Source of the DNA: Helicobacter cetorum | GTDB lineage: Bacteria > Campylobacterota > Campylobacteria > Campylobacterales > UBA6016 | Direction: 5' to 3' | Assembly (NCBI GenBank): GCA_022729705.1 | Contig: DZAX01000017.1 | Location: 1-44,460, forward strand | DNA: 44,460 nucleotides | In this document: one piece after another, positions 1-44,460 of the stretch | Numbering within the stretch: position 1 is the first letter of the stretch | Layout of the letters: every line of letters begins with the position of its first letter | Notes under the pieces: model-generated | Databases searched by the model: none | Told to the model about the DNA's origin: nothing | Seen by the model: only the letters and a program-made list of their open reading frames with translations | Translations under genes and position numbers: made by a program

Positions 1-1
1 A

Positions 2-406
2 GTGTTTATTAAGCAACTTTGGTTCCTTTGTTGTTTTGGGGTGGTGAATGGTTACTTTCACACTATGCAAAACGGAGACATTGACTATATAGAAATTAAT
101 GGTAAAAAGTTTATATATAAAAACAGTGAGCTTTTAAGATTTTTTAAAAAAGTAGACAAAGTAAAACAACAAAACAAAATCATAATGCCTGGCTCTTTCA
201 GTCACGAACTAATCTACAGCGGCAAAGACGGCAACAATATCAAAGTCTCATATAGAGAGTATAAAGACGACATGGCAAGACCTGCTTTTTTCCAAGATTT
301 GACCTACAATCTTAAAGAGAGTGACATCATCCGATACAAAAACTATAAAATCAAAGTGCACAAAGCCACAAACGAAGAAATTAGCTATACGGTTTTAGAG
401 GACTAA
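2..406 (+). CDS. Hypothetical protein, possibly cut by the window edge
   Basis: This 134-residue frame opens with a GTG at the first possible codon, so the real start may lie upstream of the window. The first residues are hydrophobic (WFLCCFGVV), which could be a signal peptide or the end of one. The rest is hydrophilic, with a segment SYREYKDDMARPAFFQDLTY. I have the impression of similar YREF...ARPAF segments in unnamed secreted or lipoprotein-like proteins, but I cannot name a family. The stop codon touches the ATG of the broken mntA gene at 407, so the two could have been co-transcribed. No function is proposed. Confidence 0.5.
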   Translation: MFIKQLWFLCCFGVVNGYFHTMQNGDIDYIEINGKKFIYKNSELLRFFKKVDKVKQQNKIIMPGSFSHELIYSGKDGNNIKVSYREYKDDMARPAFFQDLTYNLKESDIIRYKNYKIKVHKATNEEISYTVLED

Positions 407-875
407 ATGACTAAAACAGAGGCTCTATCAATCCTTAAAAACCACAAGAGCGATTTTGCCGCTCGTTACGGTGAAAATGGGTGTCAGGCACTCTTTCGCT
501 CTTTCGGTGAAAATGGGTGTTGCGAAATGGGTGTCAGGCACTCTTTTATGTAGGCACTCTTTTATGCATTTTCTTATTTTTTTCTTAATTTCATTCTTTT
601 CTTTTTTTCTACTTGCTTTAAAAAACCGCCAACCGCCAACCGGAAAAATGGGTGTCAGACACTCTTTTATGAGAGACGAGGCGAATGAGGCTAGTGATAT
701 GGATGTGTTTTATGAGAGGGATAGTGGGTTTGAGCTTGAGAGCGGGCTGGAGTTTTTGCGTTTGTCGGATGAATTAGCAGATGAGCTTCATGTGCCAAAA
801 GTTGACTTTGTGGTGCTCAAATATATGAACCCGATAGTAAAATACTATGCTAAAAAGGATTTTATCTATGTATAA
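407..875 (+). pseudogene. Broken MntA-type nucleotidyltransferase antitoxin gene, interrupted by repeats
   Basis: The start at 407 encodes MTKTEALSILKN...FAARYG, a typical beginning of minimal nucleotidyltransferases of the MntA/MNT family. This frame runs into repeat sequence near 474 and stops at 551-553. The remainder of the protein resumes near 672 in another frame: RDEANEASDMDVFYERD, then a C-terminal part ending KKDFIYV at 875. Intact family members have about ten residues here containing the GS of the GSx9DxD nucleotide-binding motif. They are absent and replaced by about 200 bases of AT-rich, repeat-bearing sequence. The DxD half (SDMDV) survives. MntA enzymes normally neutralise HepT by adenylylating a tyrosine, so this copy should be inactive. 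A frame open from 456 to 875 could still make a chimeric protein. Confidence 0.75.
474..671 (+). repeat. Cluster of AAAATGGGTGTCAGGCACTC short repeats inside mntA
   Basis: Copies with the core TGGGTGTCAGGCACTCTTTT start at about 474, 524 and 645, with partial copies near 509 (AAAATGGGTGT) and 551 (AGGCACTCTTTTATG). The copy at 645 reads GTGTCAGACAC, a perfect odd-length palindrome. The others read GTGTCAGGCAC, which pairs with one T-G wobble. Between copies lies a T-rich run (about 567-620) and a small tandem repeat of AACCGCC (about 625-640). Short palindromic repeats of this kind often accompany REP-associated tyrosine transposases (RAYTs), but no transposase gene lies in this window, so that link is inference. 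Confidence 0.7.
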
Positions 876-1293
876 AGAGCAAAATCTGATTTTTATTTTT
901 ACGATGTTGGAGTGTGTGGAGAAGTGCGGCATTTATACGGATGGTTTTACAAATCCGCATGAGTTTGTTTGGGCTGACGAGCAGATGAGGCTCAATGCCG
1001 TAATACCGCTATTCATAGCCATAGGCGAAGAGTCCAAAAAAATAGACCAAAATTTCAAAGACGATATAAAAACAAAGCCCAACTGGTCGGATGTGGCGGG
1101 TATGAGAGACAAAATATCGCATGATTATCGTGGTATGGATGCCGAGATACTATGGGCTGTAATCCAAAAAGACCTACCGAAACTCAAAAAAGCCCTCTTG
1201 GAAATACTAGAACTCATCAAGCCCTCACGAGAGCTGATGGATGAATTTTTGGATTCGCAGTTTTACAAACATCTAGCGTATTTGAAGAGCTAG
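868..1293 (+). CDS. HepT-like toxin (DUF86 family RNase)
   Basis: I place the start at ATG 868, which overlaps the stop of the broken mntA frame in ATGTATAA, the usual coupling in mntA-hepT pairs. An in-frame codon at 847 is possible but less natural. The 141-residue product is helical and carries RDKISHDY about two thirds along. This matches the Rx4HxY motif of HepT, a HEPN RNase in which R and H are catalytic and Y is the residue adenylylated by MntA. No frameshift or internal stop is visible, so the toxin gene looks intact although its antitoxin is broken. HepT proteins cleave RNA in the cytoplasm. Whether this copy is active or silenced is unknown. Confidence 0.8.
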   Translation: MYKEQNLIFIFTMLECVEKCGIYTDGFTNPHEFVWADEQMRLNAVIPLFIAIGEESKKIDQNFKDDIKTKPNWSDVAGMRDKISHDYRGMDAEILWAVIQKDLPKLKKALLEILELIKPSRELMDEFLDSQFYKHLAYLKS

Positions 1294-1355
1294 AAATTTT
1301 ATACCCCAAACGGAGTATAAATGTGATACAATTTGCCAAAAAGCAGGAGCTTGAT

Positions 1356-1475
1356 ATGAAATTACAAACAAGCGTGCGAGTGGACGAGGGGTTTTATAAC
1401 GACTCCAAAAAAGTGTTTGACGCTTTTGGGCTTAGTTTTGGTATAATCCCCCAAGAAAAACAAACAATTTTTTAG
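1356..1475 (+). pseudogene. Stub of a RelB/DinJ-like antitoxin
   Basis: The reading frame encodes 39 residues beginning MKLQTSVRVDEGFYNDSKKV, followed by FDAFGLSFG. The VRVDE strand, helix and GLS turn resemble the N-terminal ribbon-helix-helix half of RelB/DinJ antitoxins, which normally continue with a second helix and a toxin-binding tail of 40 or more residues. Here the similarity ends after GLSFG and the frame runs IIPQEKQTIF to a stop. No partner toxin follows. AGGAGC lies 10 bases before the ATG and could serve as a ribosome site. The family match is by eye and moderate. Confidence 0.45.
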
Positions 1476-1544
1476 AAAGTTTTATTCCTTGTGAGTAAAA
1501 TTTGATTATACAAAAAGGGGGGTAAAAAAATGAGTAAAAAAAGC

Positions 1545-1594
1545 AAAATGGGTGTCACAAAATGGGCAAAATGGGTGTCAGGCACTCTTTTATG
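1545..1594 (+). repeat. Second cluster of AAAATGGGTGTCAGGCACTC repeats
   Basis: A partial copy (AAAATGGGTGTCAC) begins at 1545 and a full copy ending CTCTTTTATG covers 1568-1594. They match the copies that interrupt mntA about 900 bases upstream, in the same orientation. The two clusters bracket the hepT gene and the RelB-like stub. Confidence 0.7.
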
Positions 1595-1767
1595 CAAGTT
1601 CACACAAGTTCACAAGTTCATATATTGCTTCAGCTTCTTCACGTTTTATGCTCAACAAAGAGCAATTTTAGTTCCGTTTTTGGTGGGTAGGTGAGTGGTT
1701 ACGATTTTTTTCACATTTATTTTCTTTTTTAATTTGATAAACACGCTATTTTATTTTAAAGCCGCTT

Positions 1768-3030
1768 TTATAACAACAAAAAAACTGCAGTAGCCATAAA
1801 ATAAGCCGTTACACAGGCGTTAAAAGCAAAAAATATCCGCTTATCAAAAGCCGCCGCAAACGATAACGCAATATAAAAAAGAAAAAACCAGAGCGGCGTC
1901 AAAAACTCTTCTTTTTTGAGCTCCCCGGCACTACTTATGGCAATTAAGAGCAAATCGTCAAATATCCACCCAAGTCCAAAAAGATGCAACAAAAGCGAAA
2001 TAGGATAGAAGACGTCAAAAATAGCCCCAAAAAGAGTGTTTAGCAGATGCGCTTTTGTGAAAATAGCGAAGATGTAGTGGATAATCGGCGCCATAGCAAA
2101 AAAGAGCCATGAGCTAAGAGTGATATAAATTAGCACTTTGTGCTTGAAATCGGTGTTTGCTAAAAACAAAAAGATAAGAAAAACACCGTAGACGGAGAGC
2201 CAAAAACCGATAGAAAAGACAAAAGCGGGAAAGATGGCGAAACAAAAAATCGTCGTCAAAAATAGCGTTTTATAGCTAAGTATATTATCTCCTCTGAGCG
2301 CAAAATAAAACACGACAACAGCCGCCACAACCGCTCTCATAAACGACGGGGTAAAATCCGCCAAATAGGCGTAAAAAAACAAAAAATATAAGCAAAATAT
2401 GTATATCCAAAAATTTCTGTTTGAGTATGGAAAAAATCTATCTTGAATATAGCGAAAAGGCGGCACCAAAATAAAAAAGATAAAAGCGATTAAAAGAGCC
2501 ACGTTTAGCCCGCTAATCGCAAAGAACGCCCCAAGCCCGTAGCTGTTGATAAAATCCTCTATCTGTGCACCTACCTCGGAGTTTAAAAAAAGATTTAGGT
2601 AAAACTCTTGCATACGCACGTCTTTGTGTTGCGCTGATAAAAACTCTTTTAGAGAGGTTTGTATTTCGCTTTTTTCTCCGGTCGGCTCTAAAGACACTAT
2701 TTTTAACCTAGGGGTTTTGAACATATCCACAAAGGAGAGCTCTTTTGTTTTGACTAGTACGCTAAAGTATTCGCCCTCTTTTGACTTCAAACTACTTTTA
2801 AAATAACCTCTAAAGTCTATTTGCGAGGAGCGAAAAAAAAGCGAGAAGTATACGCCGCCGTTTGCTCCGACTCGCTCTTTTTGGGATATGAGCTTTGCGT
2901 GGAGCGTGTGGTAGTCAAACTCTTTTAGCTTTTCATAAGAGAGCATGGCAAATATGATATTCGCTGAAAAAATAAGGAGTAGGAGAGAGTAAAAAATCGC
3001 CGCTTTTGGTAAAAGAGCGATTTTTATCAT
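1768..3030 (-). CDS. comEC: ComEC/Rec2-type DNA-uptake membrane protein
   Basis: This 420-residue protein is largely hydrophobic, with an N-terminal anchor at about 9-29, a soluble segment to about 160 and then seven or more membrane helices. The signature FFAISGLNVALL near residue 170 corresponds to the conserved FAISGLHV of the Competence domain. ComEC proteins form the inner-membrane channel that brings single-stranded DNA into the cytoplasm during transformation. The protein is shorter than the 600-800 residues of many ComEC proteins and lacks the C-terminal metallo-beta-lactamase-like domain, as is common in this phylum. It overlaps dnaB by four bases (ATGA), so the two are translationally coupled. 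Confidence 0.85.
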   Translation of the reverse strand: MIKIALLPKAAIFYSLLLLIFSANIIFAMLSYEKLKEFDYHTLHAKLISQKERVGANGGVYFSLFFRSSQIDFRGYFKSSLKSKEGEYFSVLVKTKELSFVDMFKTPRLKIVSLEPTGEKSEIQTSLKEFLSAQHKDVRMQEFYLNLFLNSEVGAQIEDFINSYGLGAFFAISGLNVALLIAFIFFILVPPFRYIQDRFFPYSNRNFWIYIFCLYFLFFYAYLADFTPSFMRAVVAAVVVFYFALRGDNILSYKTLFLTTIFCFAIFPAFVFSIGFWLSVYGVFLIFLFLANTDFKHKVLIYITLSSWLFFAMAPIIHYIFAIFTKAHLLNTLFGAIFDVFYPISLLLHLFGLGWIFDDLLLIAISSAGELKKEEFLTPLWFFLFYIALSFAAAFDKRIFFAFNACVTAYFMATAVFLLL

Positions 3031-4451
3031 AGCTTGATATGCGCAAACTCTATATTTTCAACTGGGGCTTTAGTCTCCGCAAAGACGTGCTCCGTAAAGT
3101 GTCCGCCCGCACTCTCAAATCTCGTAAAGCGCTTATGAAAGACGAGGCTAACAATTCCGGTAGGTCCGTTTCTATTTTTGCCTATGATGACCTCTGCGTC
3201 CTCCTCTGTTTTTTCGACAAAAGAGCTTTGATAATCCTTGCCCTCCGCTTTTGCTTTCATCTCTTTTTCTTTCTCTTCACGCACTCTATACACGTCGTCG
3301 CGATAGACAAAAAGTATCTGGTCGGCGTCTTGTTCTATTGAGCCGGACTCTCTAAGGTCGCTTAACATTGGGCGTTTGTCGCTTCTTGCTTCAAGTCCGC
3401 GGTTTAGCTGCGAAAGAGCGATTATCGGAAGCTCTAGCTCTCTTGCCAAAAGCTTTAACCCCCTTGACATATCAGAGACCTCAAGGTGCCTATCTTTGTT
3501 TCCGGTTCCCGACATAATCTGTAAGTAGTCGATGATTACAAGTCCGACCTCTTTGTGCCTAGCTTTTAGCTTTCTTAGCTTACTTCTTAGCGTGGACATT
3601 GTAAGTCCGCCCTCATCATCCACAAAGAGTTTTGAGTCGGAGAAGTGTTGCACAGCGTCGGTTAGGCGGCTCCACTGCTCGTCGTTGATATTTGCCACTC
3701 TAAGTTCTTGTAGCGGTATGCTTGTTTTTGCGGCGAGCATCCTTAGCATCAGCTGTTCGGCGGGCATCTCAAGGCTGAAAATAGCTACGCCAAGACCCGA
3801 TGAGAGAGCGTTTGTGGCGATATTAAGCGCAAAAGCGGTTTTACCCATCGCCGGACGCGCGGCTATGATGATAAGGTCGCCCTTGCCAAATCCGGCGGTT
3901 TTTTTGTTTAACTCATAAAACCCCGTGTCGATACCGACAAGCAGATTGTCGCCTTTTTTTTTCATCTCCATCATGTAATCAAGCGTGCTTTTGGCGACCT
4001 CTTCGGACTCCCTAAAATCCCTTGTGGAGCCAGTGGTGGCTATCTTAAAAAGTTTGCTCTCCGCTGAGTCTATAATCTCCGATGACCCCTTTTGCTCCAT
4101 GCACTCCGCTTTTATCTCGTTTGTGTAGCTAAAAAGCCGTCTTCTGGTTGAAAGTTCTTTTAGTTCGGCAATATATGGTTTTAGGTTGGAAAGCGGCGTA
4201 GTGGATAACACCTCAAAAAATGAGTCACTGTCAAATTCGGCGCCTTTGTATTTTTGGCGTATAAACTCCTCGTCAATCGGCATAGAAGTAGCCGATAGGT
4301 GCAACATAGTCGCAAACAGCGATTTGTGAAACGGATGATAAAACTCATCCTCGTTCATCGCCGCAGAAGCGTCGTCAAACACAGTGGGGTCGTAGAGTAC
4401 AGAGCTTAACACAGCTCTTTCGATATTTAGGTTATAAAAATTTGCGTCCAT
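3027..4451 (-). CDS. dnaB: Replicative DNA helicase DnaB
   Basis: The 474-residue product has the two-domain layout of DnaB: an N-terminal helical domain (about 1-110) that contacts primase, a linker, and a RecA-like ATPase domain. The Walker A stretch ARPAMGKTA lies at about 198-206, the Walker B-like LVIIDYLQIM follows, and SQLNRGLEAR and DLRESGSIEQDAD are the later conserved helicase motifs. As a hexamer it unwinds DNA ahead of the replication fork. Its length is normal and no intein is present. It is the first gene of the dnaB-comEC pair. A solitary hairpin-1 repeat lies about 70 bases upstream of its start. Confidence 0.97.
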   Translation of the reverse strand: MDANFYNLNIERAVLSSVLYDPTVFDDASAAMNEDEFYHPFHKSLFATMLHLSATSMPIDEEFIRQKYKGAEFDSDSFFEVLSTTPLSNLKPYIAELKELSTRRRLFSYTNEIKAECMEQKGSSEIIDSAESKLFKIATTGSTRDFRESEEVAKSTLDYMMEMKKKGDNLLVGIDTGFYELNKKTAGFGKGDLIIIAARPAMGKTAFALNIATNALSSGLGVAIFSLEMPAEQLMLRMLAAKTSIPLQELRVANINDEQWSRLTDAVQHFSDSKLFVDDEGGLTMSTLRSKLRKLKARHKEVGLVIIDYLQIMSGTGNKDRHLEVSDMSRGLKLLARELELPIIALSQLNRGLEARSDKRPMLSDLRESGSIEQDADQILFVYRDDVYRVREEKEKEMKAKAEGKDYQSSFVEKTEEDAEVIIGKNRNGPTGIVSLVFHKRFTRFESAGGHFTEHVFAETKAPVENIEFAHIKL

Positions 4452-4515
4452 TGTAGAATTTTACACTATTTAGTTATAACTCACCTTACGCATTTTTAGC
4501 ACGCAAAAACCGCAC

Positions 4516-4551
4516 GCTCTCCCGCATTTATGCGGGTAGCTTTAGGGGGCG
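4516..4551 (+). repeat. Solitary hairpin-1 module of the intergenic element family
   Basis: CTCTCCCGCATTTATGCGGG is followed by TAGC and TTTAGGGGG. The inverted repeat CCCGCAT-tt-ATGCGGG occupies 4521-4536. The same hairpin, TAGC and purine-rich linker recur at 7031, 7193 and 19324, and in reverse orientation at 27790 and elsewhere. Here the rest of the element is missing. Confidence 0.7.
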
Positions 4552-4578
4552 CAGGAACAGCAGGTTGTAATGCAAACT

Positions 4579-4830
4579 TTAATAGAGCCTGATAACAGTC
4601 CAGTTTTTGGAGATTAGCGTTGCGGTTACCTCTTCGTCTTTGGCTCTATTTTTGGCTATTTTGGCGCTCCAATACTCGCTGTTTTCTTTTGGCGTAAGGT
4701 TTTTACAACTGTGCCCATGCCAAAAGCAACCGTCGGCAAAAACCGCCGTCCTTTGCGCCAAAAATACAAAATCAGGCTTGCCATAAAGCTTGTAGCTGCG
4801 TCTCCACCCTTTTATGCCAAACTTGTTGAA
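4579..4830 (-). pseudogene. vsr: Remnant of a Vsr very-short-patch-repair endonuclease
   Basis: The frame encodes RSYKLYGKPDFVF, then RTAVFADGCFWHGHSC and NSEYWSAKIAKNRAKDEEV, ending SKNWTVIRLY. This matches the core of Vsr: the catalytic Asp region (KPD), the FWHGH stretch with intercalating F/W and catalytic His, and Zn ligands in GCFWHGHSC. No start codon lies ahead of the conserved core. The first one available is a TTG at 4761, after the catalytic Asp, and a stop lies at 4861-4863. The end is also short, lacking the WEC segment that usually follows RLW. The reading frame overlaps the 3' end of the methyltransferase gene out of frame. Vsr nicks T-G mismatches made by deamination of 5-methylcytosine, so loss here may raise C-to-T mutation at methylated sites. 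Confidence 0.7.
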
Positions 4831-5731
4831 ATAGCGCTTCGATGACTTTTTGGGCGACCGCTACGGGTAGAGAGTTTCCCGCTTGTTTTGCTATTTGAAA
4901 ATCAGAAACCACTATTTTGAAACTATCGGGAAACCCTTGTAATCTTACCATCTCTCTTGGCGTTAAGCGTCTCTCCCCGTTTACAAGCAGATAGTTGTAT
5001 GAGGCGGAGGCTCTTAGGGCACATGAGTATGGGTGCGAGGAGATGTTGCCCGATTTGTTTTCATGCCAGATAGAGGGCGTATGTTTTGGCGTGTGCGACT
5101 TTTTTCTTTTGACCGTGATGTGTTCGGAGGCGTAGTATTTTGCCGCAACCTCTTTTTCCAAAATAGACTCTAACCCCATCTTCTCTTTATATCCTATTGG
5201 AAATTCAAAGTTTTCGCCATCTTTTACGCCTACGATAAATATTCGTTCCCTTTTTTGAGGTAAGCCAAAATCAAGAGCGTTTAGAGCCTGAAAGCTCGCA
5301 TTGTATCCAAGCTCTTTTAGGGCGTTTATGATGACGTCTAGCGTCTTACCGCCGTCATGTCCTTTGAGTTGTTTTACATTTTCTAGGACAAAAGCTTTTG
5401 GTTTTTTGTGTTTCAAAACTCTGGCTATTTCAAAAAAAAGCGTGCCTCTTGTGTCTTCAAACCCTTTTTTGGAGCCCATAATGCTAAAAGCTTGACACGG
5501 AAAACCGGCAAGCAAAAGGTCGTGATTTGGCACGTCGTATTCGCTAATTTTTGTAATATCTCCGGTCGGATATTCGCCAAAATTTGCCTTGTAACTCTCT
5601 CTTGCGTACTTGTCTATATCGCTTGAAAACACACACTTAGCCTCTAATCCCAAGGCTTTTGCGGCATTTTGCGCAGCTATCCTAAAACCGCCTATACCGC
5701 AAAAAAGATCTATAAACTTAATCTGACGCAA
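4772..5731 (-). CDS. DNA cytosine-C5 methyltransferase, no restriction partner seen
   Basis: The 319-residue protein shows the ordered motifs of C5 methyltransferases: motif I DLFCGIGGFR (8-17), motif IV GFPCQ with catalytic Cys79, motif VI LENV (116-119), motif VIII QKRERI (159-164), a short target-recognition region (about 180-250), motif IX RRLTPREMVRLQGFPD and motif X QAGNS (283-287). It transfers methyl from S-adenosylmethionine to C5 of cytosine in a sequence I cannot predict. The last 16 or so residues (VWHKRVETQLQALWQA) look unlike a family C-terminus and are encoded by DNA that in another frame reads as Vsr, so the end may result from a deletion. No restriction endonuclease gene is adjacent, and only a vsr remnant follows. 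Confidence 0.9.
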   Translation of the reverse strand: MRQIKFIDLFCGIGGFRIAAQNAAKALGLEAKCVFSSDIDKYARESYKANFGEYPTGDITKISEYDVPNHDLLLAGFPCQAFSIMGSKKGFEDTRGTLFFEIARVLKHKKPKAFVLENVKQLKGHDGGKTLDVIINALKELGYNASFQALNALDFGLPQKRERIFIVGVKDGENFEFPIGYKEKMGLESILEKEVAAKYYASEHITVKRKKSHTPKHTPSIWHENKSGNISSHPYSCALRASASYNYLLVNGERRLTPREMVRLQGFPDSFKIVVSDFQIAKQAGNSLPVAVAQKVIEALFQQVWHKRVETQLQALWQA

Positions 5732-5808
5732 ACTCTTGCAAACCTCTGAAATTTTTTGCGTATTTTGCCATAAACTTCAAGTGTTTTGAGGTTTATACCC
5801 CTTTTTGC

Positions 5809-5814
5809 TAAAAT
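5809..5814 (+). promoter_or_regulatory. Possible -10 box of dnaJ
   Basis: TAAAAT follows a T-rich run and lies 24 bases before the dnaJ ATG. Housekeeping promoters in this phylum typically have a -10 box with T-rich upstream sequence and no clear -35 box. AGAGG just before the ATG is the likely ribosome site. Confidence 0.35.
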
Positions 5815-5837
5815 TAGAAAAAAGTTTAGAGGTTTAG

Positions 5838-6959
5838 ATGGTTGAGATAGGTTATTACGAGCTTTTGGAAGTTGAAAAAACGGTTTCCGGCGACGAGCTA
5901 AAAAAAGCTTACAGAAAAATGGCGATGAAGTATCACCCAGATAAAAATCAGGGCGATGCCGATGCTGAGGAGAAATTTAAAGCGATAAACGAAGCGTATC
6001 AAGTGTTAAGCGACGATAATAAAAGAGCTTTGTATGACAAGTACGGCAAAAAAGGTTTAGAAGGTCAAATGGGTGGCGGCGCCGGCGGCTTTGGCTTTGA
6101 TTTTGGCGATTTTGACTCTATTTTTGACTCGCTGTTTGGCGGCGGAAATAGAAGCGGCAAAAAAGGCAAACAAGATAAATACAATCTTGATATGGCGGTT
6201 GCGGTTACTATTGAATTTACCGAGGCGATATTTGGAGCCAAACAAGAAGTAAGCTATAAATACAAAAAACCATGCGGCGAGTGCGGCGGTAGCGGCGCAA
6301 AAGACGGCAAACGCTCAAAATGCCCCGATTGCGGCGGTAGCGGTCAAATATTCTTAAGACAAGGCTTTATGACCTTTTCCCAGACCTGCCCAAAATGCGG
6401 CGGCGAGGGCGAAACGGTAAAAGATAAGTGTCCAAAATGCAAAGGAAACGGCTTTGAAGAGGTGGAAGAGAAAATCACCGTGGACATTCCGGCGGGCGTT
6501 GACGACCAAAATAGAATAAGAGTAGCCGGACGCGGCAATCTATCACGAAGCGGTGCAAGAGGCGATTTGTATATTGTCATAAGCGTCAAAGAGGATAAGA
6601 AATTTATAAGAGACGGCGACGACGTATACTTGGAAGTTCCGGTATTTTTTACGCAACCGCTTCTTGAGGATATTATCACATTCCCGACTCTTAGGGGTGA
6701 GCTTGAGCTAAAGCTAAAGCCGGACACAAAAGACAAAGAGCAGTTTGTGTTCAAAAACGAAGGCGCACCAAATGTCCGCACAAAACAAAACGGAAACTTT
6801 ATAGTGCAGATAAAAATGGTAAAACCAACAAAACTAAACGAAGAGCAAAGAGGGATTGCAGCAAAACTACACGAAAGCTTCGGCTTTGAGGGCAAACCGC
6901 ATGAAAACGAATACGAAGGCTTATTTGACAAGATAAAACACTGGTTCGGCATAAGCTAA
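5838..6959 (+). CDS. dnaJ: Chaperone DnaJ (Hsp40)
   Basis: The 373-residue protein has the full class A DnaJ layout. The J domain (about 4-70) carries the HPD tripeptide in [10 protein letters not shown], which stimulates the DnaK ATPase. A Gly/Phe-rich linker follows (about 75-105). The zinc-binding region holds four CxxCxGxG-type repeats ([32 protein letters not shown]), and the substrate-binding C-terminal domains end normally. It delivers unfolded proteins to DnaK in the cytoplasm. The gene stands alone on the plus strand, between the minus-strand methyltransferase and the minus-strand signalling operon. Confidence 0.98.
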
Positions 6960-6996
6960 GATTAACTCTCAAATTTCCGGCAAAGCCGCAAATTAG

Positions 6997-7128
6997 GTCT
7001 TCAGCAGACGGCTCTCGCGGCTTGCCGCTCTCTCCCGCCTTCGGCGGGCAGCTTCAGGGGGTTGCAAGGGACATTTATGTCCCTGCCGTTAACAGGGGCT
7101 TTGCTCGTGTTAACGTATATCATCAAAT
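6997..7128 (+). repeat. Modular hairpin element, copy 1 (full)
   Basis: The copy begins TCTTCAGCAGACGGCTCTCG. Hairpin 0 is GCGGC-tt-GCCGC (about 7017-7028). Hairpin 1 is CCCGCC-ttc-GGCGGG (7034-7048), followed by CAGC and TTCAGGGGG. Hairpin 2 is AGGGACATTTATGTCCCT (7067-7084), then GCC. Hairpin 3 has arms GTTAACA and TGTTAAC around GGGGC-ttt-GCTC (7088-7114). The tail is GTATATCATCAAATG. A similar imperfect GGC-AAA-GCC palindrome lies at 6975-6993. The array sits between the converging ends of dnaJ and the GGDEF gene. Confidence 0.8.
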
Positions 7129-7291
7129 GAGCTTCAGGGGGTCGCAAGGGACATTTATGTCCACAGCAAACGGCTCTCGCAACTCGCCGCTCTCTCCCGC
7201 CTTCGGCGGGTAGCTTCAGGGGGTCGCAAGGGACATTTATGTCCCTGCCGCCAATACGGGCTTTGCCCGCATTGGCGTATATCATCAAAAT
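7129..7291 (+). repeat. Modular hairpin element, partial copy 1b and full copy 2 in tandem
   Basis: A fragment starting GAGCTTCAGGGGGTCGC and holding most of hairpin 2 (7147-7162) is followed by a second full copy. That copy has ACGGCTCTCGC with a degraded hairpin 0, hairpin 1 (7196-7210) plus TAGCTTCAGGGGG, hairpin 2 (7229-7246) and GCCG. Hairpin 3 (7251-7275) has arms CCAATACGGGC and GCCCGCATTGG. The tail is GTATATCATCAAAATG. The tail overlaps the last codons of the minus-strand GGDEF gene, which ends at 7285. Confidence 0.8.
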
Positions 7292-8571
7292 GAAACTCTA
7301 TTTCTCCCACTCTCTTTGGCGGCATACAAAGCCTTGTCGGCAACCATTACGGTCTCGTCAAATGTTGTAGGTATCGCATTCATAGCGGCGATTCCAATAG
7401 AAACGCTTAGATATCCTAACTCTGATTTTTGATGCTCTATATTTAGATTTTCAATAGCTGTTTTAATATTGTTTGCAACTATCAGTAATCCCTCTTCGTT
7501 TGTGTTTGACAAAATAGCGCAAAACTCTTCGCCGCCAAATCTAAACGCACTATCACCCGGTCTATGCAGGCTATTTTTTATTGTTTTTGCAACTGCAATT
7601 AGCGCTGCATCTCCTTGTTGATGTCCGTAAAAGTCGTTATACACCTTAAAATAATCTATATCAATCATCAAAAATCCAAAACTTTGAGACTCTCTGACAT
7701 GCAAATCAATTATGCGATTTAGTTCGTTATCAAGATGCCGCCTGTTGTAAAGCTCTGTTAACGGGTCGATAACTATTAGTTGTTCCACTCTTTTTTTATC
7801 TGTTATGTCGTGCCAAATAGCTAGATAGCCTACTATTTCTCCATTTTCGTCAAAATCCGGATTTATGGTTAGTTCCGCCCAAAATAACTCTTTATTTTTT
7901 TTTGCGTCCAAAAGTTCGCCTCTCCACGTCTTGGCACTTGTAATTGTGCTCCAAAGCTCTCGATACACGCTCTCATGCGTGCATTCGGATTTAAAGCAAC
8001 AGTGTTTTTGACCGATTAGCTCATCTTTTGTGTAGCCTGTTATATTAGAGAGCGCTTCGCTTGTATAGATTATAGTGCCGTTTGCGTCTGTTTTGGAGAT
8101 GGCGATATTGTGTTCTATCATGTCTATATAGCGGGTAAGCATTCTGTTTTTTGCGGCTACCGCATCGCTTAACTCTTTTACGGTTAGATGAGCTTTGACT
8201 CTTGCAAACAACTCTTCATTATAAAAAGGTTTTAGCACATAGTCCACCGCCCCCATAGAAAACCCCTCTATGACGGAGTCGTATTCAGCTTTAGCGGTTA
8301 AAAAAATTATTGGAATATTAGCTGTTTGTGGATTCTTTTTTAATATTTTGCACGCCTCAAACCCTGTCATAAGCGGCATCTGTACATCCATGAGTATAAG
8401 ATCGGGCTTTTTTGCATTCGCCAGCTCTATAGCCTTTGCTCCGCTTGTCGCCAAAAGAACTTTATGTCCGAGCCTTTGAAGATTTCTCGCCAAAAGCTCT
8501 AGATTTTCCGCCACGTCGTCCACGGCTAAAATAATGTGTTGTTTTTTTTCTTCATCGCCAATTGTTTTCAA
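7285..8571 (-). CDS. Response regulator with PAS and GGDEF domains (diguanylate cyclase)
   Basis: The 428-residue protein starts with a receiver domain (about 12-130) with acidic pocket DD18-19, phospho-acceptor Asp62 in LILMDVQMP and Lys114 in LKPF. A PAS domain follows (about 145-260). The C-terminal GGDEF domain (about 265-428) has the active-site sequence GGEEF at 346-350. RPGD at 337-340 is placed exactly five residues before it, the RxxD inhibitory site at which c-di-GMP represses the enzyme. It should convert two GTP to c-di-GMP when phosphorylated. It overlaps the upstream hybrid kinase gene by four bases (ATGA), so the kinase is the likely phosphate source. The C-terminus is complete. 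Its last codons lie in the hairpin element tail. Confidence 0.92.
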   Translation of the reverse strand: MKTIGDEEKKQHIILAVDDVAENLELLARNLQRLGHKVLLATSGAKAIELANAKKPDLILMDVQMPLMTGFEACKILKKNPQTANIPIIFLTAKAEYDSVIEGFSMGAVDYVLKPFYNEELFARVKAHLTVKELSDAVAAKNRMLTRYIDMIEHNIAISKTDANGTIIYTSEALSNITGYTKDELIGQKHCCFKSECTHESVYRELWSTITSAKTWRGELLDAKKNKELFWAELTINPDFDENGEIVGYLAIWHDITDKKRVEQLIVIDPLTELYNRRHLDNELNRIIDLHVRESQSFGFLMIDIDYFKVYNDFYGHQQGDAALIAVAKTIKNSLHRPGDSAFRFGGEEFCAILSNTNEEGLLIVANNIKTAIENLNIEHQKSELGYLSVSIGIAAMNAIPTTFDETVMVADKALYAAKESGRNRVSF

Positions 8572-11189
8572 TAGGGTTCCTTTATTATTGCTTCAAACTG
8601 CTCAAATAGTTTGTTTATCTGCACTATTTTAAACCCCTCCGAAGCTTCGATTAGCAAATCGGCGTATTCGTTTAAGTATTGCGAGCATATCTCATTTGCC
8701 GTCTTTTTGGCGAGTTTTGCAAACTCTTCTATTTCATCGTTGGATTTTAGTATATTTACCCTAAGCCACTCTCTCTTCAAAAGACGTGAAATCTCTTCCC
8801 TCTCCGACGGGCTTATATTTATTGTTTTTGTTAAGTTGTCGCAACTTTTGGCGGAAGCTACGCACGGCAAAAATTTAGATAGTTCGCTTGCTAACGCCTT
8901 GAAATCTATCGGTTTTTGTAAGTAGCCGTCGTAAACGGCTTTAAGCGACTCTTTTTGCTCTTTTGTCGCAGACGCTGTCACCGCCAAAACAGGAATATGT
9001 CTTGTATTTGGATTGTTTTTTAGTATTTTTGCAACCTTATGTTCATCTCCAATCGGCGTCTGTATATCAATAATAATTAAATCAGGCATATACTCCATCG
9101 CCGTCTCTACGCCTATTTTCCCGTTTTCGACTTCAATGATTTGCATCCCGCGCGATGTCAAGAAATCTTTTATGATTGCCATGTTTGCGGCTATATTCTC
9201 TACTAAAAGCGCTACGCCTATAAACATTGTCGATTCATCGTCTTCGCTTTTGGACTCTTCAAAGTCGGACATGGCGCGCTCTACGCCGTCTATCGTCAAA
9301 GTAAAAACAGAGCCGCATCCAACCTCACTAGTGACCTCTAAATGCGCGCCCATTAAGTCCGAGAGTTTTTTGCTGATTGTAAGTCCAAGCCCTGTGCCGC
9401 CATATTTTCTAGCGCTTTGCCCGTCGGCTTGCTTAAACGCTTCAAAAATGGCCTCTATCTGCTCCTTTGGGATACCTATCCCCGTATCTTCCACTTTTAT
9501 GTTTACATCTATTAATTTTGGATTTATCGACGACTCGCTAACGCTTGCCGTTAGCGTTACGCCGCCGGTTTCTGTAAACTTTATGGCGTTTCCAAGCAGG
9601 TTAAAGAGTATCTGCTTTACTCTAATCTCGTCCAAAAGTAGGATATTTGGAAAAATATCTTGCATATTGACGTTGAATAATATGCCTTTGTCTTTGGCTT
9701 TCATGTTAAAAATAATTTTTAGTTCGCGCAGTACTTTTTTTAAGTCCGTTGGTTCCAGCATTATCGTCATCTTGCCGGCCTCTATTTTTGATAAATCTAA
9801 TATATCGTTAATTAAGCCAAGAAGATTGCGACCGCTGATAATTATTCCATCTACAAAATTTTTTGATTTTGCGTCAAGAGGCTCATTTTTTAAGAGCTCA
9901 GCAAAACCAAGCACCGCATTCATGGGCGTTCTAATCTCATGGCTCATGTTTGCCAAAAACTCTGATTTTAGTTTATTTGCGCTCTCCGCCTGTTCTTTGG
10001 CTTCTTTGAGTCCCACCTCATAAGCCTCCCTATCGGTTATATCTTCATGTATTACGATGGCTCCGCTAACGAGATCTTTGTCGTCTTGTATTGTAAAACT
10101 AGATTCTAATATGATTTTTTCTTTACCGTCAAACGTCTCTATTTTTAGTTTTCGATTTATTGTGTTTTCTTTATGAATAAGGCTTTTATACGCCCCCCAA
10201 TCATTGATTTTTAATCTTGCACCGCTATCTGCAAACCAAGCTTTATATTCTCCAAACTCTTCTAGCTTTGTTTTACGAAGTTCGCCCCAAATATTGCTGC
10301 CCGCTTTGTTTGAAAGTATTATACCCTCCGTTTCAGATACAAAAAATACTCCCACAGGCAAGTTGTCTACGATGGCGCTGAGCTGTTTTTCTCTTAGGCG
10401 AAGTATCTCCTCCGCCGTTTTTCTATCTGTTATGTTGATTAAGTAGCCGTTTATAAAGCCGGGCTCTTTGTTTTCGTTGTACTCTACCACCGTATAGTCA
10501 TGAAACCAGCCATATTCGCCGTCTTTTTTTCGTAGCCTATACTCTTGGTCGAAGTTTTTTGTTTGAGAGGCGATATAAAAGCTTACCTCGTTTGATACTC
10601 TTGCTATGTCGCTTGGGTGTATGAGTTCTGAAAACAGAGAGCTTTTGTTTATTAGCGAATCCGCCGATGTGTAAAGCATATCTGAGACATTTGGCGATAC
10701 GTAAATAATAGGCCAGCCCTCTTCGGCGCTCCACTTAAACATAGCGACGGGACCGCTTACAAATAGGCTCCTTTCCACTTTGAGCGTTTTTTTGCTCTCC
10801 TCTAAAGCTATTTCGGTCTCTTTTTTTGCCGTTATGTCGTTTGCTCCGCATATTATAAAGTCCACTTTATTATTTGCGTCTCTAAAAATAGCCCCTTTTG
10901 TGTGAACCCAGACATAAAAGCCGCTTTTATGTCTAAGTCGCAACTCTACATCGTAAGCGCAAACGCCGATAAGAGCGTTGTCTAATATAGTGTTTGCTTT
11001 TTTGCGGTCGTCCGCATGTATTAAATTTTGCAACGTCTCAAAGCTATTATCCAGTTCGTTTGCCGTGTATCCTAAAAACTCTTTATATTTTGGTGAGATA
11101 TAGAGTTCATTTTTGGTCATATCCCACTCCCAAAAGCCGTCCGTTATAGCCTCTATTGTTTTGTAACGCCTCTCTTTTTCGCTTTGCAA
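8568..11189 (-). CDS. Multi-PAS hybrid sensor histidine kinase
   Basis: The 873-residue protein has no membrane segment and is probably cytoplasmic. Three PAS domains lie at about 9-130, 145-262 and 265-390, each followed by a coiled-coil link. The HisKA domain carries the phospho-acceptor His417 in NMSHEIRTPMN. The ATPase domain shows the N box around Asn534 (LLGNAIKF), G1 DTGIGIP (568-574) and G2 GGTGLGL. A receiver domain follows (about 657-773) with Asp708 in LIIIDIQTP and Lys759. The first acidic pair is reduced to LVEN, which is unusual. The last 95 residues are helical, like an Hpt domain, but I see no convincing phospho-His motif. It heads the operon with the GGDEF regulator. The stimulus is unknown. 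Confidence 0.9.
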   Translation of the reverse strand: MQSEKERRYKTIEAITDGFWEWDMTKNELYISPKYKEFLGYTANELDNSFETLQNLIHADDRKKANTILDNALIGVCAYDVELRLRHKSGFYVWVHTKGAIFRDANNKVDFIICGANDITAKKETEIALEESKKTLKVERSLFVSGPVAMFKWSAEEGWPIIYVSPNVSDMLYTSADSLINKSSLFSELIHPSDIARVSNEVSFYIASQTKNFDQEYRLRKKDGEYGWFHDYTVVEYNENKEPGFINGYLINITDRKTAEEILRLREKQLSAIVDNLPVGVFFVSETEGIILSNKAGSNIWGELRKTKLEEFGEYKAWFADSGARLKINDWGAYKSLIHKENTINRKLKIETFDGKEKIILESSFTIQDDKDLVSGAIVIHEDITDREAYEVGLKEAKEQAESANKLKSEFLANMSHEIRTPMNAVLGFAELLKNEPLDAKSKNFVDGIIISGRNLLGLINDILDLSKIEAGKMTIMLEPTDLKKVLRELKIIFNMKAKDKGILFNVNMQDIFPNILLLDEIRVKQILFNLLGNAIKFTETGGVTLTASVSESSINPKLIDVNIKVEDTGIGIPKEQIEAIFEAFKQADGQSARKYGGTGLGLTISKKLSDLMGAHLEVTSEVGCGSVFTLTIDGVERAMSDFEESKSEDDESTMFIGVALLVENIAANMAIIKDFLTSRGMQIIEVENGKIGVETAMEYMPDLIIIDIQTPIGDEHKVAKILKNNPNTRHIPVLAVTASATKEQKESLKAVYDGYLQKPIDFKALASELSKFLPCVASAKSCDNLTKTINISPSEREEISRLLKREWLRVNILKSNDEIEEFAKLAKKTANEICSQYLNEYADLLIEASEGFKIVQINKLFEQFEAIIKEPY

Positions 11190-11313
11190 AATAAACCTCT
11201 TAGTTTTTTTAGTTTTTACGCAAATAATACAACAAAAATATCCAAATTACTCAAAAGATAAAATTTGTCTCTTTATATAACCTATTACGCCACAATTTTA
11301 AGTGTTTTTAAAA

Positions 11314-11319
11314 TAGAAT
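11314..11319 (+). promoter_or_regulatory. Possible -10 box of the por operon
   Basis: TAGAAT follows a T- and A-rich stretch and lies 28 bases before the porC ATG. A ribosome site (AAAGGGAAA) sits just ahead of the ATG. The spacing suits a short leader, but no -35 box is clear. Confidence 0.3.
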
Positions 11320-11347
11320 TGAGCTCATTTCAATAGAAAGGGAAACC

Positions 11348-11905
11348 ATGCTTCAAATAAGATGGCATTCAAGGGCCGGACAAGGCGCAGTTACGGGAGC
11401 TAAGGCTCTTGCCGACGTACTTGCGGCAGAGGGGAAATTTGTTCAGGCATTTTCTGTTTACGGAGCCGAAAAAAGAGGCGCTCCTATGAATGCGTACAAT
11501 AGAGTTTCAGACGAAGAGATTATAGATCACTCAAAAGAGATGTTTCCTGATTACGTCTTAGTGATAGATCCTTCCTTGGTTTTTTCGGGTAATATTACTA
11601 GAAATACAAAAGAAACAACAAAATATATAATAACTACCAATTTGTCAAAAGAAGAACTTTTAAAACAAGCCCTTTTTCTTGAGGGAAAAGAGTTTTATGT
11701 ATTAGATTGTTTGACTATTAGTAAAGACACTATAGGTAAAGCGATTCCAAACACTCCTATGCTTGGCGCTTTAGTAAAAATTTCCGGTGCCTTTACACTA
11801 GAGGCTTTTTTGGAAGGAATGAAAAAAATTCTAAAAAAATTCCCGCAAAAGGTCATCGACGGTAATAACGCGGCGATAACTAGAGCCTATAACGAAGTTA
11901 ATTAA
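11348..11905 (+). CDS. porC: Pyruvate:ferredoxin oxidoreductase, gamma subunit
   Basis: The 185-residue protein begins with RWHSRAGQGAVTGAKALA and then carries VYGAEKRGAPMNAYNR, both typical of the gamma subunit or domain of 2-oxoacid:ferredoxin oxidoreductases. It is the first gene of a four-gene cluster (gamma, delta, alpha, beta). The enzyme interconverts pyruvate plus CoA and acetyl-CoA plus CO2 with ferredoxin as electron carrier. In this phylum it serves both oxidation and, in autotrophs using the reductive TCA cycle, carbon fixation. The gap to the delta gene is 12 bases with a good AAGGAG site. The symbol letters vary between genomes, but the subunit assignment is firm. Confidence 0.93.
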   Translation: MLQIRWHSRAGQGAVTGAKALADVLAAEGKFVQAFSVYGAEKRGAPMNAYNRVSDEEIIDHSKEMFPDYVLVIDPSLVFSGNITRNTKETTKYIITTNLSKEELLKQALFLEGKEFYVLDCLTISKDTIGKAIPNTPMLGALVKISGAFTLEAFLEGMKKILKKFPQKVIDGNNAAITRAYNEVN

Positions 11906-11917
11906 GGAGATTTAAAT

Positions 11918-12310
11918 ATGGCGACTCCGGAGCATTTATTAAAAGACTGGAATGGTTTCGTACCTGGAGCGATACTAACTTCCTTTTCAAATCCAGAAGA
12001 GTGGGAGCATAGCGACAATAACTCGTTTACATACAGCGTTGCCGATTGGAGAGTTGAAAAGCCGATTTTTAACGCCGAGCACTGTATTCACTGTCAGTTT
12101 TGTTGGATTTATTGTCCAGATACGTCTATTATCTCAAAAGATAAAAAGTTTTCGCATGTGGATTATGACCACTGTAAAGGTTGCGGTATTTGTGCGCATG
12201 TATGCCCTACAAATCCAAAATCTTTGATTATGTATCAAGAGAGAGAAAATGAGGCGCACGCTTTGGAAAACTGGCCTATAAAAGAGAAAAAATCGGGTGA
12301 GGAGAAATAG
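11918..12310 (+). CDS. porD: Pyruvate:ferredoxin oxidoreductase, delta (iron-sulfur) subunit
   Basis: The 130-residue protein holds two [4Fe-4S] cluster motifs, CIHCQFCWIYCPD and CKGCGICAHVCP, in its second half, as in stand-alone delta subunits. It passes electrons from the catalytic alpha/beta subunits to soluble ferredoxin. The first 45 residues (AIL...WEHSDNNSFTYSVADWRVEKP) form the usual N-terminal extension of this subunit. The gene ends three bases before the alpha subunit ATG, so the operon is tight. Confidence 0.94.
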   Translation: MATPEHLLKDWNGFVPGAILTSFSNPEEWEHSDNNSFTYSVADWRVEKPIFNAEHCIHCQFCWIYCPDTSIISKDKKFSHVDYDHCKGCGICAHVCPTNPKSLIMYQERENEAHALENWPIKEKKSGEEK

Positions 12311-12313
12311 TTA

Positions 12314-13531
12314 ATGGAACTTGAAACAAGAACGGTTTGGGATGGCAATACAGCTGCGTCTCAGGCGATGAGACAGGCGCAAGTCGACGTAGTGGCGGCG
12401 TACCCTATCACTCCGTCTACACCAATAGTGCAAAACTACTCGCAATACGCGGCTGACGGCGATATTAACGGCGGCGAATTTGTTATGGTGGAGTCGGAGC
12501 ATGCGGCAATGAGCGCATGCGTAGGAGCGGCGGCGGCGGGCGGAAGGGTTGCTACGGCTACTAGTTCGCAAGGTTTTGCGCTTATGGTTGAGGTGCTTTA
12601 TCAAGCGAGCGGCATGAGGCTTCCTATCGTGCTAAACGTTGTAAACAGAGCTTTGGCGAGTCCTCTAAATATTCACGGCGACCACTCTGATATGTATCTT
12701 GGTCTTTTATCCGGATGGCTAAATCTTTGTGCGTTTAACCCGCAAGAAGCGTATGACATGAATCTTTGCGCATTCAAAATTGCCGAAGATATGGATACAA
12801 GACTTCCGGTCATGGTTCACCAAGACGGATTTTTGACAAGCCACACGGTCGAGGTTGTTCACCCACTACAAGACGACGTTGCCTACAACTTTATCGGCGA
12901 TTACAAATTTAGCAACCCTATGCTTGATTTTACAAAACCGGTAACTTACGGCGCTCAAACAGAAGAAGAGTGGCATTTTGAGCATAAAGCCAACCAAAAC
13001 GCAGCTATTATGAACTCATCACCTGTAATACAAAGGGTGTTTGATGAGTTTGAAGTTTTGACTGGTAGAAAATATAAGTTTATAGAAACATATATGACAG
13101 AAGACGCCGATGAAATTGTAGTAGCGATGGGAAGCGTAACGGGAACGCTTAAACTAACTATAAACGCTCTAAGAAAAGAGGGCAAAAAAGTTGGTCTTGT
13201 GGCGATAAGAGTATTAAGACCTTTTCCAATAGAGGAACTAGCGGCGATACTTAAAAACGCAAAATCGGTAGCGGTACTAGATAGAAACGCTCCAATGGGA
13301 ACAACCGGCGTTGTGTTTAACGATGTGTGCGCCGTTATGCTTGATAATGGTATATGTGTTCCGGTTTTAAACTACACATACGGTCTTGGCGGTAGAGACA
13401 CTACGATAGCGCACCTAACAAAAGTGTACTCAGATTTAGAGGAGTGCGCAAAAGCTGGTAAAAGAGTTAAGCCGTTGATACAACATATCAACCTAAGAGG
13501 CCAAGAACTCAGCTTTTTTGATGCGAAATAA
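12314..13531 (+). CDS. porA: Pyruvate:ferredoxin oxidoreductase, alpha subunit
   Basis: The 405-residue protein opens with the pyrimidine-binding region containing AYPITPSTPI and HAAMSACVGAAAAGGR, both characteristic of the alpha subunit. The later segment VVAMGSVTGTLKLTIN and LVAIRVLRPFP belongs to the transketolase C-terminal-like domain that contributes to CoA and subunit contacts. With the beta subunit it forms the thiamine-diphosphate active site. Length is normal and the gene lies between delta (3 bases) and beta (8 bases). Confidence 0.95.
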   Translation: MELETRTVWDGNTAASQAMRQAQVDVVAAYPITPSTPIVQNYSQYAADGDINGGEFVMVESEHAAMSACVGAAAAGGRVATATSSQGFALMVEVLYQASGMRLPIVLNVVNRALASPLNIHGDHSDMYLGLLSGWLNLCAFNPQEAYDMNLCAFKIAEDMDTRLPVMVHQDGFLTSHTVEVVHPLQDDVAYNFIGDYKFSNPMLDFTKPVTYGAQTEEEWHFEHKANQNAAIMNSSPVIQRVFDEFEVLTGRKYKFIETYMTEDADEIVVAMGSVTGTLKLTINALRKEGKKVGLVAIRVLRPFPIEELAAILKNAKSVAVLDRNAPMGTTGVVFNDVCAVMLDNGICVPVLNYTYGLGGRDTTIAHLTKVYSDLEECAKAGKRVKPLIQHINLRGQELSFFDAK

Positions 13532-13539
13532 AAGGGTAA

Positions 13540-14502
13540 ATGATGAGCGGTATAAAAGAGATTAAAAACCTAAAAGAGTTTTCTACTTCACTGGAGAGGC
13601 TTGAGGGCGGTCACAGACTTTGTCCGGGGTGTTCGCACTCTATTATTGTTAGAGAGATTATGAACGCTACTGATTACAACCTTGTGGTCGGGTATGGCAC
13701 AGGATGTCTTGAAGTGTGTACTTCTATCTATCCGTTTACAAGCTGGGATGTTAGCTCAATCCATATTGGTTTTGAGAATGCGTCTACCGCAATAGCCGGT
13801 GCGGAGTCAATGTACAAAGTCTTACAAAGAAAAAATAAACTTCCAGGCGGAAATGAAAAGCCGACCAAATTTATAGCTTTTGGCGGCGATGGAGCAACTT
13901 ACGATATAGGTCTTCAATGGATTTCAGGATGCCTTGAGAGGGGTCATGAGATGGTGTATGTGTGCCTTGACAATGAGGGGTATATGAATACAGGCGGTCA
14001 AAGAAGCTCCTCAACTCCTACAGGCGGAGCCACGACTACTTCTCCTGTCGGAAAAGAGTCTTACGGCGAAAAAAATAAGAAAAAAGACATAATCGGTATT
14101 ATGGCGGCAAGCGGTGCCGCATATGTTGCGCAAGTATCTCCAACGCATTGGAAAGATATGATAAAAAAAGTACACAAATCATTTGAGTGCGGTGGTCCGG
14201 CATTTTTGAACGCTGTGAGCCCTTGCCCGACAGAGTGGAAATTTGAGCCGCATATGGGTATGGAAATCAATGAGCTTGCGGTTGAGTCTTGCGTATTTCC
14301 ATTGTTTGAAATAGAAAACGGCACAAAATTAACTGTAACATATAAGCCAAAAAATAAAATTCCGGTAAGAGATTATCTGGTCACACAAGGTAGATTTAAA
14401 CACTTGTTTAACCCAAAAAATGAGCATGTCATCGAAGAGTTCCAAAGAGACGTGGACGCTAGATGGGAATATCTACTAAAAAGAGAAGAGGTGGGAGTCT
14501 AA
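13540..14502 (+). CDS. porB: Pyruvate:ferredoxin oxidoreductase, beta subunit
   Basis: The 320-residue protein contains the thiamine-diphosphate binding stretch FGGDGATYDIG and DNEGYMNTGGQ. Cysteines in LCPGCSH and in VSPCPTEW match ligands of the proximal [4Fe-4S] cluster of beta subunits. The first codon could be the ATG at 13540 or the one directly after at 13543. The gene closes the por operon. The next gene is separated by about 65 bases and is unrelated. Confidence 0.95.
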   Translation: MMSGIKEIKNLKEFSTSLERLEGGHRLCPGCSHSIIVREIMNATDYNLVVGYGTGCLEVCTSIYPFTSWDVSSIHIGFENASTAIAGAESMYKVLQRKNKLPGGNEKPTKFIAFGGDGATYDIGLQWISGCLERGHEMVYVCLDNEGYMNTGGQRSSSTPTGGATTTSPVGKESYGEKNKKKDIIGIMAASGAAYVAQVSPTHWKDMIKKVHKSFECGGPAFLNAVSPCPTEWKFEPHMGMEINELAVESCVFPLFEIENGTKLTVTYKPKNKIPVRDYLVTQGRFKHLFNPKNEHVIEEFQRDVDARWEYLLKREEVGV

Positions 14503-14567
14503 AAAGACTTCTCTCCTCTCCCCTTCTTAAAATCTCTTTTAGGTAAAAAATTTATAATGGAGACGCA

Positions 14568-14735
14568 ATGCCTGAAGTAAGCAGATTTTTGGGTATTATA
14601 ATTTCATTCTATTACGACGAACACAATCCTCCACATTTTCATGTAAAATACAATGAGCACAGAGCTGAGCTTTTTGAAGATTGGGAACTGGCGTAACAAG
14701 GCAAAGAACCCAAAAAAATAGCGCCTTTAGCATAG
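14568..14735 (+). pseudogene. Broken DUF4160 gene
   Basis: The frame begins MPEVSRFLGIIISFYYDEHN and continues PPHFHVKYNEHRA, a clear DUF4160 N-terminus with the conserved HNPPHFH. It then jumps to ELFEDWELA, stops at 14694-14696 and, read through in the same frame, continues QGKEPKKIAPLA. In intact relatives about 25 residues separate the HFH strand from the ELxxxWELA helix, and the motif continues ELA-R/K-xGxPxKKI without a stop. So there is an in-frame deletion and a nonsense change. DUF4160 genes commonly sit directly before DUF2442 genes, as here, and the pair is thought to be toxin-antitoxin-like. A GGAG ribosome site is still present. Confidence 0.7.
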
Positions 14736-14746
14736 CTGAGTACCAA

Positions 14747-14992
14747 ATGATATGGGTGGTTGATGCAAAATATATCGGAGACTATAAAGTATTTGTCAGA
14801 TTTAACGACGGTGTTGAGGCAAAATTAGATTTAGAAAACTATGTCAAATCCAAAAAAGATGGGACTATTTTTGCGCCGCTTAAAAATATAGAAAATTTCA
14901 AAACTGTTAAATATAACAGCAATACAGATACTATTGAATGGGAAAATGGAGCGGATATTGCCCCTGAACGGCTCTATGAAATGACGCTTTAA
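14747..14992 (+). CDS. DUF2442 family protein
   Basis: I start the gene at ATG 14747. An earlier in-frame codon at 14681 lies inside the broken DUF4160 gene and would add a spurious tail. The 81-residue product reads MIWVVDAKYIGDYKVFVRF, then a segment FAPLKNIENFKTVKYN and a C-terminal TIEWENGADIAPERLYE. That is the full DUF2442 pattern, including the closing W-x-N/D-G-x-D-I-x-P-E-x-L/R-Y. The family is a small beta-rich domain of unknown molecular function often paired with DUF4160. The ribosome site is weak, so expression may have relied on coupling to the broken upstream gene. Confidence 0.8.
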   Translation: MIWVVDAKYIGDYKVFVRFNDGVEAKLDLENYVKSKKDGTIFAPLKNIENFKTVKYNSNTDTIEWENGADIAPERLYEMTL

Positions 14993-15070
14993 AAAAAATC
15001 TGCAAAGAGCTTTCCTTGATAAATCCTCCTTTAGATAAAATTCACAAAAAGCTTTTATTAGGAATACACC

Positions 15071-15832
15071 TTGACGTTAGAAAAAGGCAAAAAATTTGTG
15101 GTTATTACCGCTTATGACGCATTGTTTGCAAAGCTTATCGCTCCTTATGCGGATATGATTTTGGTTGGCGATAGTCTCTCTATGAGCTTTGGCGGCGAGC
15201 CTGATACGCTTACGGTTGGCATGGATGAGATGATATACCATACAAAGGCGGTTGGACGAGGCGCTTTGGGTTCTAGAATAATATTTGATATGCCTTTTGG
15301 CTCTGAGACTGGTAAAGAGACGGCTTTAAAAAACGCTGTTAGGGTTTATAAGGAGACAAAAGCGTGCGCCGTCAAGCTAGAGGGCGGAATGGAAAAAGCG
15401 GATATAGTAGAGCATCTTGTTGAAAACAAAATAAGCGTAATAGGACATATAGGGCTTACCCCCCAATCTGTGAGAAGCGAAGGCGGATATAAGATTAGGG
15501 GTAAAACGGATGAGGACACAAATAGACTAATTGCGGACGCAAAAGCTTTGGAGGGTGCCGGAGTTAGTGCGATAGTGCTTGAGGGTGTAAAAAGCGAGGC
15601 GGCAAAAAAAATAACAGACTCCATAAAAGTTCCTACGATAGGCATAGGCTCAGGCGTGCATTGCGATGCGCAGGTGCTTGTTTGGTCTGATATGCTTGGA
15701 TTTTTTGAGGAGTTTACGCCAAAATTTGTGCGTAAATATATGGATGGAGCCGCTTTGGCAAAAGACGCTTTGAGTCAATTTAGGGCGGACGTCTTAAGCG
15801 GCACTTTTCCGAGCGAAAAAGAGAGTTATTAG
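15071..15832 (+). CDS. panB: 3-methyl-2-oxobutanoate hydroxymethyltransferase
   Basis: The 253-residue protein carries [19 protein letters not shown] with a Mg-binding Asp, [20 protein letters not shown] and GIGSG, the ordered motifs of PanB. It adds a hydroxymethyl group from 5,10-methylenetetrahydrofolate to 2-oxoisovalerate to give ketopantoate, the first committed step to pantothenate and CoA. The start is a TTG with TTAGGA eight bases upstream, and no better start is available. The N-terminus is slightly shorter than in many family members. The last base of its stop codon is the first base of the ruvB GTG start. Confidence 0.95.
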
Positions 15833-16848
15833 TGGAGCGAATCGTAGAGGTAGAAAAGTTTGAGTTTGAAAACGAAGTAGAAAAAAGCCTTAGACCCTCT
15901 GTATGGGATGATTATATAGGACAAGAAAAAATCAAAAAAGCTCTCAATATCTCCATAGAAGCCGCAAGAAAACGCTCAGAAGCACTTGATCATGTGCTCT
16001 TTTTTGGCCCCCCGGGACTTGGTAAGACGACGATGGCTGGACTTATAAGCTCAAGGATGGAGGCAAACCTCAAGGTTACGGCGGGACCCATGATAGAAAA
16101 GAGCGGCGACCTTGCCGCAATACTCACAAATCTAAACAAGGGCGACGTGCTTTTTATCGACGAGATACATAGGCTCTCATCTGCGATTGAAGAGGTGCTT
16201 TATTCGGCGATGGAGGATTTTCGTCTTGACATCGTGATAGGTAGCGGTCCAGCGGCTCAAACCGTAAAGATAGATATTCCCCGCTTTACGCTTATAGGAG
16301 CTACAACAAGAGCGGGTATGTTAAGCTCTCCCTTGCGAGATAGATTTGGAATGCACTTTCGTATGCAGTTTTATGAGCATGACGAGCTTTCAAAGATAGT
16401 CCAAAACGCCGCCGTCAAACTAGGCACGAGATGCGAAAAAGAGGCTTCGTATGAGATTGCGACAAGATCAAGAGGCACTCCCCGAATAGCCCTTAGATTA
16501 TTAAAGAGGGTGAGGGATTTTGCGGATTATAATAATGAAGATAGGATATTTTCTAGTAGAGCAAAAGAGGCGTTAGATGAACTTGGAATAAATCGGTATG
16601 GTTTTGACGAGATGGATATTAAGCTTCTCTCTCTTTTGGCGCACTCCGGCGGAAAGCCGCTCGGGCTTAATACATTGTCGGCGGCTCTTAGCGAAGATAA
16701 CGATACGATTGAAGATGTGTATGAACCATATCTCTTAGCAAACGGCTTTTTGGAGCGTACGGCTAGAGGCAGGGTCGCCACAAGAAAGACTTTTGACGTT
16801 TTAAATATAGCCGAGGCTAAAGTGCAAAATATATTTGATTTGGATTAA
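15832..16848 (+). CDS. ruvB: Holliday junction branch-migration helicase RuvB
   Basis: The 338-residue AAA+ protein has N-terminal [15 protein letters not shown], Walker [10 protein letters not shown], Walker [10 protein letters not shown], sensor/finger region [18 protein letters not shown] and a C-terminal winged helix. RuvB hexamers drive RuvA-bound Holliday junctions during recombination and repair. The start is a GTG overlapping the panB stop by one base. The full-length family size and N-terminal motif support this start. ruvA and ruvC are not in the window. Confidence 0.97.
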
Positions 16849-16851
16849 AAC

Positions 16852-17913
16852 ATGGTAAGCCCTATTAACTTTCTGCATATTGTTTTTATAGTCGCCATTT
16901 ATTGGATGGGGGCCTTGTATCAATCATTCCTACTTGATATTGTCATTGCGGGGCTTTTGTCTATCGCCACCTCCGCTACAAACCATAGGCTTACGCTAAG
17001 GCTTCATAGCTCTCTTGTGGCTTCATCGTTTTTGACGTTTTTGCTAGCGGCGTTTGTGCTTTTGCCAATGGTTTATTTTGTGTTTAAGATAGCTGAAATT
17101 TTACAAGGCGTTGATTTTGCTTTTTTTGACAGAATTCGCGCGCTTTTTATGCTAAACGTCAAGACGCTTGATGTTATTCCTCTTCAATACAGGGATATTG
17201 TCATGGGGTATCTGCAAGGGTTTAATTATAATGATTATATCGCCAAAGGGATTAGAATGCTTGAGACTATAGGGCAGGGGAGTCTTAAATTTTTCTCCAA
17301 TATGGCGCTTATTTTGGTCTTTTATTTTTTTGCAAATCTATATGGCAAACAGATTCTTCTATTTTTCAAACGGGTGTTGCCGCTAAAAGGCGAGGATAGC
17401 CAGATGATATTTGATGAAATGGGTCAGACTATGAGCGTCGTGCTTTACTCCACTCTTTTTAACGCTATCTTGCAAGGAGCCTTGTTTTCGCTAGTCGCTT
17501 TATATATTGGGTATGACGCTTTATTTGTGGGGATAGCTTATAGCTTTACCTCCCTTGTGCCGATAATTGGCGGAGCTATTATGTGGGTTCCGATTGCGAT
17601 ATATGAGTTTTCAATAGGCAACGCTACAAACGCTATTGTTGTAGCTATTTATTCTATAGTTGTCATCTCTCTTATTGCGGATACTTTTGTAAAACCTATA
17701 ATTATAGAATTTATAAGTAAGTACTTAGTTAGAACAAATACAAAAATTAACTCGCTTTTGATATTTTTTGCGATTTTAGCTGGTATATCCACATACGGTT
17801 TTTGGGGAATTATCATAGGTCCCGCTGTGACGGCTCTATTTATTTCGCTTTTAAAAATCTACGATACTCTCAAAAGAAGCCAGCAAAACACCATTGAAGA
17901 GATGAAATCGTAG
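16852..17913 (+). CDS. AI-2E family (PerM-like) membrane transporter
   Basis: The 353-residue protein has about seven to eight hydrophobic helices, a central soluble loop (about 95-150), and the family motifs SLVPIIGGAIMWVP and GIIIGPAVTALF near the C-terminus. The AI-2E superfamily includes TqsA, PerM and Na+/H+ exchangers, and the substrate cannot be read from sequence. The gene starts three bases after ruvB and closes the panB-ruvB unit. It is followed by a hairpin element in reverse orientation. Confidence 0.85.
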   Translation: MVSPINFLHIVFIVAIYWMGALYQSFLLDIVIAGLLSIATSATNHRLTLRLHSSLVASSFLTFLLAAFVLLPMVYFVFKIAEILQGVDFAFFDRIRALFMLNVKTLDVIPLQYRDIVMGYLQGFNYNDYIAKGIRMLETIGQGSLKFFSNMALILVFYFFANLYGKQILLFFKRVLPLKGEDSQMIFDEMGQTMSVVLYSTLFNAILQGALFSLVALYIGYDALFVGIAYSFTSLVPIIGGAIMWVPIAIYEFSIGNATNAIVVAIYSIVVISLIADTFVKPIIIEFISKYLVRTNTKINSLLIFFAILAGISTYGFWGIIIGPAVTALFISLLKIYDTLKRSQQNTIEEMKS

Positions 17914-17941
17914 GCGTTTAAACGCTTTTTGGTAATAATTT

Positions 17942-18034
17942 GATGTTACGCACAAACACGAGCAAAGCCCGTATTTGCGGCAGGGGCTATTCGCCCCTTG
18001 CATCCTCCTTATGCTACCGGCTTTGCCGGAGAAA
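17942..18034 (-). repeat. Modular hairpin element, copy 3 (full, reverse)
   Basis: Read on the minus strand the order is the same as at 7193. Hairpin 1 is CCGGC-aaa-GCCGG (18017-18029), then TAGC and a GGAGG linker. Hairpin 2 is AGGGGC-gaata-GCCCCT (about 17982-17998), then GCCG. Hairpin 3 is CAAATACGGGC-ttt-GCTCGTGTTTG (17953-17977). The tail is GCGTAACATCAAAT. Compared with copy 2, hairpins 1, 2 and 3 all carry paired changes in opposite arms. It lies just after the AI-2E transporter gene. Confidence 0.8.
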
Positions 18035-18058
18035 TATCGGGTCTTTAAAGTTAGAGAG

Positions 18059-18083
18059 CCTTGCCCGTTACGGCGTATAATAT
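18059..18083 (+). repeat. Right-end fragment of the hairpin element upstream of lysA
   Basis: TTGCCCGTTACGGCGTATAA followed by TATG matches the right arm of hairpin 3 plus the element tail (compare TTGCCCGCATTGGCGTATAT near 7263). The left part of the element is missing. The tail holds a TATAAT box ahead of lysA. Confidence 0.5.
18076..18081 (+). promoter_or_regulatory. Likely -10 box of lysA
   Basis: A consensus TATAAT lies 25 bases before the lysA ATG, giving a predicted leader of about 12-14 bases that still contains the AAGAAGGA ribosome site. The box is part of the tail of a hairpin-element fragment. Confidence 0.5.
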
Positions 18084-18100
18084 GTAAAAAAGAAGGAAAT

Positions 18101-19303
18101 ATGGATTTTAAATCTCTTGCCGCTAAATACGGCACACCGTTGTATGTATATGATTTTGACCATTTTAAAAGTAGATACGAAGAGTTAAAAGAGGCTTTTT
18201 CGGGTAGAAAATCGCTAATTTGTTACGCTGTAAAAGCAAACTCAAACCTTAGCGTTATCAAGCTATTTGCAGACCTTGGAGCCGGAGCGGATTGCGTCTC
18301 TATCGGCGAAGTGCGAAGAGCGATAATGGCGGGTGTTCCAAAATACAAAATAATCTTTTCGGGTGTTGGTAAAAGAGATGATGAAATAGAGGAGGCTCTA
18401 AAAGAGGATATTCTATTTTTGAACTTAGAGAGCGAAGCGGAGATGTCAAGGGCGGAGGCAATAGCGCAAAGTTTGGGTAAAAAAGCGCGTATCAGCATTC
18501 GCGTAAATCCGGACATAGATCCAAAAACCCATCCGTATATCTCCACAGGACTAACTGAAAATAAATTTGGCGTAGATATAGAAGTCGCCAAAAAAATGTA
18601 CGTGTACGCCGCCAAAAGCGAACATCTGGAGCCTGTGGGCATCCATTTTCATATAGGCAGTCAGCTAACAGAGCTTGAACCGATATACGAGGCGGCACAA
18701 AAAGTATCCGAACTGTTAAAAGCTCTTTTAGCCCTAAAAATCAATCTAAAGTTTTTTGACGTAGGCGGCGGACTTGGCGTTGTGTATGACAATGAAACCA
18801 CAATACCACCGTATAATTACGCTCAGGTGATACTCTCCACACTAACGGGTACGGATGTAACGATAGTGTGCGAACCGGGTAGATTTATGACTGCAAACGG
18901 CGGATATTTTCTTACAAGAGTATTGTATGAAAAAATGAGCAAAGAAAAACGTTTTGTAATTGTTGACGGCGCAATGAACGACCTTATTCGCCCAACTCTT
19001 TACGAGGCGTTTCACGGTGTAGAGGTGGCGGGCAAAGAAGCTGAGAAATCAAAGGCGGATATAGTAGGACCAGTGTGCGAAAGCGGAGATTTTTTTGCAA
19101 AAGACAAAGAGATAGCCGCAACCGAACACGGCGATATAGTGGTAATAAAAAGTGCCGGCTCATACGGTTTTTCAATGAGCTCAAACTACAATACGCGCCC
19201 AAGGGCGGCAGAGATAGCACTAGAAGAGGGCATTGATAGAGTAATTAGAAAAAGAGAGAGCTTTGACGACCTCGTAGCTTTAGAAAAAGATTTTTTAAGA
19301 TAG
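18101..19303 (+). CDS. lysA: Diaminopimelate decarboxylase
   Basis: I choose ATG 18101, preceded by AAGAAGGAAAT. The in-frame extension upstream to 17975 runs through repeat DNA and is unlikely. The 400-residue PLP enzyme starts LAAKYGTPLYVYD and has the PLP lysine in CYAVKANSNLS, FHIGSQ, GGGLGV, EPGRF and the CESGD cysteine region that completes the active site across the dimer, then YGFSMSSNYN. It decarboxylates meso-diaminopimelate to lysine in the cytoplasm. In C. jejuni the same gene leads the HAD-pheA-hisC-fliFGH-dxs run found here, but in this window a truncated repeat separates it from the HAD gene. Confidence 0.96.
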   Translation: MDFKSLAAKYGTPLYVYDFDHFKSRYEELKEAFSGRKSLICYAVKANSNLSVIKLFADLGAGADCVSIGEVRRAIMAGVPKYKIIFSGVGKRDDEIEEALKEDILFLNLESEAEMSRAEAIAQSLGKKARISIRVNPDIDPKTHPYISTGLTENKFGVDIEVAKKMYVYAAKSEHLEPVGIHFHIGSQLTELEPIYEAAQKVSELLKALLALKINLKFFDVGGGLGVVYDNETTIPPYNYAQVILSTLTGTDVTIVCEPGRFMTANGGYFLTRVLYEKMSKEKRFVIVDGAMNDLIRPTLYEAFHGVEVAGKEAEKSKADIVGPVCESGDFFAKDKEIAATEHGDIVVIKSAGSYGFSMSSNYNTRPRAAEIALEEGIDRVIRKRESFDDLVALEKDFLR

Positions 19304-19323
19304 CTCACCAAGATTCTCCAGTC

Positions 19324-19381
19324 CTCTCCCGCGTAAGCGGGTAGCTAGAGCCACCCATCGCCTGTGTTGGCGTGTAACATT
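19324..19381 (+). repeat. Modular hairpin element, copy 4 (internally deleted)
   Basis: CTCTCCCGCGTAAGCGGG (hairpin 1 at 19328-19341) is followed by TAGCTAGAGCCACCCATCGC and then directly by TGTTGGCGTGTAACAT, the right end of hairpin 3 and the tail. Compared with the reverse copy at 33629-33738, which has the same TAGAGCCACCCATCGC linker, roughly 65 bases holding hairpin 2 and the left arm of hairpin 3 are missing. It lies between lysA and the HAD gene. Confidence 0.65.
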
Positions 19382-19399
19382 ATGTACAAAGGGACATAG

Positions 19400-20158
19400 T
19401 TGTATCTAGTAGATATTCAGGGAACATTGATAGACGATAAAAAAAGAGAGCCAATAGATGGCGCTATTGAGTTTATAAACTCTTTAAATAAAAATAAAAT
19501 TCCGTATATACTAATCACTAATAATACGAAGTTTTCTAGCGAAGAGTTTAAGACCTACCTCAGGGGTATCGGATTTATATTTGAAGACACGGCTTACATA
19601 GATCCGCTGATGTGTCTAAAAAGTTATGTCGGTAAAAAGAGTATATGGGCTATCGGAAGTGAAAATTTTGTTGAGGCGTTGAGGATTGGCGGATATAGCT
19701 TTTGCCAAAAGCCGGATTTTTTGGTAATATCGTTAAAGGAGAATCTGACTTATGACGACTTAGCGAGCGCCGTTGAGATAATTCAAGGCGGAGCAAAGCT
19801 TATCGCTATGCACGCCACGGCGATATATGCAAAAAACGGCAGAAAATATCCGGGTCTAGGGGCTATCGTAAAAGCCCTAGAGTTTGCCACGGGCGTAAAA
19901 GCAAAAACGGTCGGTAAGCCAAGTGTTGATTTTTACAAAAAAGCCCTCTCTATGCTGGGAGCAAAAGAGAGACAAAGCGTCACGGTAATCAGTGACGACG
20001 CGATAGGCGACTTAATAGGAGCTAGAAAAATGGGTATGAAAACGGTGTTAGTGCTTAGCGGTAAATATGATAAAGAGGAGCAGATATTGCCATTTTTGAA
20101 GAGTTGCGAGCTGCCGGACATTGTTTATCAAAGCGTAGCTGATATAAGGATAGGGTAG
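19400..20158 (+). CDS. HAD-superfamily (subfamily IIA, NagD-like) hydrolase
   Basis: The 252-residue protein starts MYLVDIQGTLIDD (motif I), with ILITNNT (motif II), a conserved Lys in VGKPSVDFYKKAL and the acidic VISDDAIGDLIGA (motif IV) plus a IIA-type cap in the middle. HAD phosphatases normally have DxDGT in motif I, the second Asp acting as general acid. Here the sequence is DIQGT, with Gln7 in that place, so activity may be weak or altered. The start is TTG with AAAGGGA upstream. The equivalent gene lies between lysA and pheA in C. jejuni. The substrate is unknown. The stop overlaps the pheA GTG by one base. Confidence 0.85.
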   Translation: MYLVDIQGTLIDDKKREPIDGAIEFINSLNKNKIPYILITNNTKFSSEEFKTYLRGIGFIFEDTAYIDPLMCLKSYVGKKSIWAIGSENFVEALRIGGYSFCQKPDFLVISLKENLTYDDLASAVEIIQGGAKLIAMHATAIYAKNGRKYPGLGAIVKALEFATGVKAKTVGKPSVDFYKKALSMLGAKERQSVTVISDDAIGDLIGARKMGMKTVLVLSGKYDKEEQILPFLKSCELPDIVYQSVADIRIG

Positions 20159-21228
20159 TGGAGTTAAAAGATATAAGAGTTCAAATCGACGCAATAGACG
20201 AGAAGTTGCTTGCGCTATTAAACGCTAGAATGGAGCTAGTCAAAGAGGTTGGCAGAATAAAACATGCTAGCGATGATAAGAGTATCTACAGACCTGAGAG
20301 AGAAAAAGAGATACTAGATAGACTCTCCAAGATTAACGCTAATAGCGGCGGGGCTTTAAACAGTGAGGCGATAGAGGCTATATTTTTGGAGATTTTCGCC
20401 GTTTCTAGAAATATTGAAAAGCCGGAAACCGTAGCTTATTTAGGGCCTGAGGGTACTTTTACTCATCAAGCCGCCGAGAGCAGATTTGGGCAAATATCTG
20501 AGTACCTGCCGATGTCTACGATAAGTTCTGTTTTTCGCGCTGTAGAGAGCAAAAAAGCCAAATATGGCGTAATCCCTATCGAAAATAATATAGAGGGGAT
20601 TGTCGGCGAATCTATTGACCTACTTGGAAAAAGCCATTTGCGCATAGTCGCTGAGACCTCTATGAAAATTAGCCACTCACTTTGCACTAGAGCTTCGCAT
20701 TTGAGAGATATAAAAAAGATATACTCCAAAGACGTTGCATTTGGGCAGTGCGGAGAGTTTTTAAGAGAGAGCGGACTTGATGGAGTAGAGCTTATATGGG
20801 TGGCTTCGACGGCAAAAGCGGCTATGCTTGCCGCTGAAGATGACGAAAGCGCCGCAATCTGTTCTCATATAGCCGCAAAACTTTATAACTTACCCATAAT
20901 GTATGAACATATTGAGGATAATACGCATAATGAGACTAGATTTGTTATTATTAGCGACTTTGAAAATACGCCAAGCGATAATGATAAAACGTCTATTTTG
21001 GCACATCTTGACAATACGCCTGGCGCATTGGCAAAGTTTTTGTCTAGCTTTGAAAACGTGGGAATAAATCTATCCAAAATAGAATCAAGACCCGCAAAAG
21101 ACGAAGGGTTTAGCTATATTTTTTATATAGATTTTGACGGACATATAAAAGATGAGAAAATTAAACAAGCTCTTAGCGGATTTGAGGATAAAATCAAATG
21201 GCTTGGAAGCTTTGTAAAAGGCGTATAA
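20158..21228 (+). CDS. pheA: Bifunctional chorismate mutase/prephenate dehydratase
   Basis: The 356-residue protein joins three domains. The chorismate mutase domain (about 1-85) contains RVQIDAIDEKLLALLNARME. The prephenate dehydratase domain (about 93-270) contains YLGPEGTFTHQAA, GVIPIENNIEG and the NETRFVII catalytic region. The ACT regulatory domain (about 278-350) contains NTPGALAKFL and IESRP, which bind phenylalanine for feedback inhibition. It makes phenylpyruvate from chorismate. The start is GTG, overlapping the HAD stop by one base, and the end overlaps the hisC ATG by one base, so the three genes are translationally coupled. Confidence 0.96.
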   Translation: MELKDIRVQIDAIDEKLLALLNARMELVKEVGRIKHASDDKSIYRPEREKEILDRLSKINANSGGALNSEAIEAIFLEIFAVSRNIEKPETVAYLGPEGTFTHQAAESRFGQISEYLPMSTISSVFRAVESKKAKYGVIPIENNIEGIVGESIDLLGKSHLRIVAETSMKISHSLCTRASHLRDIKKIYSKDVAFGQCGEFLRESGLDGVELIWVASTAKAAMLAAEDDESAAICSHIAAKLYNLPIMYEHIEDNTHNETRFVIISDFENTPSDNDKTSILAHLDNTPGALAKFLSSFENVGINLSKIESRPAKDEGFSYIFYIDFDGHIKDEKIKQALSGFEDKIKWLGSFVKGV

Positions 21229-22322
21229 TGAAATTTAACGAGAATTTAGAGAATCTAAAAGTTTATGAAGCGGGAAAGCCTATAGAGCTTGTCGTAAGAG
21301 AGTTTGGAATAGAGCCGCAAGAGGTTGTAAAGCTAGCTAGTAACGAAAATCCAAACGGTTGCTCTCCAAAAGTTGTAGCGGCGGTAAGAGAGTTTGCCGA
21401 AAAGATGTATCTTTATCCCGACGATAGCTACTATGAGCTTAAAGACGCTTTGTCCGCAAAGTTTGAGGTTGACTCCAAAAATATTATAGTAGGAGCCGGA
21501 AGCGATCAGGTGATTGAATTCGTGACAAAAGCAAAGCTTTGCGAGAGTGATTATGTCCTAATGAATAAGGTTACGTTTGCAATGTATGAGATATATTCAA
21601 AAATGTGCGGCGCAAATATTGTAAGAACAGACGGCTTGTTGCATAATGTAAAACAGTTTAAAAATATTTATGATAAATTTAGGGCGTCAATTGTATTTAT
21701 ATGTGTTCCGAATAATCCGCTGGGAGAGTGTATCACAAGAGACGAGGTATATGAAATCTTGTCGTATCTTGATGAGAATACGCTTGCGATTGTAGATTGC
21801 GCTTATATGGAGTACGCCTCATACAAGAGTGAAGCGGTCAAAATAGAGCCAAAAGAGCTAATAGCTAAATTTCCAAACGCAATCTATTTAGGCACTTTCT
21901 CGAAAGCTTACGGGCTTGGCGGAATGAGAGTAGGGTATGGTATAGGAGAGGCAAGCGTTATAAAGGCTCTATATAAGGTAAGACCGCCTTTTAATATTAC
22001 AAACCTATCGGCAAAGGCGGCTTTGAGTGCCTTGGATGATGAAGAGTTTGTACAAAAAAGCGTGGCGAACAGCTTTGAAGAGATGAAAAGATATGAAGAG
22101 TTTGGGGCTTTGCACAATATCGAAATGATCGATAGCTATACAAATTTTATTACATATTTTTTCAAAAACAAATCTTCAAAAGAAATTTCGCAATCTTTAC
22201 TTAAAAAAGGTATAATAGTGCGCGATTTGACAAGTTATGCTCAAAATGGCATTAGAGTTACGATAGGAAACAGATCTCAAAACGACAGATTTTTTGACGA
22301 ATTTAAAAAGGTTTACTTCTAA
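21228..22322 (+). CDS. hisC: Histidinol-phosphate aminotransferase
   Basis: The ATG at 21228 shares a base with the pheA stop. An upstream in-frame codon at 21198 lies inside pheA and is rejected. The 364-residue fold-type I PLP enzyme has ASNENPNG, GAGSDQVIEF, VPNNPLG, the PLP Schiff-base lysine in GTFSKAYGLGGMRVGYG and the terminal RVTIGNRSQNDRF. It transfers an amino group from glutamate to imidazole-acetol phosphate in histidine synthesis. Lying after pheA, it may also serve phenylalanine or tyrosine transamination, since HisC enzymes can be broad. fliF follows after three bases. Confidence 0.93.
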   Translation: MKFNENLENLKVYEAGKPIELVVREFGIEPQEVVKLASNENPNGCSPKVVAAVREFAEKMYLYPDDSYYELKDALSAKFEVDSKNIIVGAGSDQVIEFVTKAKLCESDYVLMNKVTFAMYEIYSKMCGANIVRTDGLLHNVKQFKNIYDKFRASIVFICVPNNPLGECITRDEVYEILSYLDENTLAIVDCAYMEYASYKSEAVKIEPKELIAKFPNAIYLGTFSKAYGLGGMRVGYGIGEASVIKALYKVRPPFNITNLSAKAALSALDDEEFVQKSVANSFEEMKRYEEFGALHNIEMIDSYTNFITYFFKNKSSKEISQSLLKKGIIVRDLTSYAQNGIRVTIGNRSQNDRFFDEFKKVYF

Positions 22323-22325
22323 CAG

Positions 22326-24038
22326 ATGGATATACAAGCCCTAGTAGCCCAGCTTGGCGAACTTCTAAAAAAGCTCGACCTTAAGCAGAAAATTATTATA
22401 GCGTCAACAATGGTGGCCGTAGTGGCTCTTATTATGTTTTTGGTTCTGTTTAATGCAGATAGCAAAAAAGTAGACGACGGATATAAGGTGATGTTTGAAA
22501 ACATCTCACCCAAAGACGCAGGTCTAATTGTAGCCGAACTTGATAAACAAAAAGTTCCCTATAGAATACCAAGAGACGGCGTAATAGAAGTACCATCAGA
22601 CAAAGTAAACAAACTTCGTTTAGAAGTGGCTGCGATGGGTATTCCAAAAGACTCAAGAGTTGGATTTGAGCTGTTTGATAAACAAGAGTTTGGCTCTACA
22701 GACTTCGATCAGCAGGTAAAATACAATAGAGCCTTAGAGGGCGAACTATCCAAGACGATAGAGAGTATTAACGCCGTATCAAAAGCCGTAGTTCACATAG
22801 CAAAACCAAAAGAGTCTCTTTTTGCAGAAAAAGACACCCCTCCCACAGCCTCAGTCGTACTTACTCTAAAACCAAATATGATACTTACTCCAAAACAGAT
22901 TATAGGCGTTAAAAACCTTGTGTCCGCAGGTGTGACTAAGATGACGCCGGAAAATGTAAAAGTAGTAAACGAAAACGGCGATTTGCTGGGTTCCGAAGAT
23001 GAAGATACAGCCGCCGGCGAGATGGCGAAACAGCAGATGAAGTATAAAAAAGAGTTTGAAAAAAACTATGAAGACAAAATTGTCAATATGCTTTCCCCTG
23101 TTATTGGTAGTCCGGAGAGGGTTGTAGCAAAAGTTACCGTTGAGTTTGATTTTTCAAAAAAAGAGACCACAAGCGAAAGCTTTGACCCAAATAGCGTTAT
23201 AAGAAGCGAACAGTCAAGCGAAGAAAAAAGAGAAGGGTATAAGCAACCAGAAATTGGCGGCGTACCGGGAGCTGTAAGCAATATAGGGCCTGTTCAAGGT
23301 ATTGAGAGTGGAAATGCAACCGAAAAATATAGTAAATCGACCGGCACAACCAACTATGAGATTTCAAAAACGGTGTCAAATGTAAAAGGTCAATACGCTT
23401 CCGTAAAACGCCTTACTGCGGCGGTAGTCGTAGACGGCAAATATACTCAAAGTTCAGACGGCTCCGCTGCGCTAAAGTATATTCCACTTGAGGGTGCAGA
23501 ACTAGAAAAGATAAATGCGCTAGTCAGGCAGGCTATAGGTTTTGACATAAAAAGAGGCGATGAGATTAGCGTTTCCAACTTTAAGTTTAATGTGGGCGGA
23601 GGCGTTGCACCTAGCGCATTGCAAAGCTTTATGCAAGAGTATGGATATATAATCGACCCTGTTAGTTCGGCTCTAAAATATATTATCGCCGCTTTGGTAC
23701 TGTTTATGCTATACAGCAAGGTTATCTCTCCTTTTGCTCAAAGAATGATGGAAGTTCCGGTGGACGAAGAGCCTGTAAAGCCAAGAGAGTTTATATTTGA
23801 CGACGACGAGCTTGAAAATACTCACGGTAAACTCGCAGAGATGAGAAAAAGAGTCGAACAGCAACTTGGTATATCCGGTCCTATTAGCGAGGACTCTTTG
23901 AAATACGATGTTCTCCTAGAAAAGATGAAAGCACAAGTAGAGGAGCGCAGAGAAGAGGTGGCAAATCTATTAGAAACTTTGATTGCCGATGAGATTGCCG
24001 CACAATACCAAGGGCCTCATAAAAAGGATATTAGATGA
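22326..24038 (+). CDS. fliF: Flagellar MS-ring protein FliF
   Basis: The 570-residue protein has an N-terminal membrane helix (about 21-42), periplasmic YscJ-like ring-building motifs (PKDAGLIVAELDKQKVPYRI; RVGFELFDKQEFGSTDFDQ), a second helix (about 442-462) and a charged cytoplasmic tail that binds FliG. It forms the MS ring, the base on which the flagellar motor and export gate are built. The last four bases overlap the fliG ATG (ATGA). The fliF-fliG-fliH order is standard, but its position behind pheA-hisC is a Campylobacterota trait. Confidence 0.96.
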   Translation: MDIQALVAQLGELLKKLDLKQKIIIASTMVAVVALIMFLVLFNADSKKVDDGYKVMFENISPKDAGLIVAELDKQKVPYRIPRDGVIEVPSDKVNKLRLEVAAMGIPKDSRVGFELFDKQEFGSTDFDQQVKYNRALEGELSKTIESINAVSKAVVHIAKPKESLFAEKDTPPTASVVLTLKPNMILTPKQIIGVKNLVSAGVTKMTPENVKVVNENGDLLGSEDEDTAAGEMAKQQMKYKKEFEKNYEDKIVNMLSPVIGSPERVVAKVTVEFDFSKKETTSESFDPNSVIRSEQSSEEKREGYKQPEIGGVPGAVSNIGPVQGIESGNATEKYSKSTGTTNYEISKTVSNVKGQYASVKRLTAAVVVDGKYTQSSDGSAALKYIPLEGAELEKINALVRQAIGFDIKRGDEISVSNFKFNVGGGVAPSALQSFMQEYGYIIDPVSSALKYIIAALVLFMLYSKVISPFAQRMMEVPVDEEPVKPREFIFDDDELENTHGKLAEMRKRVEQQLGISGPISEDSLKYDVLLEKMKAQVEERREEVANLLETLIADEIAAQYQGPHKKDIR

Positions 24039-25060
24039 ATCTATCCCCACACCTTCAGGCACAGTATGATGAGATGTCAATGTCGGAGAAATCCGCTATA
24101 TTTCTCAATCTTTTAGGCGAGGATTCAACCGCCCAGCTATTTTCGCACATGAAGATTGAGGCTATTACGCAAATATCAACATTTATCGCCAGAGGTTCAA
24201 CGGTTGATAAGCAGATAGCAATAGCGGTCTTAGAAGAGTTTCATGCGATTATGCAATCAAGTCAATATATCTCCTCAGGCGGTATGGAGTACGCAAAAGA
24301 GATTCTCTTTAAAGCTCTGGGGCCGGACGAGGCTAGAAAAGTACTTGAAAAACTTGCAAAAAGTATGCAAACAGGTCAAAATTTTGCTTATCTCTCAAAA
24401 ATCAAACCTCAGCAGGTTGCCGATTTTATCGTAAACGAACACCCTCAAACTATAGCTTTGATACTAGCCCATATGGACGCTACTGCGGCGGCTGAGACGC
24501 TAAGCAGATTTCCAGATGACTTGAGGGCTGAGATAGCTATGAGAATGGCAAATCTCGGCGATATTACGCCGACCGTTATCAAAAGGGTTTCTATGATACT
24601 CGAAAATAAACTTGAGAGTCTTACTTCTTACAAAATCGAAGTTGGCGGTACAAGGGCTGTTGCGGATATATTCAACCGCCTATCACAAAAAAATGCAAAA
24701 ACGACAATTTCATATATCGAACAAGTGGATGAGTCGCTAGCAAATGCTATCAAAGATATGATGTTTACGTTTGAAGATATCGCCAAGCTTGACTCTAGGG
24801 CGATTCAAGAGATTCTCAAAGTTGTGGACAAAAAAGATCTTGTTCTTGCGCTTAAAACCGCCTCGGATGAGATGAAAGAGAAGATAATGACGAATCTATC
24901 GAAAAAAGCCGGAGAGTCTCTTTTGGAAGAGTTGCAATTTCTTGGAGCGGTCAAGCTCAGAGAGGTGGAGGGTGCCCAAAGAAGAGTTGTCGAAATCGTG
25001 CAAAAACTAGTAGAGCAGGGTGCTATTCAGATAGGCGAAGCCGAAGAGACGGTGGTGTAG
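24035..25060 (+). CDS. fliG: Flagellar motor switch protein FliG
   Basis: The 341-residue protein shows the three FliG domains. The N-terminal domain, about 20-100, contacts FliF. The middle domain has EHPQTIALILAHM. The C-terminal domain, about 205-330, has the charged helix TFEDIAKLDSRAIQEILKVV, whose acidic and basic residues engage the MotA stator. It transmits torque and takes part in switching rotation direction. Length is normal. It overlaps fliF by four bases and fliH starts one base after its stop. Confidence 0.96.
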   Translation: MNLSPHLQAQYDEMSMSEKSAIFLNLLGEDSTAQLFSHMKIEAITQISTFIARGSTVDKQIAIAVLEEFHAIMQSSQYISSGGMEYAKEILFKALGPDEARKVLEKLAKSMQTGQNFAYLSKIKPQQVADFIVNEHPQTIALILAHMDATAAAETLSRFPDDLRAEIAMRMANLGDITPTVIKRVSMILENKLESLTSYKIEVGGTRAVADIFNRLSQKNAKTTISYIEQVDESLANAIKDMMFTFEDIAKLDSRAIQEILKVVDKKDLVLALKTASDEMKEKIMTNLSKKAGESLLEELQFLGAVKLREVEGAQRRVVEIVQKLVEQGAIQIGEAEETVV

Positions 25061-25061
25061 A

Positions 25062-25862
25062 TTGGCTGAGAGAGTTATACAAAGCGCAATTTCTAGTAAA
25101 TACGCGATAAAAAAGTATCAGTACAAGGCTTTTGATAAAGATGAGGAGCAAGAGGCAAGAGAGTTTGCGTCTCAACAAATCTCTCAGGCGAGTGCGCCGG
25201 AGCCTGCTCAAGCGCACACTCAATCGGCTCCTCACGATAATAGTAGACATGAGATGTCTCAAAAGCAAATAGAGACGTTGCTTGGTAAAATAGAAGAGCT
25301 TTCATCTGGCATGATTAAGATGGAAATGCAGATGGAAAAACAGCAAGCCGATTTTACATCAAGGCTTGAAGAGGATAAAAAAAGAGCGTACGACGACGGA
25401 TTTAATGCGGCAACCGCTGAATTTGACGCCGCTTATAAAAGTAAATCCGACGAAAGTGACAGAGTGCTTAGCTTGTCTGTAAAAAAACTTGACGATATAG
25501 CGGCAAGTTATGAGCTAAAACTCATCGAAGTAGAAAAAGAACTCGCTAAGACGGCGATGTCTATAGCGGAGCAGGTAATAAAAAAAGAGGTTACCGAAAA
25601 CTCTTCAAAAATCGCTCTCTCTTTGGTTAAAGAGCTTCTATCAAAGCTCAAAGAAGCCTCGAAAATTAAAATCAAAGCAAATAAGGTTGATGCGGCATAC
25701 CTCAAAAAAGCACTCGCCTCATTGTCAAAAGTTGTCGTAGAAGAGGATGATGCAGTTCAAAAAGGCGGCGTTATCGCTCTTAGTGATATTGGAAATCTTG
25801 ATGGAAATATATACGCTAGATTGCTAAAAATCAAAGAAGATTTACTTGGCGATCCAAATTAA
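25062..25862 (+). CDS. fliH: Flagellar export apparatus protein FliH
   Basis: The 266-residue protein has a Gln/Ala/Pro-rich region near 45-70, a long coiled coil (about 70-190) and a C-terminal FliH/V-ATPase subunit E-like domain with AMSIAEQVIKKEVTENSSKI. FliH dimers hold and regulate the FliI ATPase at the type III export gate. The start is TTG, directly after the fliG stop, with no better codon nearby. Identity rests on position after fliG plus the E-subunit-like C-terminus. fliI is not adjacent. The end overlaps the proposed dxs start by 17 bases. Confidence 0.88.
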   Translation: MAERVIQSAISSKYAIKKYQYKAFDKDEEQEAREFASQQISQASAPEPAQAHTQSAPHDNSRHEMSQKQIETLLGKIEELSSGMIKMEMQMEKQQADFTSRLEEDKKRAYDDGFNAATAEFDAAYKSKSDESDRVLSLSVKKLDDIAASYELKLIEVEKELAKTAMSIAEQVIKKEVTENSSKIALSLVKELLSKLKEASKIKIKANKVDAAYLKKALASLSKVVVEEDDAVQKGGVIALSDIGNLDGNIYARLLKIKEDLLGDPN

Positions 25863-27717
25863 TTTAAAAGATTTAGATACTCACGCTTTAAAAGAGCTCG
25901 GAGAGCGGCTTCGGGAGAGAATCTTAGAGGTTGTCAGTCACAACGGCGGGCATTTGACAAGTTCGCTTGGCGCTGTGGATATTATCATGGCTATGCACTA
26001 TGTTTTTGACGCTTCAAAAGATCCATTTATTTTTGACGTGAGCCATCAAGCGTATGCGCATAAGCTTCTAACAGGCAGATGGGAGGCGTTTGGCACGCTT
26101 AGAGAGTTTGGCGGAGTGTGCGGCTTTACCAAGCCCGGCGAATCAGAGTTTGACTACTTTGTAGCCGGGCATAGCTCGACGTCTATCTCAGCCGCCATCG
26201 GCGCCGCAAAAGCGATTGCTTTAAAAAACGAGGATAGAGTGCCTGTCGTTCTTATTGGAGACGGCTCCATGACCGCCGGAATGGTGTATGAGGCGCTAAA
26301 CGAGCTAGGTCATCATAAATATCCAATCGTAATTATCTTAAATGATAATGAAATGAGTATATCAAAACCCATAGGCGCAATTAGCGAATATCTAAGCAAA
26401 ACGCTCTCCTCGCAAACATACCAAGGTTTTAAGCGAAGAGTCGAGGGGGTGCTTGAGATGTTACCGCCATCACTTGATTATGCGCTAAGACGATTTGAGA
26501 GAGGCTTTAAGCTTATCACGCCGGGAATACTTTTTGAAGAGCTTGGTCTTGACTACATAGGTCCGGTAAACGGGCACGATATAAAAGATATGATAGAAGT
26601 GCTAGAAATAGCAAGAACAATGAAAAAGCCCGTGATTGTGCATGTTCAGACCACCAAAGGAAAAGGTTACATCCCAGCGGAAGGCAAGCAAGAGCATTGG
26701 CATGGCGTCGGACCTTTTGATAGAGAAAAAGGCGAGCTTTCAAAAAGTGCCGTAAAGAGCGCCACTGCGATTTTTGGTGAAAAGCTATTAGAAATAGCCG
26801 GTAGGGATAAAAAAGTGGTTGGTGTAACCGCCGCAATGCCTAGCGGAACGGGCTTGAGTAGGCTGCTTGAGACGTATCCGAACAGATTTTGGGATGTCGC
26901 TATTTGCGAACAACACGCCGTGACCTCTATGGCGGCTATGGCAAAAGAGGGCTTTAAGCCTTTTGTGGCGATATACTCCACGTTTTTACAAAGGGCGTAC
27001 GACCAAATAGTGCACGATGTGGCTCTTCAAAACCTTCCCGTTGTATTTGCAATTGATAGAGCGGGCATTGTCGGCGAAGACGGGGAGACGCATCAGGGTG
27101 TTTTTGATATTGCGTATCTCCGTGGTGTGCCAAATATGGTTATCTTTGCGCCAAGAGACGCCGACACTCTCATGCAGGCTGTGGAGTATGCATATAAGCT
27201 TGATAAACCTTGCGCTTTTAGGTATCCGCGAGGGGCTTTTTTGCTTGAAAAAGAGTTTTTATCAAACGGATTTGAGAGCCAAAAATCTGAGACGCTGATA
27301 GACGCTCCATCGGAAGCTCTGTTTATCGGCTATGGCAACGGAGTCGGTAGGGCGTATCAAGCTTTAGAGATTTTAAAAGGCGAAGCTATTTTTGTCTGTC
27401 TGCTTGATTTAAAGTTTTTAAAGCCTCTTGATAGGGTCGGACTAAAAGATGCGGCAAAAAAATATAAACACTGGTTTATCTTTAGCGATTCCTCAAAAAT
27501 GGGTGGGGTCGGCGAGATACTAGCTCTTTTCTTGCAAGAAGAGGATATTTCGGATGTGAGAATAGAGAGTTTTGAGTACGAAGACGCTTTTATAACGCAC
27601 GGAAAGACATCAGATGTGGAAAGCTCACTTGGACTTTTGCCGTCACAATTAGCCATAAAAGTAAAAAATAGATTAGTAAGACCTCTGAATAAGCAGAACC
27701 CTCCAAAGAACGACTAG
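25846..27717 (+). CDS. dxs: 1-deoxy-D-xylulose-5-phosphate synthase
   Basis: The 623-residue thiamine-diphosphate enzyme has HNGGHLTSSLGAVD, FDVSHQAYAHKLLTGR, GDGSMTAGMVYEALN with the cofactor-binding GDG...N motif, a central domain with DRAGIVGEDGETHQGVFD, and YPRGAF. It condenses pyruvate and glyceraldehyde-3-phosphate, the first step of the MEP isoprenoid pathway. The best start is a TTG inside the end of fliH. Starts further in would cut the conserved N-terminus. The stop codon lies inside a hairpin-0 repeat module, so the last few residues (about PPKND) may be set by the repeat. This placement after fliH matches C. jejuni. Confidence 0.95.
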   Translation: MAIQINLKDLDTHALKELGERLRERILEVVSHNGGHLTSSLGAVDIIMAMHYVFDASKDPFIFDVSHQAYAHKLLTGRWEAFGTLREFGGVCGFTKPGESEFDYFVAGHSSTSISAAIGAAKAIALKNEDRVPVVLIGDGSMTAGMVYEALNELGHHKYPIVIILNDNEMSISKPIGAISEYLSKTLSSQTYQGFKRRVEGVLEMLPPSLDYALRRFERGFKLITPGILFEELGLDYIGPVNGHDIKDMIEVLEIARTMKKPVIVHVQTTKGKGYIPAEGKQEHWHGVGPFDREKGELSKSAVKSATAIFGEKLLEIAGRDKKVVGVTAAMPSGTGLSRLLETYPNRFWDVAICEQHAVTSMAAMAKEGFKPFVAIYSTFLQRAYDQIVHDVALQNLPVVFAIDRAGIVGEDGETHQGVFDIAYLRGVPNMVIFAPRDADTLMQAVEYAYKLDKPCAFRYPRGAFLLEKEFLSNGFESQKSETLIDAPSEALFIGYGNGVGRAYQALEILKGEAIFVCLLDLKFLKPLDRVGLKDAAKKYKHWFIFSDSSKMGGVGEILALFLQEEDISDVRIESFEYEDAFITHGKTSDVESSLGLLPSQLAIKVKNRLVRPLNKQNPPKND

Positions 27718-27790
27718 TCGCAAGAGCCGTTTGCAAAGGACACTCGCGTCTTTGCAAACTTCTAAAGCTACCCGCATAAATGCGGGAGAT
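27709..27790 (-). repeat. Hairpin-element modules between dxs and the peroxiredoxin gene
   Basis: On the minus strand the order is CTCCCGCATTTATGCGGG (hairpin 1, 27771-27786), TAGCTTTAGAAG, then a hairpin with arms GTTTGCAAAG and CTTTGCAAAC (27729-27759) that resembles hairpin 2, then CGGCTCTTGCGACTAGTCG (hairpin 0, arms CGAC and GTCG). Hairpins here could also act as a two-way terminator for the converging dxs and peroxiredoxin genes, although no T-run is present. Confidence 0.65.
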
Positions 27791-27799
27791 ACGGTTTTA

Positions 27800-28402
27800 T
27801 TACAAACTATTCGCGTTTTCAGCTAAATACTCAGCTACGCCGTCCGTTGAAGCTTTCATGCCTTTATCGCCTTTATTCCAACCAGCAGGGCAAACTTCGC
27901 CGTACTCGTTTGTAAATAGCATTGCGTCTACTACTCTTATCATTTCGTCAATATTTCTACCAAGCGGAAGGTCATTGATTACGGCGTGTCTTACCGTACC
28001 GTCTTTATCTAGCAAAAAAGAGCCTCTAAGCGCTATACCGGCGTCAAGCAATACGCCAAAGTTTGTACAAATTGATTTATCAAGGTCTGCTACTAGCGGA
28101 TAACCGACTTTGCCTATTCCGCCTTTTTCTACAGGAGTGTTTTTCCATGCAAGGTGAGTAAAATGAGAGTCGATTGAGACGCCTATTACGTTTATTCCTC
28201 TATCTTTAAACTCTTTTAACCTGTGGTCAAATGCGATAAGCTCTGATGGGCATACAAATGTAAAGTCTAGCGGATAAAAAAATACAACAGCGCCTTTATC
28301 GCCTATATTTTGATATAGATTAAAGTCGCCCACTATCGTATTATCACCAAGAACCGCATTTGCTGTAAAGTCGGGGGCTTTTTTTGTTACTAAAGTACAC
28401 AT
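27800..28402 (-). CDS. Typical 2-Cys peroxiredoxin (AhpC/TSA family)
   Basis: The 200-residue protein carries the peroxidatic Cys51 in FYPLDFTFVCPSE and the resolving Cys171 in EVCPAGW, so it is a typical 2-Cys enzyme reducing hydrogen peroxide and organic peroxides. The GGIG segment (94-97) resembles the insert linked to sensitivity to over-oxidation, but a C-terminal YF motif is absent. AAAACTTTGAGGAGATTTCTAT provides the ribosome site. In C. jejuni the matching gene (ahpC) is divergent from fdxA. Here metK has come between them. No AhpF-like reductase is in the window. I looked for a clear PerR box upstream and could not settle on one. Confidence 0.93.
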   Translation of the reverse strand: MCTLVTKKAPDFTANAVLGDNTIVGDFNLYQNIGDKGAVVFFYPLDFTFVCPSELIAFDHRLKEFKDRGINVIGVSIDSHFTHLAWKNTPVEKGGIGKVGYPLVADLDKSICTNFGVLLDAGIALRGSFLLDKDGTVRHAVINDLPLGRNIDEMIRVVDAMLFTNEYGEVCPAGWNKGDKGMKASTDGVAEYLAENANSL

Positions 28403-28485
28403 ATAGAAATCTCCTCAAAGTTTTAATTTAGGAAACTTTACTATTTAAACTATTAAATCTACATTAATCCTAAATGCTTAAGGTG

Positions 28486-28491
28486 TATAAA
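28486..28491 (+). promoter_or_regulatory. Possible -10 box of metK
   Basis: TATAAA in the context GGTGTATAAAAGTAG lies about 40 bases before the metK ATG. The divergent peroxiredoxin promoter must lie in the same 127-base gap. Confidence 0.35.
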
Positions 28492-28529
28492 AGTAGAATT
28501 AATCAAAAAATTTAACAATAAGGCTTTTG

Positions 28530-29702
28530 ATGTCTAAAAACTTCTTATTTACCTCCGAATCAGTATCTGAGGGGCATCCGGATAAGATGGCTGATCAGAT
28601 TAGCGATGCGGTGCTAGATTATATTTTGACAAACTCCAAAAATCCGACTCTTGCGAGGGTGGCGTGTGAAACCCTTGTTTCAAATGGTTTTTGCGTTGTT
28701 GCAGGAGAGATGAAAATAGATAGCGAAATGAGACTGCCAATCCAGGACATTGTAAGAGAGACCGTAAGGGAGATAGGCTATACGGATTCTGCTTTTGGCT
28801 TCGACTATAAGAGTGCGGCCGTGCTTGACGGGCTTGGCAAACAATCTAGCGATATTAACCAAGGTGTGGATAGGGAAGACGGAGAAATAGGAGCAGGCGA
28901 CCAAGGGCTTATGTTTGGTTATGCTTGTAGAGAGACGGATGTTCTTATGCCTTTGCCTATACATCTATCGCACAGACTAGCGGAGAGGCTTTCGGAGTGC
29001 AGAAAAAACGGAACAATTCCATATCTAAGACCAGATGCAAAATCGCAAGTATCTGTCAGATATATAGATGATAAACCTACAAAAGTTGAAGCGGTAGTTG
29101 TGTCTACGCAGCACAACGAAGAGGTAAGTCAAGGGCAAATAAGAGAAGATGTTATAAAAGAGGTTATAGAAAAAGTAATTCCGGCGGAACTTAGAGATGA
29201 TAACATTAAATACTACATTAATCCAACAGGCAATTTTGTTATAGGCGGACCACAAGGGGATGCGGGGCTTACGGGTAGAAAAATTATTGTTGACACATAC
29301 GGCGGCGCTTGCCCTCACGGTGGCGGAGCGTTTAGCGGTAAAGACCCGACCAAGGTTGATAGGAGTGCGGCTTATATGGCTAGATATGCGGCAAAAAACC
29401 TCGTCGCTTCAGGCGTATGCGATAGAGCCACCGTGCAGATAGCTTACGCAATAGGCGTAGTCGAACCAGTTTCTCTTATGGTTGAGACGCACGGAACGTC
29501 AAAAGTAGATGAAGACAGACTTGAAGAGTGTGTGAGAAGCGTATTTAAGTTAACTCCAAAAGGGATTATTGAGTCGCTTGACTTGATTCGTCCGATATAT
29601 CGAAAAACGGCGGCTTACGGACACTTTGGTAGAGAGCTTCCAGAGTTTACATGGGAAAAAACGGACAAAGTAGGGGAAATCAAGAAATTCTTTGGAATTT
29701 AA
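28530..29702 (+). CDS. metK: S-adenosylmethionine synthetase
   Basis: The ATG at 28530 is preferred over a TTG one codon earlier, and AATAAGG lies just upstream. The 390-residue enzyme has [16 protein letters not shown] (ATP and methionine site), [26 protein letters not shown] and the phosphate-binding [19 protein letters not shown]. It makes S-adenosylmethionine from ATP and methionine, also the methyl donor for the DNA methyltransferase seen upstream. It appears to stand alone, followed after 70 bases by the ferredoxin gene. Confidence 0.97.
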
Positions 29703-29736
29703 AAAAAGATTAATTTTCGTTTTATAGTTAGTTTGT

Positions 29737-29742
29737 TATAGT
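29737..29742 (+). promoter_or_regulatory. Possible -10 box of the ferredoxin gene
   Basis: TATAGT follows a T-rich stretch (TTCGTTTTATAGTTAGTTTG) and lies 31 bases before the ferredoxin ATG, with AAGAGGAG as ribosome site. The related fdxA of C. jejuni is known to be iron-induced. I cannot identify a Fur site here. Confidence 0.35.
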
Positions 29743-29772
29743 AATCACATCTAGGTAAAAAGAGGAGATAAG

Positions 29773-30027
29773 ATGGCTGTTAAAATTTTGGATACGTGTA
29801 TTTCATGCGGGGCTTGTATTGACGAGTGCCCTGTAGAGGCGATTGTTGACGATGAGGATAATCCAACGGGTGAGTCAATCTATTATGTGTACGCTGATAA
29901 ATGCGTAGAGTGCGAGAGTTATCACGATGTTCCGGCCTGCGCTTCCGCCTGTCCAACAGAGGGTTGCATAGTTTGGGACGAGGGTAACAACAAAGGTAAA
30001 CCAGCCGGCTCAGACGCTGTAAACTAA
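29773..30027 (+). CDS. fdxA: 2[4Fe-4S] ferredoxin
   Basis: The 84-residue protein has a first cluster motif CISCGACIDECP and a second unit in which CVEC is followed by an insert (ESYHDVPA) before CASACPTEGC. This insert is typical of the Alvin-type (Allochromatium) ferredoxins. It carries low-potential electrons and is a candidate partner of the pyruvate:ferredoxin oxidoreductase encoded upstream. The position before ndk, yceD, rpmF, plsX and fabH and near a peroxiredoxin gene matches fdxA of C. jejuni, which is linked to oxygen tolerance. A hairpin terminator follows. Confidence 0.9.
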   Translation: MAVKILDTCISCGACIDECPVEAIVDDEDNPTGESIYYVYADKCVECESYHDVPACASACPTEGCIVWDEGNNKGKPAGSDAVN

Positions 30028-30045
30028 CGACTAAGACGTTTCATA

Positions 30046-30063
30046 AGAGGGCTTTTGCCCTCT
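30046..30063 (+). terminator. Intrinsic terminator after the ferredoxin gene
   Basis: AGAGGGC-tttt-GCCCTCT is a perfect 7-base-pair stem, 19 bases after the ferredoxin stop codon and followed by CTTTC. The short T-run makes it moderate in strength. Confidence 0.65.
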
Positions 30064-30111
30064 CTTTCAAACTCCATGAGGATTGTGTCTTAAATTAAAA
30101 ATTATTTTTGA

Positions 30112-30117
30112 TATAAT
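30112..30117 (+). promoter_or_regulatory. Likely -10 box of the ndk operon
   Basis: TATAAT in ATTTTTGATATAATTACC, after an A/T-rich stretch, lies 41 bases before the ndk ATG. AGAGGA precedes the ATG. This fits the T-rich, -35-less housekeeping promoters of Campylobacterota. Confidence 0.55.
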
Positions 30118-30157
30118 TACCCCCCTGATTTATTATTAAACTTTTAGAGGATTAGAT

Positions 30158-30571
30158 ATGCAAAGAACTTTATCTATTATAAAGCCGGATGCGGTTGCAA
30201 AAAATGTTATCGGTAAAATCGTAGACAGATTTGAATCAAACGGACTAAAAATAGCCGCTATGAAAAAAGTACAGCTTTCAGATGAGGTTGCGTCTGGTTT
30301 TTATGCTGAGCATAAAGAGAGAGGGTTTTTTAAAGATCTAGTCTCTTTTATGACAAGCGGAGCCGTCGTTGTTATGGTTTTAGAGGGTGAAAACGCTATA
30401 GCTAAAAACAGAGAGCTTATGGGCGCTACAAATCCTAAAGAGGCCGCCGCCGGCACCATTAGAGCTGATTTTGCCGAGAGTATCGACGCAAATGCAGTAC
30501 ACGGTAGCGACTCTGAGGCAAGTGCCGCTAGAGAAATCTCTTTTTTCTTCGCACAAACGGAAATCTGCTAG
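30158..30571 (+). CDS. ndk: Nucleoside diphosphate kinase
   Basis: The 137-residue protein starts [19 protein letters not shown] and has the ATP-site [17 protein letters not shown] and the phospho-histidine in NAVHGSDS. It moves the gamma phosphate between nucleoside triphosphates and diphosphates to balance NTP and dNTP pools. Length is exactly that of the family. The YceD-like gene follows after six bases, so the two are probably co-transcribed. Confidence 0.97.
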
Positions 30572-30577
30572 AAATAT

Positions 30578-30943
30578 ATGAAAATCGACCTAAAAAAACT
30601 ACCAAAAGAGAGACAAGATTTTAACGTTGAGTATAGAGATAGCGATGGAGAAGCATACTTTAGCGGTAACTTTTTTCCCAAGACGCCTTTTTTGGTTGTC
30701 GAGGGGAAAATAGAGGGGAGCATAGAGGTAGTTTGCGACTTATCGGGCGAGAAGTTTTTTGATAAATTAAGCGACGATATAAAAATAAAAGTTGTCGAGG
30801 GTCCGTATAAAGGCTTCGATGAGATATATGACATAATAGAATCGGATGAGGGCGTATTTGATTTTGAATCTTTTCTTGCCGGAGAGATAGAGCTATTTAA
30901 AAACGACTATCACAAAAAAGAAGCAGTCTACAATATACAATAA
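30578..30943 (+). CDS. YceD/DUF177 family protein
   Basis: The 121-residue acidic protein lies directly before rpmF, the classical place of YceD (DUF177), and has the matching core GSIEVVCDLSGEKF, where family members have V-x-C-x-R/D-C-L. Only one cysteine of that motif remains, as is frequent in this phylum. The family is linked to 23S rRNA or ribosome assembly and plastid relatives are needed for rRNA processing, but the exact role is not settled. A hairpin element of about 80 bases separates it from rpmF. Confidence 0.75.
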   Translation: MKIDLKKLPKERQDFNVEYRDSDGEAYFSGNFFPKTPFLVVEGKIEGSIEVVCDLSGEKFFDKLSDDIKIKVVEGPYKGFDEIYDIIESDEGVFDFESFLAGEIELFKNDYHKKEAVYNIQ

Positions 30944-30972
30944 GTCTGCAAAAAATTTCACAAATCAAATTT

Positions 30973-31055
30973 CTGCCGCTTTAGCGGCTAGCTTTAGCTT
31001 TCGCAGCGGCTAGCGTAGCTCAAACGGGCTTTGCCCGTTTGAGCGTAATATTTAA
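30973..31055 (+). repeat. Modular hairpin element, copy 6 (hairpins 1 and 3) upstream of rpmF
   Basis: TGCCGCT-tt-AGCGGC (hairpin 1, 30975-30988) is followed by TAGC, then TTTAGCTTTCGCAGCGGCTAGC, a partial second copy of the hairpin-1 right side. Hairpin 3 is a perfect 12-base-pair stem with arms GCTCAAACGGGC and GCCCGTTTGAGC (31018-31044). The tail is GTAATATTTAA. It is transcribed if yceD and rpmF share a message, which would place a structured element in the leader of rpmF. Confidence 0.75.
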
Positions 31056-31076
31056 TATTTTTTAAGGAGAAAAAAC

Positions 31077-31226
31077 ATGGCGGTACCTAAACGAAGAGTG
31101 AGCCACACTAGAGGCGCAAAAAGAAGAACGCACTATAAAGTAACTTTACCGGCTCCGGTAAAATGTGAAGACGGTTCTTATAGGCTTCCTCATAGAGCGA
31201 GTCCTACTACCGGCGCATTAAAATAA
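31077..31226 (+). CDS. rpmF: Ribosomal protein bL32
   Basis: This 49-residue protein begins [20 protein letters not shown], the highly conserved bL32 N-terminus, and ends SPTTGALK. It is a component of the large ribosomal subunit. The short size is usual for Campylobacterota. The zinc-binding cysteines found in some bL32 proteins are absent except for one Cys, so this is a zinc-free type. TAAGGAGA lies seven bases before the ATG. Confidence 0.95.
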
Positions 31227-31232
31227 CAATTG

Positions 31233-32222
31233 ATGATTAAAGTAGCAATAGATGCGATGGGCGGCGACTTTGGTCCCGCCCCAATTGTTGCAGGTGCCTT
31301 AGAGGCTCTTAAAACAGCAAAATTTGAAGCTATTTTGGTGGGCGATAGGGGGATAATAGCTTCCCTATTGCCTGACAATCTAAAATCAAAAATAACAATT
31401 GTGCACGCCGCAGACGTTATTTCGATGCATGAACACGCTACCGACGCATTAAAGAAAAAAAGTAGTTCTATCTATGTCGCCACAGAGCTTGCAAGGGACG
31501 CTAAAGCAGACGCCGTAGTATCGGCGGGGCATAGCGGAGCGACAATGAGTCTTGCGACCTTAAGAATAGGGCGAATAGACGGTATAGCTAGACCTGCTAT
31601 AGCCACCTCAATGCCAACGTCAATAGACGGACAAAAAAGCCTACTGCTGGATGTCGGCGCAAATGTCGACTGTAAGCCAGAGCATCTATTTCAATTTGGC
31701 GTTATGGGGCTTGCATATGCAAAAGACGTAATGGGAATTAAAAAGGTAAAAATCGGCATATTAACAAATGGCGAAGAAGAAACAAAAGGCAACGAAGCCA
31801 CAAGAGAAGCCGCAGCTATGCTAAAGGCGTTGCCGGAATTTATCGGAAACGTGGAGGGCAATAATATATTTGACGGCTCAGTGCATGTGGTTGTGTGTGA
31901 TGGATTTGTCGGTAATATCGTATTAAAGACAAGTGAAGGCGCTGCGGATACAATCGGTAAATTTATGAAAAGTCATATCAAAAAATCAGCCTTCGCCTCT
32001 TTCGGCTCTGTTTTTATGAGCAAAGTATTTGCGGGGCTGAAAAGGCAAATTGATTATGCGGAATACGGCGGCGCACCGCTTCTTGGTATAAACGGAGCCG
32101 TAATAATTAGTCATGGTAAAAGCAACTCGAAAGCTATAAAAAACGCTATTTTTCAAGCGATAAACTTTGCAAAATCAGACGTAAATAGCCGCATCAAAGC
32201 CTCATTAGCGAGAAAAAATTGA
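31233..32222 (+). CDS. plsX: Phosphate acyltransferase PlsX
   Basis: I use ATG 31233 rather than a TTG one codon before it. The 329-residue protein starts [15 protein letters not shown] and has [31 protein letters not shown] and [13 protein letters not shown], all PlsX motifs. It converts acyl-ACP to acyl-phosphate for PlsY in phospholipid synthesis at the membrane. It follows rpmF by six bases and its TGA overlaps the TTG start of fabH, the common rpmF-plsX-fabH arrangement. Confidence 0.95.
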
Positions 32223-33199
32223 ATTTTGCCGTTTTTAAATCCATAGGCGCATACGCACCGCAAAAAGTTCTTACAAATAAAGAGCTTGAGAAAATAGTAG
32301 ATACAACAGACGAGTGGATACTTAAACGTACAGGTATCTCTGAGCGCAGAATAGCCGCAAAAGACGAGTTAACCTCAGATCTAGCCCTCAAAGCCGCACA
32401 AAAAGCGATAGAGCGAGCAAAAATACAAAAAGAAGAGATAGATCTAATAGTCTTTGCAACCATAACTCCTGATTTTTTCTGCATGCCCTCAACGGCGTGC
32501 ATACTTGCAGACAAGCTTGGAATTAGGGACGTTGCAGCTTTTGATATTAGCGCCGCTTGTAGCGGATTTATATATGCGCTTAGTATTGCAAAAGCATTTA
32601 TAGAATCGGGAATGAAAAAAAATGTTCTTATCGTTGGAGCTGAGACGCTAAGCCGTATTATTGACTATACAGATAGGGCGACATGCGTCTTATTTGGAGA
32701 CGGTGCCGGAGCCGCTATTATAGGCGCTTCTTCAAGTAAAGAAAACTCTATACTCGACGCCCATATAAGTTGTGACGGCGGCTATTCTGACTTTTTACAG
32801 ACCCCTCTTCCGGGCGTTGGCGCTTTGGATAAAGAGGCTTCATGTTTTATTAAAATGAAAGGTAATGAGACGTTTAAACTAGCCGTAAAGACTCTTTCAA
32901 GTGACGTGGTAAATATCTTGGACAAAAACGGCTTGGAGTCTTCGCAAATAGATTATTTTATACCACATCAAGCAAACTATAGAATTATTAAAGCCGTAGG
33001 GGATATTCTTGCAATGCCTACGGAAAAGCTTGTTATTACCGTCGCAAAATACGGGAATACATCGGCGGCTTCAATTCCCATGGCAATTAATGAGATGTAC
33101 GAGTCCAAAAAGTTAAAAAAAGGACACCTTATGCTTCTCGACGCATTTGGCGGTGGACTGACATGGGGAAGCGCTCTAGCCTATTTTGATTGTGACTAA
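32219..33199 (+). CDS. fabH: 3-oxoacyl-ACP synthase III
   Basis: The 326-residue thiolase-fold enzyme has [16 protein letters not shown], the catalytic Cys in [13 protein letters not shown], His in IPHQANYRI and Asn in [11 protein letters not shown], completing the Cys-His-Asn triad of FabH. It condenses acetyl-CoA with malonyl-ACP to start fatty acid synthesis. The start is TTG within the plsX stop (TTGA). A start further in would lose conserved sequence. A hairpin follows about 30 bases after the stop. Confidence 0.95.
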
Positions 33200-33228
33200 A
33201 AAAAGTTTTTAGTTTTATCTAATGCGAC

Positions 33229-33263
33229 CCTCTAAAGCTCCCACATTTGCGGGAAAATAGAGG
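33229..33263 (+). terminator. Hairpin after fabH, possible terminator, with a hairpin-1 module inside
   Basis: Outer arms CCTCTA (33229-33234) and TAGAGG (33258-33263) enclose CTCCCACATTTGCGGGA and are followed by TTTT. The inner part is a reverse-strand hairpin-1 module with the flanking AGCTTTAGAGG seen elsewhere, so a repeat seems to have become part of the terminator. Confidence 0.45.
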
Positions 33264-33560
33264 TTTTAAGCACTTTGTGCGTGCGAGGTCGGCTACCAAT
33301 AAGACTTAGGCAAAATCCGTATTAGCGGTAAGGATATAATTGCCTCTTGGTTTTGACACATATAAAACGCACAAGGTGAGTCACTAATTTTACACGTTAA
33401 CGGGCAAAAATTATTATTTGCCCAAAACTTCAACGCATTCAATAGTCGCAAAGGCTTTGCGGATGCCAAACAATGTAGATTCAACTACACAAGTAGAGCT
33501 ATAAAGCGGTGTTTGATACAATAGACCTCTCTTGATTAAATATGAAATTCTAAGAGCGAC
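33264..33560. other. Intergenic stretch without a recognised gene
   Basis: No convincing gene was found between fabH and yggT (33200-33807). Two minus-strand frames (33293-33484 and 33414-33602) overlap each other and carry runs such as LIKRGLLYQTPLYSSTCVVE and FATIECVEVLGK, which I cannot assign. The second one starts inside repeat sequence. Palindromes such as CGCAAAGGCTTTGCG (about 33447-33461) are present. It may be a decayed gene, a non-coding RNA locus or spacer. Confidence 0.4.
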
Positions 33561-33600
33561 TAGTCGCGAGAGCCCTCTGCTGAAGAGCTCATTTTGGGGC
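33560..33600 (-). repeat. Hairpin-0 module (reverse)
   Basis: On the minus strand, CTCTTCAGCAGAGGGCTCTC is followed by GCGAC-ta-GTCGC and CTCTTAG. It matches the start of copy 1 at 6997 (TCTTCAGCAGACGGCTCTCG, then GCGGC-tt-GCCGC). The middle pair of the stem has changed from G-C to A-T, keeping pairing. Confidence 0.65.
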
Positions 33601-33628
33601 AATGCCTTAAAATGTGAGAATTAATCAT

Positions 33629-33738
33629 TGATGTTATGCGCCAATACGAGCGAAGCCCGTATTGGCGGCAAAGACACAAGTGTCCCTATATCGCCCGATA
33701 AGCGATGGGTGGCTCTAGCTACCCATATATGCGGGAGA
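33629..33738 (-). repeat. Modular hairpin element, copy 5 (full, reverse, long linker form)
   Basis: On the minus strand: CTCTCCCGCATATATGGG (hairpin 1), TAGCTAGAGCCACCCATCGC, a small extra hairpin ATCGC-ttatcgg-GCGAT, then hairpin 2 with GGGACAC-tt-GTGTC, TTTGCCGC, and hairpin 3 with 13-base arms around ttc (33639-33667; CGCCAATACGGGC and GCTCGTATTGGCG), then CATAACATCAAT. It lies about 70 bases upstream of yggT and shares the TAGAGCCACCCATCGC linker with copy 4. Confidence 0.8.
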
Positions 33739-33807
33739 GTGGAGGATAGAGTGTGTAAGGTGAGTTAATCAAATGATTTTAACGAGATAAAAAAACTGGA
33801 TGGTCTA

Positions 33808-34104
33808 ATGTTTGTATTAAAAACTATGCTTGAAGCGTTGTCACAGATTCTCCATATGGCTCTCAATATCTATATTTGGGTGATTATTATCCAAGCCTTG
33901 CTTAGTTGGGTGCGCCCCGACCCATACAATCCTATTGTGCAGATTTTAAATAAGCTAACTATGCCTGTGTACGCTTTTGTAAGAGGCAAAGTGCGAACCG
34001 TTTTTGGCGGGGTGGATTTGGCGCCTTTGATTATTGTATTTGCTTTGCAGTTTATAGATATTTTTTTAGTAAAACTAATTAGTCATTTTGCGGCTTCTTT
34101 GTAG
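33808..34104 (+). CDS. YggT family membrane protein
   Basis: The 98-residue protein has two membrane helices (about 10-32 and 68-92) around SWVRPDPYNPIVQILNKLTMP, the YggT signature S-W-x(R/N)-P-x-x-x-N-P-x-V-x-x-L-x-x-L-T-x-P. The family is widely conserved and linked to cell-envelope or division functions without a settled mechanism. It overlaps the TTG start of the lytic transglycosylase by 17 bases, so the pair is translationally coupled. The same adjacency occurs in Campylobacter. Confidence 0.9.
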   Translation: MFVLKTMLEALSQILHMALNIYIWVIIIQALLSWVRPDPYNPIVQILNKLTMPVYAFVRGKVRTVFGGVDLAPLIIVFALQFIDIFLVKLISHFAASL

Positions 34105-35722
34105 TCTTTTTTTATTAGCCTCTTTTGTCTTTGCGCTTACCCTTGACGAGCTAAGGAGCAAGCCCTCCGGATACGCCAAAGACCTCTTTTTACTGAAATT
34201 TTTGGAGCAAAACATAACTATAGAAGAGGCTAACGAGGCGTATTTTTTGACCAAAATGCCAAAAAGCGAGCATTCGGCTTTGCTGTTAAAAAAGAGCGGT
34301 TCAAAAAAGCTTTTGAAGCTATTTGACTGTATGGACTCCAATATTACAAAAATTCTCAAAAAAGAGCCAGAATGTGCCGAACTTGGCGTAAACTACAAAA
34401 AAATCTCAACTGCCTTGCTAAGCAAAGAAGAGGCTCCGCAGAGGCTTTCAGCTCTAATCGCCTCCGTCGCCCCTGAAAAATCAAAAAAAATAGACTCCCT
34501 AGTGAGCCTGTCTCTTAAGACGCAAGAGCTTGACGAAAATAGTATAGACGCTTATTTTGACAGTTCAAAAGAGTTTAGAGCCGCATATTTTAATCTGCAA
34601 CTTTCAGATGATGAGCTAAAAAAGATAGCGTTATCCAAAAACTCAAAAAGATTTATCAAATGGGCTTTATTTGATAAAAATGGCTCCGCTTTGCAAAAAA
34701 GCCTATCACGCTTAGATTGCAGAGATATTCAAGATGGCGAAGCCCTCTTTTTTTTAGGGCTTATCAAGATAAAACATGGCGGCGAGCCTCTGGGTTGCTT
34801 TGTTAAGTCTGCAAAACTTTTTGATAAACAATCAGATAAAGATAGGGCGAATTTTTGGGCGTATCTACTTTCAAAGAACGAAGCTTTTTTGAAAAATATT
34901 TCGTCAGAATATAGCCTAAACTTCTACTCGCTTATCGCAAAAGAGAGGCAAAAAGAGGAGTTTAAGAATATAGAGTTTATCGAGGTGCCAAACGGATTTA
35001 AAAGCGAAGATGTAAACGTTAGCAACCCCTTTTATTGGAGCGCATTTCGCTCAAAGCTCAAAAATGCAAACTATTTTGAGCTTGCAAAAATAGCCGCAGA
35101 GCATGCAAAGATAAAAGACGCGGACGCTTATTATCTACTCGCCAAAGAGCGACTTGCGGGCGGTAAAAAAGAGCTGTTTCTAACTCCATATAAAGACGCT
35201 TTTGCAGATTTTAACAACTCCCAAAAGATACTACTACACGCTATAGGTCGCCAAGAGAGTCTTTTTATTCAGGGTGATGTTAGCGGCGCTTACGCTATCG
35301 GGGTGATGCAGTTAATCCCGCTACTCGCTAAAGAGCTTGCCGAAAAACGAAAAGAAAAGCTAGAGTTTTTGGAGCTTTTTGAACCCGCCAAAAACATCTC
35401 GTACGCCGCAACACATTTTAAATGGCTAGAGTCAAAAGTAAAACATCCGACACTAATCGCAATCTCCTACAACGCCGGATACGGATTTTTTAGAAGAGTG
35501 GAAAAAGAGGGGCTTTTTATGTTTAACGATGATGGGCTAATGGCTTACGAGCCTTTTTGGTCTATTGAAAATATCCCGTATGATGAGACGAGAGACTATG
35601 CCAAAAAGGTCTCCATAAACTATGCGATTTATTCGCAAAAGTTTATGGAGCCAACAACGCTTACCAAACTTTTGGAAAATCTAGTGAAGTCTCGCCGTAA
35701 AGAGTTTTTAGAAGAAGAGTGA
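34088..35722 (+). CDS. slt: Soluble lytic murein transglycosylase
   Basis: The 544-residue protein starts with a signal peptide (MRLLCSLFLLASFVFALT), continues with a long helical superhelix domain, and ends in a lysozyme-like SLT domain (about 385-520). The catalytic Glu is in AIGRQESLFI, followed by GAYAIGVMQLIP and ISYNAGYGF. It cleaves peptidoglycan between MurNAc and GlcNAc with formation of the 1,6-anhydro bond in the periplasm, and could open gaps for the flagellum or for recycling. The start is TTG inside the end of yggT. The last 62 bases overlap the facing lipoprotein gene. Confidence 0.92.
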   Translation: MRLLCSLFLLASFVFALTLDELRSKPSGYAKDLFLLKFLEQNITIEEANEAYFLTKMPKSEHSALLLKKSGSKKLLKLFDCMDSNITKILKKEPECAELGVNYKKISTALLSKEEAPQRLSALIASVAPEKSKKIDSLVSLSLKTQELDENSIDAYFDSSKEFRAAYFNLQLSDDELKKIALSKNSKRFIKWALFDKNGSALQKSLSRLDCRDIQDGEALFFLGLIKIKHGGEPLGCFVKSAKLFDKQSDKDRANFWAYLLSKNEAFLKNISSEYSLNFYSLIAKERQKEEFKNIEFIEVPNGFKSEDVNVSNPFYWSAFRSKLKNANYFELAKIAAEHAKIKDADAYYLLAKERLAGGKKELFLTPYKDAFADFNNSQKILLHAIGRQESLFIQGDVSGAYAIGVMQLIPLLAKELAEKRKEKLEFLELFEPAKNISYAATHFKWLESKVKHPTLIAISYNAGYGFFRRVEKEGLFMFNDDGLMAYEPFWSIENIPYDETRDYAKKVSINYAIYSQKFMEPTTLTKLLENLVKSRRKEFLEEE

Positions 35723-36176
35723 GATTTGCCGCATCTGCTTGCTTTGGAAAAGAGACTACATAATACTTGCTCCAGTTGTCTGTATGCGGCATTTTTTTGT
35801 AGAGTTCGCTTTGCTCTTTTTTTGTGATTTCGCTAATGCTAAGCGGAGCTATATCCTCTTTAGCGCCCATCATAAGCAGTTTATAATCTTTATTAAAAAG
35901 CCCTGCGCTCTCTTTTTTGTCGTAGTCGTCGGGAATATAGACGCCCACAAAAAAGTATTCGCCGTCTTTGTATGTGGAGGGGTAGAGCGGATTTAGGTAA
36001 GTGGCTGTAATTTTTGCTTTTGTCTCGAGAGAGTTAATAATTTGTTTGTTTTTTGTTTGCAAAAGAGCCCGCTCATAAAGGTCGTCTTTTTTGAATATCT
36101 CAAAAGCACTGTAGGTTTGACAGCCGCTTAAAATAAAAGCCGCAACAAAAAATAGACCAATTTTCTTTATCATCAT
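35661..36176 (-). CDS. Predicted lipoprotein of unknown function
   Basis: The 171-residue protein has a type II signal peptide, MIKKIGLFFVAAFILSGCQ, with lipobox LSGC (Cys at about 19). The mature part is hydrophilic, without a recognisable domain, with YLNPLYPSTYKDGEYFFVGVY as a notable stretch. Two ATG codons are adjacent at the start, and GGAAG precedes the first. A small gene is also found between slt and mobB in C. jejuni, which may be the same gene. Its 3' end overlaps slt tail-to-tail by 62 bases. I cannot assign a function. Confidence 0.8.
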   Translation of the reverse strand: MMIKKIGLFFVAAFILSGCQTYSAFEIFKKDDLYERALLQTKNKQIINSLETKAKITATYLNPLYPSTYKDGEYFFVGVYIPDDYDKKESAGLFNKDYKLLMMGAKEDIAPLSISEITKKEQSELYKKMPHTDNWSKYYVVSFPKQADAANLTLLLKTLYGETSLDFPKVW

Positions 36177-36236
36177 ATCTTCCGGTTATTAAGGTGTACG
36201 GATTATAATCAACTATCTCTTATAAGAGTAACACTG

Positions 36237-36242
36237 TATAAT
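36237..36242 (+). promoter_or_regulatory. Likely -10 box of the 36257-42359 operon
   Basis: TATAAT within CACTGTATAATATC has a TG one base before it (extended -10 form). Transcription would begin near 36250, only a few bases before the TTG at 36257. That leaves no room for a ribosome site for that codon and argues for either a leaderless start or a start slightly downstream. Confidence 0.5.
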
Positions 36243-36256
36243 ATCACAAACAAATA

Positions 36257-37822
36257 TTGCTAAGAAAGCGTAATACTACCCTGGAAAATTTAAAAAGATT
36301 TATCTCCCACATCAGGGAACAATCGGCATTAGAGCGAACCGATGACGGTTTGCTAAAGTTTACCGACGAAGATTCGGATATGCTTTTTGAGTCTGTTGCA
36401 AATGTGCTAAATGTAAATCAGAAAAAAGAGCGGCTTCGAGATGCAATTAAAGATGTTTTTGATTTGGAGCATAAAGATATTATTATTTTTAAGCAGAATG
36501 ATATTTTTATTAAGAGATGGGGGGATATACCGCTTGTCCCGCTTAAGTTAATAGAGAAGATTAAAGAGGTCGTCCTAAAAGAGCTTGAAGAAAGCGAAGA
36601 AGCCGCGGTTTTGAGCGTCACAATTAATATGCAAACTCTTTTTCAGGAGTTTGGGATGGCACCTGAGAGTCTACCATCTGAGACAAAAGATAAGATAAAA
36701 CAGAGACTAAAAGAGCGTATTGGCTTGACCGAAAAAGACGTAGTGTTGTTTTTGAATGATAAATTGGTTGTTAAACGTTTTAAACAACAACAAACGTCGG
36801 TCGTCGAGGATGAAGAAGGTAGGCTTGATCATGAATTTACCGGTCTCACAAAAGATGATTTGATAGAGCTAAAAAACGCCACTTTTGAAAACGTAGCGGC
36901 GGAAGAGGAGATTGTTGGAGAGATTGTCGATAAAGCGATAGAGTCTGAACTCAACTTTGGGAAAATCACGCATGACTTTTTTATTAAAAACTGCGTCAAA
37001 ATTTTACAGAAGAGCATATTTGATTTTTTGAAAGCCAACCTAGAAGAGGATAGCGCAAAGCTTGAAGGGCTTGCAAACCTGCTTTTAAAAGAGCACTGGA
37101 TGTTGGCGCATGGAAGAATGGCTTTTTCTATATTGGGACTTATGGCGCAAAAGAATCCAGTCACGGAGAGCTTTATCAAAAAGTACTCCGGTGATATTGA
37201 GGTGGATAATGGACAAAGATTTAAGCTTCCTGAGATTTTGGATAAAAACGGTGCAAAATGGAATGTCTCTTCAATATACGGCGTAGCAACCCAACGCAAA
37301 AAAATTGTGGATTCCGCCACGTTTAGACAAAAGTCCATAGAAAATCTAAAGCTAACCATAGAGGGTCTATACGCAAAGATAGACGAACTAAGCGACGACG
37401 CGATACAAAACGAAAAAGATATTGTGTCGATAGACGAGCAGATTCAAGATAGAATAAATACAGAAGCCTATTTAAACAAAAAAATTCAAGAGCTTGGCGT
37501 TAAACTGAGGGGTATAAAAGACGAAGCTGAAAAGATGAAGATTCGCACCGAGGTTGATGAAAAGACGCTTTTTATTAAAAGACTACTCATAAAAGGCGGC
37601 AATCTTACGACTGAAAAAAAGAGATTAGAGCTTCTAACCAAACAGATTGCGGCAAAAAAAGAGAAAACACACTACGATATTCCACGAATGCAAAAACGAT
37701 GTAAAGAGGACGAGGCTGAGATAATTAAGTTTTTGGCGTCCCAAAAAGAGATTGACGAAAAATATGACACGCTGATTGAGGCGTTGGCGCTTGCTCTTAC
37801 GAAAAGAAGAACCCAGATATAG
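36257..37822 (+). CDS. Unknown coiled-coil protein with an internal duplication
   Basis: I do not recognise this 521-residue protein. No signal peptide or membrane helix is visible. Two similar units occur at about 57-88 (KERLRDAIKDVFDLEHKDII, then IFKQNDIFIKRW) and 145-176 (KDKIKQRLKERIGLTEKDVV, then LFLNDKLVVKRF), each helix-strand-turn-strand. A helical middle part (about 195-305) precedes a long coiled coil (about 350-510). The most upstream start is TTG 36257, but a CTG at 36281 (giving MENLKRFI) has AAGAAAG upstream and fits the promoter better. mobB follows after 42 bases. It may be an early gene of the mobB-fbp-metG operon. A scaffold or nucleic-acid-associated role is only a guess. 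Confidence 0.75.
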   Translation: MLRKRNTTLENLKRFISHIREQSALERTDDGLLKFTDEDSDMLFESVANVLNVNQKKERLRDAIKDVFDLEHKDIIIFKQNDIFIKRWGDIPLVPLKLIEKIKEVVLKELEESEEAAVLSVTINMQTLFQEFGMAPESLPSETKDKIKQRLKERIGLTEKDVVLFLNDKLVVKRFKQQQTSVVEDEEGRLDHEFTGLTKDDLIELKNATFENVAAEEEIVGEIVDKAIESELNFGKITHDFFIKNCVKILQKSIFDFLKANLEEDSAKLEGLANLLLKEHWMLAHGRMAFSILGLMAQKNPVTESFIKKYSGDIEVDNGQRFKLPEILDKNGAKWNVSSIYGVATQRKKIVDSATFRQKSIENLKLTIEGLYAKIDELSDDAIQNEKDIVSIDEQIQDRINTEAYLNKKIQELGVKLRGIKDEAEKMKIRTEVDEKTLFIKRLLIKGGNLTTEKKRLELLTKQIAAKKEKTHYDIPRMQKRCKEDEAEIIKFLASQKEIDEKYDTLIEALALALTKRRTQI

Positions 37823-37864
37823 TTGAGCGTCCGGCGATAGTAAAAATATTCAAAGGTTTATGAG

Positions 37865-38356
37865 ATGAGAGTAGCCGTAGCGTTCACAGGTCCGTCAAAT
37901 AGCGGCAAAACAACGGTAATAGTAAAAGTAGCCGAAAGACTAAAATCGGCGCACAAAGTAGCCGTAGTAAAAAACGACCCAAAAGATAAAGCCGTATTTG
38001 ATACGGAGGGCAAAGATAGCGCTAAATTTTTTGCCACAGGCGCAAATGTCGTAGTAAGAAGCCCAACAAGAACGACAATGTTTAAAAATGAAACGTCAAG
38101 CCTTGATGAGATTATATCGATGCTTGGAGCTTTTGATATTTTGCTTGTGGAGGGGCTAAAGACCTTGCCTATACCTAGAATAGGGGTGTTTAGGGGCGAA
38201 CTTGACCCTGATTATTTTGGTTTTGTAAAAGCGATAGCGATAGACGATGCGGTAGACATTGCCAAATACGATTTGCCAAAAGAGATTGAAGTTTTAGACC
38301 TTAATAATACGGAAAAAATAGTAGAATGGATTTTTAAAAACGCAAAGGAAGTGTGA
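37865..38356 (+). CDS. mobB: Molybdopterin-guanine dinucleotide biosynthesis protein MobB
   Basis: The 163-residue P-loop protein has Walker [10 protein letters not shown] at about 9-17 and [17 protein letters not shown], where MobB proteins have the conserved DxxxVEGFK...PKI. MobB binds GTP and helps MobA add GMP to molybdopterin for molybdo- and tungsto-enzymes such as nitrate reductase or formate dehydrogenase. The gene precedes fbp with a one-base overlap, the same neighbourhood as in C. jejuni. mobA is not in the window. Confidence 0.9.
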
Positions 38357-39201
38357 TGAAAGATGTAATAGAGGCCATAAAAAGAAGTGCATTTAGAATT
38401 CAAGAAGCGATAGCGTACGACGATACGGGATATGCCGATAATGAAAACGCAAGCGGCGACGTGCAGCTAAAGCTAGACATCAAAAGCGACTATATTATAC
38501 AAGAGGAGCTTGCCAAAGTAAAAAGCGTAAAAGCTGTTGCAAGCGAAGAGAAAGAGACGGTAGATATGCTAAATGATGGCGGTAAATACCTAATCGGTTA
38601 CGATCCGCTTGACGGCTCAAGCCTTATTGATACAAATCTGTCGGTCGGCTCTATATTTGGCATATACGAAGATGATTTTGGCGGGGAAAATATCAAAGCC
38701 GCCGTCTATATCGTCTACGGACCAAGGGTGGAGATGGTAATCGCAACCGACACGGTGGAGCTTTATAGACTAGACAAAAACAGTGAGTTTAAGTTTATCC
38801 AGACTATTCATTTGCAGGCTAAAGGCAAGCTAAACGCAAGCGGCGGAACGCAAGCCAAGTGGTTTTCATATCACAAAGCGATGATAGATACGTTATTTGC
38901 AGAGGGGTATCGCCTAAGATACTCCGGCGGTATGGTTCCGGATCTTCATCAAATACTCATTAAAGGCGGCGGACTATTCTCATATCCGGGTATGCTTGAC
39001 AAGCCTGAGGGTAAGCTTAGAATGGTGTTTGAGGTGTTTCCATTTGCGCTTATATACGAAAAAGCCGGAGGACAGGCGACGGACGGACATAGAAGACTAT
39101 TGGAGCTTTTCCCAAAAGACCATCACGCTACAACGCCATGCTTTTTTGGCTCAAATTATGAGATAAACAAGGTCTTGGATGTCTACTCAAAAATTAGCTG
39201 A
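38356..39201 (+). CDS. fbp: Fructose-1,6-bisphosphatase, class 1
   Basis: ATG 38356 shares a base with the mobB stop. A GTG one codon earlier is less likely. The 281-residue protein has the metal-binding [20 protein letters not shown] and a substrate region [14 protein letters not shown] and GGQATDG, all class 1 FBPase motifs. It hydrolyses fructose-1,6-bisphosphate to fructose-6-phosphate, the committed step of gluconeogenesis, which fits a bacterium that builds sugars from C2/C3 units made by the pyruvate:ferredoxin oxidoreductase. The last 23 bases overlap the next small gene. Confidence 0.95.
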
Positions 39202-39409
39202 CGACCCGTATGCGGAGGCGTTGAGAGCTAGACTGCAAAGCCTAAAGAGTTGCCAAAGCGCTACAAATGTAAGTATCGAACATGAGGGCGAACATCACGG
39301 CTCTTGTATGCCGTGTCCAAAAATAATCGGTTGCGAGACGAGGCGTCTATATGTCGCCGCCGTTTACAACTCAATGGGCAAGGGCGACACCGGCGGATTT
39401 GATTTTTAA
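39179..39409 (+). CDS. Small Cys/His-rich conserved protein between fbp and metG
   Basis: The 76-residue protein starts with ATG 39179 inside the end of fbp. It has a helical N-terminus and then [12 protein letters not shown] and [10 protein letters not shown], so Cys43, Cys46 and Cys52 with His35, His39 and His40 could bind a metal. The end is polar ([11 protein letters not shown]). A short gene occupies the same place between fbp and metG in C. jejuni, so I regard it as real, but I know no function. Metal binding is inferred from residue spacing only. Confidence 0.75.
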
Positions 39410-39438
39410 AACCGATAATTTGATAGGATATTTTTTTG

Positions 39439-41346
39439 ATGACACACGACCATTTTTATGTTACAACCCCAATATATTACGTTAACGACGCTCCTCATAT
39501 AGGTCACGCATATACGACGATTATAGCCGATACGATGGCTAGATACGCAAGACTTACAGGCAGAAACTCTTACTTTTTGACAGGTACAGACGAGCACGGT
39601 CAAAAAATAGAGGAGTCGGCAAAAGCCAATGGCAAAAGCGCAAAAGAGTGGGCGGATGAAAATAGCGCAAAGTTTAAGACTCTTTGGGATGAGTTTGATA
39701 TTTCGTATGATAAATTTATTAGAACAACCGACGAAGAACACAAAAAAGGCGTTGAAGCCGCTTTTGTAAAAATGTGGGAAAAGGGTGACATCTACAAGGG
39801 TGAGTTTGAGGGCAACTACTGCGTCTCATGCGAAACTTTTTTTACCAACACTCAACTGGTAAACGAAGAGTTTTGCCCCGATTGCGGTAAGCCGACAAGC
39901 GTACTAAAAGAGGAGAACTACTTTTTTAGGCTCTCCAAATATGAAAACCAGATTTTGGCGTGGTACAACGAAAACGAAGATTGCATACTTCCAAAATCCA
40001 AAAAAAACGAAGTTGCAAGGTTTGTAGAGGGCGGACTTAGAGACCTATCCATCACAAGAACAAGCTTTGAGTGGGGAATAGGGCTACCTAAGGATATAGG
40101 GGATGATAAGCACGTCATATACGTCTGGCTTGACGCGCTACTCAACTACGTCACAGCACTAGGGTATGGGACGGATGAAAAAAATATGGGATATTGGCCC
40201 GCAAGCTTGCAAATAGTCGGAAAAGATATTCTAAAATTTCACGCTATCTATTGGCCCGCTTTTCTTCTTAGTCTTGATCTGCCGCTTCCAAAACATATCG
40301 CCGCTCACGGTTGGTGGACGAGGGATGGCGAAAAGATGAGTAAATCAAAAGGCAACGCTCTAAATCCAAAAGAGATAGCCAACGCTTACGGGCTTGAAAA
40401 TTTACGATATTTTCTACTTCGCGAGGTGCCTTTTGGTCAAGACGGCGACTTTTCAAGACGGGCTTTGATTGATAGAATAAACTCTGATTTGGCTAACGAC
40501 CTTGGAAATCTACTTAGCCGGACTATCGGCATGAGCGATAAGTATTTTGGGCTTGACATTGGGTTGTCTGAGCTTATGACTTATCATAAAGAAGATGTCG
40601 CAAAAATAGACGAAATTACCTCATCGCTAGAGCCTCTGCTGTTTGGTATGCAGACGCATAGATACCTAGAAGAGATATGGAAAATGCTCAGCGTCGCAAA
40701 TAAGGCGATAGATACGGTTGCACCTTGGAATAAGATGAAAGATGGCAAGGCGGACGAGGCTATGGCTCTGATAGCCTTTTGCGCAAATGTGTTGGCGCGC
40801 GCGGCTCTTCTTTTGTCCCCGATAATGCCAAACAAAATGGTTCAAATAGCGCAGGCTATAGGCTTTGAGATAAATACGGCGAGTTTTGAGAGACTAGTAT
40901 ACAAAAAAGAGCCGCTAGAAACCGCCAAACTATCAAAAGTAGTAGCTCTATTTCCTCGTATCGAAGAGGTTACAGAGGAGCCTGTTAAGCCAAAAGAGGA
41001 GCCAAAACAAGAGGAGAAAAACTTTATTACGATAGATAAGTTTTTTGAAACTGAGCTCAAAATTGGGACAGTGCTGGAAGCCAAAGACGCTCCTAAAAGC
41101 TCAAAACTGCTAATTTTAAAAGTAGATTTAGGGGAGGGGGATATTCGTCAAATAGTGGCGGGTATCAGAGAGAGTTATTCGGCGGCGTCGATGGTCGGCA
41201 CGCAAGTGTGCGTAGTCGCAAATCTAAAACCGTCAAAAATTATGGGAATTTTTAGCGAGGGAATGCTCCTTGCCGCCAAAGACTCTGGCGGGCTTGCATT
41301 GGTAAGACCTGAAAATCAAAAACAGAGCGGCTCTAAAATAGGATGA
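39439..41346 (+). CDS. metG: Methionyl-tRNA synthetase
   Basis: ATG 39439 is used rather than a TTG one codon before. The 635-residue class I synthetase has HIGH in APHIGHAYTT, a zinc-binding loop with CVSCETFF and CPDCGKP, and KMSKSKGN. A C-terminal EMAP-II/Trbp111-like tRNA-binding domain follows (about 530-635, with FFETELKIGTVLEAK and VANLKPSKIMGIFSEGMLLA). It charges initiator and elongator tRNA-Met. The length and presence of the extra domain are usual for this phylum. It overlaps the next gene by four bases (ATGA). Confidence 0.97.
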   Translation: MTHDHFYVTTPIYYVNDAPHIGHAYTTIIADTMARYARLTGRNSYFLTGTDEHGQKIEESAKANGKSAKEWADENSAKFKTLWDEFDISYDKFIRTTDEEHKKGVEAAFVKMWEKGDIYKGEFEGNYCVSCETFFTNTQLVNEEFCPDCGKPTSVLKEENYFFRLSKYENQILAWYNENEDCILPKSKKNEVARFVEGGLRDLSITRTSFEWGIGLPKDIGDDKHVIYVWLDALLNYVTALGYGTDEKNMGYWPASLQIVGKDILKFHAIYWPAFLLSLDLPLPKHIAAHGWWTRDGEKMSKSKGNALNPKEIANAYGLENLRYFLLREVPFGQDGDFSRRALIDRINSDLANDLGNLLSRTIGMSDKYFGLDIGLSELMTYHKEDVAKIDEITSSLEPLLFGMQTHRYLEEIWKMLSVANKAIDTVAPWNKMKDGKADEAMALIAFCANVLARAALLLSPIMPNKMVQIAQAIGFEINTASFERLVYKKEPLETAKLSKVVALFPRIEEVTEEPVKPKEEPKQEEKNFITIDKFFETELKIGTVLEAKDAPKSSKLLILKVDLGEGDIRQIVAGIRESYSAASMVGTQVCVVANLKPSKIMGIFSEGMLLAAKDSGGLALVRPENQKQSGSKIG

Positions 41347-42359
41347 GAACAGAAAATGTCGTGGCGCTAACGCACGGGGAGCTCAAAACATCGCCCGCTA
41401 TAGCGTATTTCAAAGACATAAAACTAAACTTTTTGCAAATAAATAGAGGCGATTTATTTATCGCCATAAATCCAAGCGAAATCAAAAAAGCCCTCTATAA
41501 CGGCGCATACGGCGTAATTTACGACTCTGAGGAGATAGATCCAAGTGATCAAGAGGTTGCGTTTATCAAGGTTAGAGACGTCGGCGTCGCCGCCTTTAAT
41601 CTTGGTAGATATGAGCTTCTCAAAAAAAGCCTTAGATTTATCAGCGTAGACAAAGTTACGCTAGAGATTATCAAGAAAATTTCAAAGTCAAAATCTGTAG
41701 AGTTTGTAGATAAAGAGGATATAAGAACTCTGTTTTGCCTTCTTAGAAACGACGACGCTTCTATAGTGTTTGGGAGTGATGAAGAGTTTTTGTATGAACT
41801 AACTACGGACGCTATTGAGAACTTCTTAGCCCCAAAAGATTGCAAACTTACAATAACCAGCTCCACACTTTTTGAGAGCATCATCTTTGTGGACGGGGTA
41901 AGCTCTCGTGTAAAACTACCTGAGTTTCAGCTAAAATATCTAGAAAACGCTATGAATATTTTAAAAGGATTAGACGTTGCGTTTGATCTAGCTTCTTTGA
42001 CGTTTACCGATTTTTTTGAGCCTATTTTTGTGGATAATCATCTATATTCTAAAGAGTTTGGTAAGACTTCAAAGGTTGTTATTTTTGCCAAATACCTAGA
42101 CGCACAGTTTTTAAAAGAGACCTTGCAATATGTAATCAAAAATACAAAATGGGCGCAAACTCTTTATGTGCTTCCTATCTCTTTGCAAAAAATTGAAGAC
42201 AAAGACGTAATTGTCACGCTCTACGGCTCCGAGCGCGAGCTATGCAATATACTGGAAGAAAACGAGTTCAACTTTGCTTTTGTGGTGGACGGCGACAAGG
42301 ACAAACTAATCAAAGAGAGGAAAATCGGCTCTGTTTGCGCGCTTAACTTTAACGAATAG
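41343..42359 (+). CDS. MurF N-terminal-like protein without an ATP-binding domain
   Basis: The 338-residue protein begins with a MurE/MurF-like substrate-domain pattern: INRGDLFIAINPSEIKKALYN and GAYGVIYDSEEI resemble the G-D-L-F-x-A-x-x-G...G-A-x-x-V segment of Mur ligases. The P-loop GxxGKT of the ligase centre is absent, and the rest shows no known motif. Thus it is unlikely to be a peptidoglycan ligase. A gene of unknown function follows metG at this place in Campylobacter as well, which I take to be the same. It ends the operon. The assignment to the Mur-like fold is by eye and moderate. Confidence 0.6.
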   Translation: MRTENVVALTHGELKTSPAIAYFKDIKLNFLQINRGDLFIAINPSEIKKALYNGAYGVIYDSEEIDPSDQEVAFIKVRDVGVAAFNLGRYELLKKSLRFISVDKVTLEIIKKISKSKSVEFVDKEDIRTLFCLLRNDDASIVFGSDEEFLYELTTDAIENFLAPKDCKLTITSSTLFESIIFVDGVSSRVKLPEFQLKYLENAMNILKGLDVAFDLASLTFTDFFEPIFVDNHLYSKEFGKTSKVVIFAKYLDAQFLKETLQYVIKNTKWAQTLYVLPISLQKIEDKDVIVTLYGSERELCNILEENEFNFAFVVDGDKDKLIKERKIGSVCALNFNE

Positions 42360-42502
42360 CGTTTTATGTATGCAAAAATAGGTGAAAATCAAAAAAAAGA
42401 GTCAGATGCGCTTTATTTGGATTTTCGACGCTTAGCGTAAGCACTCCAAGCTATTGTCATAAGGCAAAAGTTTGAAGCGCTATTTCTCAAAATTTTACAC
42501 TG

Positions 42503-43699
42503 TTATCCGCGCTTAAGTCCAATAGCCTTTTGTATCATCTGATCAGCCGTTGTTATTACCCTTGCGTTTGCCGTGTACGCTTTTTCTGTAATGATTAGGT
42601 TTGTCATCGCCTCTGCTAGCGACACGTTGCTTGATTCAAGAGTGTTTCCTAGTATTTTACCCTCTTGAATTACGGCGCCGTTTGCGTCTTTGTAAAAAAT
42701 GGCTTGACCGCTGTTTTCTGAGACTGAAAATATAGTGTCGCTTACTTTGCCAAGACCTTGTTGGTTTTGGAAGTGAAAGAGCGGTATTTGCGCGACTATT
42801 TGACTAAATCCGTTATCAAATCCTGCAACTACTACGCCGTTTTGGTCTACATTGTAGGCTGTTAGATTTCCCTCTCTTACCGCCGGAACAGCGGGAGTGT
42901 CTACGTATGAGACTCTAGCCGTATAGTTTCCGGGTACAACGACAACTTTATTGTTTTCATCTCTAATATCCCATGTAAAAGTCTGCTCGCCCGCTTTTCT
43001 TGTGTCACGTATGAGTGTGTTTATCACATTTCCGTTTGAGTCTAGTATCTCTACTTTTGACGCAGCTTCTTTTGGTATGGTATATGTGATGTCAACCGAG
43101 CTGTTTTTTACGGTGACCGCTATATCCGGCGTTATGGTCTTCATTACCGCCGCTTTTGCGGGAAACCCTGGGTGAGTTAGGTTGCTTGGTAGATTAAGCG
43201 GTACTTGCGCCGCCGGATCTGTAAGCATATTTTTTGGCGCAACCGATGTAGCTAGCACACTTCCGCCGCCTTTGCCGTCTATCGTCATATTACCGCTGTA
43301 AGTTCCTACTAGCTTGTTTCCCGAGCCGTTTGTCACATCGCCGTTGGCGTCTACATAAAAAGCGCCCGCTTTGGTAAACAAAAGATTCTGTGTATTTTCA
43401 GGATCTTGTATTCCAAACCAGCCATTGCCGCCAATAGCCAAGTCAAGGGGTCTGTCTGTTGGCTGAAAGCTTCCCTGATTTTGACTAAGAGCCGTCGTTT
43501 GCGCAGTAACGCCAACGCCAAACTCATCCGCTCCGGTTAACAATACATTGGAAACCTCAGAGGACAAAAGAGTCGCAAACTCCGGCGTAGAAGAGCGAAA
43601 ACCTACGGTGTTGACGTTTGAGATATTATTACTCCAAACGTCCATACCAAACTGCTGTGATTTGGCGCCGCCAACGCCTGTATAAAAAGATGCCATCAT
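42503..43699 (-). CDS. flgE: Flagellar hook protein FlgE-like
   Basis: The 398-residue protein starts with the hook/rod motif FYTGVGGAKSQQFGMDVWSN and NISNVNTVGF, contains LDLAIGGNGWFGI, and ends with SNVSLAEAMTNLIITEKAY and NARVITTADQM, the helical D0 ends of the FlgE/FlgF/FlgG family. Two ATGs are adjacent at the start (43699 and 43696), and the AAGGAA spacing suits either. Residues about 203-267 (DSNGNVINTL...GEQTFTWDIRD...GNYTARVSY) form an Ig-like domain similar to the adjacent FlgD. C. jejuni has flgD-flgE in the same order. The protein is shorter than major hook subunits, so it could be a minor or accessory hook protein. Confidence 0.85.
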   Translation of the reverse strand: MMASFYTGVGGAKSQQFGMDVWSNNISNVNTVGFRSSTPEFATLLSSEVSNVLLTGADEFGVGVTAQTTALSQNQGSFQPTDRPLDLAIGGNGWFGIQDPENTQNLLFTKAGAFYVDANGDVTNGSGNKLVGTYSGNMTIDGKGGGSVLATSVAPKNMLTDPAAQVPLNLPSNLTHPGFPAKAAVMKTITPDIAVTVKNSSVDITYTIPKEAASKVEILDSNGNVINTLIRDTRKAGEQTFTWDIRDENNKVVVVPGNYTARVSYVDTPAVPAVREGNLTAYNVDQNGVVVAGFDNGFSQIVAQIPLFHFQNQQGLGKVSDTIFSVSENSGQAIFYKDANGAVIQEGKILGNTLESSNVSLAEAMTNLIITEKAYTANARVITTADQMIQKAIGLKRG

Positions 43700-43709
43700 G
43701 GTAAGTTCC

Positions 43710-44372
43710 TTAAAATATCTCTTTTATTGTTGTAACGTCTACATATTTATTTCCGACTTTGAAGTATGCCTTAGCGCCGTCAACTTTGATGGACTCTATC
43801 GGATATGTTCCTATTTTGCTTGTCGCTGTGGAGCCGTCTGTGCCTGTGTAGCTCACTTTTGCAGTATATATGCCGTCAGCCATAGTCTCGCCTGACGTGT
43901 TTGTGCCGTCCCACCTGATGTTGTATACGCCGGCCGCTTGCGCGCTTGAACTGTATGTTTGTATTACGTTTCCAACAGAGTCTGTGATACTTACAACAGA
44001 GCTTGTCGTGCTTACTGGTAGATATACGTCAAAAGCACCCGCTTTACCGTTTGATAGAGCGATAGAGCTTAATCCGGTATCAGCCGTTTTGCCAATCGTG
44101 GACGCTAGGGAGAAGTTGGCAGACGTTTGGAATGCTTTTGTCATATTCTCCATCGCATCTTTTGTCGCGTTTTGCGCCTCAAGAGCTGAGAGTTGACTTG
44201 TTTGAGTTAACATCTTATCGGAATCCATCGGGCTTGTCGGGTCTTGATATTTTAGCTCCACCAAAAGAAGTTTCATAAAATCTTGTGATTTTAGCTCTGC
44301 TTTTGGATTTGAGGCTGTTGTATTAGAAGAACTGCTTACCGTTGTGCTTGTATTTGTTATTGCTGAGGACAT
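43710..44372 (-). CDS. flgD: Flagellar hook assembly scaffold FlgD
   Basis: The 220-residue protein has a Ser/Thr/Asn-rich start, the FlgD N-terminal motif QDFMKLLLVELKYQDPTSPM and LSALEAQNA, then a FlgD-type Ig/tudor region (about 115-180) with DSVGNVIQTY, NIRWDGTNTSG and DGIYTAKVSY. FlgD caps the growing hook and guides FlgE polymerisation, then is released. It precedes flgE by 10 bases and follows a gene whose end is at the window edge. A short GGAG ribosome site lies before the ATG. Confidence 0.95.
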   Translation of the reverse strand: MSSAITNTSTTVSSSSNTTASNPKAELKSQDFMKLLLVELKYQDPTSPMDSDKMLTQTSQLSALEAQNATKDAMENMTKAFQTSANFSLASTIGKTADTGLSSIALSNGKAGAFDVYLPVSTTSSVVSITDSVGNVIQTYSSSAQAAGVYNIRWDGTNTSGETMADGIYTAKVSYTGTDGSTATSKIGTYPIESIKVDGAKAYFKVGNKYVDVTTIKEIF

Positions 44373-44408
44373 TGTATGCTCCTATTGTGTATGTTTAATT
44401 ATTACGTG

Positions 44409-44460
44409 TCAAGTTTCACCACGTTGTACCATTCCATTCAAAGCAATAGCATAAAACTCA
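44409..44460 (-). CDS. C-terminal end of an upstream gene, possibly fliK
   Basis: The minus-strand frame entering from the window edge ends EFYAIALNGMVQRGET and stops at 44409-44411, 36 bases before flgD. In C. jejuni fliK (hook-length control) lies directly before flgD, and FliK C-terminal domains may end in such a short polar tail, so this is the likely identity. Only 16 residues are visible, so this is position-based inference. Confidence 0.35.
   Translation of the reverse strand, partial: EFYAIALNGMVQRGET

Follow-up and report, generated by a model that had tools for sequence, protein, structure and literature searches.

The window analysed here is the whole of contig C41, 44,460 nucleotides long, in a 75-contig draft genome of 2.19 Mb from Helicobacter cetorum, and close to one contig end it carries a hepT toxin gene preceded by remnants of mntA antitoxin genes and by an array of short repeats. 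The features of this region are the following:

2-406, + strand: gene X, truncated on the 5' side so that its 3' portion remains, a partial paralogue of a frame on contig C40
407-472, + strand: 5' stub of a type-B mntA, 22 codons (MTKTEALSILKNHKSDFAARYG), matching the mntA-B of genome G002 and of our genome's contig C67
473-671, + strand: repeat array of 199 bp with three 26-nt copies, in place of the stretch with the GS motif
479-493, + strand: repeat core GGGTGTCAGGCACTC, copy 1, exact match
529-543, + strand: repeat core, copy 2, a terminator-like hairpin followed by TTTT
650-664, + strand: repeat core, copy 3, one mismatch, terminator-like
672-875, + strand: 3' stub of a type-A mntA, 67 codons (RDEANE...FIYV), DXD kept and GS absent
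855-859, + strand: AAGGA, candidate ribosome-binding site of hepT
868-1293, + strand: hepT-A, the toxin gene, with a PF01934 match and a 5yep-like predicted fold
1573-1587, + strand: repeat core, copy 4, downstream of hepT, a sequence match

Gene X matched no Pfam family; its residues 36-113 share 88% amino acid identity with C40:15107-15340 (89.7% of nucleotides over 203 bases), where the paralogue is an open frame of 273 aa.

The first-pass annotation had described an intact hepT beside an mntA split by repeats, and the toxin part of that description was confirmed. The hepT frame is open over all of its 141 codons, and its product scored 54.9 bits against PF01934 (cut-off 23.5) in profile searches and only 28.3 bits against the NCBIfam HepT model, below that model's cut-off of 60. 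The RX4HXY motif is kept as RDKISHDY (R80, H85 and Y87), its R, H and Y being invariant across the 24 HepT sequences compared. Fold comparison of the AlphaFold model (mean pLDDT 89) gave the Shewanella HepT complex 5yep as the nearest PDB entry, followed by 6m6u, with a probability of 1.00, a TM of 0.57-0.61 and a weak E-value for 5yep; sequence searches of solved structures with HepT gave no useful match. As in its relatives, the hepT start overlaps the stop of the type-A mntA (ATGTATAA). The AAGGA site, 8 nt before the hepT ATG, falls inside the codons for KKDFIYV, which are conserved among orthologues, and because this site is kept hepT could be translated. Most HepT relatives found belong to the Campylobacterota, and a place of the organism in the Campylobacterales is accordingly very probable. 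The nearest genomes compared, G001 and G002, are of the same genus, and the G001 counterpart of HepT shares 81% of its amino acids; the G001 MntA, which has the same sequence as the one in Helicobacteraceae bacterium UBA6016 (L140), is intact, unlike that of the window. By eye, the surroundings also differ, with a CoiA-like gene upstream and a sulfhydrylase downstream in G001, and ComEC- and DnaB-like genes in the window.

Further downstream, at 1356-1445, a short frame (MKLQTSVRVDEGFYNDSKKVFDAFGLSFG) resembles, on inspection by eye, the beginning of an antitoxin of the RelB/DinJ type and then breaks off; neither Pfam nor NCBIfam supported that identity, which we did not retain.

As for the antitoxin, the loss of the GS stretch and the gain of some 200 bases of repeat-bearing DNA stood up, and so did the open chimeric frame at 456-875. 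What did not hold is the idea of one interrupted gene. The 5' piece (407-472) matched G002 mntA-B (L128:1048-1107) at 86.7% of nucleotides over 60 positions (E 2e-14) and the mntA-B on contig C67 of the same genome (L048:1588-1654) at 79% over 67 nt, while just 33 of its 66 positions agree with G001 mntA-A, the normal partner of this HepT. The 3' piece belongs to the type-A module: 672-1272 aligned ungapped with G001 (L064:1305-1905) at 83.2% over 601 nt, the match starting exactly at 672, where the repeat array stops, and 60 of the 67 residues of the mntA-A remnant are identical to G001 MntA. Intact type-B MntA reads MTKSQALSILENHK.DF..., as against MTK..II.YLK.KK.E.. in type A. Since the two flanks come from different mntA genes, the apparently split mntA is, on nucleotide comparison, a patchwork of type-B and type-A pieces, and given the type-B identity of the 5' piece, a single insertion into one mntA no longer serves as the simple account. 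At the array site 11 codons of an intact type-A mntA are missing and the codons preceding them are likewise not type A, so that the remnant lacks GS and the first 33 codons of the intact antitoxin; the DXD of GSX10DXD persists as SDMD. The neighbouring MNT protein with GSX10DXD that characterises a working HepT/MntA pair is thus not found here.

The core GGGTGTCAGGCACTC occurs four times in the window (at 479, 529, 650 and 1573), against none expected from shuffled sequence, and the 26-nt copies of the array lie at 475-500, 525-550 and 646-671. Parts of the array recur on contig C17, with 98.9% identity between 552-642 and C17:1495-1585 and 95.7% between 524-640 and C17:850-964. Genome-wide, about 73 copies of AAATGGGTGTCAGGCACTCTTT were counted when as many as three mismatches were allowed, as against 0 in the reversed control; G001 has two matches with one mismatch each, and 58 further relatives gave no match. 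This genome-wide nature of the repeat, like the involvement of two mntA genes, was missed by the first-pass annotation. The copies form one-way clusters, chiefly on C17 (at C17:102-8228, for example, all are on the + strand). Among them lies a Y1 transposase gene (C17:7143-7478) whose product scored 65 bits against Y1_Tnp, over the cut-off, and resembles REP-associated tyrosine transposases, with 72.3 bits against NF047646 where the cut-off is 80.

The family therefore invites comparison with REP elements and their RAYT/TnpAREP transposases (PMC8266576). It is like them in its high copy number, the 73 copies in this genome being short and able to form hairpins; the Y1 transposase amid the copies on C17 resembles theirs, which makes it at most a candidate for acting on this repeat. 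Unlike them, it carries no GTAG tag before its palindrome (GTAG lies within 15 nt 5' of the repeat in 0 of 75 copies), its hairpin is weak (-2.1 kcal/mol, z -1.9), and a non-exhaustive search for inverted REP/iREP pairs (BIMEs) found clusters nearly all in one orientation. We did not file the repeat as a REP element because of these three departures, and strict membership was dropped; a literature search showed no paper carrying its sequence among those listed.

Several other arrangements accompany the repeat. Its edges are partly duplicated, for example at 1003-1043 and 7031-7064 of the C17 locus L043 and at 1544-1590 of the window: 9-mers spanning the left edge turn up again within 50 nt at 16 of the 75 copies, where 0.04 would be expected, and those spanning the right edge at 11 of 75 (0.06 expected), for which slippage or nested insertion would be our guesses. 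In L043, 1-8230 holds about 20 same-orientation copies alternating with the Y1 transposase and with very small genes, in pairs, whose products look like membrane proteins, giving the array a cassette-like look. Beside the first repeat and near contig ends a second element recurs, with GGTGGGTAGGTGAGTGGTTACG (or GGTGGTGAATGGTTAC) at its end (window 1613-1709 and 40-60, L043 6452-6548, and the starts of C17 and C19), and a third, short and palindromic (GGGGGTCAGACCCC), recurs in the C17 array at L043 661-680, 2281-2310 and 4014-4035. On C19 (L044 500-680, - strand), a nucleotidyltransferase fragment starts at a repeat copy, just before the GS motif (MFGSRTNGTAKPYSDVDL), and is joined to a lipoprotein-like frame that follows it; its intact relative lies at L048:2652-3014.

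Repeats of this kind could also mislead an assembler, and the middle of the array might join two loci that are not neighbours in the genome. The longest exact match of the array within the selected own-genome loci compared is 68 nt (551-618, against C17), over which an assembly could have crossed, and the window is a whole contig with the site close to its end. Against such a misjoin, both breaks, at 472 and 671, fall outside 551-618, and repeat copy 3, at the type-A break, has a mismatch of its own. We consider an artefact unlikely, and because both breaks lie outside the 68-nt match, hepT-A would be left without a GS-bearing mntA either way.

We then set the locus against its relatives. Within the order, GSX10DXD is present in 17 of the 17 MntA proteins adjoining a related HepT. 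Single-sequence search of a second genome collection confirmed no HepT homologues, and an alignment-based search of the same collection retrieved 53 related HepT loci, 49 of them with an upstream GS-DXD protein. The four others are L165, cut by a contig edge, L192, in which HepT is matched only in part, and L156 and L180. At L156 (1772-2405), an internal loss took the GS stretch and shifted the frame, and the HepT C-terminus is altered; the frame opened by the native mntA start now closes after 13 codons, no start codon lies near the 5' end of the DXD part, and that genome holds no other NTP_transf_2 match. At L180 (1826-2414), HepT is intact and the whole stretch ahead of DXD has given way to unrelated sequence. 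These two cases show that other lineages, if rarely, also have a hepT next to an mntA without GS. What bears on the suggestion, made at first reading, that the host tolerates the toxin is that two other lineages carry the same combination. In the window, L156 and L180 alike, the break falls between GS and DXD, at about codons 34-41.

The closest characterised system is SO_3166/SO_3165 of Shewanella oneidensis (type VII, PMC7641770), which the window resembles in its HEPN toxin with RX4HXY, in the overlap of the upstream MNT gene with the toxin start and in the predicted fold closest to 5yep. It departs from that system in its antitoxin, a remnant without GS and the first 33 codons, accompanied by a stub of another mntA type. 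In Shewanella, changing GS to AT in MntA abolishes HepT modification, and binding by itself does not suffice for neutralisation of the toxin (PMC7641770). The expectation that an active HepT without an AMPylating antitoxin should be harmful is thereby borne out in its premise, there being no GSX10DXD in cis and no modification once GS is changed: judged by what is known from Shewanella, the usual means of holding HepT in check is not available at this locus.

This leaves the question of whether the remnant could still restrain the toxin, as the first-pass annotation had proposed for the chimeric frame. The mntA-A half, started from an ATG supplied by repeat copy 3 (at 648 or 669, both in frame with the remnant, giving 75 or 68 aa), might bind and hold HepT without adenylylating it, an idea that draws on the open frame at 456-875, the preserved overlap of mntA stop and hepT start, and the DXD-to-end half retained next to hepT in two other genomes. 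Shewanella catalytic-site mutants of MntA also still bind HepT, with neutralisation described as reduced (PMC7641770), although binding was not enough there. About one third of the domain is missing, no ribosome-binding site precedes ATG 648 or 669, and V43M, I45V and H91Y have changed in the window lineage, where close outgroups keep V/I, I and H; the startless DXD part of L156, behind a native start that soon stops, also speaks against this reading, which we regard as quite improbable. More broadly, the GS half has been lost at least three times (window, L156 and L180), and the DXD half may persist as a small non-catalytic antitoxin or as a translational lead-in through which HepT stays tolerable; we give this wider proposal very little credence. 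If it were true, a type VII module would have turned binding-only in some lineages.

Nor does help from elsewhere in the genome seem probable. The suggestion that another nucleotidyltransferase acts in trans was not upheld, since a genome search with intact type-A MntA returned just its own remnant and the MntA of C67 (40% identity); together with the PF01909 profile, which gave nine further nucleotidyltransferase matches, it found no second intact cognate mntA-A. The C67 module (L048 1590-2238) is a mirror image of the window, its MntA-B intact with GSVARDEATENSDVD and its HepT-B interrupted by a TAA some 24 codons in. One toxin lacking its antitoxin and one antitoxin lacking its toxin, of different types, are thus present in the genome. 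MntA-B, freed from its own toxin, could conceivably neutralise the orphan HepT-A, but at 40% identity between the two antitoxins and about 32% between HepT-B and HepT-A such cross-protection is unsupported, and we hold it to be very unlikely.

The toxin gene itself shows signs of past selection and of recent drift. Against G001, dN/dS (NG86) is 0.12 for hepT and 0.05 for the mntA remnant, and these values are low, so that purifying selection acted over most of the divergence between the two genomes. Polarisation with outgroups, however, gave HepT 13 derived residues on the window side and 4 on the G001 side, against 18 and 24 in FliF (Fisher p = 0.024, the excess resting on 17 HepT changes). 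At sites invariant among the outgroups, the window and G001 have 4 and 0 changes in HepT and 4 and 3 in FliF. Two of the window's HepT residues are prolines: P47, where 23 relatives carry S, T or N and which sits in the middle of predicted helix 36-56 of the AlphaFold model, and P71, where 23 relatives carry hydrophobic residues. For the mntA remnant, three derived changes fall to the window and one to G001. These small counts agree with a recent loosening of constraint in the window lineage.

Consensus scans of the region ahead of hepT, whose matches do not imply activity, found terminator-like sites (a hairpin and TTTT on the coding strand) at 529 and 650 and no promoter-like match on the + strand from 181 to 868. 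Of the ways out offered at first reading, a silent or weak toxin is accordingly the one with most on its side, the substitution excess, the two prolines, the terminator-like repeats and the promoter scan all pointing towards it, though silence and weakness stay predictions from sequence.

Taken together, these data are probably best read as a type VII (HEPN/MNT) toxin-antitoxin locus in which decay has struck the antitoxin first and hepT is silent or weak. What remains, 22 type-B codons, 199 bp of repeats, and 67 type-A codons with hepT, would be the product of a rearrangement at a repeat that is specific to this genome and present in many copies. With the GS half of the antitoxin gone, a working adenylyltransferase would no longer be made at the locus. 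The survival of hepT as an open frame is most likely owed to low expression or to a weakened product, in keeping with the replacement of the region upstream of the gene, the terminator-like repeat copies now ahead of it and the unusual substitutions in its protein. Either a B/A hybrid mntA came first and was later invaded by repeats, or DNA was lost between repeats in two neighbouring modules, welding them together; tandem HepT/MntA modules occur in relatives (L075, L076 and L077). The meeting of the two remnants with an 11-codon gap leans towards the hybrid-gene order without being decisive, and the order of events, like low expression and weakened toxicity, is our inference. Against decay, RX4HXY is intact and hepT has a dN/dS of 0.12, so that HepT may still work; AAGGA is retained before the gene, the substitution excess amounts to 17 changes, the terminator and promoter matches come from consensus scans, and the sequence is a draft assembly of 75 contigs.

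Orphan toxins of decayed toxin-antitoxin loci are widespread in surveys of MAGs, with 16 orphan type VII toxins reported in one marine set (e.g. PMC12654330, PMC10790755). The window toxin is like these in having no working cognate antitoxin and unlike them in that what is left of the antitoxin genes, and the repeat at the break-point, can still be seen. The locus is thus ordinary in kind, a visible stage of toxin-antitoxin decay, and offers an example, placed by comparison, of a type VII module in which the antitoxin goes before the toxin; two parallels arose independently. It illustrates that fragments of different antitoxin genes, joined by a repeat family, can pass for a single split gene, and it makes testable whether HepT without adenylylation is truly intolerable in nature or usually silent.

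Follow-up and report, generated by a model that had tools for sequence, protein, structure and literature searches.

A FlgD-type Ig-like domain in the outer position of a FlgE1 paralogue encoded next to flgD

The DNA analysed here, referred to as the window, is a stretch of 44,460 nucleotides from a Helicobacter cetorum assembly (contig DZAX01000017.1). At its right end, two flagellar genes follow each other, and the question they raise is how the protein encoded by the second gene came to contain an Ig-like domain of the type found in the protein encoded by the first. The first gene, flgD (43710..44372, minus strand), encodes a hook-cap protein of 220 amino acids that matches the Pfam families FlgD (61.6 bits) and FlgD_ig (64.8 bits), and its structural model matches solved FlgD structures. 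The second gene, a FlgE paralogue that we call flgE1 (42503..43699, minus strand), is an intact open reading frame (ORF) of 398 codons. An earlier note on this DNA described the two genes as adjacent, and indeed only 10 bases separate them on the same strand; the sequence AAGGAA can be read 6 bases upstream of the flgE1 ATG.

The FlgE-like protein matches PF00460, PF22692 and PF06429 over their cut-offs, and hence has the intact D0/D1 ends of the FlgE/F/G axial family. Its N-terminal D0/D1 half (residues 1-175; 43175..43699, minus strand) is covered by Flg_bb_rod and LlgE_F_G_D1, both over cut-off, and by conserved columns in an alignment of 31 FlgE1 proteins. The C-terminal D1/D0 half (residues 276-398; 42506..42874, minus strand) matches Flg_bbr_C with 56.7 bits, and the conserved columns of this part of the alignment begin at G277. 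The general model TIGR03506 is matched with 208.8 bits (cut-off 70.25), whereas the NCBIfam FlgE equivalogs stay below their cut-offs among the best 25 of 29 families, the best of them with 177 bits of 469 and flgE_epsilon with 155.8 of 412.85 bits. We then considered a tree of the D0/D1 regions of 32 FlgE1 and 12 FlgE2 proteins and one FlgG, for whose long branch the program issues a warning. The FlgE1 and FlgE2 proteins form separate clades (supports 100/98 and 99/97), and the window protein falls in the FlgE1 clade together with the flgD-adjacent FlgE of Campylobacter jejuni. Its gene lies directly after flgD, the usual place of this paralogue in Campylobacterota, and the order flgD, flgE1, flgE2 is found in many relatives. 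Moreover, the genome contains a separate FlgE2-type ORF of 739 amino acids that runs into a contig end. A published study (PMC5069557) found that the C. jejuni hook consists of FlgE2 alone, without the Cj0043 product. Because the window protein belongs to the FlgE1 clade, a separate FlgE2-type ORF is present and the C. jejuni hook is built of FlgE2 only, the label "hook subunit" that the earlier note had given it is probably mistaken, and the protein is probably a FlgE1 (Cj0043-type) paralogue rather than the main hook subunit. The FlgE2-type gene of this genome lies on another contig (G000:C50:1-2219, locus L100), and in two related loci, L042 and L043, a FlgE2-type ORF is present directly 3' of flgE1.

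The similarity between the two neighbours is confined to an Ig-like domain. In FlgD it spans residues 108-178 (43839..44051, minus strand). In FlgE1 it takes up the D2 position, residues 190-270 (42890..43132, minus strand), as delimited by PF13860, profile comparison and predicted structure; the core of the Pfam match is at residues 197-266 (42902-43111, minus strand). Both proteins score above the gathering score of 27 for PF13860 (FlgD_ig), FlgE1 with 39.2 bits and FlgD with the 64.8 bits given above. BLASTP aligns residues 213-268 of FlgE1 with 124-178 of FlgD (22/56 identities, 39%; E 2e-6), an alignment that covers the stretches in which the Ig-like likeness was originally noticed. When the FlgD Ig was shuffled 2000 times, no shuffle attained the score of the real pair (z 12.9). 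The Ig domains of FlgE1 and FlgD are thus homologous by sequence profile. In the whole genome of 2.19 Mb, PF13860 (E up to 0.001) is found only at the flgD and flgE1 loci, and the FlgE-like protein has no match (E up to 1) to PF03963, the N-terminal region of FlgD. FlgD_ig is also present at the equivalent place in the FlgE1 proteins of the related loci L041 (interrupted), L042 and L043, with 38.4, 64.9 and 60.1 bits, respectively.

An AlphaFold2 model of the window FlgE1, computed with 23 FlgE1 proteins in the alignment, has a mean pLDDT of 81.3 and a pTM of 0.68, with pLDDT values of 77-86 for the blocks covering residues 191-270. Its best matches are FlgE, FlgG and FlgF chains, with Z up to 24.6 for FlgE. 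Residues 190-272 match FlgD of Pseudomonas aeruginosa (Z 9.2 over 78 residues, 2.6 A), and also the FlgD chains of H. pylori (Z 8.5), Salmonella (Z 8.4) and Xanthomonas campestris (Z 7.8); among the matches listed, all others confined to these residues have Z 5.8 or lower. Several unrelated matches with Z 8.4 to 5.6 span about residues 1-398 and are not assignable to one part of the model. Foldseek alone also returns a FlgD (3osv; E 3.8e-5), and it matches the model of the window FlgD (mean pLDDT 70.6) to FlgD chains. Structure prediction therefore bears out the shared domain: residues 190-272 of the FlgE1 model have the FlgD Ig fold, a reading in which a Z near 8 would weigh little without the sequence match.

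Is the Ig an addition to FlgE1, or does it stand in place of something else? In 28 of the 31 aligned FlgE1 proteins a different outer segment lies between the conserved P171 and G277, and it is at this very place that the window, L042 and L043 proteins, and likewise the interrupted L041 protein, have the Ig. The alignment was made without L028, L033, L041, L051, L055, L066, L067 and L070-L076, which are incomplete, duplicate or near-identical, and without the FlgE1 proteins cut at the ends of several genome-search loci. With Pfam at E up to 0.1, 3 of the 31 proteins have a FlgD_ig match, the 28 others having none, and 7 match FlgE_D2 (PF07559). None of the four Ig-bearing proteins matches the latter family at E up to 1, an absence that, given the 7 of 31 matches, they share with most orthologues. 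In a profile comparison (hhalign), the FlgE1 Igs, a profile of only four similar rows, match the 40 FlgD Igs with 99.4% (E 5e-21) and the D2 segments of the orthologues, represented by the 17 of 28 shorter than 190 amino acids, with 0.5%; FlgD Igs against D2 segments gave 1.0%. Since the FlgE1 Igs join the FlgD Igs and not the D2 segments, and the predicted structure matches FlgD, the Ig of the window FlgE1 is a domain replacement and not an insertion.

The Ig-bearing FlgE1 proteins comprise four sequences, one of them interrupted; the three complete ones stem from the window's family, which is represented by three genomes. Their rows form one clade inside FlgE1 in the D0/D1 tree (100/99), and therefore a single gain of the Ig suffices. 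Locus L042 belongs to the metagenome-assembled genome (MAG) Campylobacteraceae 2016_B01_C_14, and its FlgE1 is letter-identical to that of G122. L041 and L043 both belong to the MAG Helicobacteraceae UBA6016, which, judging from identity and place, would be the same genome as G121. This MAG has two flgD-flgE1 loci, which may stem from two strains or be two sets, with FlgE1 proteins that are about 90% (L041) and 61% (L043) identical to that of the window; in the interrupted L041 protein one residue is read as unknown.

We then analyzed from where the FlgE1 Ig was acquired. When no outgroup was included, the tree of the Ig domains united the four FlgE1 Igs in one clade (100/100) and, separately from them, the four FlgD Igs of the same family (100/99). 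With six Pseudomonadota FlgDs added, the 40 Campylobacterota FlgD Igs group together (98/95) and the FlgE1 Igs fall outside, as they still do after six rows are dropped (36 FlgDs; 99/87). These trees are based on 87 usable columns and have long branches, and they were made without the FlgD of L077, whose insert splits the Ig region, the FlgD of L076 not being in the FlgD set. The branch uniting Campylobacterota FlgDs and FlgE1 Igs against the outgroup has a support of only 78/75. A forced sisterhood of the FlgE1 Igs and their own FlgD Igs is not rejected (AU p 0.359, 0.346 and 0.191), and neither is a forced group of these two with the Sulfurimonas-type FlgD Igs (p 0.295). On the proposal that the two domains might be sisters, the trees thus set the FlgE1 Igs apart from the FlgD Igs, yet sisterhood withstands the AU tests.

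Pairwise scores give a similar picture. The Ig of the window FlgE1 scores FlgDs of its own family about as high as other Campylobacterota FlgDs (means 80.5 versus 80.3), and so does that of L041 (79.2 versus 79.7), whereas those of L042 and L043 favour own-family FlgDs (116.8 versus 100.7, and 108.2 versus 99.9). Among the 40 FlgDs, the best own-family FlgD ranks 7th and the own neighbour 13th for the window Ig; for L043 these ranks are 2nd and 14th, and for L042 the window FlgD is 2nd and the own neighbour 4th. The identity of 39%, these ranks and the outside position of the FlgE1 Igs in the trees disfavour a recent copy from, or gene conversion by, the neighbouring flgD. The honest reading is that the FlgE1 Ig goes back to an old event and is not a recent copy of its neighbour, while sisterhood to FlgD cannot be rejected; its source may have been elsewhere, or an early flgD. 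Of the domain copying put forward in the earlier note, homology, adjacency and transfer between the gene families stand, but a direct copy of the own neighbour does not, as the FlgE1 Igs lie outside.

A second case of sharing was detected when 56 FlgDs were compared with 56 FlgE1 proteins, including some truncated at locus ends. The pairs from a single genome that passed the limit of E 1e-4 were those of L042 (the Ig), L076 (E 1.8e-12) and L077 (E 1.3e-7); the window's own pair lies above this limit in the comparison. The FlgDs of L076 and L077 contain an insert of some 85-95 residues, placed after the apparent first Ig strand and immediately before the main FlgD_ig match; it is similar to part of the FlgE1 encoded next to it (33.6% and 29.2%). 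This insert matches a profile of the FlgE1 module from 15 other loci with 94.1% (E 1.3e-7), and four distant FlgE1 modules alone with 23% (E 9e-4), and no control profile exceeded 7%. The module is shared by FlgD and FlgE1 in L077 (2912-3994 and 4001-5623), L076 (2989-3993) and L107-L122, and it is recognisable in the FlgE1 of L012, L018, L029, L052, L057, L061, L062 and L105. The Campylobacter genus that includes G092 was represented by 49 genomes. In 16 of them the module occurs both in an ORF of 335-372 amino acids (FlgD) and, at a distance of about 1.2 kb, in one of 542-561 amino acids (FlgE1). In a further 18 it is restricted to an ORF of 544-554 amino acids, judged by size to be FlgE1, and no module match was found in the remaining 15.

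In a module tree rooted on 8 other FlgE1 proteins, the 18 FlgD modules, two of which are repeats (L077 = L107, L076 = L114), group together (100/100) and lie, relative to a branch with 99/97 support, on the side of Campylobacter; the program notes that the bootstrap had not settled. Grouping the FlgD modules with the lari-type FlgE1 is not rejected (p 0.263), and neither is a position outside all Campylobacter FlgE1 (p 0.376). Because the module is widespread in FlgE1 and occurs in FlgD only in one Campylobacter clade, presumably the C. lari group, to go by the C. volucris label of L077, it apparently moved from FlgE1 to FlgD, opposite to the window case. L076 is titled Campylobacter jejuni isolate_S4; its FlgE1 pairs with that of the C. 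volucris L077, it has the same FlgD insert, and it is possibly misnamed. An N-x-Y-L-P motif is found both ahead of the FlgD insert and ahead of the FlgE1 module, and might be a junction marker.

Together, the two cases suggest an exchange of outer domains between the neighbours flgD and flgE1, and transfer between the two gene families gains weight from the second, apparently opposite case in Campylobacter. The reading that we regard as fairly probable is that the window protein is a FlgE1 with standard D0/D1 in which the ancestral D2 was swapped for a FlgD-type Ig through recombination with a flgD-type gene, and that it is a minor axial subunit with the Ig as an outer spacer. The replacement would have taken place in the common ancestor of the small family, leaving the D0/D1 core for export and polymerisation in its standard form. 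Adjacent genes, a common export route and exposed outer domains could make flgD and flgE1 tolerant of such an exchange. As a minor axial subunit, FlgE1 might be placed close to where the rod meets the hook; its Ig would act as an outer-shell packing or spacer domain, as D2 does in hooks, and not as a cap-docking device; as D2 is the outer domain, the Ig most likely packs outside the FlgE1 layer.

A more far-reaching reading is that flgD and flgE1 swap surface domains repeatedly and in both directions, because their products are partners at one stage of assembly and matched outer domains are selected; for example, the FlgD cap might begin its work on a layer formed by FlgE1. We put this forward tentatively, as a rather doubtful possibility.

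It is also conceivable, and in our opinion unlikely, that the Ig was acquired horizontally or taken from a FlgD_ig protein outside the flagellum and that the neighbourhood of flgD is coincidental. The outside position of the FlgE1 Igs relative to the Campylobacterota FlgD Igs agrees with such a source, and a Cupriavidus FlgD scores 133 with the Ig of the L042 FlgE1, for which the best Campylobacterota FlgD scores 134. However, the FlgE1 Igs score other Campylobacterota FlgDs higher than the six Pseudomonadota FlgDs (means 80-101 versus 57-81), and the second sharing between flgD and flgE1 makes a coincidence less likely. PF13860 was found in 109 of 121 Campylobacterota genomes, with more than one match in eight, those of the window, G032, G040, G052, G082, G091, G113 and G118. 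Among the extra matches, those of G040 and two of the three of G118 were examined, and there FlgD_ig occurs in ORFs without FlgD N-terminal or FlgE parts: two in G040 with three matches (909 and 346 amino acids; L098 1775-4501 and 4514-5551) and one in G118 with two matches (1384 amino acids; L099 1049-5200). The remaining extra matches lie in ORFs of 2603 amino acids (the third of G118) and of 922-3810 amino acids (G032, G052, G082, G091 and G113). Against such a source, the window's own genome has no third FlgD_ig. In the six single-match genomes examined, mostly those with long ORFs (G034, G041, G043, G051, G083 and G099), the match is in FlgD and the fetched part of the next FlgE1 contains no Ig. 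Beyond Campylobacterota, sampling was that of a plasmid collection, where 207 records had a match; the FlgE proteins of two of these, from Curtobacterium and Acetoanaerobium, have no FlgD_ig. Among the sequences examined, FlgD_ig in FlgE1 thus occurs only in the window's family.

The earlier note had further suggested that the cap might use the shared domain to mimic the subunit or to dock onto it, for which the same domain in both proteins and the adjacency of their genes would speak. According to the account of docking in PMC8595650, however, most of the docked cap occupies the central cavity over the D0 and D1 domains of FlgE, whereas the Ig of FlgE1 is in the outer D2 position, and 28 of the 31 aligned FlgE1 proteins lack a FlgD_ig match altogether, which makes such a function in assembly very unlikely. 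Finally, it is extremely improbable that no domain moved and that a D2, much altered, came to resemble the FlgD pattern by convergence. The Ig does share the position of D2 between the D1 halves, and the MAFFT alignment pairs short parts of the two, but the profile comparison (0.5% to D2, 99.4% to FlgD Ig) led us to reject this reading; moreover, PF07559 is missing (as in most orthologues) and the structure matches FlgD chains.

The replacement of D2 by a FlgD-type Ig in FlgE1 and the module in Campylobacter FlgD single out FlgD as the likely functional or recombinational partner of FlgE1. Both cases illustrate how one axial protein of the flagellum can receive an outer domain from another, and natural swaps of this kind could reveal replaceable parts of FlgD and FlgE1. 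A search of titles and abstracts of open-licence literature, which is weak evidence, did not yield a description of a FlgD-type Ig in FlgE or of a FlgE1 module in FlgD.

Compared with known systems, the window protein resembles the Cj0043-type FlgE1 paralogues in its D0/D1 core, its place after flgD and its clade, and differs from them in that its outer segment is a FlgD-type Ig; it is also shorter, with 398 amino acids versus 415-656 in the 28 aligned orthologues without Ig. Among solved structures its best sequence match is PDB 5npy (H. pylori, titled FlgE2; E 1.9e-33), which we take to be HP0908, with the C. jejuni hook just behind (E 3.6e-33). For C. jejuni FlgE1, 5npy ranks eighth, and it is at most a candidate orthologue of the window protein. 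In sequence family and predicted fold, the Ig resembles the C-terminal Ig/FnIII-like domain of FlgD (PF13860; PDB 3osv, 4zzk, 7eha and 3c12). In FlgD itself, according to PMC8595650, this Ig belongs to a tudor/fibronectin hybrid that follows a helical stalk, whereas in the window protein it lies between the D1 halves of a FlgE, with no match to the FlgD N-terminal region. The outer domains of hook proteins are described in PMC5069557 as hypervariable, differing in size and structure between bacteria. The window case differs in that the new outer domain can be assigned to a family, that of the cap protein encoded alongside.
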